Shown here in pieces: positions 1 through 52,154 of a stretch of DNA of 52,154 nt (position 1 is the first letter of the stretch; each line of letters begins with the position of its first letter). The position numbers and the translations under genes are program-made. The DNA is taken from contig JAUMYO010000003.1 of the NCBI GenBank assembly GCA_030528605.1, forward strand, positions 21,316 through 73,469. The letters run 5' to 3'. This stretch comes from Peptostreptococcaceae bacterium. Lineage in GTDB: Bacteria; Bacillota; Clostridia; Peptostreptococcales; Filifactoraceae. Under the pieces are notes generated by a model that searched no databases, was not told the origin of the DNA, and saw nothing but the letters and a program-made list of their open reading frames with translations.

Positions 1-45
1 GATCAGCAGCAATCCGATCAGCAGCATAGAAAGGACTTTTTTCAT
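1..45 (-). CDS. N-terminus of a secreted or lipoprotein precursor (partial)
   Basis: Reading leftwards, an ATG at 45-43 follows a good ribosome site (GAAAGGAG, 7-8 bases away). The 15 codons before the window edge read MKKVLSMLLIGLLLI: a lysine pair followed by a leucine-rich core, as in a signal peptide. Nothing beyond the signal peptide is visible, so the function cannot be named. The gene is read away from the tandem repeat at 110-270, which lies in its upstream region. Confidence 0.6.
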   Translation of the reverse strand, partial: MKKVLSMLLIGLLLI

Positions 46-109
46 TTGATCTCTCCTTTCAAAAGTCTCTTTTCTATTGTAATATAAATCAAGAAAAAAA
101 GGGTTACAT

Positions 110-270
110 AAATATTACAGTTTTTAGATCCCTATAATCATTCCTCACCATCTTCTACTCTTTGTATAACTTACACAGAGCAAAGGCAAGTAAATATTAC
201 AGTTTTTGAATCCCTATAATCAGACTTCAGCATCTTCTACTCTTTGTGTGACTTACACAGACGAAGGAAG
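110..270. repeat. Two tandem copies of an ~80-bp non-coding unit
   Basis: Copy one (110-190) and copy two (192-270) both begin AAATATTACAGTTTTT, share CCCTATAATCA and CATCTTCTACTCTTTGT, and end near ACTTACACAG. The offset is 82 bp and identity is roughly 80 percent. On the minus strand each copy contains TGATTA, 17 bases and TAATAT, a weak promoter-like pair pointing at the secreted-protein gene at 1-45. The TGTAAGTTATACA segment in copy one is an imperfect palindrome that could bind a regulator. Both readings are inference; the duplication itself is plain in the sequence. Confidence 0.75.
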
Positions 271-295
271 CACAGATCTTTTTTCTCGAATGATC

Positions 296-850
296 TTATG
301 TCGGTCCGGTTTTGGGTCGGATGGACCACAGGATCTCGGTGATCTCGTTCAGTGCATCCATATCCGTCAAGTCGATATCTTTTCCGTAGGTGTGAAGCAT
401 CCGTTCGATATCCGTTGTTCGATTTTTGGGTAGTGTATTTTTGATCCTGAGATAAAGAGATCTCACCCGAAGCCGGTCCATAAAGCCAAGCTTTGCATGA
501 TCGATCTTCCCCGGCAGATGAATGATCTTTGTCCGCTCATACAAATGCTCCGGCATTTTCTTTTTGATATCGTCGCGGATATTTTTAATATTTTGCACAT
601 CTTTCGGATCGGACAGTCCTACCGTTGCGATAAGGATAAAGGGTGCGGAGTCCTGCGGGATCGCTCTGATCGTTCGGTAAAGACCCAATACTTCTCCGGC
701 ATATAATCCGCCGACATAAATGATGGTATCGCAGGAATGCAGATTTTTTGTTTCCGAAAAAGATCTCGCCTCTATAAATGTTCTGTTCGATAATTCTTCC
801 GCATATCTTCTGGCAGAACCGTATTTGCTCCCATACACTATTATCTTCAT
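296..850 (-). CDS. Flavodoxin-fold protein, HemG/flavodoxin_5-like
   Basis: The 184-residue product starts MKIIVYGSKYGSARRYAEEL, the FMN phosphate-binding loop of flavodoxin-like proteins, followed by a Y-V-G-G-L-Y-A-G strand-loop typical of the flavodoxin/protoporphyrinogen oxidase (HemG-like) family. It probably binds FMN and acts as a cytoplasmic electron carrier or oxidoreductase; the substrate is unknown. The start at 850 was chosen for its strong GGGGGAGGT ribosome site. The frame stays open upstream to a TTG at 988 that overlaps the glutamine synthetase stop, but no ribosome site precedes that TTG. The gene lies 134 bp downstream of the glutamine synthetase gene and may be cotranscribed with it. 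Confidence 0.75.
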   Translation of the reverse strand: MKIIVYGSKYGSARRYAEELSNRTFIEARSFSETKNLHSCDTIIYVGGLYAGEVLGLYRTIRAIPQDSAPFILIATVGLSDPKDVQNIKNIRDDIKKKMPEHLYERTKIIHLPGKIDHAKLGFMDRLRVRSLYLRIKNTLPKNRTTDIERMLHTYGKDIDLTDMDALNEITEILWSIRPKTGPT

Positions 851-984
851 AATGACCTCCCCCATATCGGACGATCCCATCCTCACATACTTTTGACGAT
901 ACCGGGTCAAGTACCTTCTCTCATCAGGACCAAAAAGATCGCTTGCGATCATTTCCCAGAGATCTCCGGATGTGTATCCTTCGA

Positions 985-2901
985 TCAAAATAGATTTTTA
1001 ATATATTGATTGTAGAGCTTTTTGAGCTCTGAGATCTTGTTATTCATCTCAAGCTGTAAGAAAGAGACCTTTCGATGATCCTTCTCTTCGATCGCCGTCT
1101 TTATTCTGGTAAAGACTGATTTTTTCTCCAGTCCGTCCTTCATCAGATCCCATCGGATCGAATTGATCTTCGTCCAGTTGACGATATCCAGATCGGAGAG
1201 ATCTTCGGTATTCTCATGGGCTTTTTTGCATCGACGCACGACTTCGATATTATCATCGATGATCCGATGCGCAAGCTCATAGGTCCAGGTGTTCAAAATG
1301 AAGGTTTTGTAGGACTCGATCAGTTTTTCCGTAAAAACGCCCTCTTGCTTTAATGTTTCGAGCTTTTCCGGATGGTGCTCCAGATTGATGATATTGTCGT
1401 ACACGGTAGCAGGCGGTCTCCCGAAACGGATATTTCTTTCCTGCTCGGTATAAAAATCAAAGACATTCTCCTCACTTCGATACTGACGATCTTTTTCGAG
1501 ATAGACCGCATCTTCACCCGGCTCTTTGGAGAACTCTTTGACCAGTTCATCCGGACTGAGCTTCATCCCGGCATTTTCCAGCCCGTCGATCATCGCCTGA
1601 TAACAAGTCGCCAACACGAGATACACATTGGTAAACGGATTCGGAGATCGCAGCTCGAATCTTGTCGCCATCGGAGATTCCCTATCTTTGATCAGCCCGA
1701 CGAGGATCGAACGATTTCTTGAAGGCAATTTGGCAGAGCGACCCAGCGACGATACGATACAGATCGGTGCTTCAAAGTGCGGTTTCAGACGATTGAGCGA
1801 ATCGATCGACGGAGCGACGAAAGGATTGATCACTTCATAGTTTTTGAGGATCCCCATCAAAGATGCGATCGCAAAGCTGCTCGCAAAATGGTTTTCAAGA
1901 TCGTGATGCGTGAAAAGATTGATCCTTCTTCCGGAATTCAGGATCGCCGCAACGCCGATATGAGTATGCTTTCCGCTTCCGGCAACGCCCTCGATCGGTT
2001 TTGCCGCAAAGGTAACTTCCAGATTGTATCGGTTGAAGACTTCTTTGACGAGATTGCGAACGATGATCTCAATGTCGGCAGCGTGGATATCCTTGGAGTA
2101 TTTCCAGTCGATCTCCAGCTGCTCCATCACATGGATCTGCGTTCCGTTCGGATTGATCTGCGAAGTGACCCCGCCGACTTCTTTGTGCCCCATCTCCGGC
2201 TCAAAACCATATTTTTGCATGATCTCCAAAGTCTTTTCCATGGCGGAACGAACATTCCCCTCCGTACGCTTCCAATACTGTTCCTTCAACGTCTGAGAAA
2301 CGCAGAGCTTCTCTTCGTCCGCGAGATCTTCCGGCGTTTTGACCCAAAACTCCAGTTCGGTCGCCGATGTCAGAACGATCTCTTGGATCTTCTCATCCGG
2401 CTGCATGCCGATCTCTTGCCGAAAACCTTCCTTCTCCTCGACATATTTCAGCGCATATTTCTTGAGGCGTTCGGACGCTCTTTTTAGGATCGATCGGGAA
2501 CATACCATCCGATCATTATGGATCAGGAACGACGGAATGATCAGCGTTCCGACGAATTTCCCATCCACAGTGACACTGCTGTAATTATGATCCACATACC
2601 AATCGACATCACGATCCGGCAGAATGATCACTCTGGCATCATCCAAGGTCGCGATCTTTGGCAAGGTAACGCTCGAACCGTCGGTTTGGACACCCAGATG
2701 CAATTGCTTTTCCATGTCTTCCAAAAAAAGTTCGATCGGGATCCGTTCATCCGTTCCGTTTCCTCCAAAATCAAATCCGACATAGGAAACAAATCGGATC
2801 TCCGGATGCTCCTTCAACAATTTGGTAAGATCCTCTACATTTCTTCCGATCTTCGGGATCCTAAAGACCAGACCCTCCATCGCTTTGTCTTCGATATACA
2901 T
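985..2901 (-). CDS. Long-form glutamine synthetase
   Basis: This 638-residue protein belongs to the glutamine synthetase superfamily (glutamate + NH3 + ATP to glutamine). An E-x-E metal motif in ATELEFWV lies near residues 182-184, the glutamate-binding loop GSGKHTHIG near 308-316, a RLKPHFEAP segment matches the ATP/loop region, and RFELRSPNPFTN near 420 matches the conserved R-x-E-x-R motif. Ordinary type I enzymes have about 440 residues. Here about 200 extra residues are split between an N-terminal extension and a long helical C-terminal tail rich in Glu, Lys and Arg. The start at 2901 (MYIEDKAMEG) has an AAGGAG site 7 bases upstream; the frame is open further upstream without a better start. 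The family assignment is firm. Whether the enzyme makes glutamine or acts on another amine is not shown. Confidence 0.85.
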   Translation of the reverse strand: MYIEDKAMEGLVFRIPKIGRNVEDLTKLLKEHPEIRFVSYVGFDFGGNGTDERIPIELFLEDMEKQLHLGVQTDGSSVTLPKIATLDDARVIILPDRDVDWYVDHNYSSVTVDGKFVGTLIIPSFLIHNDRMVCSRSILKRASERLKKYALKYVEEKEGFRQEIGMQPDEKIQEIVLTSATELEFWVKTPEDLADEEKLCVSQTLKEQYWKRTEGNVRSAMEKTLEIMQKYGFEPEMGHKEVGGVTSQINPNGTQIHVMEQLEIDWKYSKDIHAADIEIIVRNLVKEVFNRYNLEVTFAAKPIEGVAGSGKHTHIGVAAILNSGRRINLFTHHDLENHFASSFAIASLMGILKNYEVINPFVAPSIDSLNRLKPHFEAPICIVSSLGRSAKLPSRNRSILVGLIKDRESPMATRFELRSPNPFTNVYLVLATCYQAMIDGLENAGMKLSPDELVKEFSKEPGEDAVYLEKDRQYRSEENVFDFYTEQERNIRFGRPPATVYDNIINLEHHPEKLETLKQEGVFTEKLIESYKTFILNTWTYELAHRIIDDNIEVVRRCKKAHENTEDLSDLDIVNWTKINSIRWDLMKDGLEKKSVFTRIKTAIEEKDHRKVSFLQLEMNNKISELKKLYNQYIKNLF

Positions 2902-3153
2902 AATATGCTCCTTATGTTCAATTTCCGATATGATCAACATAGGATCCCGATCCAGAATACCCTGGGAGGCATCGTTTTCGTCTTGAGATCCTATCGACCT
3001 TCCGGACAAAGATCTCTGATCGCTTCCCTGTCCATGACACCAAGATCCGGATCCTCTTTGGAAAACATCCCGCCCGCTCTCACGATAAAGGCGGAGCCGG
3101 TTTTCAAAAAAGCCGATCATTCATATCTATCAAGGTAAAGCTGTCTCAAAGGC

Positions 3154-4443
3154 TTACTTACTTGCTTCCGATCGGATCTCCTGAAGTGCCAGCATCGCTC
3201 CGAGTTTGGAATGTTCATACGTCAAACCGCCCTGAAAATACACGGTATAGGGCTCACGGATCGGCGCATCGGCACTCAGTTCGATCGACGAGCCTTGAAC
3301 AAATGCTCCTGCCGCCATGATCACCATCGAATCATAGCCCGGCATCTCCCATGGCTCCGGCATCACAAAAGAGTCGACCGGTGCCGCCTTCTGTATCCCT
3401 CGGCAGAAAGCGATGATCTCCTGCTCCGATCTCAGCCCGACCGACTGGATGATGTCGCTCCTTTCATCGCTGTGGTGAGGAAAAGTCTCGTAACCCGATT
3501 CCTCAAAGAGCTTTGCACAGAATATCGCACCTTTTTTGGCATTGGCAACGACCATCGGCGCGATGAAAAGCCCTTGCAGGAGCACTCTCGTCATCCCGAA
3601 AGTCAATCCGCATTCCTTCCCGATGCCCGGCGCAGTCATACGATCCGCCACCAGAGAAACAAGATCCGCCCTTCCGGCAATATATCCTCCGCCCAGCGCA
3701 AAGCCTCCGCCCGGGTTCTTGATCAGAGAACCTGCGATCAGATCGGCTCCCGCCTCGATCGGTTCGCGCTCTTCCATAAATTCGCCATAACAATTATCGA
3801 TCATAACGATCACTGAAGGCTCGATACTGCGAATACGGGCTATGATCTGCTCGATGTCGCGGATCGTCAGTGCCCTCCTTCTAAAATAGCCTTTGGAACG
3901 CTGGATATAGATCATCTTCGGCTTATCGTTTTGTTTGATCGCTTCGACGATCTTTTCTTCATCAAAATCCCCATTTTCCAGAAGCTCGATCTGAGTATAT
4001 CGCACGCCCCTCTCCATCAACGAATTGTAGGAGGGTGTTATTCCGATCGTTTGATCCAAAGTATCATAGGGCTTCCCGGAGATGGAGATGAGCTCCGATC
4101 CGCTCTTGAGGATCCCCTCCAGACACAGCGCGAGCGCATGCGTACCGTTTGCGATGGTCGGTCGAACGATGGCATCTTCCGATCGAAAGATCAGCGAGAA
4201 GATCTCTTCCGTCTTCTCGCGTCCGATATCGTTGTATCCATATCCCGTGTTCCACGCAAAATGGCGGTCGGACAGTCCGGCGCTGCGCATCGCATGGATC
4301 ACTTTGTAAATATTGAACTGCTGCAGCTCCTCGATCTCTGTAAAAAGAGGTCTCAGCTCCTGATCGATCCGCTGCGCCATCTCCAAAATATCAGGTTGCA
4401 ACCCGAAATATTCTGTCATATGACCTGAGAGATCCGATCGCAT
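3154..4443 (-). CDS. Methionine gamma-lyase family (aluminium-resistance type) PLP protein
   Basis: The 429-residue product matches the PLP fold-type I family annotated as methionine gamma-lyase or aluminium resistance protein (Alum_res). The probable PLP lysine is Lys242 in GSLIKNPGGG, with the cofactor-ring aspartate at MIDNCYGEF (about 216). RPTIANGTHAL (about 94) forms the phosphate-binding turn. The substrate is probably a sulfur amino acid but is not proven for this family. The start codon overlaps the stop of the upstream aminopeptidase gene as TAATG, implying translational coupling. A second ATG eight codons in (MTEYFG) is possible. Confidence 0.85.
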   Translation of the reverse strand: MRSDLSGHMTEYFGLQPDILEMAQRIDQELRPLFTEIEELQQFNIYKVIHAMRSAGLSDRHFAWNTGYGYNDIGREKTEEIFSLIFRSEDAIVRPTIANGTHALALCLEGILKSGSELISISGKPYDTLDQTIGITPSYNSLMERGVRYTQIELLENGDFDEEKIVEAIKQNDKPKMIYIQRSKGYFRRRALTIRDIEQIIARIRSIEPSVIVMIDNCYGEFMEEREPIEAGADLIAGSLIKNPGGGFALGGGYIAGRADLVSLVADRMTAPGIGKECGLTFGMTRVLLQGLFIAPMVVANAKKGAIFCAKLFEESGYETFPHHSDERSDIIQSVGLRSEQEIIAFCRGIQKAAPVDSFVMPEPWEMPGYDSMVIMAAGAFVQGSSIELSADAPIREPYTVYFQGGLTYEHSKLGAMLALQEIRSEASK

Positions 4444-5702
4444 TATTTATCACCATAGAAAGCCGAGAACAGCTTGATGATCCCTTTATAATCCTCTACT
4501 CCTCCGGTCTCACGCTCCGAATGCATCCCAAGGATCGGATTTCCGATGTCGATGGTCCTTACCGGAAGATTCGCCGATATGATCGGTCCGAGCGAAGTCC
4601 CGCCTACCACATTAGAATGATTGAAGAAGATCTGATATGGGATCTTGTTTTTCTTAGCCAGTTTGACCAGATAAGCCTCCGACTTTGAATCAGTCGCATA
4701 TCTTTTGTTCGAACTGTTTTTGATAACAAATCCGCCGTTGATGCGAGGACGATTGGTCGGATCCGCCTTGTCCGCAAAATTCGGATGGACCGCATGCGCA
4801 AGGTCAGCCGAGATCACAAAAGATCTTTCCAATGCGATCAGGTAATCCTCACGACTCATGCCCAGATTCAGCACGATACGCTCCAAGATATTGCTCAAAA
4901 AGCCGGAGTCTCCGCCGTTCATCGTTTGAGAGCCGATCTCTTCGGAATTGAGGCAAGCCGCCATGCTGATGCCGCTTCCTTTTTTGCTGTTGACGAGCCC
5001 TTCGATCGATGAGATCGCCATCGAAAGATTGTCGAGCCTCGCTGACTGGATGAATTCATCGTTCAATCCGAAGACCACAGGCGGTGTCACATTGTAAAGG
5101 TTCAGCTCATAAGAGAGGATATCCTCGCTTTTTACACCAAGTTCCTCTGCGAGGATCTCGACGAATTTTTTGCCCTTGATCGGCTGTCCATCGATATATA
5201 AAAGCGGTTTCAGATCCTTTTGCTTATCGATCGCCACCCCATTGTTCACCTCGCGATTCATGTGGATCGCAAGGTTCGGGATCGTACAGATCGCCCGACC
5301 GAAGTCCACGACATGCTCGACCACTTCATTTCCTTGCAAGCAGTGAACTACGCCCGCGATCGAAAGCGGTTTGTCGAACCAGGTATTCAGGATCGGTCCT
5401 CCGTAGACTTCCACATTCAAAAGATGGTAGCCGTTCGACTCGATATCCGCATTGGATTTGATCTTAAGCGTCGGCGAGTCCGTATGCGATACGACGATCT
5501 TGAACTTATTCGGATCATCGATACGAAAAGCAACGACTGCCCCGTCTTTGGCAATATAATATTTGCCGGATCGCTTGAGCTCAAAAGGCTTTTCAAGATC
5601 GAGCTTTTTGAATTTATTCTTATCCAGATACTCAGACAACACTTGCTCCGCATGATATACGGATTTTGATCCTTCAATAAATTGCAATAGATTATTTATC
5701 AT
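4443..5702 (-). CDS. M18 family aminopeptidase
   Basis: The 419-residue product is a cytosolic zinc aminopeptidase of the M18 family (aminopeptidase I/aspartyl aminopeptidase), which trims N-terminal residues from peptides. Metal and catalytic residues are visible: VSHTDSP (His73, Asp75), RLDN (Asp224), NSEEIGS (Glu254-255), SADLAHA (Asp300) and GMHSERE (His394). The start at 5702 has an ideal AGGAGG site. An in-frame extension upstream to 5813 lacks one and does not look like the family. The gene is coupled to the downstream PLP lyase, suggesting joint use in peptide or amino acid breakdown. Confidence 0.92.
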   Translation of the reverse strand: MINNLLQFIEGSKSVYHAEQVLSEYLDKNKFKKLDLEKPFELKRSGKYYIAKDGAVVAFRIDDPNKFKIVVSHTDSPTLKIKSNADIESNGYHLLNVEVYGGPILNTWFDKPLSIAGVVHCLQGNEVVEHVVDFGRAICTIPNLAIHMNREVNNGVAIDKQKDLKPLLYIDGQPIKGKKFVEILAEELGVKSEDILSYELNLYNVTPPVVFGLNDEFIQSARLDNLSMAISSIEGLVNSKKGSGISMAACLNSEEIGSQTMNGGDSGFLSNILERIVLNLGMSREDYLIALERSFVISADLAHAVHPNFADKADPTNRPRINGGFVIKNSSNKRYATDSKSEAYLVKLAKKNKIPYQIFFNHSNVVGGTSLGPIISANLPVRTIDIGNPILGMHSERETGGVEDYKGIIKLFSAFYGDK

Positions 5703-5821
5703 TTTTCCTCCTATGATTTTGTGCATTTTGTGGATCGGCACTCGGTCCGGTCTTTTTATAGAAGTAACAGGATCCTTTTCCGCCCGGATCCCATCGTATT
5801 TATATTCGCTCATACCGAGAT

Positions 5822-5935
5822 CCGATAGAAAGCATAGAAATTCTTTTCATCCTTTACTCAATGTGGCTGATACGGTGGTCCAACAAATGTTGGGAAGTAT
5901 CATCCATAGAGATCGGATCGATACCATAGCTTCAA
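5822..5935. repeat. Dispersed non-coding repeat, copy A
   Basis: This intergenic segment aligns with 49380-49500 in the same orientation. Shared blocks include GATAGAAAG near the left end, AACAAAT in the middle and AAGTATCATCCATAG followed by GATCGGATC (5895-5919 against 49453-49477, one mismatch). No reading frame is conserved between the copies. It sits between pcrA and the M18 aminopeptidase gene in a 283-bp gap that otherwise shows nothing clear. It could be a degenerate mobile element or a structured RNA or DNA repeat. Confidence 0.7.
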
Positions 5936-5985
5936 CTAGGTTTTAGTATCCTATCTTATCTCAAACTTTTTATCTTCTATCGGTC

Positions 5986-8142
5986 CTAAGCCTTTGTGAG
6001 TTTGTCAAAGTTGATGTCGATCTTTTTGATCCCGGAACCGCCAAAAACGATGGTGTAAGAGCTGTCGCTTTTGGCAACGATCTTTCCTTTCCCAAAACTC
6101 GGATGGATCACCTGTTCTCCCATCTCGAACTGATCCACGACCTTCGGTCCGGTATCCACCTGAGCCATCATCTCTCTTTTTTTCTTGTATTTATCGACCA
6201 AAGAATATCCGCCTGATCCGGATGTCGCTGTTCGGTCGACTTTTCCGTTGAGGAGTTCTTGCGGCACATCCTTGATAAATCTCGAAACGATCTGGGAACT
6301 GTACTTCCCAAAATAATTTCGGCTGTGTGCATAAGAGAGATACAGCCTTTCCTTCGCCCTTGTCATACCGACATAGCAGAGCCTCCGTTCCTCTTCGATC
6401 TGAATATCGCTCATCAACGACTTTGCCGACGGAAAGATCCCTTCCTCCATCCCCGTTATGAATACAACGGGAAATTCAAGCCCTTTTGAACTATGGAGCG
6501 TCATCAACGTGACCGTGTCCTCGCCTTCTTCATATACATCGATATCACTCGAAAGAGCGACCGTCGATAAAAAAGCTTCGAGAGAGCGGTCTTCACTGCT
6601 TGATGTAAATTCCTGCGCGACCGATCTTAATTCGTTGATATTCTCAAGCCGGGTCTGAAACTCGATCTCGCCCTCTTCTTCAAGCTCCTTGATATATCCT
6701 GAATTGGCAACGATCTTCTCGATCAGCTCTTCGATCGGTATCACCTCGCTCATCGAGCGAAGCGAAGAGATCAAAAGAACGAAGGTGCGGATCGCATTTT
6801 GGGCTCTGGTCGAGATATCGAGTTCCTCATGATCCAAAAGCGCACTGAACAGCGATTCTCCTTTGATATTGGCTTGGATCTCGACCTTTTCCAAAGTCTT
6901 GATCCCCAGTCCACGCTTCGGCGTATTGATGATCCGCTTGAGCGAGATATCGTCTGAGGGATTTGCAATGATCCGAAGATAGGCAAGGATGTCTTTGATC
7001 TCTTTTCGATCGTAGAATTTGAGCCCGCCGTAGATATTGTATGAGATCTGTGCCTTGATCAATTCTTCTTCAAGCAATCGGGACTGGACATTGGTACGAT
7101 AGAGGATCGCGATATCTTTGTTGTCAAAAGAAGAGCGGAGAGATCGGATCTCTCGCGCAACATTTTTCGCCTCCATACGATCATCCTGCGACTTGATCAG
7201 TTCGATCTTGATATCGCTTTTGTTTTGAGTCCAGAGCTTTTTCTTTTTTCTACCGGTGTTCTTCTCGATCACATGATTCGCCGCAGTCAATATATTTTGT
7301 GTCGAACGGTAGTTTTGTTCCAGCTTCACGATCACCGCATCGGAATAGTCATTCGCAAAGTCCAGGATATTCCGGATATCCGCTCCTCGCCATCCGTAGA
7401 TCGCCTGATCGTCATCTCCCACGACACAGATGTTGCGATACTTCTGCGCGAGAAGATGGATCAATACATACTGCGAATGGTTGGTATCCTGATACTCATC
7501 GACCATGATATATTGGAACTTATCTTGGTAAAAACTAAGGATCTCCGGATGATCTTTCAGTATTTTTATTGTCAAAAAGATCATATCATCAAAATCGACC
7601 GCATTATTTTTTTTCAATCGTTCCTGATACATCTTATAGACCTTAGATGCGGTCTTCGTGCGAATATCCACCGCAAATTTTTCTTCGTATTTGATCGGCG
7701 TGATCAGCTCATCTTTCGCCGAAGAGATCACGCTCAAAAAATATGCCGGCTTCATCACTTCCGCATTGACCTTGAGCTCCTTCATGCAATCCTTGACGAG
7801 CGTCTGCTGATCATAGTGGTCATAGATCACAAAGTCTCGCGAATAGCCGATCTTATCGATATGCGTTCGGAGGATCTTCAGGCAGATCGAGTGAAAAGTT
7901 CCGATCCACATATAGGGATAGGTCTCGCCCATCAGATGAAAGAGCCTCGTCTTCATTTCGTTCGCCGCCTTATTCGTAAAAGTCAGCGCCAGAATATTGG
8001 ACGGCGATCCTCCCGAGCGGATGATGTGTGCGATCCGATTGATGATCACCTTCGTCTTTCCGGAACCTGCTCCTGCCAAGATCTGAAGCGGACCTTCGAT
8101 CGTCCGGACCGCAAGTTGCTGTTGTTCATTAAGAGTTTCCAT
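5986..8142 (-). CDS. pcrA: ATP-dependent DNA helicase PcrA (UvrD/Rep family)
   Basis: The 718-residue superfamily 1 helicase unwinds DNA with 3'-5' polarity in repair and in rolling-circle plasmid replication. The N-terminal Q-motif (LNEQQQLAV) is followed by Walker A GAGSGKT at about 24-30, motif Ia TFTNKAANEM, motif II DEYQDTN near 215, QAIYGWRGAD, the motif IV region QNYRSTQ, and C-terminal VTLMTLHSSKGLEFP and YVGMTRAKE. The last ~55 residues form the PcrA Tudor-like domain (VIHPSFGKGKIV). Length and motifs are complete. An AGGAG site five bases upstream supports the start at 8142. Confidence 0.96.
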   Translation of the reverse strand: METLNEQQQLAVRTIEGPLQILAGAGSGKTKVIINRIAHIIRSGGSPSNILALTFTNKAANEMKTRLFHLMGETYPYMWIGTFHSICLKILRTHIDKIGYSRDFVIYDHYDQQTLVKDCMKELKVNAEVMKPAYFLSVISSAKDELITPIKYEEKFAVDIRTKTASKVYKMYQERLKKNNAVDFDDMIFLTIKILKDHPEILSFYQDKFQYIMVDEYQDTNHSQYVLIHLLAQKYRNICVVGDDDQAIYGWRGADIRNILDFANDYSDAVIVKLEQNYRSTQNILTAANHVIEKNTGRKKKKLWTQNKSDIKIELIKSQDDRMEAKNVAREIRSLRSSFDNKDIAILYRTNVQSRLLEEELIKAQISYNIYGGLKFYDRKEIKDILAYLRIIANPSDDISLKRIINTPKRGLGIKTLEKVEIQANIKGESLFSALLDHEELDISTRAQNAIRTFVLLISSLRSMSEVIPIEELIEKIVANSGYIKELEEEGEIEFQTRLENINELRSVAQEFTSSSEDRSLEAFLSTVALSSDIDVYEEGEDTVTLMTLHSSKGLEFPVVFITGMEEGIFPSAKSLMSDIQIEEERRLCYVGMTRAKERLYLSYAHSRNYFGKYSSQIVSRFIKDVPQELLNGKVDRTATSGSGGYSLVDKYKKKREMMAQVDTGPKVVDQFEMGEQVIHPSFGKGKIVAKSDSSYTIVFGGSGIKKIDINFDKLTKA

Positions 8143-8157
8143 TTTTTCTCCTGTTTG

Positions 8158-8186
8158 TAAAACAAAAGGGACAAAAAGTCCCTCTA
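8158..8186 (-). terminator. Intrinsic terminator of the nitroreductase gene
   Basis: On the minus strand a short stem AGGGAC/GTCCCT with a T5 loop is followed by TTTTGTTTT, one base past the nitroreductase stop codon. It separates that gene from pcrA. Confidence 0.8.
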
Positions 8187-8187
8187 T

Positions 8188-8991
8188 TTATAATACGAAA
8201 GTTACCTGACACTCAAAGTCTTCGTACTTTTCGGCAGTGCCCTGATCCGGGAATTTCGCTTTGACCTTCAGACCTTTCGTTTCGCAAGCCTTCACAAAGA
8301 ACAGCGATATGATCCCCGTATCGATGTTGAAGTTCTTATCTTCTTTTTTGTTGATGAACAGCTTGCACTCATTTTTGTCGATCATAAATGCCCAAGGCTG
8401 TTCATTCCCCCATGAAGGAGCAAGCTTAGTCAGATAGAATACTTCGGCAAGTCCCAGTTGCTCAAGTTCTTCCCAGGTCATTTCTTCTTTCCAATTGTGG
8501 TTATATACGAATTCGGCGATCCCTTTTCGGTCGGAAGTTTTTCCGGTATTCTTACGGAAGATCCCTGAGTATTCTTCTCCGATCCCGAGGCATCCGAGCA
8601 GTGTGATCCCGTCTTTTTTTGCAAAAAGCGAAGCATAATCTACGCCTTCCACGGTGCTGATCCAACAAGAACCCAGACCCGCATTCCATAGTGAAAAACG
8701 GACCCATTCCATGCAGTATCCCGCATTGATCTTTGAAGGAGCATCCTCTTTTCCAAACACCAACACATAGGCAGGCGCGGAAATGATCTTCCCGAAGTAA
8801 CCGATCTTGCCGTCAAAGTCCTCGGCAAATCTCTTGCCGTCTTCAATGACTGCAAACTCCAGATCCGTATCATTGATCTTCTCAAGCGAAGAAAGGTTAT
8901 CGATGATCATCGAAACCAGGTTTGTATCGATCTTCTTCTTCGTAAACTCTCGGACCGATTTGATCTCTGTAATAATTTTTTCGTAGTTCAT
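8188..8991 (-). CDS. Nitroreductase-family protein (TM1586-like)
   Basis: The 267-residue product resembles the two-lobed TM1586-type nitroreductase group, in which two half-domains of the FMN nitroreductase fold are joined in one chain. KSVREFTKKKID near the start matches the FMN-binding R-x-R/S region. NAGYCMEWVRFSLWNAGLGSCWIS matches the central helix, and APSWGNEQPW in the second half matches the conserved S-x-x-N-x-Q-P segment. It probably reduces quinones, nitro compounds or flavins with FMN. AAGGAG precedes ATG at 8991. It is flanked downstream by its own terminator, so it is likely monocistronic. Confidence 0.85.
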   Translation of the reverse strand: MNYEKIITEIKSVREFTKKKIDTNLVSMIIDNLSSLEKINDTDLEFAVIEDGKRFAEDFDGKIGYFGKIISAPAYVLVFGKEDAPSKINAGYCMEWVRFSLWNAGLGSCWISTVEGVDYASLFAKKDGITLLGCLGIGEEYSGIFRKNTGKTSDRKGIAEFVYNHNWKEEMTWEELEQLGLAEVFYLTKLAPSWGNEQPWAFMIDKNECKLFINKKEDKNFNIDTGIISLFFVKACETKGLKVKAKFPDQGTAEKYEDFECQVTFVL

Positions 8992-9062
8992 ATGCTCTCC
9001 TTTAATACATAAATTTAGAAATTGATATTCCTACACGATTCCCAACTCCATGTTCCTTGGAC

Positions 9063-10229
9063 TTACCTTTCAATAAGTTCCGCTAAAAATTCTTTCGCAT
9101 GCTTTTCATCGATCTCACATTTTATAGAAGGATCGATCATTGCCTCCAAAGCATTTCCAATAAACTGTGTCACACCTCGAGTATTTCGTCCCGCCCAATG
9201 GTGCTGACATTTAGTTGCTGCAATTAATTTTTCGTCCAAAAAAGAGTATAGCCTTGCAACGATATCCCCATCATCCTTGATCCCTAAAAGATAGATCATG
9301 TAGACCGATCCTTCTTGAGATAAAAACTCTAGGAGTTTGTCTATATTGTAAGCTTTTGGATTTCCATCTAGAAACAATACCTTTGTTTTAATGTCCGTTT
9401 CAGTATGATAGCCACTATAAACTTTAGTGTAGTCCCCCAGCTTATCTTCTGTTTTGAATTCCGGTAAAGAAGTTTTATTTGTGAGTGCATGGATCATCTG
9501 TTTTTTTAATTCCGAACCATTGTCCGTTATCAAATATTCGATAACTCTGCCTCTTAAATTTACATTATCTATTAGAGCGGCAATAACGATCTCATCTTGA
9601 ACTTTTTCTACACGTTTTTTCAAATCGATCTCCAGGTCACTATAATATTTAGATCGAATAAAATTTTGTGCTCTATCGACAGAAAGAAAAATTTTGTTTC
9701 TGATATTCTCATCCACTTGAAATTTCGATTTCTGTGCTTTTATCTCATTTGTACTCTCAACAAGTCGTTCCAGATTGTCCCTAAACGATAATCCCATATG
9801 ATAAGCAAATAATTCTTCAAAATTATCGGGGCAGTTTTCAAGAGAAGCATATTCCTTCATAATGTCGCTTCCGTTAAAACTCCCTTTAATATTATCTATT
9901 CTCAATTCTTTGGAAGAGTGACTGATCTTCTTTAGAAAAGTGGAATTTGCCAGCAATATATGATTCACTTTGCTTGAAACGATACAGACGAAGAAAGGGA
10001 TATCATCATATTTTTGTAAAGAGGACAAAGATAATACCGTATTACTCATGTTTTTGGTTTCCGATCTGCTGAATCGGATCGCAAAGTCATCACAATAGAA
10101 AACTTTGCGATCACCGGTAAGAGCAAATTTCTTTTTCACTTTCTCAGATAGCAGTGCTTTATCGGCAATGCCATTCAGTTTATTTATAAATTCAAACAGA
10201 TCGTAGATCCTATCTTTATTATATATCAT
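9063..10229 (-). CDS. Probable type II restriction endonuclease
   Basis: The 388-residue product has no firmly recognised domain. The call rests on position and a plausible nuclease core. It follows the DNA methyltransferase gene with an ATGA overlap, the classic layout of type II systems. A PD-(D/E)xK-like signature can be read: a helix with Glu231 (GRVIEYL), then GYHTETDIKTKVLFLDG with Asp279 and Lys281/283, then a strand SVYMIYLLGI. The ending QHHWAGRNTRGVTQF is also reminiscent of restriction enzymes. The N-terminal half is Lys/Ser/Asn-rich. The gene is more AT-rich and carries fewer GATC sites than its neighbours (about one per 70 bp), consistent with acquisition. It could instead be another protein tied to the methylase. 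Confidence 0.65.
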   Translation of the reverse strand: MIYNKDRIYDLFEFINKLNGIADKALLSEKVKKKFALTGDRKVFYCDDFAIRFSRSETKNMSNTVLSLSSLQKYDDIPFFVCIVSSKVNHILLANSTFLKKISHSSKELRIDNIKGSFNGSDIMKEYASLENCPDNFEELFAYHMGLSFRDNLERLVESTNEIKAQKSKFQVDENIRNKIFLSVDRAQNFIRSKYYSDLEIDLKKRVEKVQDEIVIAALIDNVNLRGRVIEYLITDNGSELKKQMIHALTNKTSLPEFKTEDKLGDYTKVYSGYHTETDIKTKVLFLDGNPKAYNIDKLLEFLSQEGSVYMIYLLGIKDDGDIVARLYSFLDEKLIAATKCQHHWAGRNTRGVTQFIGNALEAMIDPSIKCEIDEKHAKEFLAELIER

Positions 10230-11191
10230 TCCAACCCTTCCATAGCGATCTGCAACGGTTTATTTTTCTTTTGGAGAGAGGTCGTATTTCTTTCCCAAAA
10301 AACGCCTTCGGTATAACCTTGTATCGTATCGTCTTGTTCGGCGATCTCTAATCTTTTTTCCGCCCATACACAATATTGTTCATTGATCTCGATCCCCACA
10401 TAATGTCTATTTAATTTTTTTGCTGTAACGGAAGTCGAGCCGGAGCCCAAAAAAGGATCGAAAACAACATCCCCCGGGTTAGAACTCGCTAAGATCATCT
10501 TTGCCAGCAGTTTTTCCGGTTTCTGAGTTGGATGTGCTGTATTTTCAGGCATTGACCAATATGGGATCGATATGTCATCCCAAAAATTAGATGGATACGT
10601 ATTCCTGAAATTTCCCGATCCCGTCTCTTCCCAGTCTTTAGGCTTCCCTTCAATTCGATATGGAGCAACCACTTTCCTTCTTATTTTTACCGCTTCAACA
10701 TTAAATGTATAATTTTTTGAGTTAGTCCCGAACCAAATGTCTTCCATTCCATTCTTCCAATTCATCAGTGCGCCTCGACCTTTTTCCCGCTGCCATGTGA
10801 TCCTGTTCCGGATATAAAAGTACTTCTTCAAAACATTCCCGATGATCAAGCTTGATCTCCAGTCACAGCAGACATAGATCGTTGCTTCTTCCTTAAGTAA
10901 GGGCAGGATCGCCTTGATCCATGATTCTGTATATTCTTCATATAGCTCATCCGAAGTCCTTTTAAATATTTTTCCATTAAAGTCTTTATCTATATTGTAT
11001 GGCGGATCAACGATCAAAAGATCTACAAAATTTGTCGGCAAAAAAGGAGCAACCTCGAATAAGTCCCCTAATATCGTTTTATCAAGTACTTCTTCTACCG
11101 ATCTCTTCTCGGTGATCGAGATACATTTTTGAAGATAGCGTTTCCCTTCATGCACGCTTATATCGATCGTCTTATTCCTAGCAGATCTCAT
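10226..11191 (-). CDS. Type II DNA methyltransferase (beta-class, N6-adenine or N4-cytosine)
   Basis: The 321-residue protein carries catalytic motif IV DPPYNID (Asp62-Tyr65) before the AdoMet-binding motif I FDPFLGSGSTS (about 244-254), the motif order of beta-class methyltransferases. HPTQKPEKLL (about 220) is the typical motif X region. DPPY is most common in N6-adenine enzymes. It would methylate one recognition sequence and protect it from the partner nuclease encoded at once downstream (ATGA overlap), so methylase is translated first. GGGAGA precedes the ATG. Specificity cannot be read from the sequence. Confidence 0.9.
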   Translation of the reverse strand: MRSARNKTIDISVHEGKRYLQKCISITEKRSVEEVLDKTILGDLFEVAPFLPTNFVDLLIVDPPYNIDKDFNGKIFKRTSDELYEEYTESWIKAILPLLKEEATIYVCCDWRSSLIIGNVLKKYFYIRNRITWQREKGRGALMNWKNGMEDIWFGTNSKNYTFNVEAVKIRRKVVAPYRIEGKPKDWEETGSGNFRNTYPSNFWDDISIPYWSMPENTAHPTQKPEKLLAKMILASSNPGDVVFDPFLGSGSTSVTAKKLNRHYVGIEINEQYCVWAEKRLEIAEQDDTIQGYTEGVFWERNTTSLQKKNKPLQIAMEGLE

Positions 11192-11393
11192 AAAATTTCT
11201 CCCATCGATAATTTAGTCCTATATCAACCTCTTTATAATAAAATAGATAGTTGTATCTTGCTTAGATTTTAAAATAGATATTCATACGAAAGCAAGTTAC
11301 AGATGTAACTCTGATCGGCGATCTTGTGTACAGGTCTTGGTATAAGTAAAGTTTTGCCTTCATACTGCCTCAACGATCGACCTAAAGGATCCT

Positions 11394-11651
11394 TCAACGG
11401 TCTTCTTCGATCAGTGCAACGATCTTTTTGACCGCTTCCATCTCATCTTCACCATCCGCGCGAATGATGATCTCGCTTCCCTCCGAGATCGCTGCTGCCA
11501 ATATTCCTACGATACTCTTGGCATTGATCAGCTTGTCTCCATACTCAAAGAAGATGTCTGCCCGATATTTGGTAGAAGTTTTGATAATTTGAGATGCCGT
11601 TTTTGCATGGATCCCCATCTCGTTGATCACTCTGACTTTCTCCGTGTACAT
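11394..11651 (-). CDS. HPr-family phosphocarrier with altered active-site loop
   Basis: The 85-residue protein has HPr length and fold pattern. The phosphorylatable histidine (His15 in GIHAKTA) and the regulatory serine (Ser46 in NAKSIVGIL) are both present. In standard HPr the loop reads G-I/L-H-A-R-P-A; here Arg17 is Lys and Pro18 is Thr. HPr passes phosphate from enzyme I to PTS permeases, and Ser46-P HPr works with CcpA. The altered loop may mean weaker phosphotransfer or a regulatory role. It ends 12 bases after asnA begins upstream, so it is read directly downstream of asnA and probably cotranscribed. GGGGGA precedes the ATG. Confidence 0.88.
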   Translation of the reverse strand: MYTEKVRVINEMGIHAKTASQIIKTSTKYRADIFFEYGDKLINAKSIVGILAAAISEGSEIIIRADGEDEMEAVKKIVALIEEDR

Positions 11652-11662
11652 CGTTCCCCCAT

Positions 11663-12676
11663 TTACAATAAATTAATATTATGCTGTTTACACAACTCGA
11701 TCGTTTCCTCATCCCAGATCGATACCTGGACCTCTCCGATATGCGCTTTTCTCAGGAAAAACATACAGATCCTCGATTGACCGATCCCGCCGCCGATCGT
11801 AAACGGAACTGAGTTGTTCAAGACGCTTTTTTGAAAATCCAACTCCAGCTTATATTCCTGTTTGCGAATTTTGATCTGCTTCAGCAATGACGGCGCATCC
11901 ACTCGGATCCCCATCGAAGACAGTTCCAATGCGATATCCAAAACATCATAGTAAAACAGGATATCTCCGTTGAGCTCCCAGTCATCATAGTCCGCCGCAC
12001 GCCCGTCATGCATCTCGCCGTTGGAAAGAAGTTTTCCGATCTGCATGATGAATACCGCACCATGTTTTTTGGCGATCTCATACTCTCTCTGCTTCGGCGT
12101 CAGATCCGGATACAGATCGAGCAGATCCTGTGATGTGATGAAAAAGATCTCCTTCGGCAGCTCCGTTACGATCTGCGGAAATTCGTAATTCATCTTATAA
12201 GAAGTGATCTTAAAAACTTCATAAATGTCTTTTACGATCGAGATCAAGGTCTCCAGCGTACGATCTTCTTCCGGTATCACCTTTTCCCAGTCCCACTGGT
12301 CTACATAGATCGAATGGATGTTATCCAGCTCTTCATCCCGGCGTACCGCATTCATATCGGTGTAGATCCCTTTGCCTACTTCCACACCATAGCTTCCCAG
12401 TGCCATTCTTTTCCATTTTGCGAGCGATTGAACGATCTCGGCATGATATCCCGTATCCAACATATCAAAACCGACCGGTCGCTCCACTCCGTTCAGATCG
12501 TCGTTGAGCCCTGTTGATCTTTTTACGAACAAAGGTGCCGATACCCTGGTCAGATCTAATTTTCGCGAGAGTTCTTTTTCGAATTTATCCTTAAGTACCT
12601 TGATCGCGACTTCCGTCTCCATCAAGCTCAGCTTGCTTCTATAATCCTTCGGGATGATCACTTTTTCCTTGCTCAT
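11663..12676 (-). CDS. asnA: Aspartate-ammonia ligase (asparagine synthetase A)
   Basis: The 337-residue enzyme makes asparagine from aspartate, ammonia and ATP and is related to class II aminoacyl-tRNA synthetases. Family hallmarks are seen: RVSAPLFV near 45, NGVERPVGFD, HSLAKWKR-like QSLAKWKRMALG, GIYTDMNAVRRDE, HSIYVDQWDWE, and the class II motif 3-like GGGIGQSRICMFFL near 295-308. Length matches E. coli AsnA (330). AGGAGA precedes the ATG. It sits between the RNase G gene and the HPr-like gene on the same strand. Confidence 0.97.
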   Translation of the reverse strand: MSKEKVIIPKDYRSKLSLMETEVAIKVLKDKFEKELSRKLDLTRVSAPLFVKRSTGLNDDLNGVERPVGFDMLDTGYHAEIVQSLAKWKRMALGSYGVEVGKGIYTDMNAVRRDEELDNIHSIYVDQWDWEKVIPEEDRTLETLISIVKDIYEVFKITSYKMNYEFPQIVTELPKEIFFITSQDLLDLYPDLTPKQREYEIAKKHGAVFIMQIGKLLSNGEMHDGRAADYDDWELNGDILFYYDVLDIALELSSMGIRVDAPSLLKQIKIRKQEYKLELDFQKSVLNNSVPFTIGGGIGQSRICMFFLRKAHIGEVQVSIWDEETIELCKQHNINLL

Positions 12677-12685
12677 ATCTTTCTC

Positions 12686-14026
12686 CTAATCCATCTCGAT
12701 CCTGTCGATATCTTCATAGACCAACCGATATCCCCCTTCGTGATCCGACAAAAGGTCACGCACCTCCTCGAGCGTCTTCTCACTTATAAAACGAGGTAAC
12801 CTGACAAGGAGCTCCGTTTGAGGCTGATGTTTCGATCTAACGTGGATCTCCGACTCAAAGAGGTCCAGCAACGCATTCTCGTTTAATAGAAGCCCTGTCC
12901 CGCGGCAATGCGTGCAAGCTCTTCCGATCGTTCGGATGATATCTCTCTCGCTTTTTTCGACGACCAGTTGGAGCATCGAGCTATGTGCCAAGGAGTGACT
13001 GATGATCTTTCTATCTCTATTATAATGGTTTTTTATTTTTTTTTCTATGAAATCTTCTAATTTCTTCTGACCGATCTTGTCCATCGAAACGAAATCGATC
13101 AGGATCATACCCCCGATCCCAAGTAATTCAAGCAGGTTCAAAATTTTTATAAATGCTTGCTGATTGACCTGTAAGATCTTGTTCTCCCGAAGCGCGTCCG
13201 GACGCATGTAACCTGTGTTGACATCGATCACACAGAGTGCTTCCAGATGATCGATGCTCAGACGGAGATCTTCGTAGATATGATCTCGTCTCAACAGGTC
13301 CTCGAGTTTTACATCGTAGCTGTCAAACAGGTACCGATCCTGATGGACTACTTCGATCGAACGGCCGGAAAAAGTCTTCCGAAGCACTTTGCAGAAAGGC
13401 TCCTCATTACATAAGATCTGTTTTGCCCGATGCTCTTGCAAAATATTTTCAACGGTCGCGATCGGGTCATAGGGATCGAACTTGAGCCCAATCCCCTGTT
13501 CTTCCGTCGCTTTGAATTTTTTATCCAAAAGGGCAAGCTCGGATCGGATCTCATCCAGTCTATCCAAATGAGCCTTGGTCCGAAGCAATATCCCGTAGTC
13601 GCTCGCTCTTGTCTCGTCAATGATCCTCGCAAGTTCTTGCGCATCGTGATCATTCGCGTTTTTCTTCGATACGATGACCCGGTCCTCTCCGCGGATCAGG
13701 ACCGCATATTCGCCCCCGATCGTAATATCTGTTGATGCCTTTGCTTTCTTTGACTTTTCTTCTTCCCGTACGATCTGTACCAACAGCTCCTCACCTACCG
13801 CAAGCTTTCGGGAAGACGGCAGGAAGACTTCCCGATCTTTTCCGATCAGGATCATCGCCGCATGCATCGCCGAATTGTAGTGTTTGACCTTGCCGCGATA
13901 GATCTGCCCGACTCGGGGACTTCCCGTTTTCGGCACGATCTGAATGTCGACTAATCTTTTATCCCGATCGATCACGGCATATTTGTCATATCGTCTCGAG
14001 TATTCGATCAACAATCTCTTATACAA
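12686..14026 (-). CDS. rng: Ribonuclease E/G family endoribonuclease
   Basis: The 446-residue RNase G-type enzyme cuts single-stranded AU-rich RNA. An S1-like domain begins near 37 (RVGQIYRGKVKHYN). The catalytic magnesium aspartates are in CVIDVNTG and GMILIDFVSM. The zinc-link cysteines are in ACTHCRGTG. RVIVSKKNAN is the family's 5'-sensor region. It has no long scaffold tail, as expected of RNase G rather than RNase E. Its start overlaps the end of the DUF2344 gene, so RNA decay and the radical SAM pair are coupled in one operon, a common arrangement in Clostridia. Confidence 0.93.
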   Translation of the reverse strand: MYKRLLIEYSRRYDKYAVIDRDKRLVDIQIVPKTGSPRVGQIYRGKVKHYNSAMHAAMILIGKDREVFLPSSRKLAVGEELLVQIVREEEKSKKAKASTDITIGGEYAVLIRGEDRVIVSKKNANDHDAQELARIIDETRASDYGILLRTKAHLDRLDEIRSELALLDKKFKATEEQGIGLKFDPYDPIATVENILQEHRAKQILCNEEPFCKVLRKTFSGRSIEVVHQDRYLFDSYDVKLEDLLRRDHIYEDLRLSIDHLEALCVIDVNTGYMRPDALRENKILQVNQQAFIKILNLLELLGIGGMILIDFVSMDKIGQKKLEDFIEKKIKNHYNRDRKIISHSLAHSSMLQLVVEKSERDIIRTIGRACTHCRGTGLLLNENALLDLFESEIHVRSKHQPQTELLVRLPRFISEKTLEEVRDLLSDHEGGYRLVYEDIDRIEMD

Positions 14027-14672
14027 GCTTCAGTCCCTTTCCGTCAAAAAAATACAGATCCTTCTTCAATATTTGATAAGCGTCATACTCCTTACCGGCT
14101 TTTGAATCGATGATCTCCAGAAGTTCCGAAGGCTTCATCGCCCCATTCACCGAATTGAGCAGCGTCGCATAGAGTTTTTGGTCCCGTATAAAGATCTCCT
14201 CGATCCGATCCTTGGCATTGATCTCCATCAGTTTGCCCTTTTTGTTCTTTTTTCGGATCGGGATATATTCTTCGCGCGCGATCTCTTCAACGATCTTCTC
14301 CAGTTCTTCATCAAAGGGATCCAGCGAAAATTCATATCGACTGTGCGTTGACAAAGTAGCGATCCCACCCATCTTGTCGATCGGATAGCTCTCTAAGATC
14401 TCCACTCCCCGCGGCAATGCCTTGTTGAGTTTGTCTTGTACCTCCTGCGGCGAGATCTCGTCCGCCACATCCATATCCAGATACTCACAGATGCTTTCCA
14501 CCCCCAGGCTGAGCGCCGGCGAGAAAGACAGTTTCGGATGCGGGTGGAATCCCTGACTGTAATTCAATCTGATCGATTCACGACGCAAGGCTCGTATGAA
14601 GATCCTCAGCAGGTCCAGATGTGAAACAAAGGCAATGTCGCCCAGCTTTGAATATTTGCAACGTATGATCAT
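14019..14672 (-). CDS. DUF2344 (TIGR03936) family protein
   Basis: The 217-residue protein begins MIIRCKYSKLGDIAFVSHLDLLRIFIRALRR-like sequence followed by GFHPHPKLSFSPALSLGVES, the hallmark of the radical SAM-linked DUF2344 family. Its function is unknown. It is nearly always encoded beside the TIGR03960 radical SAM protein and is sometimes fused to it. The start at 14672 overlaps the stop of that upstream gene as ATGA. A longer in-frame reading to 14816 would run antiparallel to the family pattern and is rejected. A Lys-rich insert (KKNKKGK) lies mid-protein. Confidence 0.9.
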   Translation of the reverse strand: MIIRCKYSKLGDIAFVSHLDLLRIFIRALRRESIRLNYSQGFHPHPKLSFSPALSLGVESICEYLDMDVADEISPQEVQDKLNKALPRGVEILESYPIDKMGGIATLSTHSRYEFSLDPFDEELEKIVEEIAREEYIPIRKKNKKGKLMEINAKDRIEEIFIRDQKLYATLLNSVNGAMKPSELLEIIDSKAGKEYDAYQILKKDLYFFDGKGLKLV

Positions 14673-16504
14673 CTGCAAAGCCCCTTCCCTACTCCTTGAT
14701 CGATGCCACAGCCGATGCAATGTTTTCTGCAATCGACAGACTCTTTCGCCTCGTAAGCCAACCCACATTCTCTTTGCAGGAATTTTTTGCTCACGCCGCA
14801 GGACAGATGATCCCACGGCAGCTTCTGATCCATCGCCAGACCTTTGTTGGCAAAGATCGAAGGATCGATCCCCACCGTCTCAAAAGCTTTCATCCAGACA
14901 TCATATTTGAAATGTTCGCCCCAGCTGTCGAATTTACAGCCATTTCGGAAAGCCTCGTAGATCACCTGCGAGATCCTGCGGTCTCCTCTTGCGATCACCG
15001 CCTCCAAAAAACTCAGCTGATTATCATGATAGTTGAAAGTGATGTTGCGATGTCTCAGCTTTTCCTTCAGATATTGCTGCTTTTGTGCCATCACTTCCTG
15101 CGTATCCTGTCCGAACCATTGGAAAGGTGTATTCGGTTTCGGCACAAAAACCGATGTACTCACCGTCACATTGAAATTATTGATATTTTTTGTCCCGTTG
15201 ACGCTCTTGTAGACATCGATGACCGTATGCGCCAGGTCGACGATCCCGTCCAGATCCTCATAGGTCTCCGTCGGCAGTCCCGTCATAAAATAAAGCTTCA
15301 CATTACGCCAGCCGCTGCCGAAAGCTTTTGTAGTTGCCGCGATCAGATCGTCCTTCGTCACGCCTTTGTTGATGACATCGCGCAAGCGCTGCGTCCCGGC
15401 TTCCGGTGCCAAAGTAAGACCCGATCGGCGCACGGTCTGGATCTTTTCCGCCATCTCAACGGAGAAATTATCCACGCGCAGCGACGGGAGCGAAAGGCTC
15501 AACATATCTTTAGAATAACGTGCGTTCAAACTGTCCAGCAAAACCTCCAGACCCGAGTAATCGCTCGTACTCAAAGAAGTCAGCGACATCTCTTCATATC
15601 CCGTAGCCTGCACGAGACAGTCCGCCGTCTTCAGCAAAGTCGGGATACTTCTCTCCCTCACCGGACGATACACGATCCCCGCCTGACAAAAGCGGCATCC
15701 TCTCGTACATCCGCGGAATAGTTCCAGCATGATACGCGAATGGACGATGTCGATATGAGGGACCATCATCTTCTCCATAATGAAAGCCTCGTCGAGGTCG
15801 CGTACGATCCTCTTTTCGATGATCGCAGGGATATCCTCCTCGATCGGCTCGATCCCGTCAAAAACACCGTCCTTATACTTTGGCTCATACAGCGACGGGA
15901 CATAGGCTCCCCCGATCTTTTGAGCGACCTTCTTCAGAAAACGCCTTCTGCTGTATCCATTCTTCTTTTCTTCACGATACAAAGCCATCAGCTCCGGCAG
16001 AGATTCCTCCCCCTCGCCCAACAGCACGATGTCGGCAAAATCGGCAAGCGGCTCCACATTGTAAGCACAAGGTCCGCCGAACACGATCAACGGCTCCTCC
16101 TCGCCGCGATCTTTTGCAAAAATATTGATCCCGCCCATTTCCAGGAGGTTCAATATATTTGTATAGGACATTTCATATTGTAGTGTCACACCGACGAAAT
16201 CGAATCGATCGAGCGGTGTCTTGCTCTCCAAAGAAAACAGCTTCATCGAATTTGCCCGGAGCAGATCCTCCATATCCGTTCCGACCGAAAAAGCCCTTTC
16301 ACACCAGACATAGTCCAAACTGTTCAATACGCCGTACAGGATGTGGAGTCCCAAATGGCTCATTCCGATCTCGTACACATCAGGAAAGCAGAATGCAAAT
16401 CGTATGTCTACTTCCTTCGGATCCTTCATCACCGCATTAAACTCATTTCCTAAATACCTTCCCGGCTTGTCGACCTTGCCGAGAAAGCTTTTCAATTTTT
16501 GCAT
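14669..16504 (-). CDS. TIGR03960 B12-binding-like radical SAM protein
   Basis: The 611-residue protein has an N-terminal cobalamin-binding-like Rossmann domain (about 1-220; DIRFAFCFPDVYEIGMSHLG, VFGGPCAYNVEPLADFAD) and a radical SAM domain with the CxxxCxxC cluster motif CTRGCRFCQAG. Radical SAM strands continue through TLAPEAGTQRLRDVI and YFMTGLPTETYED. A cysteine pair CRKHCIGCG closes the C-terminus. The family is likely a tRNA or rRNA modification enzyme, but the reaction is not established. GGAGGGG precedes the ATG. It is coupled to DUF2344 and RNase G downstream. Confidence 0.93.
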   Translation of the reverse strand: MQKLKSFLGKVDKPGRYLGNEFNAVMKDPKEVDIRFAFCFPDVYEIGMSHLGLHILYGVLNSLDYVWCERAFSVGTDMEDLLRANSMKLFSLESKTPLDRFDFVGVTLQYEMSYTNILNLLEMGGINIFAKDRGEEEPLIVFGGPCAYNVEPLADFADIVLLGEGEESLPELMALYREEKKNGYSRRRFLKKVAQKIGGAYVPSLYEPKYKDGVFDGIEPIEEDIPAIIEKRIVRDLDEAFIMEKMMVPHIDIVHSRIMLELFRGCTRGCRFCQAGIVYRPVRERSIPTLLKTADCLVQATGYEEMSLTSLSTSDYSGLEVLLDSLNARYSKDMLSLSLPSLRVDNFSVEMAEKIQTVRRSGLTLAPEAGTQRLRDVINKGVTKDDLIAATTKAFGSGWRNVKLYFMTGLPTETYEDLDGIVDLAHTVIDVYKSVNGTKNINNFNVTVSTSVFVPKPNTPFQWFGQDTQEVMAQKQQYLKEKLRHRNITFNYHDNQLSFLEAVIARGDRRISQVIYEAFRNGCKFDSWGEHFKYDVWMKAFETVGIDPSIFANKGLAMDQKLPWDHLSCGVSKKFLQRECGLAYEAKESVDCRKHCIGCGIDQGVGKGLCR

Positions 16505-16515
16505 TACCCCTCCGT

Positions 16516-17001
16516 CTATTTAAAGATCCTACTCTCCAAGTAATTTAATGCCCCGAATCTCGGGTCATATTTTTCTTTTGACAATAGATAGTGATAGATC
16601 TCTCTTGCTCGATCCTTGTTGCCGATGTTGTAATTCGCCACGACGATCGAAGCATAGATCCTGTTGTACGGGATCTTCGCTTTCTTGATATAAGGCCAGG
16701 CGATATCAAAATGTTTTACCGCCTCTTCATTCTTTCGTTGCTGGTAGTAATTCACGCCCAGCTGAAAATGGATGAAGCTGCGTTCTTCCTCCGATAGATC
16801 ATCAAAAGCATCCAATGCGCTAAGAAGCACCTTGTTCGCATAATTTCGCATACGAAAAAAAGACACCGCATAGTTTGCTCTCTTCATATAGTCCTGTGGT
16901 GTCTCCAATTTTGAAAAAAAGGTTTTATAGATGGACCGAAGTACCATCAGTCCACAAAAAATATAAAAGATCGTAAAAAAGATCTGATTTGAATCATTCA
17001 T
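16516..17001 (-). CDS. Membrane-anchored TPR-like protein
   Basis: The 161-residue product has one N-terminal transmembrane segment (IFFTIFYIFCGLMVLRSIY, about 8-26) and then helical pairs resembling tetratricopeptide repeats (FIHFQLGVNYYQQRKNEEAVKHF; IYASIVVANYNIGNKDRAREIY). It would sit in the membrane with a cytoplasmic protein-binding domain. No specific function is recognised. Its start overlaps the end of scpB by 8 bases, so it belongs to the scpA-scpB transcript. Confidence 0.7.
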   Translation of the reverse strand: MNDSNQIFFTIFYIFCGLMVLRSIYKTFFSKLETPQDYMKRANYAVSFFRMRNYANKVLLSALDAFDDLSEEERSFIHFQLGVNYYQQRKNEEAVKHFDIAWPYIKKAKIPYNRIYASIVVANYNIGNKDRAREIYHYLLSKEKYDPRFGALNYLESRIFK

Positions 17002-17536
17002 CCTCGTTCTCCGTCATTGCCACCTTCGGAAGATCCTTGATCTTCTCGATCCCAAATTCTCTTAAAAATTTCTCCGTCGTACCATAGAGGATCGGCTTTC
17101 CGATCCGATCCAATCGCCCCTTCTCCTCGATCAGCCCGAGATCCAACAGATTCGAGACCACACCGTCAGACTTGACGCCGCGGATCTCATCGATCTCAAG
17201 CTTTGTGATCGGCTGTTTGTAGGCGATGATACTGATCACTTCGAGCGATGCCTGCGTGAGCGTTTTTTTCTTACGCTTCACGATCAGCCCTTCGACATAA
17301 GGATTGTTGATCTCTTTGGAGACGATCTCATACCGATCCTCCATCCGAAGGAGCGACAGGCCGCTGTCCGAACGATCATATTTGCCGGAGAGTTCATCCA
17401 AAGCTGCTCGGACCTCCTTGATCGAGATCTCGGGCGATCGCTCCGTGATGATCTTGGTAAGATCTCGCGCGGACATCGATTCGGATGCCACAAACAGAAG
17501 TGATTCTATAATGCTGACCAGATTGTTAATTTCCAT
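16994..17536 (-). CDS. scpB: Segregation and condensation protein B
   Basis: The 180-residue kleisin partner of the SMC complex in chromosome compaction is recognised by IIESLLFVASESMSARDL at the start and by TQASLEVISIIAYKQPITKLEIDEIRGV with the following RLDRIGKPILYGTTEKFL, the conserved paired winged-helix domains. Its start lies 10 bases inside the end of scpA, implying coupled translation of the 2:1 partners. Confidence 0.96.
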   Translation of the reverse strand: MEINNLVSIIESLLFVASESMSARDLTKIITERSPEISIKEVRAALDELSGKYDRSDSGLSLLRMEDRYEIVSKEINNPYVEGLIVKRKKKTLTQASLEVISIIAYKQPITKLEIDEIRGVKSDGVVSNLLDLGLIEEKGRLDRIGKPILYGTTEKFLREFGIEKIKDLPKVAMTENEDE

Positions 17537-18233
17537 CCCCCATCCTCTCGATCAATATACTGTCAAAAATTCGTTTTTGACTCAACAGCACTTTTTGCTC
17601 TTTTGAAAGCTCCAATACGCCAAGCAGACTGGCTACGACATCGTCCTTGATCTGACCGTTGACGATCTTGTCAAAATAGACCTTGCTCAAACGATCTAGG
17701 ATCTGCTCGATCTCAAAGATCTTGTCTTCCACCGAGATCTTTTTGTAGCTGACCAGATTGCTCCGCACCATCCTTTTGCTCTCTTTGACAAATTTTGAAT
17801 ACATCGCAAAGATGTCGATCACGGTATAGGTCGAGAAATCGACCGTTTCTTCGATCAAGATCTCCGCACCCTTATTGGTATATAAGACCTGCGTATTTTC
17901 ATAACGCTCTTTGAGCATCACGGAGATCGCTTTATAGTATCTATACTGCTCCAACAGATCATAAAGCTCTTTTCCCGGGTCCTCCTCTTCATCCGACTTG
18001 TCATTGATAAAAATAAAGTATCTTGATTTCAGCTCGATCAGCGTGCTTGCCATCACGATAAATTCCGAGGCGATCTCGCAATTATTTTTGTTTTCATTCC
18101 GAATGATCTCCAGGTACTGCTCGATGATATCCTTGATAAAAATTTCTTTGATATCACATTTGTTTGCCTTGATCAGCTCCAACAGCAGATCCAAAGGTCC
18201 CTGAAAATCGATACTGCCGATCTTATATTCCAT
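17526..18233 (-). CDS. scpA: Segregation and condensation protein A (kleisin)
   Basis: The 235-residue kleisin bridges SMC heads. FQGPLDLLLELIKANKCDI at the N-terminus and EFIVMASTLIELKSRYF are the family hallmarks; the C-terminal winged helix follows after an acidic linker (DKSDEEEDPG). The ATG is immediately next to the M50 protease stop (18234), so the genes are cotranscribed. scpB overlaps its 3' end. Confidence 0.95.
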   Translation of the reverse strand: MEYKIGSIDFQGPLDLLLELIKANKCDIKEIFIKDIIEQYLEIIRNENKNNCEIASEFIVMASTLIELKSRYFIFINDKSDEEEDPGKELYDLLEQYRYYKAISVMLKERYENTQVLYTNKGAEILIEETVDFSTYTVIDIFAMYSKFVKESKRMVRSNLVSYKKISVEDKIFEIEQILDRLSKVYFDKIVNGQIKDDVVASLLGVLELSKEQKVLLSQKRIFDSILIERMGDGN

Positions 18234-18851
18234 CTACACAAATATCCCTGCCAACAAATAGATCAATTCAACAACATTGGTCACGATCGGATCCAAAAGA
18301 TGATCGATCAGATCGGTCATGATCAAAAAGATCATGAGGAAGAAACCATATCGCTCGTATTGGTAAAAAACAAATCGTTTGCTCGCAGGCAAAAAGGATG
18401 CCAGGATCTTCGAACCGTCCAGCGGCGGGATCGGCAGAAGATTGAACGAAGCAAAAGCGATATTGATCCATACGATATTCTTCATCACCAATTCATATTC
18501 CATGCTCGGGAACAGTTCGTACGTCGACCGATAGATGATGATCGTCAACACAGCGATGAGGATATTGGTGACCACGCCCGCGATCGCAACAAAAAAGACC
18601 CCGAAGTTTCGGTTCTTGAAATTATTTTCGTTACACGGCACCGGTCTAGCCCAGCCGAATCCCCCGATCAAAAGCATCAGGAATCCGATCGGATCGATAT
18701 GCGATACCGGATTCAAAGTCAATCTGCCAAGTCGCCTCGCGGTATCATCTCCCATCCTGTCGGCAACAAAGGCATGCGCAAACTCATGAAAAGACATCGC
18801 TATAACGATCCCGGGGATCATCGCGACTTTATCAAATAAAGTGCCTCCCAT
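18234..18851 (-). CDS. Site-2 protease family membrane metalloprotease (M50)
   Basis: The 205-residue polytopic protein has the zinc motif HEFAH (about 22-26) in the first transmembrane helix and NLLPIPPLDGSK (about 137-148) supplying the third ligand. It is the short rhomboid-size M50B type without a PDZ domain, often found beside scpA in Firmicutes. It probably cuts substrates within the membrane; none is known. An inverted order of hydrophobic segments, a poorly conserved loop and the positively charged C-terminus fit a Gram-positive membrane protein. Confidence 0.92.
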   Translation of the reverse strand: MGGTLFDKVAMIPGIVIAMSFHEFAHAFVADRMGDDTARRLGRLTLNPVSHIDPIGFLMLLIGGFGWARPVPCNENNFKNRNFGVFFVAIAGVVTNILIAVLTIIIYRSTYELFPSMEYELVMKNIVWINIAFASFNLLPIPPLDGSKILASFLPASKRFVFYQYERYGFFLMIFLIMTDLIDHLLDPIVTNVVELIYLLAGIFV

Positions 18852-18862
18852 CTGACTATCTC

Positions 18863-20530
18863 CTAAACATCCATAATGATCGGAAGGATCATCGGATTAC
18901 GCTTTGTTTTTTCAAACAGGAAGCGTTTGAGATCCTCTCGAATGATATTTTTGATATATGACCAGTCCTTGATCTGGTTTTGTTCGCATCGCTCCAGTCC
19001 GGAAACAACGATCTCTCTTGCGGCTTCCATGAGATCTTCCGATTCACGAACATACACGAATCCTCTGGATATCAGATCCGGTCCCGAAACGACCGATCCG
19101 TCTTCCTTGGACATCGAAAGTACTACGACGATCAGTCCGTCTTCCGACAGATGTTTTCGGTCTCTGAGGACGATATTTCCGACATCGCCGACGCCAAGCC
19201 CGTCCACCATGATATTGCCGGACGGAACTCTGCCGGATATGACGGCTTTGTTCTTATCGATCTCGAGGACTTCTCCGTTAGCAAGTTTGAAGATGTTCTC
19301 TTCGTTCATCCCGAGTTCGACCGCCAGGCGGGCATGCTGCTCCAGATGACGATATTCCCCGTGGATCGGCATAAAGTATTTCGGACGGATCATGCTGTGC
19401 ATCATTTTGATCTCTTCCCTGAACGCATGACCCGAGACGTGGATGTCGCTGATGCTCTTGTAGATGACTTCCGCGCCACGCTCAAAGAGCTGGTTGATCA
19501 CTTTGGATACCATCTTTTCATTTCCCGGGATCGGATGTGAGGACATCACCACCACATCGCCTTTTTTGATCGAGATCTTACGATGCTCTCCCGCTGCGAT
19601 CCTGGAAAGTGCCGCCATCGACTCTCCCTGCGACCCCGTCGTGATGATGACGACTTCATGATCTCCGTATTGATTGATGTCATTGATGTCGACAAGCATT
19701 CCGTTCGGGATGTCGATGTAACCCAAGCTATGTGCCAAAGTCGTCGCATTTTGCATCGAACGTCCGGAAATGACGACCTTTCGTCCGACTTTTTCCGCCG
19801 AGTTGATCACCTGCTGAAGACGGTGGATATTCGACGAGAAAGTCGCAACGATGATACGATGCCCTTTTGCATCCGTAAAGATATTGTCAAAAGCTTTTCC
19901 GACAACTTTCTCTGAGGGAGAAAATCCCGGACGCTCCACATTCGTACTTTCACAAAGCATCAACAAAACACCTTTTTTACCGATCTCCGCGATCTTCTGG
20001 AAGTCCATATATTCTCCGTCGATCGGTGTATGGTCGATCTTGAAATCTCCGGAATGAAAGATCGTTCCGATATTCGTATGGATCGCAAGAGCAGCCGCCT
20101 CGGGAATGCTGTGATTCACGCGCACAAAATCTACCGTAAATCCACCGATGCGGACCGAAGATCCGATCGATACCTCGACCAGTTGTGCATCAAATATTTT
20201 ATGTTCTTTTAATTTATTGGCGATCAATCCCAGTGTCAACTTGGATCCGTAGACCGGGATATTCAATTTTTTAAGGATATACGGGATCGCTCCGATATGA
20301 TCCTCATGACCATGCGTTACGACCATCGCCTTGACATTTTCTCTGTTTTTCAATAAATACGAAATATCCGGGATCACGATATCGATCCCCAACATATCGT
20401 CCTCCGGAAAACCCAGCCCGCCATCGACAATGATGATCTCATCCTTGTATTCGATCGCGGTCATATTTTTTCCTACTTCCTGCATACCGCCCAGCGGTAT
20501 GATCTTGATTTTTGATGTTTTCTTTGCCAT
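18863..20530 (-). CDS. rnj: Ribonuclease J
   Basis: The 555-residue beta-CASP metallo-beta-lactamase RNase has both 5'-3' exonuclease and endonuclease activity and replaces RNase E functions in Firmicutes. IKIIPLGGMQEVGKN opens the fold. The metal motif is HGHEDHIG (His73, His75, Asp77, His78), followed by HSIPEAAALAI, HSGDFKIDHTP, and the beta-CASP HVSGHAFREE and PIHGEYRH motifs. The length matches RNase J1/J2. GGAGGAAAG precedes the ATG. Confidence 0.96.
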   Translation of the reverse strand: MAKKTSKIKIIPLGGMQEVGKNMTAIEYKDEIIIVDGGLGFPEDDMLGIDIVIPDISYLLKNRENVKAMVVTHGHEDHIGAIPYILKKLNIPVYGSKLTLGLIANKLKEHKIFDAQLVEVSIGSSVRIGGFTVDFVRVNHSIPEAAALAIHTNIGTIFHSGDFKIDHTPIDGEYMDFQKIAEIGKKGVLLMLCESTNVERPGFSPSEKVVGKAFDNIFTDAKGHRIIVATFSSNIHRLQQVINSAEKVGRKVVISGRSMQNATTLAHSLGYIDIPNGMLVDINDINQYGDHEVVIITTGSQGESMAALSRIAAGEHRKISIKKGDVVVMSSHPIPGNEKMVSKVINQLFERGAEVIYKSISDIHVSGHAFREEIKMMHSMIRPKYFMPIHGEYRHLEQHARLAVELGMNEENIFKLANGEVLEIDKNKAVISGRVPSGNIMVDGLGVGDVGNIVLRDRKHLSEDGLIVVVLSMSKEDGSVVSGPDLISRGFVYVRESEDLMEAAREIVVSGLERCEQNQIKDWSYIKNIIREDLKRFLFEKTKRNPMILPIIMDV

Positions 20531-20546
20531 CTTTCCTCCATATTCA

Positions 20547-20578
20547 AAACATCACCAATAAAAGTATCGGTGATGTTT
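20547..20578 (-). terminator. Hairpin between the DUF1292 gene and rnj
   Basis: A perfect 10-bp stem AAACATCACC/GGTGATGTTT with a 12-base loop lies between the DUF1292 stop and the rnj ribosome site. On the minus strand the stem's 3' side ends in TTTTG, so it may be a weak terminator, an attenuator or an mRNA-stabilising hairpin just ahead of RNase J. Confidence 0.5.
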
Positions 20579-20589
20579 GTTCCTTCCAA

Positions 20590-20847
20590 TTAATTTATCA
20601 AAGTCTCGTAAGTTGCGACCACCATTTCGTACTCATCCTCATCGTCGATCGCCTCTAAAACCATTTCACCATTTTCATCTTCTTCTACTCGAAAAATATA
20701 TGCTTCTTCGTTATCGTCATCCAATGGTGCCAAGATCGAGTACATCGTGTCATTTGCTTCCAATGACATTACCAGTTCAAACTCCACTTCATTGCCCTCC
20801 TCATCGAGAAGAACGATCACCTCATCAAAGTTTTCAAATTTGTCCAT
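20590..20847 (-). CDS. DUF1292 family protein
   Basis: The 85-residue acidic protein has the DUF1292 pattern: VIVLLDEEGNEVEFELVMSLE, then YSILAPLDDDNEEAYIFRVEEDENGE. Homologues (YrzB-like) occur in the ireB-ruvX operon of Firmicutes; function unknown. It begins one base after ruvX ends, so the order alaS-ireB-ruvX-DUF1292 is preserved. Confidence 0.9.
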   Translation of the reverse strand: MDKFENFDEVIVLLDEEGNEVEFELVMSLEANDTMYSILAPLDDDNEEAYIFRVEEDENGEMVLEAIDDEDEYEMVVATYETLIN

Positions 20848-20848
20848 A

Positions 20849-21268
20849 TTAACCTTTCCTGATACTGCTTAGATAATTATCCAAGATCACGACTGCCGCG
20901 ATCGTATCGACGATCTCTTTTTTGTCGATCTGCCTGATATCGTTCAGGAGCATGATGTCCTTTGCCGTCTTTGTCGAGAGTCGCTCGTCCCAATAGGTGA
21001 TCTTGATGTCCTTTTTCGACTTGATCGCTTCGGCAAAGTAGATCGTCTTCTCTCCTTGAGACCCGATCGTCCCATCCATATTTTTGGGCAGACCGATCAC
21101 AAGCTCACCGATCCTATGTTCATCGATGATCTTTATGATCGTGTCGATATCATTTTGCAGACCTTTTCGTTTGACGGTATATAGCGGATGAGCAAACATT
21201 CCGAGCTCATCGCTGACAGCAGTACCGATCCTTTTGTTTCCAACGTCCAATGCAAGTATTTTCATCAT
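20849..21268 (-). CDS. ruvX: Holliday junction resolvase-like RuvX (YqgF)
   Basis: The 139-residue RNase H-fold protein starts [20 protein letters not shown]; Asp8 begins the metal site. GLPKNMDGTIGSQ and YWDERLSTKTA are further family motifs. It acts in 16S rRNA 5'-end maturation or as a putative resolvase. The first ATG overlaps the ireB stop as TAATG; the adjacent second ATG (21265) is an equally possible start. Confidence 0.95.
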   Translation of the reverse strand: MMKILALDVGNKRIGTAVSDELGMFAHPLYTVKRKGLQNDIDTIIKIIDEHRIGELVIGLPKNMDGTIGSQGEKTIYFAEAIKSKKDIKITYWDERLSTKTAKDIMLLNDIRQIDKKEIVDTIAAVVILDNYLSSIRKG

Positions 21269-21522
21269 TATTTCGTTTCGATATAGCTCTTCAAGATCAC
21301 TTCCAACAACTCATCGCGCTCAAAACGGCGGATCAAGCTGCGTGCATTTTTATGACTGGTGATATAGCTCGGATCTCCGGACAGAAAATAGCCTACGAGC
21401 TGATTGATCGCATTGTAGCCTTTTTCTTCCAAAGCGGCATATACTTGGTCCATGATCTCTTTCTCAGATGCCGAATTATCCTTCTGAGCCTGAAAGGTCA
21501 TCGTGTATTCCAGCTTGTCCAT
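21268..21522 (-). CDS. ireB: IreB family regulatory phosphoprotein (UPF0297/YrzL)
   Basis: The 84-residue protein reads [15 protein letters not shown] and then [33 protein letters not shown]-type sequence, closing with [18 protein letters not shown]. IreB is a target of the PASTA kinase IreK in enterococci. The alaS-ireB-ruvX order is typical of Firmicutes. It lies 19 bases after alaS. Confidence 0.95.
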
Positions 21523-21541
21523 CTGCTTACCTCTTTCTTTC

Positions 21542-24178
21542 TTATTTTATCATCGTTTCTATGATCGAGCGTGCTTGTTCCATCGACGCCTCAAAGCATG
21601 CGACATCTTTTCCTCCCGCCTGAGCAAAGGTCGGTTTTCCGCCGCCTCCTCCGCCGGAGATCGTTGCAACATTTTTTACCACATTGCCTGCATGAGCTCC
21701 TTTTGACACCGCTTCTTTCCCGGCAGCGCAAACATAACCGATCTTTTCTTCATGGATGCTGCCGAGCAACACAACGGCATCATCGTATTTATCGATGATC
21801 CCTTGAGCGGTATTTCGAAGAGCATCGATCGGCGCATCATCGATCGACTCGATCACTACCTTCAGCCCCTTGATATCCAATGCATTGTCGATCGACTTGG
21901 ATGCCTCTCTGGTCGATCGCTCCAATTTCAATTTTTCAATTTCTTTTTTGCTTGCTCTCGCCTCTTTGACAAGTTGTTCCGCTCTCGCTTCGACCGAAGT
22001 CCGGTTACTCTTTAGTATATCAGCAATCCTATCGATTTTCAATTCTTTTTCATATAAATAGTTCAATACATTTCGTCCGGTGATCGCCTCGATCCTTCTT
22101 ACGCCTGATGCTACACTGCTCTCCGCAAGGATCTTGAACATCATGATCTCGATCGTGTTGGCAACATGAGTCCCTCCGCAAAGCTCGATCGAAAAATCGC
22201 TCATGCCGATCACCCGCACGATGTCGCCATACTTTTCATCAAACTGTGCAGCGGCACCGAGCTGTTTTGCATCGTTCAAAGGCATATATCTTGCAGTTAC
22301 GGCATGCGCTTTGAAGATCTCGTCATTGACGATCCGTTCGATCCGTTCGATCTGTTCTGTAGTCAGTGCTTCAAAATGGCTGAAGTCGAATCGCAGCCTC
22401 TTGTCATCGACATAAGATCCCGCCTGTGCGACATGATCTCCCAGTACCATCTTCAATGCTTTGTGGAGAAGATGGGTCGCGCTGTGATTCTTCATGATAT
22501 CTTTGCGGCGATCCTCTTCGATCTGAGCATAGACCTCATCGGAGAGCCCGATGCTTCCTTTAAGGACTTTGATCGAATGGATGATAAGGCCATTTGCCGT
22601 TTTTTTGGTGTCCAAGACCGAAGCCTCAAATCCGTCGGCAAAGAGCTTCCCTTTGTCGCCGACCTGTCCGCCTCCTTCACCGTAGAACGGAGAAGCCTCC
22701 AGAACGATCGTCGCCATATCTCCTTCTTGCAGTCTTTCCGAGGATCCTCCCTCATGGATGATATAGATCGGTTTAGAAGGGATCTGCATTTTATCATAGC
22801 CGACAAATTCACAGGATATATCGGACGGGATGCTGTCCGACTCCAGCTTCTTCCAGCCTTCTCCCTCATTTGCCGTTCTTGCTTTTCTTGCAGTCTCACG
22901 CTGAGTTTCCATCAATTTGTCAAACTCGTCGATATCCAAAGTCTTTCCTTGCTCGCCCAAGATCTCCATCGTGATCTCCAGTGGGAATCCGAAGGTATCA
23001 TATAATTTGAATGCCTCCGCTCCGGAAAGCATGGTCTCATTGTTTTTCTCCAGCTCTTCGATCTGTTGCTCAAGCAGATTCAGACCCTGATCGATCGTTT
23101 CCTGGAATTTTTTCTCCTCGATGCGGATCAGTTTGTAGATATAGTCTTCCTTGTCTTTCAGATCCGGATACGCATCGCCATACTCTCGGATCACGACAGA
23201 AGAGACCTGAGTCAGGAACTCGGTATCGATCCCCAGCAATTTTCCATGACGAGCCGCTCTTCGAAGCAAGCGTCGAAGGATATATCCGCGCCCTTCGTTG
23301 GACGGGATCACGCCGTCGCTTAGCAAAAAGGTGATCGCTCTGGTATGATCGGTGATGATGCGGATCGAAATGTCCGTCTTCTCATTTGTACCATAAGAAA
23401 CGTCCGAGATCTTAGCGACCTCTTCGCGGATCTTGACCATCGTATCGATATCAAAAATGCTGTCTACGCCCTGCATGATACATGCGATCCGCTCAAGCCC
23501 CATGCCGGTATCGATATTCGGGAAGTCCAGCGGATCATAGTTTCCGTTGATATCTTTATTAAATTGTGTAAATACAAGATTCCAAAATTCCAAAAAGCGG
23601 TCGCAGTCACAACCCGGTTTACAATCCGGATCATCGCAGAGATATTTGTTTCCGCGATCGATATAGATCTCCGAACAAGGTCCGGACGGTCCTGTTCCTG
23701 TTCCGATCTCCCAGAAATTATCATCTTTTCCGAGCTTTACGATGCGATCTCTCGGAACGCCCTGTTTTTGAGCCCAGATCTCCAGTGCCTCGTCATCTTC
23801 TTCGTATACGGTGACCCACAGATCCTTTTTGTCGAGTTTTAAATACTCCGTCACAAAGATCCATGCCCATTTGATCGCTTCTTCCTTAAAATAATCTCCA
23901 AACGAGAAATTTCCGAGCATTTCAAAAAAAGTTGCATGGCGCGCCGTCTTTCCGACATTATCGATATCGCCGGTCCGGATACATTTTTGACAGGTCACCA
24001 TCCTCTTGCTCGGCGGTGTATCCGTGCCCAAGAAATAATTCTTTAGCGGCGCCATCCCCGCATTGATCAAAAGCAAACTCTCGTCATTGATCGGAACCAA
24101 CGGATAGCTCTCATGACAATAATGCCCATGCTCTACAAAAAAATCCAAAAACGCTTTTCTGATCTCACTTACTTTCAT
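21542..24178 (-). CDS. alaS: Alanyl-tRNA synthetase
   Basis: The 878-residue class II synthetase charges tRNA-Ala. The N-terminal catalytic domain opens [15 protein letters not shown] and [25 protein letters not shown] is motif 3. The editing domain carries HSATHLLH (near 570) and CGGTHV; the C-terminal DHHA1/C-Ala domain ends with the Gly-rich [15 protein letters not shown]. The start at 24178 is set by GAGGAG; an upstream in-frame ATG at 24226 lacks support. It is read after the NTF2-like gene and the alanine T-box, so uncharged tRNA-Ala is the expected inducer. Confidence 0.97.
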
Positions 24179-24326
24179 TTCATTCTCCTCTTCGATCTGT
24201 CTTTCCGATATTGGTATGCTCTTCATCTTGCGGACAGGAGCCGCTTTACTTTCCTCGCCTTATGTCGGAGAGCAAAGATCCTCCTTCCCGAACGATCCCG
24301 ATGGAGCTCCTCGGATCGGTATGATC

Positions 24327-24710
24327 TTATCTTTTATCGGGCGGAACGATCTCCCGCCCCAATTTCATATCCGACCGCCACTTCGGCGGGTCCATATCAT
24401 TGCCCCAGTATTCGTCCATCCGAATGATACGATCGTTTGAGAGGCGGATGAACGATACCACATGATCGGATACCTTTCCATCTTTTGAGTAAACATGTAC
24501 TGCCGTGATCACAAGGTCCCCCGCTATCTCGATGCGCTCGATCTCTCCCATCCATTCTCCCGGATAAACGGAATTTACCAAAATAAATTCGTCCGCTGTA
24601 AAACGCTCATTCGTATTATGCCAAAAAATTTCCGCATCCGCATGAAAATATCGTTTTAGTCCATCCGTCTCTTGACGGATCACCGATCCCCAAAATTTCC
24701 GGATATCCAT
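24327..24710 (-). CDS. NTF2/SnoaL-like small protein
   Basis: The 127-residue product resembles SnoaL-like/NTF2-fold proteins: an N-terminal helix (DIRKFWGSVIRQETDGLKRYF), then HADAEIFWHNTNERFTADEFI, beta strands with RIEIAGDLVITAVHVYSKDG, and HVVSFIRLSNDRIIRMDEYWGND, the family's closing strand. These folds hold small ligands or act as isomerases; no catalytic role can be assigned. The start at 24710 has AAAGGTG upstream; the open frame further up runs through the T-box. It lies directly downstream of the alanine T-box and 148 bp ahead of alaS, with no terminator seen between, so it probably shares T-box control. Confidence 0.75.
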   Translation of the reverse strand: MDIRKFWGSVIRQETDGLKRYFHADAEIFWHNTNERFTADEFILVNSVYPGEWMGEIERIEIAGDLVITAVHVYSKDGKVSDHVVSFIRLSNDRIIRMDEYWGNDMDPPKWRSDMKLGREIVPPDKR

Positions 24711-24796
24711 TTTCAACACCTTTCTAATGACAAAAACATCAGGGTAACGATCGTCACGAGCGACCTTGGCACGGTCTCTGACTAAATATCTCCCTA

Positions 24797-25001
24797 TAAA
24801 AAAGCCCCTATGAGAATATCTCATAAGGGCGAAAATTCGCGGTACCACCTTATTTGTTCATCAGAACCACTCATTCGATCATAACGCGATCAACGCCTTC
24901 GATTAAGAAGGAGCTCCGAGGTAGCTTCATTTACTTTGGAGGTTCTCACCGGTCCTCCTCTCTGTATGGGGTAAACTACTTATCCTCATCTACGCCTGGT
25001 T
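24797..25001 (-). ncRNA. T-box riboswitch, alanine specifier
   Basis: The leader read leftwards from about 25001 shows the T-box plan. ATAAGTAG lies in the 5' part of stem I and GTGAGAACCTCC at the apical region. The probable specifier loop GAAGCTACC has the codon GCT (Ala) at 24925-24923. The near-invariant T-box sequence AAGGTGGTACCGCG is at 24851-24838. The terminator GCCCTTATGAG/CTCATAGGGGC followed by six T lies at 24830-24797. Uncharged tRNA-Ala would pair with GCT and the T-box bulge, favouring the antiterminator and transcription of the NTF2-like gene and alaS. Confidence 0.9.
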
Positions 25002-25007
25002 TCTAAC

Positions 25008-25036
25008 ATTATAGAATAATTTTTACAAAATGTCAA
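25008..25036 (-). promoter_or_regulatory. Consensus sigma-A promoter of the T-box/alaS transcript
   Basis: Minus-strand TTGACA (25036-25031), a 17-base spacer and TATAAT (25013-25008): a perfect vegetative promoter just upstream of the T-box leader. The likely start of transcription is near 25001. Confidence 0.9.
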
Positions 25037-25179
25037 CAAGTCATCCGATACACCGACATGTTTCACTTTTTTAGAAAGATCCAAAGCTCATACCCTCGGC
25101 TTTGAGCGGATACGATCGACCTCCGGTGCGATACCCGTCATCTCATGTTTATCGATCCGAGACCATTGTTTTTATGATC

Positions 25180-25265
25180 TATCGATCGCTTGGTATAGCT
25201 ATCGATCTCATCGGATAAAAAACGAAAACCTTTCTAGGCTTTATTAGGTCAGCGTACCAAAATAG
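25180..25265. repeat. Dispersed non-coding repeat 2, copy 1
   Basis: The segment containing TCGGATAAAA, CGAAAA and TATTAGGT aligns with 47643-47727, same orientation, about 70 percent identity by eye. It lies in the 290-bp gap between the T-box promoter and iscU, where no gene is seen. The rest of that gap shows nothing clear. Confidence 0.55.
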
Positions 25266-25325
25266 TCGCAGCGGACGACCTTGTTGTCGCTCAGATCCTA
25301 AAATGTTTCATATACATTCAAACTT

Positions 25326-25772
25326 TTACTCGTCTTCATCCTCATGATCATGGTGATGATCGTGATCGGTGTCGATCTCGACATTGGTCAGTCCGTCGAT
25401 CTCGATCCCGTTTTTGATCGCATAATCGCGGATCGCCAGACGGATCGCCTGCTCCGCCAATACAGAGCAGTGCATCTTCACCGGCGGAAGACCGCCAAGC
25501 GCGTCAGCCACTTGCTTATTGGTAAGCTTGAGCGCATCATCGATCGACTTGCCTTTTACCATCTCGGTCGTCATACTGGAGCTGGCGATCGCCGAACCGC
25601 AACCAAAGGTCTTAAACTTTACATCTTTGATGATATCATCTTCAACTTCCAAATAGATCTTCATGATGTCTCCGCACTTCGGATTCCCTACTTCACCGAC
25701 TCCTGACGGATTTTCGATTTCTCCCATATTTCGCGGATTCGCAAAATGATCCATAACCTCTTTTGTATACAT
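25326..25772 (-). CDS. iscU: Iron-sulfur cluster scaffold protein (IscU/NifU N-terminal type)
   Basis: The 148-residue scaffold builds Fe-S clusters from the sulfur supplied by the cysteine desulfurase encoded just upstream (ATG/TAA junction at 25772). The three cluster cysteines are visible: Cys33 with Asp35 (NPKCGD), Cys58 (FGCGSA) and Cys102 after His101 (KMHCSVLA). The family core ends near residue 125. Here it is followed by a very acidic, histidine-rich tail (DTDHDHHHDHEDEDE) that could bind metal ions such as iron or nickel. Confidence 0.95.
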   Translation of the reverse strand: MYTKEVMDHFANPRNMGEIENPSGVGEVGNPKCGDIMKIYLEVEDDIIKDVKFKTFGCGSAIASSSMTTEMVKGKSIDDALKLTNKQVADALGGLPPVKMHCSVLAEQAIRLAIRDYAIKNGIEIDGLTNVEIDTDHDHHHDHEDEDE

Positions 25773-26950
25773 TATCTCCCCTCCTTCAAGAAAGTTTCAT
25801 ACAGCGGCGACATATTACGGAGTCTTTGTACGATCTCCGGTAATTTTTCCAATACATGATCCACTTCTTCTTCTGTGTTAAAATCCGAGATACTCAATCT
25901 CAATGAACCGTGAGCGATCTCATGCGTCAATCCGATCGCCATCAGCACATGGGACGGATCCAATGCTCCGGATGTACATGCCGATCCGCTCGACCCTGCA
26001 ATGCCGACCATATCACAGCTCAGCAGCAATGCCTCTCCTTCAATAAACCGGAAGCAGAAGCTTGCGATCGTCGGAAGCCTTTTTTCAAGGTCCCCCGTCA
26101 CCAGGGTGTAAGGGATCTTTTCTAAGATCCCGTCGATCAGCTTGTCACGAAGTGCTTTTGTCTTTTGGATATGGTCATCCAGCGATCCCATCGCCATCTC
26201 ACACGCCTTCCCAAAAGCTGCGATATACGCGGTATTCTCCGTTCCTGCGCGCTTCTTTCGCTCCTGTGCTCCTCCATGGATCAAATTGTCGATCTTGACG
26301 CCATTTCGAATATATAGCGCGCCGATGCCTTTTGGCGTATAGAGCTTGTGTCCTGAGACCGACATCATATCGATCCCGAGTTCTTTTACATCGATATGCA
26401 CATTTCCCAAAGCCTGCACGGCATCCGTATGGAACAAGATCTTGTGTTCTTTTGCGATCTTAGCGATCTCTTTGATCGGTTGGATCGTTCCGATCTCATT
26501 GTTCGCAAACATGATGGTGATCAGGATCGTCTCAGGACGGATCGCCTCTTTCAGTTCGTCAAGATCTATGAAACCTTTTTCGTCTACATTCAGATAAGTC
26601 ACCTCAAAGCCATGGCTTTTCTCAAGGTATTCACAGGTATGAAGGACCGCATGATGCTCGATCTTCGAGGTGATGATGTGATTTCCTTTGGCACGATTTG
26701 CAAAGGCAGCCCCTTTGATCGCCCAGTTATCCGCTTCGGATCCGCCTGAAGTAAAATAGATCTCCTTTTCATTCGCATTGATGAGTTTTGCAACGCGCTG
26801 TCTTGCCAGATCGACGATCGGCTTGACCTCCTGTCCGAAACTGTGGACACTTGATGGATTTCCATAAAAATTTTCGATCACATCCATCATTTCCGCAACC
26901 ACTTCTTTTTTGATCCGAGTCGTTGCGGAGTTATCAAAATACGCTCTCAT
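25772..26950 (-). CDS. nifS: Cysteine desulfurase (NifS/IscS type)
   Basis: The 392-residue PLP enzyme converts cysteine to alanine and protein-bound persulfide. YFDNSATT at the start, TSGGSEADNWAI, and the PLP lysine Lys202 in SVSGHKLYTPKG are standard. The active-site Cys325 lies in SSGSACTSGAL on the mobile loop. Cotranscribed with iscR upstream (10-base gap) and iscU downstream, forming a compact isc operon. Confidence 0.96.
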   Translation of the reverse strand: MRAYFDNSATTRIKKEVVAEMMDVIENFYGNPSSVHSFGQEVKPIVDLARQRVAKLINANEKEIYFTSGGSEADNWAIKGAAFANRAKGNHIITSKIEHHAVLHTCEYLEKSHGFEVTYLNVDEKGFIDLDELKEAIRPETILITIMFANNEIGTIQPIKEIAKIAKEHKILFHTDAVQALGNVHIDVKELGIDMMSVSGHKLYTPKGIGALYIRNGVKIDNLIHGGAQERKKRAGTENTAYIAAFGKACEMAMGSLDDHIQKTKALRDKLIDGILEKIPYTLVTGDLEKRLPTIASFCFRFIEGEALLLSCDMVGIAGSSGSACTSGALDPSHVLMAIGLTHEIAHGSLRLSISDFNTEEEVDHVLEKLPEIVQRLRNMSPLYETFLKEGR

Positions 26951-26959
26951 ACCATTCTC

Positions 26960-27376
26960 CTATTCTATATTATTTTCCAACATATCCTTAAGCGATATCG
27001 AATCCAAGCACTCATCGATGCTGTTTTTCAGCTTTTTCCAAACGATCCTCGTCACGCAGGTCTCCTCAGAACCGCAAAATTCCTCATTTTCCGAAACACA
27101 GACCGCCGGCTCGACCGGTCCGTCCAAACAGCGGACCACATCTCCGACCGAGATATCCTTGGGGTCTCTTGACAAGAGGTAGCCTCCCTGCGCTCCTCGA
27201 ATACTCACGATCAGATCTGCCTTTTTAAGCGAAGCAAATATCTGCTCCAAATACTGATCCGAGAATCCGGTCTTTTGCGCGATCGCTTTGATCGGCATCG
27301 GGCTGTGGCTCTCGTAGACCAAAGCCAATTCATATATCGCTTTCAAACCGTAACGCCCTTTTGTTGAAAGCTTCAA
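26960..27376 (-). CDS. iscR: Rrf2-family transcriptional regulator (IscR-like)
   Basis: The 138-residue regulator has the Rrf2 winged helix (MKLSTKGRYGLKAIYEL; QYLEQIFASLKKADLI; RGAQGGYLL) and three C-terminal cysteines, Cys93, Cys101 and Cys107 (AVCV, EFCGS, ETCV), fitting [2Fe-2S] sensing. It would repress the isc operon when its cluster is loaded. The start codon is TTG, preceded by AGGAGG eight bases upstream; no ATG lies in a suitable place. The promoter at 27416-27444 overlaps an inverted repeat suited to autoregulation. Confidence 0.92.
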   Translation of the reverse strand: MKLSTKGRYGLKAIYELALVYESHSPMPIKAIAQKTGFSDQYLEQIFASLKKADLIVSIRGAQGGYLLSRDPKDISVGDVVRCLDGPVEPAVCVSENEEFCGSEETCVTRIVWKKLKNSIDECLDSISLKDMLENNIE

Positions 27377-27408
27377 AACAATAACCTCCTGTCATTTAAG
27401 CTTTTCTA

Positions 27409-27444
27409 TTGGTCTATTATACTAAAACCAAGTAAGTCAGTCAA
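27409..27444 (-). promoter_or_regulatory. isc operon promoter with overlapping IscR-like operator
   Basis: Minus-strand TTGACT (27444-27439), 17 bases, TATAAT (27421-27416). An inverted repeat TTGGT/ACCAA (27431-27427 and 27413-27409) brackets the -10 hexamer, where a repressor would block polymerase. The operator reading is inference from position; the promoter is near consensus. Confidence 0.8.
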
Positions 27445-27737
27445 GATTAAAGGCAAACAAAGTCGATCCGGAGAGATAAAGAAGTAATAAATAAGACCTT
27501 TTCTATATGATCTTGCGCTGTTATTCCTCTGAACTTGGACATTCACGACCTGTGCTCCATAAAAGATCCAACGAATTTTTGTGATCGCAAAACAGATCAG
27601 GCTACATCTTTTAGAGAATGATTCCATCCGTTTATTCGTCTTTTCAACAAGAAGACCCTTCTGCAGCGGATACAGCACAGGTGCCAAGAACTCGATCCGT
27701 TTACCGATCATTCTATCCGTTACGAGCGGATCGGATG
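27445..27737. other. Gene-free gap between isc promoter and Gx transporter terminator
   Basis: About 290 bases contain no convincing gene. The longest open frame (about 100 codons, minus strand, 27711-27406) runs through the isc promoter, lacks a ribosome site and resembles no family. No repeat shared with the other gaps was noticed. Confidence 0.5.
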
Positions 27738-27780
27738 AAAAAAGGGATCATCCACTCCCTGAAGAAAGTGGAGATCCCCT
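27738..27780 (-). terminator. Intrinsic terminator of the Gx transporter operon
   Basis: On the minus strand a long stem (GGGGATCTCCACT paired with AGTGGATGATCCC, one bulge) is followed by six T. It begins one base after the transporter stop codon. Confidence 0.85.
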
Positions 27781-28284
27781 TCATTCATTTCGACTCAATC
27801 GCTGAATGACATAGCGACCGGAAAATCCTACCAAAGATCCTGTCACGACCGACACATACATCATCACCGGAAGATAGACGAAGATCGAAAGATTTTGGAT
27901 CATCATCGCCGCAGCAACGAGTTGACCAATGTTAAAAAAGACTGCCCCTACCACGCTCACACCAACTTCAGAAACAGACGAAAGCCGACAAGACTTGATC
28001 CCCCACATCGCCAGGATCGCAAAGAGCCCTCCCGTGATGCTGTAAAGGAAAGACGAAAAACCTCCGCCAAAGATCGATGACAGGATGATCCTCAGCACCA
28101 GGACCGTTACCGCACTGCCCATCCCATAGGAATAAAGGAGCACCAGCGATATGATATTCGTCAGACCCAGTTTCGCGCCCGGAGCGATGAAATAAAGGCT
28201 CGGTAACATCCTTTCCGCCAGATGCAATACCAGAGAATAAGAGATCATCAAGGACAAAAATATCAATTTTTTTGTTTTCTTCAT
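27781..28284 (-). CDS. Gx transporter family (heptaprenyl diphosphate synthase component I-like) membrane protein
   Basis: The 167-residue protein has about five hydrophobic segments and the family signature PGAKLGLTNIISLVLLY, resembling the Gx/Hpre_diP_synt_I family, which looks like ECF S-components. It probably binds and imports a small molecule. Its partner upstream is the NusG domain II protein, a pair seen widely in Clostridia and often near FMN-transfer proteins. GGAGGG is too close to the first ATG (28287), so the second ATG at 28284 is the likelier start. Confidence 0.85.
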   Translation of the reverse strand: MKKTKKLIFLSLMISYSLVLHLAERMLPSLYFIAPGAKLGLTNIISLVLLYSYGMGSAVTVLVLRIILSSIFGGGFSSFLYSITGGLFAILAMWGIKSCRLSSVSEVGVSVVGAVFFNIGQLVAAAMMIQNLSIFVYLPVMMYVSVVTGSLVGFSGRYVIQRLSRNE

Positions 28285-28294
28285 CATCCCTCCA

Positions 28295-28675
28295 TCAATT
28301 CACCATAATATCCACATCGCTATCATCAACGGATTTTACAAGCTTTACATATAAGCGATGCGGAAGACAGACGATCATCTCTCCGTTTTTGCCGATCGGA
28401 TGAGAGTGGACGCAAAGCTGATCGGGGCAATTCGCTTGAACCATCCGTACTTTTCCGTCTTTTATCTCGATCGTGTTTTGAAACTCTCCTTTGGTGATAT
28501 TCACCACCTTGCTGAAATTCGGATCCGCTGCGTATCGCTCGATCACCTTTCCGTCTTGGATCACCTGTATCTCGTTGAAATGGATCTTCTGAGAAAAGCT
28601 CATCGCCCAAGACGATATGATCGCACCGATCACAACGAACACGATCAGGATCATATCTCCTCTTTTCATTTTCAT
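28295..28675 (-). CDS. NusG domain II-containing membrane-anchored protein
   Basis: The 126-residue protein has one N-terminal transmembrane segment (MILIVFVVIGAIISSWAM) and an extracytoplasmic NusG domain II with the motif CPDQLCVHSHPIGKNGE and IVCLPHRLYVKL; the paired cysteines are conserved in the family. It is encoded just ahead of the Gx transporter and may help redox or ligand handling outside the membrane. The start is uncertain: GTG at 28678, ATG at 28675 or ATG at 28669. It begins 7 bases after the terminator of the upstream gene, so it depends on read-through or a hidden promoter. Confidence 0.85.
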   Translation of the reverse strand: MKMKRGDMILIVFVVIGAIISSWAMSFSQKIHFNEIQVIQDGKVIERYAADPNFSKVVNITKGEFQNTIEIKDGKVRMVQANCPDQLCVHSHPIGKNGEMIVCLPHRLYVKLVKSVDDSDVDIMVN

Positions 28676-28681
28676 CACCTA

Positions 28682-28713
28682 CAAAAACAGGCAGATCCTA
28701 CAGAAACTGCCTG
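28682..28713 (-). terminator. Intrinsic terminator of the Na/Pi cotransporter gene
   Basis: Minus-strand CAGGCAG/CTGCCTG stem with a 12-base loop followed by TTTTTG, nine bases after the stop codon at 28722. Confidence 0.85.
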
Positions 28714-28721
28714 CCAAAAAT

Positions 28722-30338
28722 CTATTCCGATGTATTGAGTACCGATTCGGCAATATTTGCAGCATGGTCCGATATACGCTCCAAATTGCTGATCAGGTCC
28801 AAAAACAACACGCCCGATTCCGTCTTACACATATTGTTGTTCAAACGATAAATATGAGCCGCCCGGTTCGCCTTCTCCAGTTCGTCGACCTGGTTCTCCA
28901 TCTCCAATACGCGATCGGCGATCTCGATATCTCCCGTTCTCATCGCATCAAGCGCTGACTGTACCGCATCAAAGACCTTCTCGATCATCACGGCGAGCTC
29001 GACTCGAGATTCTTGAGAGAAGTTAAGATCCGCTTCAATATAGCTTTCACCCAGCTCCGCAATATTTTCGGCATGATCTCCGATACGCTCGATATCGTTG
29101 ATCGTGTTGAAAAGTCCATCCACGATGATCCGATCGTCCAAAGAGATGTCCGTGTTCGATACGGCGACCAAATACTCGATGATCTCTCGCTCCATTTGGT
29201 TGATGTCTTTTTCTAAGCGAAAAGTCTCCGTCAGATCGTCCGATCTTTTTTTCAAAAATCCGGAAACAGCACTTTTCAAAGAGGTCAATGCAACAGCTCC
29301 CATATTCAAACATTCTTTATAAGCACTCTCCAGCGCGATCGACGGCGTACTGAGCACACGCTTGTCCAGCTTGGTGATCGTCTGTACTTCCACTTTTTTG
29401 GCAGTCTCCGGGATCACTTTCTCTGCAAATTTTACGATCCATCCGGAGATCGGCAGTTGCAGAAGCACATTAGTAATATTAAACAAAGTATGGGCATTTG
29501 CGATCTGACGGGATACCGAAGTCGGATCCAGTTTCGTGACGATATAAATGATCGGCACATTCAAAAACGCAACAAAAACGATCGTACCGATCACATTGAA
29601 AGTCAAGTGCATCACCGCCGCCCTTTGTGCATTTTTGCTCGCTCCGATACTCGAAAGCAATGCCGTGGTACAGGTACCGATATTGTCACCGTACAGGATC
29701 GGCAATGCCGAAGTAAGAGGCAACGCACCTTCGACCGCCAAAGCGACCAAAATACCGATCGATGCGGAAGAACTCTGGAGCAGTAAGGTCAAAAGGAATC
29801 CGACAAAGATCCCCAAAACGGGATTCGTTCCAAAAGAGATCAACATATCCTGAAATGCCTTCACTTCACGAAGAGGCTTGACCGCATCCTTCATATAGAC
29901 CATTCCGACAAATAGGATACCGAAGCCGATCAGTATTTCCGCATAGTCTTTCGATCTCGGTCCTTTATTCACGATATATGCGATCATCCCCAGCGCGACC
30001 GCCAAAGGTGCTACCGCTTCCAAATTAAACGAGACCAGCTGTGCCGTGACCGTCGTACCCACATTCGCTCCCATGATCACACCGATCGCCTGATTCAGCG
30101 ACATGATCCCGGCATTTACGAATCCGATGACCATAACGGTCGTAGCAGAAGAACTTTGGATGATCGCCGTTACCACGATCCCTACCACGACTGCGATATA
30201 CTTGTTTTTAGTAAGCAGTCCGACGATGGATTTCAATTTCTCTCCCGCAGCCTTCTGCAATCCTGAACCCATCAGATTCATCCCATAAAGGAAGAGCCCC
30301 AAACCTGATGCTGCTGACAAAATGATCTTGCCGTACAT
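28722..30338 (-). CDS. Na/Pi cotransporter family protein with PhoU-like C-terminus
   Basis: The 538-residue protein has two inverted membrane halves, each with the substrate motif Q-S-S-S (AIIQSSSATTV near 60-70; LLLQSSSASIG near 190), as in NptA/SLC34-type sodium-phosphate cotransporters. From about residue 340 a soluble helical PhoU-like domain follows (DINQMEREIIEYLVAVS; TINDIERIGDHAENIAEL; LISNLERISDHAANIAES). It likely imports phosphate with sodium, or exports it. It is a single-gene unit with its own terminator. Confidence 0.93.
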   Translation of the reverse strand: MYGKIILSAASGLGLFLYGMNLMGSGLQKAAGEKLKSIVGLLTKNKYIAVVVGIVVTAIIQSSSATTVMVIGFVNAGIMSLNQAIGVIMGANVGTTVTAQLVSFNLEAVAPLAVALGMIAYIVNKGPRSKDYAEILIGFGILFVGMVYMKDAVKPLREVKAFQDMLISFGTNPVLGIFVGFLLTLLLQSSSASIGILVALAVEGALPLTSALPILYGDNIGTCTTALLSSIGASKNAQRAAVMHLTFNVIGTIVFVAFLNVPIIYIVTKLDPTSVSRQIANAHTLFNITNVLLQLPISGWIVKFAEKVIPETAKKVEVQTITKLDKRVLSTPSIALESAYKECLNMGAVALTSLKSAVSGFLKKRSDDLTETFRLEKDINQMEREIIEYLVAVSNTDISLDDRIIVDGLFNTINDIERIGDHAENIAELGESYIEADLNFSQESRVELAVMIEKVFDAVQSALDAMRTGDIEIADRVLEMENQVDELEKANRAAHIYRLNNNMCKTESGVLFLDLISNLERISDHAANIAESVLNTSE

Positions 30339-30412
30339 AAACCCTCCAATGATTTTTTATTCGTTGATATCGTATCATACCGGCAGTAAATTATAAATAG
30401 TTTTTCTTGTTT

Positions 30413-31978
30413 TCATACACAATATTTTTGTATGATCGAAATCGCCGCTCGGATCCCGTCGACCGCCGCACTTACGATCCCCCCTGCATATCCGGCACCT
30501 TCTCCGCAAGGATACAGTCCATACGTGTTCACCGACTCCCCCTTCTCGTCCCGGACGATCCGGATCGGCGAAGAGGTCCGGGTCTCTACTCCCGTCAAGA
30601 CCGCATCGCTCATGGAAAAACCGTTCAGCTTGTTCCCCATCGCACAGATCGCTTCCGAAAGCGATCGATAGATATGCTCCGGATAGATCGTGTCGAGTCT
30701 GGCAAATCGATAGCCCGGCTGATAACTCGGGATCACTCCGCCGATCTGCTCCGTCATCCTGCGTTCCAAATAATCGCCTACAAGCTGTACCGGCGCAAAA
30801 TAGTCTCCACCTCCCATCAAGAAGGCTTTATGCTCGATCTCTTCTTGAAACTCCATTGCCGATAGCGGGTGATCCGCAAAATCATCCGGTGACACGGAGC
30901 AAAGGATCGCGCTGTTGGCATTCACAAGATCTCGGGCATGATAACTCATTCCGTTGACCACGACCTGATCCTTGTCGGAAGAGGATGCGATCACGCGCCC
31001 GCCCGGACACATACAAAAAGTATAACATCCCCTGTCCTCGCTCGACATATGAGTCAAATGATATTCGGAAGATCTCAATTTGGGATGATCATAGTTCTCT
31101 TTGAACTGCGCTTTGTCGATCACAAGCTGAGGATGCTCGATCCGAAAACCGACCGCAAACGGCTTTTTGCGGATCTCGATCCCTTTTTTATGCAGCAGCC
31201 GGAAGGTCTCTCTTGAGCTGTGCCCGATCGCCAATATCAAAACTTCGGTCTCGATCAACTCGTCGTTGACAAGGATCTGATGCACCGCCCCCTCTTGAAG
31301 GATGATATCCTGAAGCTTCGCGTTAAAATGGATCTCACCGCCCGATCGAATGATCTCACGACGAATATTCTTTACGACTTCCACAAGGATGTCGGTGCCG
31401 ATATGCGGTTTGTTGGCATACAATATCTCCTCCGGTGCGCCGAATCGATGGAGGGTACGGATGACCTCGCCGGCATTGGGATCTTTGATCCTCGTCGTCA
31501 ATTTGCCATCGGAAAACGCGCCCGCTCCACCTTCACCGAACTGAACATTCGAGCTTGTATCCAATATTCCTTGTGTCCAAAAAAGCTCCACTTCTTTTGT
31601 TCTGCGGTCCACATCACTGCCTTGCTCAAAAACGATGGGCGCATAACCGTTTTTCGCCAGCTCCAAGGCGGCAAAGATCCCCGCCGGACCGAAACCGATG
31701 ATCACGGGACGCGACCTCAGTTTTTGATCGCCGGGTCGGATCGTCGGCTTTTCCGAAGGAGTGACCGATGTATAAGGAACTTTAGATCTTTTCAGCACCT
31801 TCGACTCATCGATATCCAAACGGATCGTATAAACAAAAACGATGCCTCGTCTCGCATCGATGGACTCTTTAACGATCCGGTAGTCATGATCTTTTCCGGT
31901 CAATTTTTTGATCACTCTTGAGATGATCTCTTCTTTATTCTCATTTAAGGAAACTTTAATGTTTGAAACTTGGATCAT
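30413..31978 (-). CDS. NAD(P)/FAD-dependent oxidoreductase (COG2509 type)
   Basis: The 521-residue flavoprotein has a ~90-residue N-terminal domain (SNIKVSLNENKEE; RRGIVFVYTIRLDI) and then the FAD Rossmann motif GFGPAGIFAALELAKNG. NVQFGEGGAGAFSDGKLTTRI is the hallmark of the uncharacterised FAD-dependent dehydrogenase family. C-terminal GEGAGYAGGIVSAAVDGIRAA closes the FAD site. Substrate unknown. AAGGGG precedes the ATG, which lies one base past the stop of the small gene upstream; the two are cotranscribed with the DUF881 gene. Confidence 0.92.
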   Translation of the reverse strand: MIQVSNIKVSLNENKEEIISRVIKKLTGKDHDYRIVKESIDARRGIVFVYTIRLDIDESKVLKRSKVPYTSVTPSEKPTIRPGDQKLRSRPVIIGFGPAGIFAALELAKNGYAPIVFEQGSDVDRRTKEVELFWTQGILDTSSNVQFGEGGAGAFSDGKLTTRIKDPNAGEVIRTLHRFGAPEEILYANKPHIGTDILVEVVKNIRREIIRSGGEIHFNAKLQDIILQEGAVHQILVNDELIETEVLILAIGHSSRETFRLLHKKGIEIRKKPFAVGFRIEHPQLVIDKAQFKENYDHPKLRSSEYHLTHMSSEDRGCYTFCMCPGGRVIASSSDKDQVVVNGMSYHARDLVNANSAILCSVSPDDFADHPLSAMEFQEEIEHKAFLMGGGDYFAPVQLVGDYLERRMTEQIGGVIPSYQPGYRFARLDTIYPEHIYRSLSEAICAMGNKLNGFSMSDAVLTGVETRTSSPIRIVRDEKGESVNTYGLYPCGEGAGYAGGIVSAAVDGIRAAISIIQKYCV

Positions 31979-31979
31979 A

Positions 31980-32252
31980 TTACCCCTTCACCACTTTGCA
32001 ACTATAGTTTTGAAAATGCACGGGAAAGACGATCTCGCGGATCACAGCGGATCGGATCTCCTCAGGATCAAAGTCTTGCAATACACTATGTACAAGGATC
32101 AAAAGTAGCGGCTGCAAGCGTTCGTCGATCGATCCGATCAAAAATACGGAAAGCCTTGCTTTTGCTTCCCCGATATCCAACTCGTCATTTTCTTCAAAAA
32201 CCAAAAACTCATACGCATTTTGATAAGGGCTGACTTCCTCCAGTAATATCAT
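31980..32252 (-). CDS. Small protein of unknown function
   Basis: The 90-residue product is not recognised. It begins MILLEEVSPYQNAYEFLVF and has an acidic first half and a hydrophobic helix (LQPLLLILVHSVLQDF, about 47-62), too short and charged at its flanks to be sure of a membrane segment. Reality as a gene is supported by a GGGAGG ribosome site, the 4-base ATGA overlap with the DUF881 gene upstream and the tight spacing to the FAD oxidoreductase downstream. Confidence 0.65.
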   Translation of the reverse strand: MILLEEVSPYQNAYEFLVFEENDELDIGEAKARLSVFLIGSIDERLQPLLLILVHSVLQDFDPEEIRSAVIREIVFPVHFQNYSCKVVKG

Positions 32253-32956
32253 CTCGCCTCCCGTATATATTGCGTTTCTTTCAGAGATAAGCCCTTGGGT
32301 ATCTGAATATCTCTGGATCGTACGACTTCTGTCGTAACATCAAGATTTTTCTCTAAAGTCAAGACAAACACACTTTCCTGAGTAAAAAACCGATGTAATT
32401 TCTTTTCGTTTCCAAGCACCTTGATCTCATACGGCGGTGTGATCGGAACATTGTTGATGTTGATATGATTTCCTGCCAGCACGATCCCTGTATTGTGCAG
32501 GATCAATTGATCATTGATCGCTACGATCTCGCCTCCTTTCCGTTTGGAAAGATTGACCATCTTGAGCAGGATCCGCTCGGAATCAAATTCAAAAGCGATA
32601 TTTTTGTCGGTATCCTTCGGAGCGATCGTGATGACCACGCCTTCTCCCTCGATATACTCCTGTCCGAGGATCATTCGATGATCTCGATAGCTCTCATACT
32701 CTTCTTTTGAGAGAAGGTCCGTATCTACATTTGTTTTCTTCTGGAGTTTTTTATATTCTCCGGCAAGAGACTTCAAGCGATCTTCACTTTTTTGAAGTTC
32801 TTGCTTTTCATTATTTAATCTTGAGATGATCTCACGCGAAAGATAAACATTCGGGTCATTGTAGATCGGTGTATCGAGCTGGACGGCGAAGATCATCCCC
32901 AAAACGATAGAGAGGATCAAACAGATCGCTGAAAATACTTTGCTACTTTCTTCCAT
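32249..32956 (-). CDS. DUF881 family membrane-anchored protein
   Basis: The 235-residue protein has an N-terminal transmembrane segment (VFSAICLILSIVLGMIFAVQL), a coiled-coil stretch (REIISRLNNEKQELQKSEDRLKSL, about 41-75) and the DUF881 core: GEGVVITI, EIVAINDQLI, GIVLAGNHININNVPITPPYEIKVLGN-like. Family members (YlxW/YlxX) sit near division genes in some Firmicutes; function is not known. It follows engB by 23 bases. Confidence 0.92.
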   Translation of the reverse strand: MEESSKVFSAICLILSIVLGMIFAVQLDTPIYNDPNVYLSREIISRLNNEKQELQKSEDRLKSLAGEYKKLQKKTNVDTDLLSKEEYESYRDHRMILGQEYIEGEGVVITIAPKDTDKNIAFEFDSERILLKMVNLSKRKGGEIVAINDQLILHNTGIVLAGNHININNVPITPPYEIKVLGNEKKLHRFFTQESVFVLTLEKNLDVTTEVVRSRDIQIPKGLSLKETQYIREAR

Positions 32957-32979
32957 CGTTTTCTCCTCTCTTTCTTTTG

Positions 32980-33585
32980 TTAATCTATCGTGATCTCAAA
33001 ACCGTTCTCCAGATAGACGGACTGTAATTTTTCCCAAAGCTCCTCTCGACCCGTTTTTTTCAAAGAGCTGATCATAAAGATATCGCTCCTGTCCACTCCC
33101 AGCGTCTCGGAGATCAGCTTGAGCGATCTGTTCTGCTCATTTCTCGTAAGCTTGTCCGACTTCGTCGCGATCACGGATACGGGGATGTTACGATAGTTGA
33201 TATAATCTACCATGTGGATATCATTCTCTTTGGGCTTGTGTCGGATATCCACGAGCACGAAGACATGAATCAGATCTTTGCAATAAACAAAGTAGTCTTC
33301 CATCACCTTTCCCCATGAGGCTCTCCCCTGCTTGGAGAGTTTTGCATAACCATATCCGGGCAGGTCCACCAGATAAAATTCCTCATTGATCTTAAAAAAA
33401 TTGATCGTTCGGGTCTTGCCCGGTGTTTGAGATACCCTTGCTATATTCTTTCGATCGAGCAGAGTATTGATCAATGAAGATTTTCCTACATTAGAACGTC
33501 CGACAAACGCAACTTGCGGCAGATCCTTAGGATATTGATCCTTGCGCACCGCGCTCATATTCATCTGTACATCACGAATGATCAT
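32980..33585 (-). CDS. engB: Ribosome biogenesis GTP-binding protein YsxC/EngB
   Basis: The 201-residue TrmE-Era-type GTPase acts in 50S subunit assembly. G1 is GRSNVGKSS (29-37), G2 TPGKTRTINF, G3 DLPGYGYAKLS and G4 TKSDK. The start overlaps the lon stop by four bases, the usual lon-engB arrangement in Firmicutes. Confidence 0.97.
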   Translation of the reverse strand: MIIRDVQMNMSAVRKDQYPKDLPQVAFVGRSNVGKSSLINTLLDRKNIARVSQTPGKTRTINFFKINEEFYLVDLPGYGYAKLSKQGRASWGKVMEDYFVYCKDLIHVFVLVDIRHKPKENDIHMVDYINYRNIPVSVIATKSDKLTRNEQNRSLKLISETLGVDRSDIFMISSLKKTGREELWEKLQSVYLENGFEITID

Positions 33586-35924
33586 TGCTTCCCCTTTTTA
33601 TCCAGAGCGATCTTAAGCACCTGCGTCATATCGGAGACAAAATGAAAGTCGATCTTCTCTTTTACCTCATCCGGTATCTCGTCATAGTCCGGCTTATTGT
33701 CATCCGGCAAAAGGATGGTATCGATCCCTGCACGATATGCCGCAAGGACTTTCTCTTTGATCCCGCCGACCGGCAAAACTTTTCCGCGTAAAGTGATCTC
33801 TCCTGTCATCGCCACCGATGACTTGACCGGAATATTGCTCAGCGCCGACAACACAGCCGTCGCTAATGTGATCCCGGCGGAAGGTCCGTCTTTGGGGATC
33901 GCTCCCTCCGGAATGTGGATGTGGATGTCTTTATTTTTATAGAACTCCTGATCGATCTTGTAGCTTTTTGCGATCGTACGGATGTAGGTGATCGCAGCAC
34001 GTGCCGATTCCTTCATCACATCGCCCAGCTTACCGGTAAGCTCCACCTTGCCACCGCCTTCCATCACGGAAACTTCGATACTCAAGGTCTCGCCTCCGAC
34101 CTGTGTCCACGCCATTCCTGTCGCTTCTCCGATACGGCTCGCTCCGACCTTCGCATCATTTCTCTTGATCTCTTTGCCGAGGAACTCTTTCACATCCTTG
34201 ATGCGGATCTTCTGTGACTTCAGCTTTGGATCTTTGACCTTTTTGACAGCTACTTTTCGAGCCACCTTACCGATCTGACGCTCCAATTTTCGGACACCGG
34301 ATTCTCTTGTATAATTATTGATGATATATTTGACCACATTGTCATCGATCTTCAAAAATCCTTCGGACAGACCATTCTCTCTCTCTTGCTTCACGATCAA
34401 ATATCGCTTGGCGATCTCAAGCTTCTCCAGCTCGGTATAACCCGAGATCTCGATCAGATCCATTCGGTCCAGCAGAGGTGCCGGGATCGTAGAGATACTG
34501 TTTGCAGTAGTGATGAACACCACCTGAGACAGATCGAACGGCACTTCCAGATAGTGATCCACAAATTCTTTGTTCTGTTCCGGATCCAGGACCTCCAGCA
34601 TTGCGGAAGCCGGATCTCCTCTAAAATCGGATGCCATCTTGTCGATCTCATCCAGCAAAAATACCGGATTGTTCACGCCGACCTCTTTGATCGAATTGAT
34701 GATCCTTCCCGGGATCGCACCGATATAAGTCCTTCGATGTCCACGGATCTCCGCCTCATCACGAAGACCGCCCAGGGACAGACGCACGAACTTTCGGTCC
34801 ATCGCATTGGCGATCGAGCGCGCGACCGAGGTCTTACCGACTCCCGGAGGACCCAAAAGACAGATGATCGGTGCCTTCATATGATCGCTCAGCTGTCTGA
34901 CCGCCAAAAATTCAATGATCCGTTCTTTTACTTTCTCCAGACCGAAATGCTCCGCCTCCAAAATATCGATCGATCGGTTCAGATCATTATTGTCCTCTGT
35001 TCGGGTATGCCAAGGGAGATCCAAGATGGTCTCGATATAATTTCTCGTGACCACCGCCTCAGCTGAAGAGGAGCCCATTCTCGATAATTTGTCGATCTCT
35101 TTTTTCAGCTTGGTCGTTATGTTCTCTGAAAGTTTAAGCTCTTTCAGTCTCCCTCTGAACTTATCGATCTCATCCGTAAAAGACTCATCCTCTCCGAGCT
35201 CTTTTTGGATCGCCTTGATCTGCTCCCTGAGATAATAGTCCTTTTGTTGTTTGGAGACCTGTTTGTTCACTCGACGCTCCACACGCTTCTTGATCTCTTG
35301 TGTCGCGAGTTCTTCTTTTATCGCAAGATAGATGATATTCAATCTCTTTTCAACATCGAGCTGTTCCAACAGCGTCTGTACGACATCCGGTTTCAATCCG
35401 ATATAGCTCGCGATCGTATCGGAAAATATTCTGGGATCTTCCAGATCGACACCCAGATCAAAGAATTCCTGCGAATTTTTGCCGCTTTCTTTCATCAACT
35501 CTTCAAAAGCCTCTACCACGATGTCCATCAAAGCAGTGATATTTTTTTCGTTTTTGATCGGCTTGTCCAAAATATACTCGATATCGGCTCTAAAAAAAGG
35601 TTCTTTCTCCGTTAGAGTAGTGATCTTCCCTCTTCCCAGTCCTTCGACCAATACACGAATGTTATTGCCCGGAACTTTTAATGTCTGCTTGATCCTACAG
35701 ATCGTTCCGATCTTGTAAAAATCTTCTTCGATCGGAAATTCTATCTCAATATTTTTCTGGGTGGTCAAAAAGATAAGCTGCTCTTTCTCCATCGCATATT
35801 CCAATGCCATCAACGACTTTTCCCTACCAACTTCAAAGTGAGTGATCGTGGATGGAAAAACGGACATTCCTCTTAACGCAATGACAGGCAATGAAATATA
35901 TTCTTTTGTTTGTTTTTTATTCAT
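33582..35924 (-). CDS. lon: ATP-dependent protease Lon
   Basis: The 780-residue cytoplasmic protease has an N-terminal substrate domain (LPVIALRGMSVFPSTI), a helical middle, the AAA+ module with Walker A GPPGVGKTS and Walker B VFLLDEIDKM, and the C-terminal Ser-Lys protease domain with the catalytic Ser in PKDGPSAGIT and Lys in GGIKEKVLAA. It degrades misfolded and regulatory proteins. The start at 35924 follows GGAAAGGT; a second in-frame ATG five codons upstream (35939) has no ribosome site. A palindromic hairpin separates it from clpX. Confidence 0.97.
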   Translation of the reverse strand: MNKKQTKEYISLPVIALRGMSVFPSTITHFEVGREKSLMALEYAMEKEQLIFLTTQKNIEIEFPIEEDFYKIGTICRIKQTLKVPGNNIRVLVEGLGRGKITTLTEKEPFFRADIEYILDKPIKNEKNITALMDIVVEAFEELMKESGKNSQEFFDLGVDLEDPRIFSDTIASYIGLKPDVVQTLLEQLDVEKRLNIIYLAIKEELATQEIKKRVERRVNKQVSKQQKDYYLREQIKAIQKELGEDESFTDEIDKFRGRLKELKLSENITTKLKKEIDKLSRMGSSSAEAVVTRNYIETILDLPWHTRTEDNNDLNRSIDILEAEHFGLEKVKERIIEFLAVRQLSDHMKAPIICLLGPPGVGKTSVARSIANAMDRKFVRLSLGGLRDEAEIRGHRRTYIGAIPGRIINSIKEVGVNNPVFLLDEIDKMASDFRGDPASAMLEVLDPEQNKEFVDHYLEVPFDLSQVVFITTANSISTIPAPLLDRMDLIEISGYTELEKLEIAKRYLIVKQERENGLSEGFLKIDDNVVKYIINNYTRESGVRKLERQIGKVARKVAVKKVKDPKLKSQKIRIKDVKEFLGKEIKRNDAKVGASRIGEATGMAWTQVGGETLSIEVSVMEGGGKVELTGKLGDVMKESARAAITYIRTIAKSYKIDQEFYKNKDIHIHIPEGAIPKDGPSAGITLATAVLSALSNIPVKSSVAMTGEITLRGKVLPVGGIKEKVLAAYRAGIDTILLPDDNKPDYDEIPDEVKEKIDFHFVSDMTQVLKIALDKKGKQ

Positions 35925-35969
35925 ATATGACCTTTCCAATCTATTTTAGCATCCTTGCAATCCGCTCAG

Positions 35970-36004
35970 AAAAATATAAACCGTTATAAACGGTTTATAT
36001 TTTT
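35970..36004 (-). terminator. Perfect AT-rich hairpin between clpX and lon
   Basis: AAAAATATAAACCGT and ACGGTTTATATTTTT pair perfectly around a 5-base loop, one base past the clpX stop. The stem ends in T5 on both strands, so it can work as a terminator in either direction and would partly separate lon from clpP-clpX. Confidence 0.75.
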
Positions 36005-36005
36005 A

Positions 36006-37265
36006 TTATGCCGTTACTTGAGGCATCTTTGCTACATTTTTTTCTTTCACGAGCTGAAGCTCCGAATTTTGTTCAATGTTCTCTTTTGTGATGATCACCT
36101 GCTTGATCTCATCGCTGGAAGGAGTCTCAAACATCGCATCCAGCATCACATTCTCCAAAATACTGCGTAATCCTCTTGCGCCGGTCTTCTTCTGCAATGC
36201 CTTTTCGGCGATCGCACCCAGTGCATCCTCTTCCACGACAAGCTCTACCCCGTCCATATCAAATAATTTTTGATATTGTTTGATCAACGCATTCTTCGGC
36301 TCTGTCAGGATCCGGATCAGTGCTTCCGCATCCAACTGCTTTAACGAAACAACGATCGGCACACGACTTACAAACTCCGGGATCAATCCATATTTGATCA
36401 GATCCTCCGTCTCGACCTTCTTCAAAATATTTTGTCCCTTCATCTCTTTATCCGAAATGATCTCTGCGCCGAATCCCATGCTCTTGTTTCCGATCCGGCG
36501 TTTGATGATATCTTCCATACCGTCGAAAGCTCCCCCTAATATAAAGAGGATATTCGTCGTATCGATCTGCAAAAATTCCTGATGAGGATGTTTTCTTCCG
36601 CCCTGAGGAGGAACATTTGCCTTGGTCGATTCGATGATCTTAAGCAATGCCTGTTGCACGCCTTCCCCGGATACATCACGAGTGATCGAAGTGTTCTCGG
36701 ATTTTCTCGCGATCTTATCGATCTCGTCGATATAGATGATCCCTCTCTGCGCTTTTTCGATATCAAAATTTGCCGCTTGGATCAATTTGAGCAAGATGTT
36801 CTCAACATCCTCGCCCACATATCCCGCTTCCGTCAAAGCCGTTGCATCCGCAATAGCAAACGGAACATTTAGGATATTTGCCATCGTTTGTGCGAGCAAA
36901 GTCTTCCCGGATCCGGTCGGTCCGAGCAAAAGCACATTACTTTTTTGTAATTCGGTCTCTCCCGGAACGACTTTTGCATTGATCCTTTTATAATGATTAT
37001 AGACAGCCACAGCCAGAGTTTTTTTCGCTTCATCCTGACCGATCACATACTGATCTAAGATCTTTTTCATTTCTTTCGGCTTCAGCAAGACCATTTCATC
37101 GGAGGAAGACTCATTTTCCATCTCCTCGTTGATGATCGTCTCACACAAACTGACACATTCGTTGCAGATGTATATATCATTAGGTCCTGCGATCAACCGC
37201 TTGACCTGGTCTTGAGTTTTTCCACAAAATGAACATTTTACTGAAAATCTCTCATCGTTTTTCAT
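36006..37265 (-). CDS. clpX: ATP-dependent Clp protease ATP-binding subunit ClpX
   Basis: The 419-residue unfoldase feeds ClpP. The N-terminal zinc domain has CSFCGK and ICNECVSLC (four cysteines). AAA+ motifs are Walker A GPTGSGKT, Walker [14 protein letters not shown], and the pore loop GYVGEDV. The IGF-type loop that docks ClpP is seen as KSMGFGAE. Encoded 18 bases downstream of clpP. Confidence 0.97.
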
Positions 37266-37283
37266 TTGATAAAATCTCCTTTA

Positions 37284-37868
37284 TTACAAACGCCTTTCCA
37301 TAATGGCATCGATCAAACCGTATTCTTTCGCTTCTTCCGCATCCAGAAAATTATCTCGTTCCGTATCGAGTTCGATCTTCTCGATCGGTCGTCCGGTCCT
37401 CTCCGCCAAGATCTTGTTCAGCTTTTCTCTCGCCTTCAAAATATATTCCGCATGGATCTTGATGTCTGTCGCCTGACCTTTTGCTCCTCCAAGAGGTTGA
37501 TGGATCATCACTGTAGAATTCGGCAACGCGTATCTTTTGCCTTTCGCTCCTGAAGCAAGAAGGACTGCGCCCATCGAAGCCGCCATCCCGACACAGATCG
37601 TCGATACATCCGGACGTATGAGCTGCATCGTATCATAGATCGCCATTCCCGCCGTGATCGATCCGCCCGGACTGTTGATATAAAAGTAGATATCCTTATC
37701 CGGGTCTTCCGCTTCCAAAAACAACATCTGGGCAACCACCAGGGACGCTGTCACATCATTCACTTCATCGCTCAAAAAAACGATGCGATCTTTTAACAAT
37801 CTGGAATATATATCATAACTTCTTTCTCCACGCCCGGTCTGCTCTACGACCACTGGTACATAAGCCAT
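37284..37868 (-). CDS. clpP: ATP-dependent Clp protease proteolytic subunit ClpP
   Basis: The 194-residue serine protease subunit forms a double heptamer with ClpX caps. The catalytic triad is Ser98 (GMAASMGA), His123 (MIHQPLGG) and Asp172 (TERDNF). [19 protein letters not shown] forms the oxyanion region. Length is standard. Preceded by a hairpin at 37889-37915 that parts it from the trigger factor gene. Confidence 0.98.
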
Positions 37869-37888
37869 ATTCCCCTCCTATTTGCTCA

Positions 37889-37915
37889 AAATACAGTAGA
37901 CACGCTACTGTATTT
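37889..37915 (-). terminator. Hairpin between tig and clpP
   Basis: A perfect 11-bp stem AAATACAGTAG/CTACTGTATTT with a 5-base loop. On the minus strand it ends in TTTTG, so it may be a partial terminator or processing site that sets different levels of trigger factor and ClpP. Confidence 0.6.
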
Positions 37916-37926
37916 CGTTCTTTTCA

Positions 37927-39207
37927 TTATATCGATTTACTGTTATCCAATAGAAGATCTACCGTTTTTCTGGAAACGATCGATCGCGTCAGACCGTTGT
38001 CTGCCGTTTTGAAGATCTCTTTGATCTTTTCCACTTCCATCTTGTACATATCCGCCATCTTTTGATACTCTTCATTCAGATCTTCTTCTGTAGCTGTAAT
38101 ATTCTCAAGCTTGGATACGGCTTCGAGCGCCAAGCTGATCTTGACACGCTTTTCAGCATCGCCTTTCATATTTTCCGCAAGGTCTTCTCTCGATGTGCCG
38201 GAGTACTTGAAATAAGACTCCAGATCCAATCCCTGGTATCTCAAGTTTTGCTCGAAGTCTCTGAACATCGCTTCCACTTCATTATCGACCATTACCTGAG
38301 GGATCTCGACCTCTGCTACATCAGCCAATTTTGAGACCACTTCATTTCTCATCGCGTTTTGAGCATACTCCGCTTTTTTGTTCTTCATATCGTCCGCGAT
38401 GCTCTTTCTAAGTTCTTCCACTGTTTCAAACTCTGTAGCCTCCGCTACGAAATCGTCATCCAGTGCAGGGATCTGTTTTTCTTTGATCTCGTTTACTTTA
38501 ACGGTAAAGACTGCATCTTTTCCCTTAAGATCCTCCGAATGATATTCCTCAGGGAATCTCACTTCGATATCTTTTTCCTGTCCGATCTCAAGCCCGACCA
38601 GCTGCTCTTCAAATCCCGGGATGAAAGATCCAGAACCTACGGTAAGCTCGTAGTTTTCAGCTTTTCCTCCATCAAAAGCAACTCCGTCGACCTTGCCTAA
38701 AAAGTCAAACAAAATGATATCTCCGTCTTTCACCGGACGATCTTCGATCGCTACAAGACGCGCATTGTTCTCCAACATATGTCCGATCTCATGATCGATA
38801 TCTTCATCGGTCACTTCGGACTCCACTTTGGAAACTTCCAGCCCTTTATATTCTCCAAGCTTCACCTCAGGCTTCACTTGGACTTCTACTGTCATTACCA
38901 ATTTCTCACCCTTGCCGATCGACTCGATATCCACGGACGGACGGTCGATCACATCGAGTTCCAGCTCTTCGATCGCGGATGTATAGGCTTCGGGAAACAC
39001 GAGGTCGATCGCTTCATCATAAAAAACGCCTTCTCCATAAAGCTTTTCTATCATCGCTCTCGTTGCTTTTCCTTTACGAAATCCTTGTATGTTAAACTTT
39101 CCTTTATTCTTTTGATATGCTTTTTGGATCGCATTTTCAAAAGCATCCGCTTCGATCTCCAAGCTAAATTTTACAACATTTTTTTCGTGACTCAATATTT
39201 GACTCAT
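37927..39207 (-). CDS. tig: Trigger factor (ribosome-bound chaperone, peptidyl-prolyl isomerase)
   Basis: The 426-residue chaperone docks near the ribosome exit tunnel. The ribosome-binding motif is FRKGKATRAMIEKLYG (consensus GFRxGKxP, with the proline replaced by Ala). The FKBP domain spans about 160-245 (VKDGDIILFDFLGKVDG; ELTVGSGSFIPGFEEQLVG), and the helical C-domain follows. The start at 39207 has an AGGAGGG site; the longer in-frame start at 39237 has none. Confidence 0.96.
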   Translation of the reverse strand: MSQILSHEKNVVKFSLEIEADAFENAIQKAYQKNKGKFNIQGFRKGKATRAMIEKLYGEGVFYDEAIDLVFPEAYTSAIEELELDVIDRPSVDIESIGKGEKLVMTVEVQVKPEVKLGEYKGLEVSKVESEVTDEDIDHEIGHMLENNARLVAIEDRPVKDGDIILFDFLGKVDGVAFDGGKAENYELTVGSGSFIPGFEEQLVGLEIGQEKDIEVRFPEEYHSEDLKGKDAVFTVKVNEIKEKQIPALDDDFVAEATEFETVEELRKSIADDMKNKKAEYAQNAMRNEVVSKLADVAEVEIPQVMVDNEVEAMFRDFEQNLRYQGLDLESYFKYSGTSREDLAENMKGDAEKRVKISLALEAVSKLENITATEEDLNEEYQKMADMYKMEVEKIKEIFKTADNGLTRSIVSRKTVDLLLDNSKSI

Positions 39208-39247
39208 GATCCCTCCTAAAAAGATACTTTTCTCCATTTTCTGTTAC

Positions 39248-39275
39248 ATTATACCATAGCACACTGATTTTTCAA
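39248..39275 (-). promoter_or_regulatory. Sigma-A promoter of tig-clpP-clpX
   Basis: Minus-strand TTGAAA (39275-39270), a 16-base spacer and TATAAT (39253-39248), about 40 bases upstream of the trigger factor start codon. No CtsR- or CIRCE-like repeat was seen beside it. Confidence 0.75.
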
Positions 39276-39329
39276 ACAAAAATATTTCTTACAAGATCGA
39301 TGGGTATTCTTTGCTCCGCTATGGTCCCT

Positions 39330-40139
39330 CTAAGCAAAGATCTCGATCAGCGCACGCTTCGCTTCCTCAAAAGCGATGAAGTACGGACTCGTCGCGATAA
39401 ATATCGCCTGTGCATCTTTTGCAAGATCTCTGATAAATCCGATGCGCTCGCCGCGGTCCATATATTCCATGTCTTTTGAGAAAAAGTCCAGGTCCAGATC
39501 CAGCACATAATCGCTTGTAAAGCTCTTCTTTGAAAAGCTTCGCATCGAATCGTTCGAGTCGATGACGGCAAGCTTTGATATCTTCCCTTCATAGAGGAGC
39601 GGTTTGATAAAATTGCCGACATTCAGCACCAGATTCGTATATAAAAGATCCCAAATGTCCTCATCAAGATCATATCCCGAAAGATCGGACCTCATCACCT
39701 CCGGCAGATCAGGCAATCCGAGCCGAGCAGATCCCTCCTGGATATTCGACTTCTCACAAAACGAAGATCTTTGTTCATCCGGATCGCGAAGATCCTTGTG
39801 CTGGTCCACATGAACAAAGCCCATCGAGCTTTTTCCGCTCCTGCGCAAAAAATTCTTGTAGAAGTAATAGCAGTGATTGTGATTGTCGAATATAAAGCGA
39901 TCCCCATCTCGAATAAAATACTTCAATCCCTTGTTTACCCGCTCCTGTCCTTCTTCATCGATCTCAACGAAAGAAGGATCTTCCGACTCCTCGATGCTCG
40001 TCGATCGCCCCTCGATCATACGAGGAACATAGATCATTTTCTGTGTTCTTTGCTCAAAGGAAAAGATATTATTCCCGACCGGCTCCTTAATATGGAAGGG
40101 ATACCGATAAAGTCCCGTACGGTCATTATACTTAATCAT
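39330..40139 (-). CDS. UPF0489 family protein
   Basis: The 269-residue product fits the UPF0489 (C5orf22-like) family. Three clusters of possible metal ligands are seen: FDNHNHC (about 84-90), HVDQHKD (110-116) and DLDLDFF (214-220). This spacing recalls the arginase/deacetylase metal site, so a hydrolase role is plausible but unproven. The gene lies two bases after ychF and is probably cotranscribed with it. Confidence 0.8.
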   Translation of the reverse strand: MIKYNDRTGLYRYPFHIKEPVGNNIFSFEQRTQKMIYVPRMIEGRSTSIEESEDPSFVEIDEEGQERVNKGLKYFIRDGDRFIFDNHNHCYYFYKNFLRRSGKSSMGFVHVDQHKDLRDPDEQRSSFCEKSNIQEGSARLGLPDLPEVMRSDLSGYDLDEDIWDLLYTNLVLNVGNFIKPLLYEGKISKLAVIDSNDSMRSFSKKSFTSDYVLDLDLDFFSKDMEYMDRGERIGFIRDLAKDAQAIFIATSPYFIAFEEAKRALIEIFA

Positions 40140-40141
40140 TC

Positions 40142-41239
40142 CTATACATTGAATCGGAAAAGGACCACATCACCGTCTTTCATCACATAGTCTTTTCCTT
40201 CAAGGCGTACCAATCCTTTTTCTCTGGCACTCGCCAGATTGCCGCCGTGCTTCATCAACTCTTCAAACGAAATGGTCTCTGCCCGAATAAATCCGCGCTC
40301 GATATCCGAGTGGATCTTTCCGGCTGCTTGCGGAGCCTTCGTTCCGTTGATGATGGTCCAGGCTCTTGTCTCTTGCGGTCCTGCGGTCAGGAAGGAGATC
40401 AGCCCCAACAAAGTATAACTTTCTTTGACCAATTTATCCAAGCCGGACTCGCTCAATCCCAGTTCTTCCAAAAACATCGCCTTTTCGTCATCCTTAAGCA
40501 AAGAGATCTCCGCCTCGATCTGAGCACTTACGACGACCACGCCGGAATTCTCGGTCTTAGCAAAATCACGAACCGTCTGTACATACGGATCATTCTGTCC
40601 GTCATCCGCCACATCGCTTTCCGAAACATTCGCCACATAAATGATCGGCTTATAGCTCAAAAGATCCAGCGATCCCACAAAAACTTTCTCCTCTTCTGTC
40701 AGCTCTGCCGTTCGAGCGGATGCGGAAGACTCCAGCACCGAGAGGAGCTTTGTGATGATGGCGATCTCTTTTTCCAAACTCTTGTCCGCTTTGGCAGCTT
40801 TTTGCGTCTTTTGCAATCTTCTTTCCAAGATCTCGATATCCGAAAAGATCAGCTCCAAATTGATGGTCTCGATATCCCGAAGCGGATCGACGCTGCCGTC
40901 CACATGCGTGATATTTTCATCTTCAAAGCAGCGCACGACATGAACGATCGCCTCCACCTCACGGATATGTGATAAGAATTTATTTCCCAATCCTTCGCCC
41001 TTGCTCGCTCCTCGAACGAGACCCGCTATATCATAAAACTCAATATAGGTCGGTACGATCTTTTTAGACTCATAAATTTTTGCAAGCTCCGATAATCTTT
41101 CATCCGGTACCGATACCACACCGACATTCGGCTCGATCGTACAAAACGGATAATTCGCCGATTCCGCGCCCGCTTGCGTGATCGCATTAAAAAGCGTACT
41201 CTTTCCTACATTCGGTAATCCTACTATTCCTAATTTCAT
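40142..41239 (-). CDS. ychF: Ribosome-associated GTPase/ATPase YchF
   Basis: The 365-residue Obg-family P-loop protein has G1 GLPNVGKS (7-14), the G3 region DIAGLVRGASKGEGLGNKFL and the C-terminal TGS-like domain (TIINGTKAPQAAGKIHSDIERGF; KEGLVRLEGKDYVMKDGDV region). YchF binds ATP in preference to GTP and links to ribosomes and the oxidative stress response. Promoter at 41272-41301. Confidence 0.97.
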   Translation of the reverse strand: MKLGIVGLPNVGKSTLFNAITQAGAESANYPFCTIEPNVGVVSVPDERLSELAKIYESKKIVPTYIEFYDIAGLVRGASKGEGLGNKFLSHIREVEAIVHVVRCFEDENITHVDGSVDPLRDIETINLELIFSDIEILERRLQKTQKAAKADKSLEKEIAIITKLLSVLESSASARTAELTEEEKVFVGSLDLLSYKPIIYVANVSESDVADDGQNDPYVQTVRDFAKTENSGVVVVSAQIEAEISLLKDDEKAMFLEELGLSESGLDKLVKESYTLLGLISFLTAGPQETRAWTIINGTKAPQAAGKIHSDIERGFIRAETISFEELMKHGGNLASAREKGLVRLEGKDYVMKDGDVVLFRFNV

Positions 41240-41271
41240 GACCGTTTCCTTTCATCAAAACATAACGCCTC

Positions 41272-41301
41272 ATTATAACATTATTTTATACGAATTAGCA
41301 A
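41272..41301 (-). promoter_or_regulatory. Probable promoter of ychF
   Basis: Minus-strand TTGCTA (41301-41296), 18-base spacer, TATAAT (41277-41272), about 30 bases upstream of the ychF start codon. Confidence 0.6.
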
Positions 41302-41341
41302 TACAAAAGACTTTTTCATAAAAATCGCTAAAAAGTACGCT

Positions 41342-41388
41342 AAAAAGCCGACTGACTTTTCAAAAGATCGATCGGCTTTCATTTTTTT
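41342..41388 (-). terminator. Bidirectional terminator downstream of the nqr operon
   Basis: Outer stem AAAGCCGA/TCGGCTTT (41344-41351, 41372-41379) with an inner CTTTT/AAAAG stem. T-runs follow on both strands (TTTTTTT at 41382-41388; TTTTT on the minus strand at 41346-41342). Confidence 0.75.
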
Positions 41389-41456
41389 ATCCTATCCCGA
41401 GCACAAGAGCGATCGCTGGATCATTTCATCTCTAACACCCTTGTTACGTCCGGCAT

Positions 41457-42557
41457 TTAGAATTTATCATACAGGATATCTTCTTCCGCAAGACCTTTTT
41501 GTTTGAGAAGTTCTACAACGGAATCGATCATCACGCCGCTTCCGCAAAGATATGCTTCGCACTGCGGACCATTGTCGATATACTTTTTGATCGCATCGGT
41601 CACCCGACCGCGCTCGCCTGCCCATGAAGAACTTTCAGAAACACGCGAGAGACAAGGAACATATTTGAAGTTCGGAAGCTCTTTTTGAAGCTGCTCGAAT
41701 TCTTCATGGAAGAAGAGTTCGTCTTCCACCTTGGCACCGAAGAAGAAAGTAGCCTTCCTGTGTGTGAGCTTTTCTTCACGCATATATCGCAGGATCGAAA
41801 GGATCGGTGCCATTCCCGTACCGATCGCTACCATGACCATCTCCTTGTCATTCTCTCGATAGTAGAAATCTCCGTAAGGTCCGACCACAGTGACTTTCTG
41901 ACCGGCATGAAGATGGTAGTGGACATAAGAGGAAACGATCCCCTCCGGCACATGACCGATCAAAAGCCCTACATGATTTTTATCATTTGGAGAAGATGCG
42001 ATCGAATAAGCTCGGTAGACTTCTTCCGAGGATCCTTTATATTTTTTGCTCATAAGCTGGATATATTGACCCGGCTTAAAGTGGATCTCTTTGCCTTCCG
42101 GAAGCTCCATGATCAGATTTTTGATCGTATCGGTCACATTTTCATTCGATATGACCGTATAATCATATTGCTTCACATTGAACAGCTCTTCATCGATCTC
42201 GATCTTCATGTCATTCTTAACTTTGACCTGACAGCAAAGGCGTACATGGTCCGCTTCTTCCTCTTTTGAAATAAAACTCTCCTCTGTAGGAAGCAGAGGT
42301 CCTGCACCTTCCAAGACCTTCGCCTTACAAAATCCACAGCTGCCTTTTCCGCCACAAGCAGACGGGATGAAGATCTCATTGTCGACCAGAAGCGTCAGAA
42401 GCGTCGATCCGCCCCGAACATCAAGATCTTTTTCTTCATTGATCGTAATTTTTACATCACCATAATCGTTCACCGTTTTGTTTGCCGCCGTGATCAAGAG
42501 AGTCAGTATAGCAGCGATCGCTGTGATGATCACAACGGTTATTATTACATGCTCCAT
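41457..42557 (-). CDS. nqrF: Na+-translocating NADH:quinone reductase subunit F
   Basis: The 366-residue subunit has an N-terminal membrane helix, a [2Fe-2S] domain with Cys68, Cys74, Cys77 (ACGGKGSCGFCKA) and Cys108/109, and a ferredoxin-reductase module: the FAD motif RAYSIASSP and the NADH-binding region GTGMAPILSILRYM, ending YLCGSGVMIDSVVELL. It takes electrons from NADH into the complex. The pattern is NqrF, which Rnf complexes lack. It is the last gene of the operon, 9 bases after nqrE. Confidence 0.93.
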   Translation of the reverse strand: MEHVIITVVIITAIAAILTLLITAANKTVNDYGDVKITINEEKDLDVRGGSTLLTLLVDNEIFIPSACGGKGSCGFCKAKVLEGAGPLLPTEESFISKEEEADHVRLCCQVKVKNDMKIEIDEELFNVKQYDYTVISNENVTDTIKNLIMELPEGKEIHFKPGQYIQLMSKKYKGSSEEVYRAYSIASSPNDKNHVGLLIGHVPEGIVSSYVHYHLHAGQKVTVVGPYGDFYYRENDKEMVMVAIGTGMAPILSILRYMREEKLTHRKATFFFGAKVEDELFFHEEFEQLQKELPNFKYVPCLSRVSESSSWAGERGRVTDAIKKYIDNGPQCEAYLCGSGVMIDSVVELLKQKGLAEEDILYDKF

Positions 42558-42566
42558 AAAACCCTC

Positions 42567-43154
42567 CTACTGAATCTGCACAATGCCTGAAAATCCGATG
42601 AATGCCAATGCCATGATCCCTGTGATGATCAATGTGATCCCTGCATCTTCAAGTCCTTTTGGCAATTTATTCTTTTTGATCTTCTGACGGATACCTGCCA
42701 TCGCGGAGATCGCAAGCGTCCAACCGATCCCTGAACCAAGACCGAATGCCAAAGACTGCATAAAGTTGTAATCACGAATGATCATAAACAAACTCACTCC
42801 CAGCACCGCACAGTTTACGGTGATCAAAGGAAGGAAGATCCCCAGCGCATAATACAGGGTCGGAAAATATCGATCGACGACCATTTCGACAAGCTGCACA
42901 AAAGCCGCGATCGAAATGATGAATACGATAAAACGAAAGTTCTCCAGCCCAAACGGAACCAGCAGTTTGTAGTAGATAAAATAGTTGATGACCGTCGTAA
43001 GAGTGATGACGAAGGTTACGGCAATGCCCAAGCTATACGCGGTTTTGATCTCCTTGGAGACCGCGATGAAGGAACACATCCCCAAAAAGTTTGCGAGGAT
43101 CATGTTGTTCGTAAAGATCGCCGCAAAGAATATTACTATCGGATTGATCGACAT
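42567..43154 (-). CDS. nqrE: Na+-NQR subunit E
   Basis: The 195-residue membrane subunit has six hydrophobic segments. FTNNMILANFLGMCSF (with the Cys that binds the intramembrane iron site) and ALGIFLPLITVNCAVLG supply the two paired cysteines. RDYNF and GSGIGWTLAI match NqrE better than RnfA. One base overlaps nqrD. Confidence 0.92.
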   Translation of the reverse strand: MSINPIVIFFAAIFTNNMILANFLGMCSFIAVSKEIKTAYSLGIAVTFVITLTTVINYFIYYKLLVPFGLENFRFIVFIISIAAFVQLVEMVVDRYFPTLYYALGIFLPLITVNCAVLGVSLFMIIRDYNFMQSLAFGLGSGIGWTLAISAMAGIRQKIKKNKLPKGLEDAGITLIITGIMALAFIGFSGIVQIQ

Positions 43155-43768
43155 TACGCTTTTCCTCCCTTCGCCTCAGATCTTTTTGCGATCCGATATT
43201 GAGAGACCCAAATGATCACAGCCAACACGAAAAATGCGGATGGCGGCATGATCATCAATGTCCAGTTTACAAATCCTTCCGGTACGACATGAAGTCCGAA
43301 GATCGTACCGAAGCCCAAAAGTTCCCGAACAAAAGCGATCATCAAAAGGACCACGGTGTATCCTCCACCGTATGCGATCCCGTCGACAAAAGATCCTGCC
43401 GGCGAATTGTTTTGAGCAAAAGCCTCACATCTTCCCATGATGATACAGTTCGTGATGATAAGACCGACATAAGGTCCGAGCGCCTTGCTCATATCCGGCC
43501 AATAAGCCTTCAAAAAGACATCCATCATGATGACGAAGAAAGAAATGATGAAAGTCTGTACGATCATTCGGATATGTTTTGGTGTGTAAGAGCGCAACGA
43601 TGCTACCAAAAACTCGGAGCATGCAGTCGTCAACATCAATCCGAGCCCCATGACCAAAGAGTTCATCATTAGGTTCGTAACAGCCAGCGAGGAACAGATC
43701 CCAAGGATCTGGACAAGTACGGGGTTGTCGGTGATAAAACCCTTGTGCATGATCTCTTTTATTTTCAT
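43154..43768 (-). CDS. nqrD: Na+-NQR subunit D
   Basis: The 204-residue membrane subunit is related to NqrE with inverted topology. VLVQILGICSSLAVT and VGLIITNCIIMGRCEAFA hold the paired cysteines. FVRELLGFGTIFGL and MIMPPSAFFVLAVIIW are typical of NqrD. It is one base downstream of nqrC. Confidence 0.92.
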   Translation of the reverse strand: MKIKEIMHKGFITDNPVLVQILGICSSLAVTNLMMNSLVMGLGLMLTTACSEFLVASLRSYTPKHIRMIVQTFIISFFVIMMDVFLKAYWPDMSKALGPYVGLIITNCIIMGRCEAFAQNNSPAGSFVDGIAYGGGYTVVLLMIAFVRELLGFGTIFGLHVVPEGFVNWTLMIMPPSAFFVLAVIIWVSQYRIAKRSEAKGGKA

Positions 43769-43769
43769 C

Positions 43770-44414
43770 CTACTGTCCCCCCTTAAAATTTTCTTTGATC
43801 TGCAGAATATTCTCGTTTAGCAGATCGCGCATCGAAGCGGATGTGAGCGTCGCCCCTGTGATCGCTTCAATATTCGCTCCTTTTTGCGGCGGATAATCAA
43901 AAAACTTTCCATCGGTCAAGAGAAGATCCAAATTTCGGAACTGCCCTTTGAATCGATCCTCTTCGATCCGTCCACCAAGACCCGGCGTCTCACTGTGTGT
44001 TACGATGTCCATACCGATCATTTGCTCCAGATCTTTGTCCAGAGCGACCAACGCATCCACCGTTCCCCACAACGCTTTGCCCGTGATCGGAAATACATAG
44101 GATCTTACTTCGCCATTTTCCGTATAGATATAGTAATTCGGCTCCAAAGAGGATCCACTCGTGTCCATAAAATCGATCGGTTTTACTTCCACATGTTTCT
44201 CAAAGATCTCTTCTGCCTGCTCCGGCGTTTCAAAAGGAACATTCATCGCATACAAGAGCTTCTGGTGAAAGATCGCCTTTTGTTGCAACTCGATCTTCTC
44301 CTTGGTCGCAAAGTCCAGCAGTGCCAATATCAGCACCATCACAAACGCCAGCACCGTCATAAAAACGAGCGGATACCACAATGTATCGTTTCGTGAAGTC
44401 TTCGCCTTAGCCAT
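43770..44414 (-). CDS. nqrC: Na+-NQR subunit C (covalent FMN)
   Basis: The 214-residue subunit has one N-terminal transmembrane helix and an extracytoplasmic domain whose IEAITGATLTSAS motif carries the threonine that binds FMN by a phosphoester. GLGGRIEEDRFKGQF is also characteristic. The start at 44414 (MAKAKTSRND) has GGGGGCGG upstream and overlaps the nqrB end by 8 bases; the longer in-frame start at 44468 lies inside nqrB and is unlikely. FMN attachment needs an ApbE-type transferase not present in this window. Confidence 0.92.
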   Translation of the reverse strand: MAKAKTSRNDTLWYPLVFMTVLAFVMVLILALLDFATKEKIELQQKAIFHQKLLYAMNVPFETPEQAEEIFEKHVEVKPIDFMDTSGSSLEPNYYIYTENGEVRSYVFPITGKALWGTVDALVALDKDLEQMIGMDIVTHSETPGLGGRIEEDRFKGQFRNLDLLLTDGKFFDYPPQKGANIEAITGATLTSASMRDLLNENILQIKENFKGGQ

Positions 44415-45372
44415 TTGTAACCGCCCCCTTCTTTTTCTTTTTATCATTATGTGATCTGACGGTCTCATCGACCAACGGTACGAAAGTATTGGCGATCAAG
44501 ATCGCAAACATCATCCCTTCTGCAAAAAGCGAGAAGCTTCGGATGATGAAAGTTACGATACCGATAATGATCCCGTAGATCCATTTGCCCTCTTTTGTCG
44601 ATGCTGCCGAGACCGGATCCGTCGCCATAAAGACAGCTCCAAACAGGAATCCGCCGCTAAGCACACCATGGATCGGCGAGATCAGCTGAGCAGATGACAC
44701 AGCACCTATCACAAAACTTGCTCCAAAAAAACCGACTACACAGGCAACCATGATCTCCCATGCCGCTGTTTTTTTGTATATCAAATAAGCCGCTCCCAAA
44801 AGGATCAGCACTTTGCTCGTCTCACCCATTACCCCGTTGATATTTCCGATCAGAAGATGACTGAGCTCCGAAAGAGCATTCTCACTTCGATATTGGATCA
44901 GCGGAGTAGCCGTTGTGATCGCTTCGACCGCCGGATTGATCCACTTCACAAAACCGCCCGGAAAAGAGGATGCCGCCTGCGTCCAATGGATCGTCATGAA
45001 ATTAGGGAAACACACATAGGCGAAAGCACGACCGACCAAAGCCGGATTGAAAACATTCCTTCCGAATCCGCCAAATGCCATTTTACCAAAAACGACACCA
45101 AACAGGATACCGACTACAGCGATCCAATAAGGGATCGATGGAGGCAAGGTCAATGTGTATAATATCGCGGTCACAAAAACCGACTCCGTCACCGGCTTGT
45201 TCTCCGCCTTCGTAAACAGATATTCTGCAAGAAATGCAAAAGCCAACACCACCAACTGAACAGCGATGGTCCGCCAGCCATAAAAAAAGATCGATGCGAT
45301 GACGAGCGGGCAAAGTGCAGTAAGCACATTTGTCATCATCTTCTGCCTTTGGATCAATTTCTTAGAACTCAA
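44407..45372 (-). CDS. nqrB: Na+-NQR subunit B (covalent FMN, main channel)
   Basis: The 321-residue membrane protein carries LPPSIPYWIAVVGILFGVVFGK, GGFGRNVFNPALVGRAF-like family sequence and the flavin site AITTATPL. It is shorter than Vibrio NqrB (about 410), so the N-terminal quinone-linked region may be reduced. The start is TTG at 45372 after AGGAG; an ATG at 45339 with AAAGG upstream is the alternative. No nqrA precedes it: the next 200 bases are non-coding and then a plus-strand locus begins. Confidence 0.9.
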   Translation of the reverse strand: MSSKKLIQRQKMMTNVLTALCPLVIASIFFYGWRTIAVQLVVLAFAFLAEYLFTKAENKPVTESVFVTAILYTLTLPPSIPYWIAVVGILFGVVFGKMAFGGFGRNVFNPALVGRAFAYVCFPNFMTIHWTQAASSFPGGFVKWINPAVEAITTATPLIQYRSENALSELSHLLIGNINGVMGETSKVLILLGAAYLIYKKTAAWEIMVACVVGFFGASFVIGAVSSAQLISPIHGVLSGGFLFGAVFMATDPVSAASTKEGKWIYGIIIGIVTFIIRSFSLFAEGMMFAILIANTFVPLVDETVRSHNDKKKKKGAVTNG

Positions 45373-45577
45373 CTTTCTTCACTCCTATTCTGAAATTACT
45401 TTATATCGATGATCCTTTTCATTCTATCACATTTTTGACAGTTTTGCCTGACTTATCTCTAAAATTTTATATATTTTCGCCCAAAAAACGTCTCCATTCC
45501 GCTAACGCCTCCGATACGAAGATCTGCATCCATTTGCCGATATCCGATCTATCCTCTTCCGAAAACATTATCTTCGC
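45373..45577. other. Divergent gap upstream of nqrB
   Basis: About 205 bases separate nqrB (leftward) from the rightward promoter of the Wadjet remnant. No clear promoter for nqr could be fixed; TAGAAT on the minus strand near 45425 is a possible -10 with no good -35. No gene or shared repeat was seen. Confidence 0.4.
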
Positions 45578-45605
45578 TTGACATCCGGATCATTAATATT
45601 AGAAT
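45578..45605 (+). promoter_or_regulatory. Surviving promoter of the Wadjet remnant
   Basis: TTGACA (45578-45583), a 16-base spacer and TAGAAT (45600-45605). It lies about 105 bases before the first homologous codons of the jetA remnant and points at it. AGAAAGGA at 45661 could be a leftover ribosome site. Confidence 0.7.
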
Positions 45606-45709
45606 GATATTATACTTCGACACGAATACTTTTATACAATATACTTATCGAACAAATCATAGAAAGGATACACCGCACCTCGAATCTCAACACGAATCGA
45701 AGACTATAA

Positions 45710-46813
45710 AAAATATCTGAAGCAAATTATCTCGTTGCCACCAAAAATACCGAAAGATATCGAATGATCTTGCGATATTTTTTTGTGGAGCACGAAAGAA
45801 TGCGTGATCATATCTATCCCGAACATATCCTTGAGCATATCCGGAGCATCCCGGGTCATGAAAACTATAGCGAAAATGAGCTGAGTCAAGACCTCGATCA
45901 GCTCGTCGCTTGGAAGAACATCATCCCCTGTCAGGAGATCCAAAACCCGCGGACCATCGCCGAATTCAATCAAAAAATTTTCCGGTATCAGATCACATCC
46001 TATACCATCCGGATCGAGCGGATGCTTGAGCAGCTCGAAAAATCGGGAGAGGAATTTCGCGGTTCGTTGGACAAAAAACCTTTTGAGAAGCTCTATCTCG
46101 CTCTCTGTGATTTTTTGGAAGAAGATCATGAAGAACGATCAGCGGAAAACTGGCATTATGTATTGAATATCTTCACCTCGGTACGCGAAAATACCGCGGA
46201 TCATCCGGCATATCTAAGCAGCGAAAAAGCAAGCGAATGGATGAAAAGAGAAAGTTTTTTTGCTTATAAGGAAAAATTTATCAGTTATTTGCGCGATTTT
46301 GTTCAAGGGAGCTATCAGATGGCGATCAAGATCCAAGATCTCTTGGAAAAACAGGATGAAGCTCTTTTAACGGAAAGATTTGTTGCATTATCCCAAGTCC
46401 CGGATCTCACTCCGCGTTTTGAAGATATCCAAACAGATCAGGATATCAAGGTCGAAGAACTGAAGGAGCTGTGGAGCACGATACGTCAATGGTTTGTGCA
46501 AAGCTCCGGACATCCCTCTCAATATCAGATCTTACAAGAACGTACAAATAAAACGATCCGAAATATCACGGCAAATATTCGTCGGATCGGAGAAAGAAAT
46601 CGCCGAAAACTCAGCCGAAAAAAAGACTATCTGCATGTTGCAAAATGGTTTTTAGATGCACAGAGCATCGATGAGGCTCATTGCATCGCTTCCGTTAAAA
46701 ACCTTAATATCTATCAGCTGATACGAGAAAAAGGCTCCAACATCGTCGTCAGTCAGGAATATCATTGGAACGGCGCCGAACGCATAGAAGGAGGCACCTA
46801 TGATCAAAAGTAA
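45710..46813 (+). pseudogene. Wadjet jetA (DUF2397/TIGR02677) remnant fused in frame to a jetC tail
   Basis: Homology to DUF2397 proteins starts at codons reading ISEANYLVATKNTERYR, before the first ATG (45764); a TAA at 45707 precedes them and no ATG, GTG or TTG lies between, so the natural start is lost. From 45764 the 349-codon frame follows the family: RYFFVEHERMRDHIYPEHI, DLDQLVAWKNIIP, QITSYTIRIERMLEQLE, AYKEKFISYLRDFV and KDYLHVAKWFLDA. After DEAHCIAS (about codon 310, near 46690) the family's last ~100-150 residues are missing. The sequence turns into LNIYQLIRE and YHWNGAERIEGG, which resembles the extreme C-terminus of TIGR02680 (JetC). The stop overlaps the jetD remnant behind a GGAGG site. 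In intact systems JetA is the kleisin of an SMC complex that cleaves plasmids. Confidence 0.8.
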
Positions 46814-47513
46814 AGCGATCGCATTTTTCAGAAACATTACAGGCAAACTTTTCTCATTTAGGCGAACATCTTCAAAAATACGATCTTCTGCACGATCTCT
46901 ACGCAACTATACGAAGTCCAAATTAGATCATGCCTCGATCGAAATACTCAATAACGCACTAAAGCACTTGCCCTTAGAAAAGATCACATACCTCCCTCTG
47001 TATGCGAACCGGATCACCGGTCACCCTCATGCTTTTGCCCGACAAGCGCCGCTCGGAGATTGGCTGGAAAAAATATTGGTCAAAAAATATGAAAGTGCGA
47101 TCCCTGAGGAAGAGCAAGAAAATTATTTTCAAAGCTCCAAAACGGAGCAGCGTTACCAACGGATGCTTCGATACGGTCTTTTGCCGGATGATATATCCAA
47201 CTTCGTGACCGTCAACAGCATTTTGGCTTACAAGGACACAGAGAAACCCGATCCGAATGGCAGACAACCTCAAAAGCAGGTACCCTGAACAGATCGACCT
47301 GAAATTTATGACCGAAAAATACTACCTCTTCTCCGATCCGAAAAACAAGATCGATGCTCGCAGACTCAAAAAAATAGAAAAGATCTTCGATGTCGATCTT
47401 GATCGCACATCTCAGCAAATAAAAAACTTGAATGCTCAGGATACCAAGAAGAATTGCTTGACCTTTATAGTGTTGAGATCGAGCAACTTTTTTATTCGGA
47501 GAGTTCGGTCTGA
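46800..47513 (+). pseudogene. Wadjet jetD (TIGR02679/DUF2399) remnant, deleted and frameshifted
   Basis: The first frame (46800-47288) keeps a native ATG with GGAGG and a central family block: ALKHLPLEKITYLPLYANRI, TGHPHAFARQAPLGDWL and LRYGLLPDDISNFVTVNSI. At about 47240-47257 it jumps in another frame to the C-terminal DUF2399 end (MADNLKSRYPEQIDL, DARRLKKIEKIFDV), so the middle, including the toprim-like nuclease core, is gone. A second frame change near 47441 is needed to reach YQEELLDLYSVEIEQL and the true stop TGA at 47511. Near 46864-46923 a competing frame reads EHLQKYDLLHDLYATIRSP, hinting at one more lesion. Intact JetD (about 400 residues) is the nuclease of Wadjet. Confidence 0.75.
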
Positions 47514-47955
47514 TACGGATACCCCTTTGAACTCCTGTATCGATACGATATGAGTGATACCCCTGACACTAAACCCATTTGAACAAATCGTGTCGAGCCG
47601 ATCCTCTATGAGTAGTAGCTCTGACCGTTCGTTTCAGCAACTTGGTCGATCCTTTCGTATCATTTGTCATCCGATCGGATAAAAGCGAAAATTTTTTATA
47701 CGATCTATTAGGTTGTGGTATAAGAGAATTTGTCGACATCACCGATCCTTAAAGATCAATCAAACTATTCAAAATAGATCACAGTGCTATGAAACGTCAT
47801 TATCGATCAGTATCTGTTGGAATACGAATATCCGATAAGATCACCACTCGAAAAGTTATTCTTCGGCTCGATTTGTAAAATATAGAAACCGAAAGCATGT
47901 TGTAGCGATTTGATCGGACCTTAGCATAAAAAGGGCGTTGTTCTCAAAAAGATAT
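47514..47955. other. Gene-free stretch after the Wadjet remnant
   Basis: About 440 bases without a credible gene. The part at 47643-47727 matches the intergenic repeat near 25180. The rest is AT-rich with many GATC sites and may be decayed remains of the lost locus or of a mobile element. Confidence 0.5.
47643..47727. repeat. Dispersed non-coding repeat 2, copy 2
   Basis: Contains ATCGGATAAAA, GCGAAAAT, TATTAGGT and GGTATAAGAG and aligns with 25180-25265. No frame is conserved between the copies. Confidence 0.55.
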
Positions 47956-47984
47956 TTGATAATTTAGATATTTTGTGATAAAAT
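47956..47984 (+). promoter_or_regulatory. Promoter of the cyclophilin gene
   Basis: TTGATA (47956-47961), 17-base spacer, TAAAAT (47979-47984), about 46 bases upstream of the start codon. Confidence 0.75.
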
Positions 47985-48030
47985 TAAATCGGTATCCGTA
48001 GTAAAAGTTTTTGATGTTAAGGAGGTTCTC

Positions 48031-49125
48031 ATGAAAAAGTTTAGTGTTTTTATGGCAATGTTACTTATCTCGACAACGCTGGGTACGACATTTGTATCTG
48101 CAGACAACAAAAATACGGTGGATCACACCAAGGAAGTCCAGACGAATCAGTATCGTGCTCATGGCGGCGACAGGGCAGAGATCACTGAGATGCTGAAGGC
48201 ATTGGTGAAAGACATCAAAGATCCGGAAGCTTATGCAAAATATATAGCAAAAGGAGCAGATGCCAAGGAGATCAAAGCTTATTTCAAAGATCTTGCGAAG
48301 TATGGCGAGATCAGTCTTCAGGCTCAAAATTTTGAGCGATTTTACCAAGTGGAAGGCTTTGATGAGTTCACAAGTTTTAGAGGGATCTTGCGATTCAAAT
48401 ATGTCATCAAGCGAGCGGACGGCAGATCCATCGAATATATCGATCTTCTCGGGGTAGCTAAGCTTGGCAAAGAAGCTACGGATTGGAAAGTATGGAAAGT
48501 GTTCTGGAGAGATCCGGGGATCGATGTAACGGATGTTCGTTTGATCCAGTTGGAGAAGCCGAAAAAGGGCGAAGAGATCTGTGTGATGACAACAGATGCC
48601 GGCGTGATCAAGTTCAGACTGTTCCCGGATAAGACACCTCTCACTGCTAAGAACTTCAAAGAGCTTGCTGAAAAAGGTTTTTATGACGATATGATGTACT
48701 CTCGCGTCATCAAAGACTTTGTTATCCAGATCGGCGACCCGGACCATCCGGAAAAAGAAGAAGTGTCGATCTATGACGGAAGATTCAAGGATGAATTCAA
48801 CAGAGATCTATTCAATTTCCGAGGAGCTTTGTGTATGGCGAATGAAGGTCCGAATACGAACACTAATGTATTCTACATCGTTCAAAACCCGAAAGCCAAA
48901 GATGATCATTTAGACCTGACCAGTCTTCCGCTGAATGCCGAAGCGAAATATAAAGAGATCGGCGGTCTACCGCATCTTGACAATCGATATACCGTTTTTG
49001 GACAAATATTTGAAGGGCTTGAGGTAGTGGACAAGATCGCTTCCCAAAAGACCAATGAAGAGGACAAGCCGGTGAAAGATCCGATCAAAGTATTAAAAAT
49101 CGAATTCAAAAAATACGAAGGATGA
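48031..49125 (+). CDS. Secreted cyclophilin-type peptidyl-prolyl cis-trans isomerase
   Basis: The 364-residue protein starts with a signal peptide (MKKFSVFMAMLLISTTLG, cleavage likely after VSA at about residue 24, no lipobox cysteine). Residues about 40-180 form a helical and beta region with no recognised domain. The cyclophilin domain is about 185-364: TDAGVIKFRLFPDKTPLTAKNF, FYDDMMYSRVIKDFVIQIGD, FRGALCMANEGPNTNTNVFYIV and YTVFGQIFEGLEVVDKI. The usual F-H-R active-site arginine is kept as YSRV, while the Ser-Q-F-F motif reads TNVFYI. It would fold exported proteins. AGGAGG five bases before ATG, own promoter, and an inverted repeat directly after the stop make it a single-gene unit. Confidence 0.9.
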   Translation: MKKFSVFMAMLLISTTLGTTFVSADNKNTVDHTKEVQTNQYRAHGGDRAEITEMLKALVKDIKDPEAYAKYIAKGADAKEIKAYFKDLAKYGEISLQAQNFERFYQVEGFDEFTSFRGILRFKYVIKRADGRSIEYIDLLGVAKLGKEATDWKVWKVFWRDPGIDVTDVRLIQLEKPKKGEEICVMTTDAGVIKFRLFPDKTPLTAKNFKELAEKGFYDDMMYSRVIKDFVIQIGDPDHPEKEEVSIYDGRFKDEFNRDLFNFRGALCMANEGPNTNTNVFYIVQNPKAKDDHLDLTSLPLNAEAKYKEIGGLPHLDNRYTVFGQIFEGLEVVDKIASQKTNEEDKPVKDPIKVLKIEFKKYEG

Positions 49126-49128
49126 TCA

Positions 49129-49232
49129 AAAGAGGCTGTTGCAATTTGAGATCCTTACACAAAAATATGATAGAAAACCTGTGGTTTACTCCCATATCTT
49201 GTGTGAGATCTGTATTTTGCGACAGCCCCTTT
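49129..49232. repeat. 104-bp element with long imperfect terminal inverted repeats
   Basis: AAAGAGGCTGTTGCAA at the left and the complement of AAAGGGGCTGTCGCAA at the right are nearly perfect inverted ends. Pairing continues inwards through GATC...TTACACAA and TTGTGTGAGATC, giving arms of about 33 bases and a loop of about 36. The ends look like insertion-sequence termini (GAGGCTGTTGCAA type), so this may be a miniature element or solo remnant. It starts 4 bases after the cyclophilin stop and may also act as its terminator, although only a short T-run follows. Confidence 0.7.
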
Positions 49233-49714
49233 CTGTTATGGCTCAGCTTGCGAGCATAGTATCATCGTTCCTTTGAACTATCGATAGCAACGATCCTTAT
49301 TCCATAAAAGTCAAACGGCTCTTCGCGGTCACAAGCCGGATAGGACGCGATCTATTGGAGAATAGTATTATACCGAAACCTGATAGAAAGAATAAAAATC
49401 GTATCCATTCTTTATTCGATCCGATCGATACGTTGATCTAACAAATTCTTCAAAGTATCATCCATAGGGATCGGATCAACATGAGATCCTTTTTTCAAGT
49501 ATGATCGCCAATTCTCGGAAATATCGATGCTGACAGACCCTGCCGCTTCGATCGTTTTCTGAAATCATCGCTTCCCCTTTTGCTTATACTATTATCCAAT
49601 AAAATAGGCATATAAACACCGTTCCGATGGGATACTGCAGCGGTGCGCTCGCCGCTTCCTACAAGCTATAAAAATAAAAATGTTGTTAAGTGATATCGCT
49701 AAAGGATAATAGTA
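49233..49714. other. Gene-free stretch between the cyclophilin and ArsC-like genes
   Basis: About 480 bases with no credible gene on either strand. It holds repeat copy B (49380-49500) and the 12-bp inverted repeat pair (49586-49715). AATAGTATTA occurs near both 49370 and 49710. Confidence 0.5.
49380..49500. repeat. Dispersed non-coding repeat, copy B
   Basis: Aligns with 5822-5935 in the same orientation at about 70-75 percent identity by eye. The best block is AAGTATCATCCATAG followed by GATCGGATC (49453-49477). No shared reading frame. Confidence 0.7.
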
Positions 49715-49715
49715 T
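49586..49715. repeat. 130-bp segment bounded by a perfect 12-bp inverted repeat
   Basis: ATACTATTATCC (49586-49597) and GGATAATAGTAT (49704-49715) are perfect complements. The right arm reaches into the stop codon of the ArsC-like gene. It could be a miniature element or a terminator arm; the 106-base interior is not strongly paired. Confidence 0.5.
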
Positions 49716-50065
49716 TACTGTAAAGAATCTTCCCATTCCGCGACTTTAAACCCGACCAAAACTTTATTCCCGTCTACGATAAGCGGACGCTTTACCAGCA
49801 TCCCGTTTGTCGCCAAAAGTTTCAGCTGCTCCTCATCGCTCATCGTCGGCAATTTGTCCTTCAGCTGCAGCTCTTTGTATAAAAGACCGCTCGTGTTGAA
49901 AAACTTTTTGAGCGGCAAACCGCTCTTTTCATACCACTGCTTCAGCTCTTCATAAGAAGGATTCGCCTCCACGATATGACGATCCTCGTATTTTATCTTG
50001 TTCTCATCCAACCATTTTTTCGCCTTTTGGCAGGTAGAACATTTCGGATATTGTAAAAATAACAT
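49715..50065 (-). CDS. ArsC/Spx/MgsR-family thioredoxin-fold protein
   Basis: The 116-residue protein begins MLFLQYPKCSTCQKAKKWL, with a Cys9-x-x-Cys12 redox pair, followed by RHIVEANPSYEELKQW, NTSGLLYKEL and VKRPLIVDGNKVLVGF, the family pattern with the conserved Arg before Pro. Members are either arsenate reductases using glutathione-like thiols or Spx-type redox regulators of RNA polymerase; this YffB/MgsR-like form is of unknown role. The start at 50065 is set by GGAGG; an ATG four codons upstream overlaps that site. Confidence 0.9.
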   Translation of the reverse strand: MLFLQYPKCSTCQKAKKWLDENKIKYEDRHIVEANPSYEELKQWYEKSGLPLKKFFNTSGLLYKELQLKDKLPTMSDEEQLKLLATNGMLVKRPLIVDGNKVLVGFKVAEWEDSLQ

Positions 50066-50168
50066 TTCGACCTCCATTATTTTAAAATATTTTATGATAA
50101 TTTCTTTTTTGCTATACTACATCAAATTAGATCCCCCATAAAAAGAAATAGATTAACGTATTTCCTCT

Positions 50169-50570
50169 TCACTTTAAGGATTCAGCTATCGTTTCTATAA
50201 GCGCTATATCCGCCGGAAGCCATTCAACGCTATACAACTCTTCTTTGGCAAGCCATTTACCCTGTTCAGCTTCCCTTAGAATTATATTCCCTTCTGTAAT
50301 TATACACCAAAAACAGTCCATACTTAAATGAAAAGTAGGGTAATCATATTCAATTGTATCTATCAATGGACCAAGTTCAATAGTAACATTTAATTCCTCT
50401 TGAATTTCTCTAAATAAAGCTTGCTCTGATGTTTCCCCTTCCTCTATTTTACCACCAGGAAATTCCCATTTACCTTTGAACTCTCCATATCCTCTGGCAG
50501 TTGCAAAAATCTTTTTCTTGTCTTCAAAAGAATTACATAGGACTGCAGCTACAACTTTTACCGTTTGCAC
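50169..50570 (-). CDS. Nudix hydrolase, MutT-like (8-oxo-dGTP diphosphatase type)
   Basis: The 133-residue protein has a complete Nudix box at about 40-62 (GKIEEGETSEQALFREIQEEL) with Glu55, Glu58 and Glu59 as metal ligands. KGKWEFPGG and the N-terminal VVAAVLCN match MutT, which removes oxidised dGTP; CTP pyrophosphohydrolase activity is an alternative. The start is GTG with GGAGG four bases upstream, inside the last codons of the gene upstream (13-base overlap), so the pair is coupled. Codon use and base composition are AT-rich, unlike the rest of the window. Confidence 0.9.
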   Translation of the reverse strand: MQTVKVVAAVLCNSFEDKKKIFATARGYGEFKGKWEFPGGKIEEGETSEQALFREIQEELNVTIELGPLIDTIEYDYPTFHLSMDCFWCIITEGNIILREAEQGKWLAKEELYSVEWLPADIALIETIAESLK

Positions 50571-51403
50571 TGATCCTCCTTATAAAAGTTTTTTATATAA
50601 TCAAATTGAGCAATATAAGGGTTTTCTTTAATAATGGCTTTTAAAAATATTTCTGCTAGCTCTATATTAAGTTCATACAAATATCCCATATTCCCAGCTC
50701 CTTCTTTATTAAAAGGAGAGTACTTAGCTTTAGAATATTTAATAATCTCATCTTTAAAATCTGAAGTCTTGATCAATTTCATTAACCCCATATAATCACA
50801 ATCAATTTTTCGCCCATCTTTTTCCCACATATTTTCAGTTGCTAGTTCACTTGGTTGATCGCAGTTATAATACATTCCTTTAGCAACACTAACCGCCTTT
50901 ATATACCCTTCACTTCCATGAAGAATAATATCTCCAGCGCTAACCGTCATCATTCTTTCCCAATGGTGAATTTTTTTCCCTGACTTATTAGAAATTGGAG
51001 CCCAAAGATATCCTCCCTTAAATTCTTTATCAAATGTCCTTCCTTGAAACACAAAGAACACTGATCTTCTTTCTTTACTTTGATGCGAAGTGGTCTCAAA
51101 CTTTTTTTCAAGAAGATTTTCTCCTTCTTCCTTTTTTACTGATTTAATGTTTTGTTGAAATTGTGTATACGATTTCTCTTCATGAGTTTTTTGAGATTTT
51201 AATTTTTTCCTTTTATTTATTTCAAGATCAATATCCGATTGAACTTCCTCATCTTCAGCAACAATATACTTCTCAAATGAATCCGGAAAAACAAATCTTG
51301 ATAACTTCGAAGTAAATTGGATCGTAACATATCGCCCATTAACTTCAATTATCTCTCCTAAACCAAAATCGTTATGTCGTACTTTTAGTTTTAATAATTC
51401 CAT
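50558..51403 (-). CDS. Tudor-like plus EVE/PUA-like domain protein
   Basis: The 281-residue product is not a named family. The N-terminus (KVRHNDFGLGEIIEVNGRY, about 7-25) resembles the small Tudor-like tail of PcrA helicases and related DNA-binding proteins. A charged Lys/Glu linker spans about 55-115. The C-terminal half reads FFVFQGRTFDKEFKGGYLW, HHWERMMTVSAGDIILHG and IKAVSVAKG, the layout of EVE/PUA-like domains that read modified bases and are common in restriction systems. A role in sensing modified DNA or RNA is inference. It is coupled to the Nudix gene and very AT-rich, fitting recent acquisition. Confidence 0.6.
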   Translation of the reverse strand: MELLKLKVRHNDFGLGEIIEVNGRYVTIQFTSKLSRFVFPDSFEKYIVAEDEEVQSDIDLEINKRKKLKSQKTHEEKSYTQFQQNIKSVKKEEGENLLEKKFETTSHQSKERRSVFFVFQGRTFDKEFKGGYLWAPISNKSGKKIHHWERMMTVSAGDIILHGSEGYIKAVSVAKGMYYNCDQPSELATENMWEKDGRKIDCDYMGLMKLIKTSDFKDEIIKYSKAKYSPFNKEGAGNMGYLYELNIELAEIFLKAIIKENPYIAQFDYIKNFYKEDQCKR

Positions 51404-51489
51404 TGATCCACTTCCTTTTCATTTTTACATCGAACAATTATTATCAAACGCTAATTTAATATATCCATCTGTTGTGAGGCTCTTTATCC

Positions 51490-52154
51490 TTATTCATCTA
51501 ATTCCCAATACCCATTATTCCCGCTACCAACATATTTTAAATTATCTATTTCTTGGATCGTTTTAACACTTACCCCTGCTTTATCCGCAATGTCTCGTCT
51601 TGTGATCTTATTGTTTATTTTCACTTGCTCTTTAATAAAATCGATCAATTCTTGCTTATTGCGAGGGACATCGTGAGGGACATTTTCTCCTCCTACTTTT
51701 TGTGTAGCTATCTTTTTAAGCGGAATAATCGTTTTGAATATATTTCCTTCTTCAAAGATAGGATCCTCTCCTGAATAAAGCCGTGTGTACTTATAAGTAT
51801 TTCGCATCCCTGATCCAAGCTTATCTGCAAGACCAATTTCCCTGAACACTTTGGATATTGGTGGGTTTTTAGGAAAAGGCTCAAATTTTTGTAAGTCTAA
51901 TGCTCCCATTCCATGCGCAATATTACTATTTTCAACCATAATTTTCTCTTCATCGATTATTATTTTCGCAGGAAATCCACTGGCATAATCTCTATGAGAC
52001 AATGTATTTGTAACGATTTCTCTTAATATTAGATCCCTTGCATTGACATTGATGATCCCATCTAAGACAAATAGATCATTTAAATGCTTCCTACCAAAGC
52101 TAATAAGACGATCATAACTGTCAATTAAATTAGTGATCACAACATCCCGATCGT
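51490..52154 (-). CDS. RecG-like/AlbA_2-type ATP-binding protein (partial, C-terminal part)
   Basis: The frame is open to the window edge. It reads VITNLIDSYDRLISFG, then REIVTNTLSHRDY and GLADKLGSGMRNTYKY, the hallmarks of the HATPase_c_4 domain that follows an AlbA_2/Schlafen-like domain in proteins annotated as RecG-related ATP-binding or transcriptional regulators. The C-terminus is a winged helix (ITRRDIADKAGVSVKTIQEI). The N-terminal part lies outside the window; an internal GTG at 52140 should not be taken as the start. Such proteins are frequent in genomic islands. Confidence 0.8.
   Translation of the reverse strand, partial: DRDVVITNLIDSYDRLISFGRKHLNDLFVLDGIINVNARDLILREIVTNTLSHRDYASGFPAKIIIDEEKIMVENSNIAHGMGALDLQKFEPFPKNPPISKVFREIGLADKLGSGMRNTYKYTRLYSGEDPIFEEGNIFKTIIPLKKIATQKVGGENVPHDVPRNKQELIDFIKEQVKINNKITRRDIADKAGVSVKTIQEIDNLKYVGSGNNGYWELDE

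Follow-up and report, generated by a model that had tools for sequence, protein, structure and literature searches.

Type II Wadjet operon remnant containing an in-frame jetA-jetC deletion junction in a Peptostreptococcaceae bacterium

The locus at positions 45578-47513 of the window (the whole stretch analyzed here, 52,154 nucleotides of contig JAUMYO010000003.1 from assembly GCA_030528605.1) is a remnant belonging to the Wadjet II family and not a working member of it. It is very probably a chromosomal type II jetABCD operon that has lately decayed into pseudogenes, with the JetA-JetC chimera at its center being a deletion accident without demonstrated function. JetA, JetB, JetC and JetD are a kleisin, a KITE protein, an SMC protein and a Toprim nuclease, respectively, and plasmid suppression needs all four (reviewed in PMC10586767). 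The locus holds remnants of jetA, jetC and jetD in operon order, carries inactivating lesions, and has a counterpart operon with open frames in a relative.

Results

Composition of the remnant

Residues 1-311 of the 349-aa open reading frame at 45764-46813 (plus strand) are JetA (DUF2397/TIGR02677), matching TIGR02677 (E = 1.6e-61, above the cut-off), the PADLOC model JetA2 (3.8e-106) and residues 29-345 of JetA in the Wadjet II structure 9qe0 (PDB 9qe0/9qe1; E = 1.8e-74). An earlier sequence-only reading had assigned the locus to Wadjet type II (the DUF2397/DUF2398/TIGR02680/DUF2399 set), had called it decayed and had proposed an in-frame JetA-JetC fusion; it named the lack of any PF09660 match as grounds for dropping the assignment. 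PF09660 in fact matches strongly (E = 8e-73), and our HMM searches, together with comparison to a relative, agree with all three proposals. The frame passes without a stop from JetA into the last ~39 codons of JetC (TIGR02680, which like PF09660 matches this ORF). Residues ~305-341 match PADLOC JetC2 (1.1e-5) and the very end of TIGR02680 (positions 1320-1355 of 1356; E = 0.015), and a JetC model derived from the loci of eight relatives recognizes the tail at 2e-7 (positions 1337-1367).

The relative, here called G005, is the closest counterpart that we found. It is a member of the same family (MAG JAUMWQ010000123.1, labelled Filifactor alocis isolate S15M_Sa_18_sub), with jetA, jetB and the N-terminal part of jetC on one contig and the C-terminal part of jetC with jetD on another; the rnf genes that neighbor our locus were not seen on these two short contigs. 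Unlike the window, G005 has all four genes in open frames (jetC being cut by the contig end). Its JetA, a 506-codon frame, is about 74-76% identical to the remnant, and its JetC C-terminus is ~70-75% identical to the window's tail. The remnant keeps the Wadjet II gene order (JetABCD; DUF2397, DUF2398, TIGR02680, DUF2399/JetD2) as well as the jetC-jetD overlap: the jetD remnant begins at 46800, within the end of the chimera, as the earlier reading had it and as in G005. The coordinates of all features are collected in Table 1.

Table 1. Features of the Wadjet II remnant (window coordinates)
Feature	Position	Strand	Remarks
Promoter-like TTGACA-16-TAGAAT upstream of the remnant operon	45578..45605	+	11/12 matches
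Leader with the former jetA ribosome-binding site AGAAAGGA, still discernible	45661..45674	+	DNA alignment with G005; blastn alignment begins at 45661
Native jetA start codon site	45675..45677	+	GTG in G005, GCA here; start lost
jetA 5' end with frameshift (native codons 1-30)	45675..45763	+	1-base deletion near 45721
JetA remnant (type II Wadjet kleisin, DUF2397/TIGR02677)	45764..46696	+	Profile positions about 25-341 of 498; internal ATG start
jetA/jetC deletion junction	46692..46696	+	CCGT common to both sides (G005 jetA TCCGTG, jetC ACCGTC)
jetC tail, last ~39 codons in frame and stop	46694..46813	+	SMC ATPase C-terminal tail, after Walker B
jetD remnant, piece 1	46800..47288	+	Start codon and JetD positions ~156-259 of 430; most of residues ~11-118 deleted
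jetD remnant, piece 2	47251..47500	+	JetD positions ~352-412, then C-terminus after a frameshift near 47430

None of the four proteins is complete. The DUF2397 kleisin has lost its start and C-terminus and is frameshifted, retaining only about profile positions 25-341 of 498; with the G005 JetB as query, no DUF2398 KITE protein was found in the remnant or elsewhere in the genome; the SMC-like ATPase, with its Walker A, signature and Walker B motifs and its coiled coil, is reduced to the last ~39 codons; and the Toprim nuclease lacks the core that carries the Glu and DxD motifs. The two jetD pieces match separate parts of the JetD2 HMM. Positions 260-351, which held both Toprim motifs (VEN and GDFDPEG in G005), have been deleted out of frame, and the stretch behind the start is missing as well, at least to about residue 118, and is accompanied by a frameshift. 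In all, jetD bears at least two deletions and two frameshifts, and extends to about 47500.

The junction

DNA homology to G005 jetA can be followed from 45661 to about 46696, and changes to G005 jetC at 46692-46709. The corresponding G005 sequences are TCCTCCGTGATC on the jetA side and GAGACCGTCAAG on the jetC side, and the window reads GCTTCCGTTAAA. By G005 lengths, about 5.7 kb are missing between JetA codon ~341 and JetC codon ~1337, comprising the C-terminal part of JetA, the entire jetB gene and jetC up to its last ~39 codons. Alignment to this relative's locus, which the sequence-only reading had recommended for mapping the deletion ends, thus upholds its proposal that one internal deletion took out jetB together with most of jetC. 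The join from jetA into late jetC stands as it was described, but it lies at native JetA codon ~341 and not at ~310.

The CCGT shared by both sides suggests that the deletion arose by illegitimate recombination between 4-base matches. A microhomology of at least 4 bases arose by chance at 2.2% of random junctions (0.022), and the match, of 4 bases only, is derived from a relative at ~72% DNA identity.

The junction sequence is that of a draft assembly, and the join might be an assembly artefact in an organism that in fact has an intact operon. The assembly comprises 134 contigs and is about 85% complete, and that of a sister genome, G001, breaks at the same locus. We nevertheless regard an artefact as very unlikely. 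Decay is evident even with the junction set aside, from the lost jetA start, the frameshift and the several lesions of jetD; the locus lies inside a 73-kb contig; and a search of the 2.19-Mb assembly (with the G005 JetB and TIGR02680) turned up no further JetB or JetC, an absence that falls short of proof at this level of completeness.

Upstream of the remnant is rnfD (44407-45372) and downstream a peptidyl-prolyl isomerase gene (48031-49125), the space between the two being taken up by the remnant. The window and G001 are homologous up to 45477 on the rnf side and again from 47955 on the isomerase side; since G001 has other DNA there, 45477-47955 is a variable site. Read by eye, the two G001 contigs show the end of a putative transposase gene next to rnfD and a Na+/H+ antiporter-like gene next to the isomerase gene.

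The 5' end of jetA

The open frame begins at an ATG that corresponds to native codon 31, so that ~30 N-terminal residues are missing. In G005 the native start is read as a GTG behind AGAAAGGA; at the equivalent site in the window there is no ATG, GTG or TTG in the native frame. From there the native frame reads GYTAPRISTRIEDYKK and then shifts, near native codon 16, and EANYLVATKNTERYR runs on in the frame of the ORF. The frameshift sits between the ribosome-binding site and the open frame. Both the start loss and the frameshift were overlooked in the earlier reading, which held that the promoter survives and that the chimera may still be expressed. There is a strong upstream match to a promoter, but the region is no richer in such sites than shuffled sequence (seven found versus 6.2 expected). 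The case for expression like that of the original gene is weakened and not supported: the GTG has been replaced, and the 1-base deletion parts the ribosome-binding site from the frame.

Age and constraint

Differences between the window and G005 JetA fall mostly at third codon positions (0.18, 0.125 and 0.58 per codon position). JetA pN/pS for this pair is 0.17, as compared to 0.15-0.23 for the most similar intact pairs, and the neighboring rnf genes are alike; these ratios are rough, with synonymous sites near saturation. None of 23 invariant JetA positions is broken in the remnant, and relative-rate tests gave no clear acceleration on the window branch for JetA or for JetD piece 1. Because JetA evolves as it does in intact pairs by both pN/pS and relative rate, with the mark of normal purifying selection still on it, the loss appears to be recent. 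The simplest reading would be that selection maintained the Wadjet system until recently and that it then broke down through indels and deletions.

We also considered whether JetA was selectively kept after jetD had died. JetD identity is 51% and 33-43%, against 76% for JetA; intact pairs (for example G015-G049) show nearly the same gap, and the relative rates give no clear excess, so this idea was rejected.

The open JetA frame of 311 codons without a broken invariant position is a point against decay, as it would also fit a retained product. The chimera could then be a kept and expressed truncated kleisin in a new role, for example as a dominant-negative blocker of incoming Wadjet or other SMC complexes. 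A frame open for 349 codons in total, the promoter-like site upstream, the normal pN/pS of JetA and the in-frame JetA-JetB and JetA-JetD chimeras that we found elsewhere (see below) all speak for such a product. However, the native start is lost and frameshifted, and the protein lacks ~30 N-terminal residues as well as its entire C-terminal region.

Comparison with other loci

We ran JetA2 models on three overlapping genome sets, drawn from the class (391), the order (394) and the phylum (398), for ~1,180 genomes in all. Most matches are full length to the normal C-terminus, and many are cut. Among the loci that were mapped (15 cut loci plus G051), about eight besides the window have an internal deletion from jetA into jetB, jetC or jetD, two of them being in-frame chimeras. 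In G051, JetA(4-334) is joined in frame to JetB(175-314), with further pieces of jetB, jetC and jetD; in G653, JetA(4-126) is joined in frame to JetD(150-422) in one 479-codon ORF. G842 has JetA 7-327, JetC 912-1365 and a full JetD, and G269 has JetA 4-138 and a full JetD, while G657, G847, G1123 and G379 have shorter remnants. The decayed loci of G051, G653, G842, G269, G1123 and G847 share with the remnant an internal deletion that begins in jetA and ends in jetB, jetC or jetD, and differ from it in break points and partners, with JetD full in G269 and G842 and nearly full in G051.

Some of these loci have particulars of their own. That of G051 (L058; G051:C1:2705000-2719000, 848-4163) reads chimera, JetB end, JetC 6-34, JetC 1262-1377 and a nearly complete JetD, and this operon may have undergone several successive internal deletions. 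The G653 ORF (L141; G653:C1:560500-570500, minus strand, 7468-8823) has an apparently intact start, and the Toprim-like motifs of JetD are present. In G842 (L140; G842:C164) the truncated JetA is followed by a 498-codon C-terminal half of JetC and a full-length JetD, jetB being gone; this genome carries a second, full-length JetA elsewhere. In G269 (L146; G269:C1:333500-342500) jetB is gone as well, and the truncated JetA is followed directly by the full-length JetD ORF.

Three of the eight scorable junctions are in frame (the window, G051 and G653) and five are not (G842, G657, G847, G1123 and G379), which is the chance rate; selection for in-frame fusions was rejected on this ground. Since about one join in three is in frame, the 349-codon open frame of the window needs no selection. 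Neither the G653 nor the G051 chimera is found in related genomes, and the window chimera is absent from its genus mates G001 and G002 and from 95 other relatives, so that neither its junction nor its frame is conserved among them. These results, together with the lesions at the jetA 5' end, leave very little probability for a retained kleisin and argue for the accidental origin of the chimera.

The earlier reading would also have given way to an intact family in which this exact JetA C-terminus is normal; no aligned intact JetA ends in this way. The JetA breaks of three loci do nearly coincide (G051 334, G842 327 and the window 341 of 498), which might hint at a distinct, compact Wadjet-like family. 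Most JetA matches, however, reach the normal C-terminus, the sequence after the break differs (JetC tail, JetB middle, JetC half), the remaining breaks lie far apart, anywhere from 39 to 226, and the window's JetD is without its catalytic part. Such a family is thus largely refuted, and we give it next to no credence. The breaks are loosely grouped at about 39-49, 222-226 and 327-341 of 498, a sample too small to speak of a hot spot; a common break at ~327-341 was left as weak and unexplained, with the other breaks scattered and the partners differing.

Discussion

The comparison with G005 suggests how this operon very probably decayed. Illegitimate recombination between two short identical CCGT sequences would have deleted about 5.7 kb, from jetA ~341 to jetC ~1337, joining JetA and JetC in frame by luck. 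Separately, jetA lost its start and a single base, which shifted its frame, while jetD was hit by two deletions and by two frameshifts. The end state would be a locus unable to sense or cut plasmids. The family of each piece, the junction, the lesions, the lack of jetB and jetC elsewhere in the assembly and the open frames of G005 are observed; how the deletion came about, which event preceded which and the loss of function are inferred.

Loss of Wadjet by mutation or deletion is likewise described for Xylella fastidiosa, which has jetA/jetC pseudogenes (PMC9148166), and for Clostridium cellulovorans, in which jetABCD was lost spontaneously and a CRISPR locus was deleted via a 5-base repeat (PMC12287153). 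Among the passages of these two papers that we consulted, none describes an in-frame Jet-Jet chimera. Similar wrecks arise independently in other bacteria, and the locus in the window is real but ordinary.

It is conceivable, at a very slim chance, that truncated JetA chimeras are sometimes kept, with the kleisin fragment and its partner piece interfering with Wadjet and so shielding useful plasmids from it. An active chimera, if true, would be surprising, and nothing that we found points there.

In summary, the locus offers a well-mapped, clean example of the death of a plasmid-defense operon. Judging from our genome scans, decay through internal deletions that run from jetA into jetC or jetD seems to recur, and the partial JetA and JetD genes left over may be counted as defense genes by annotation tools.
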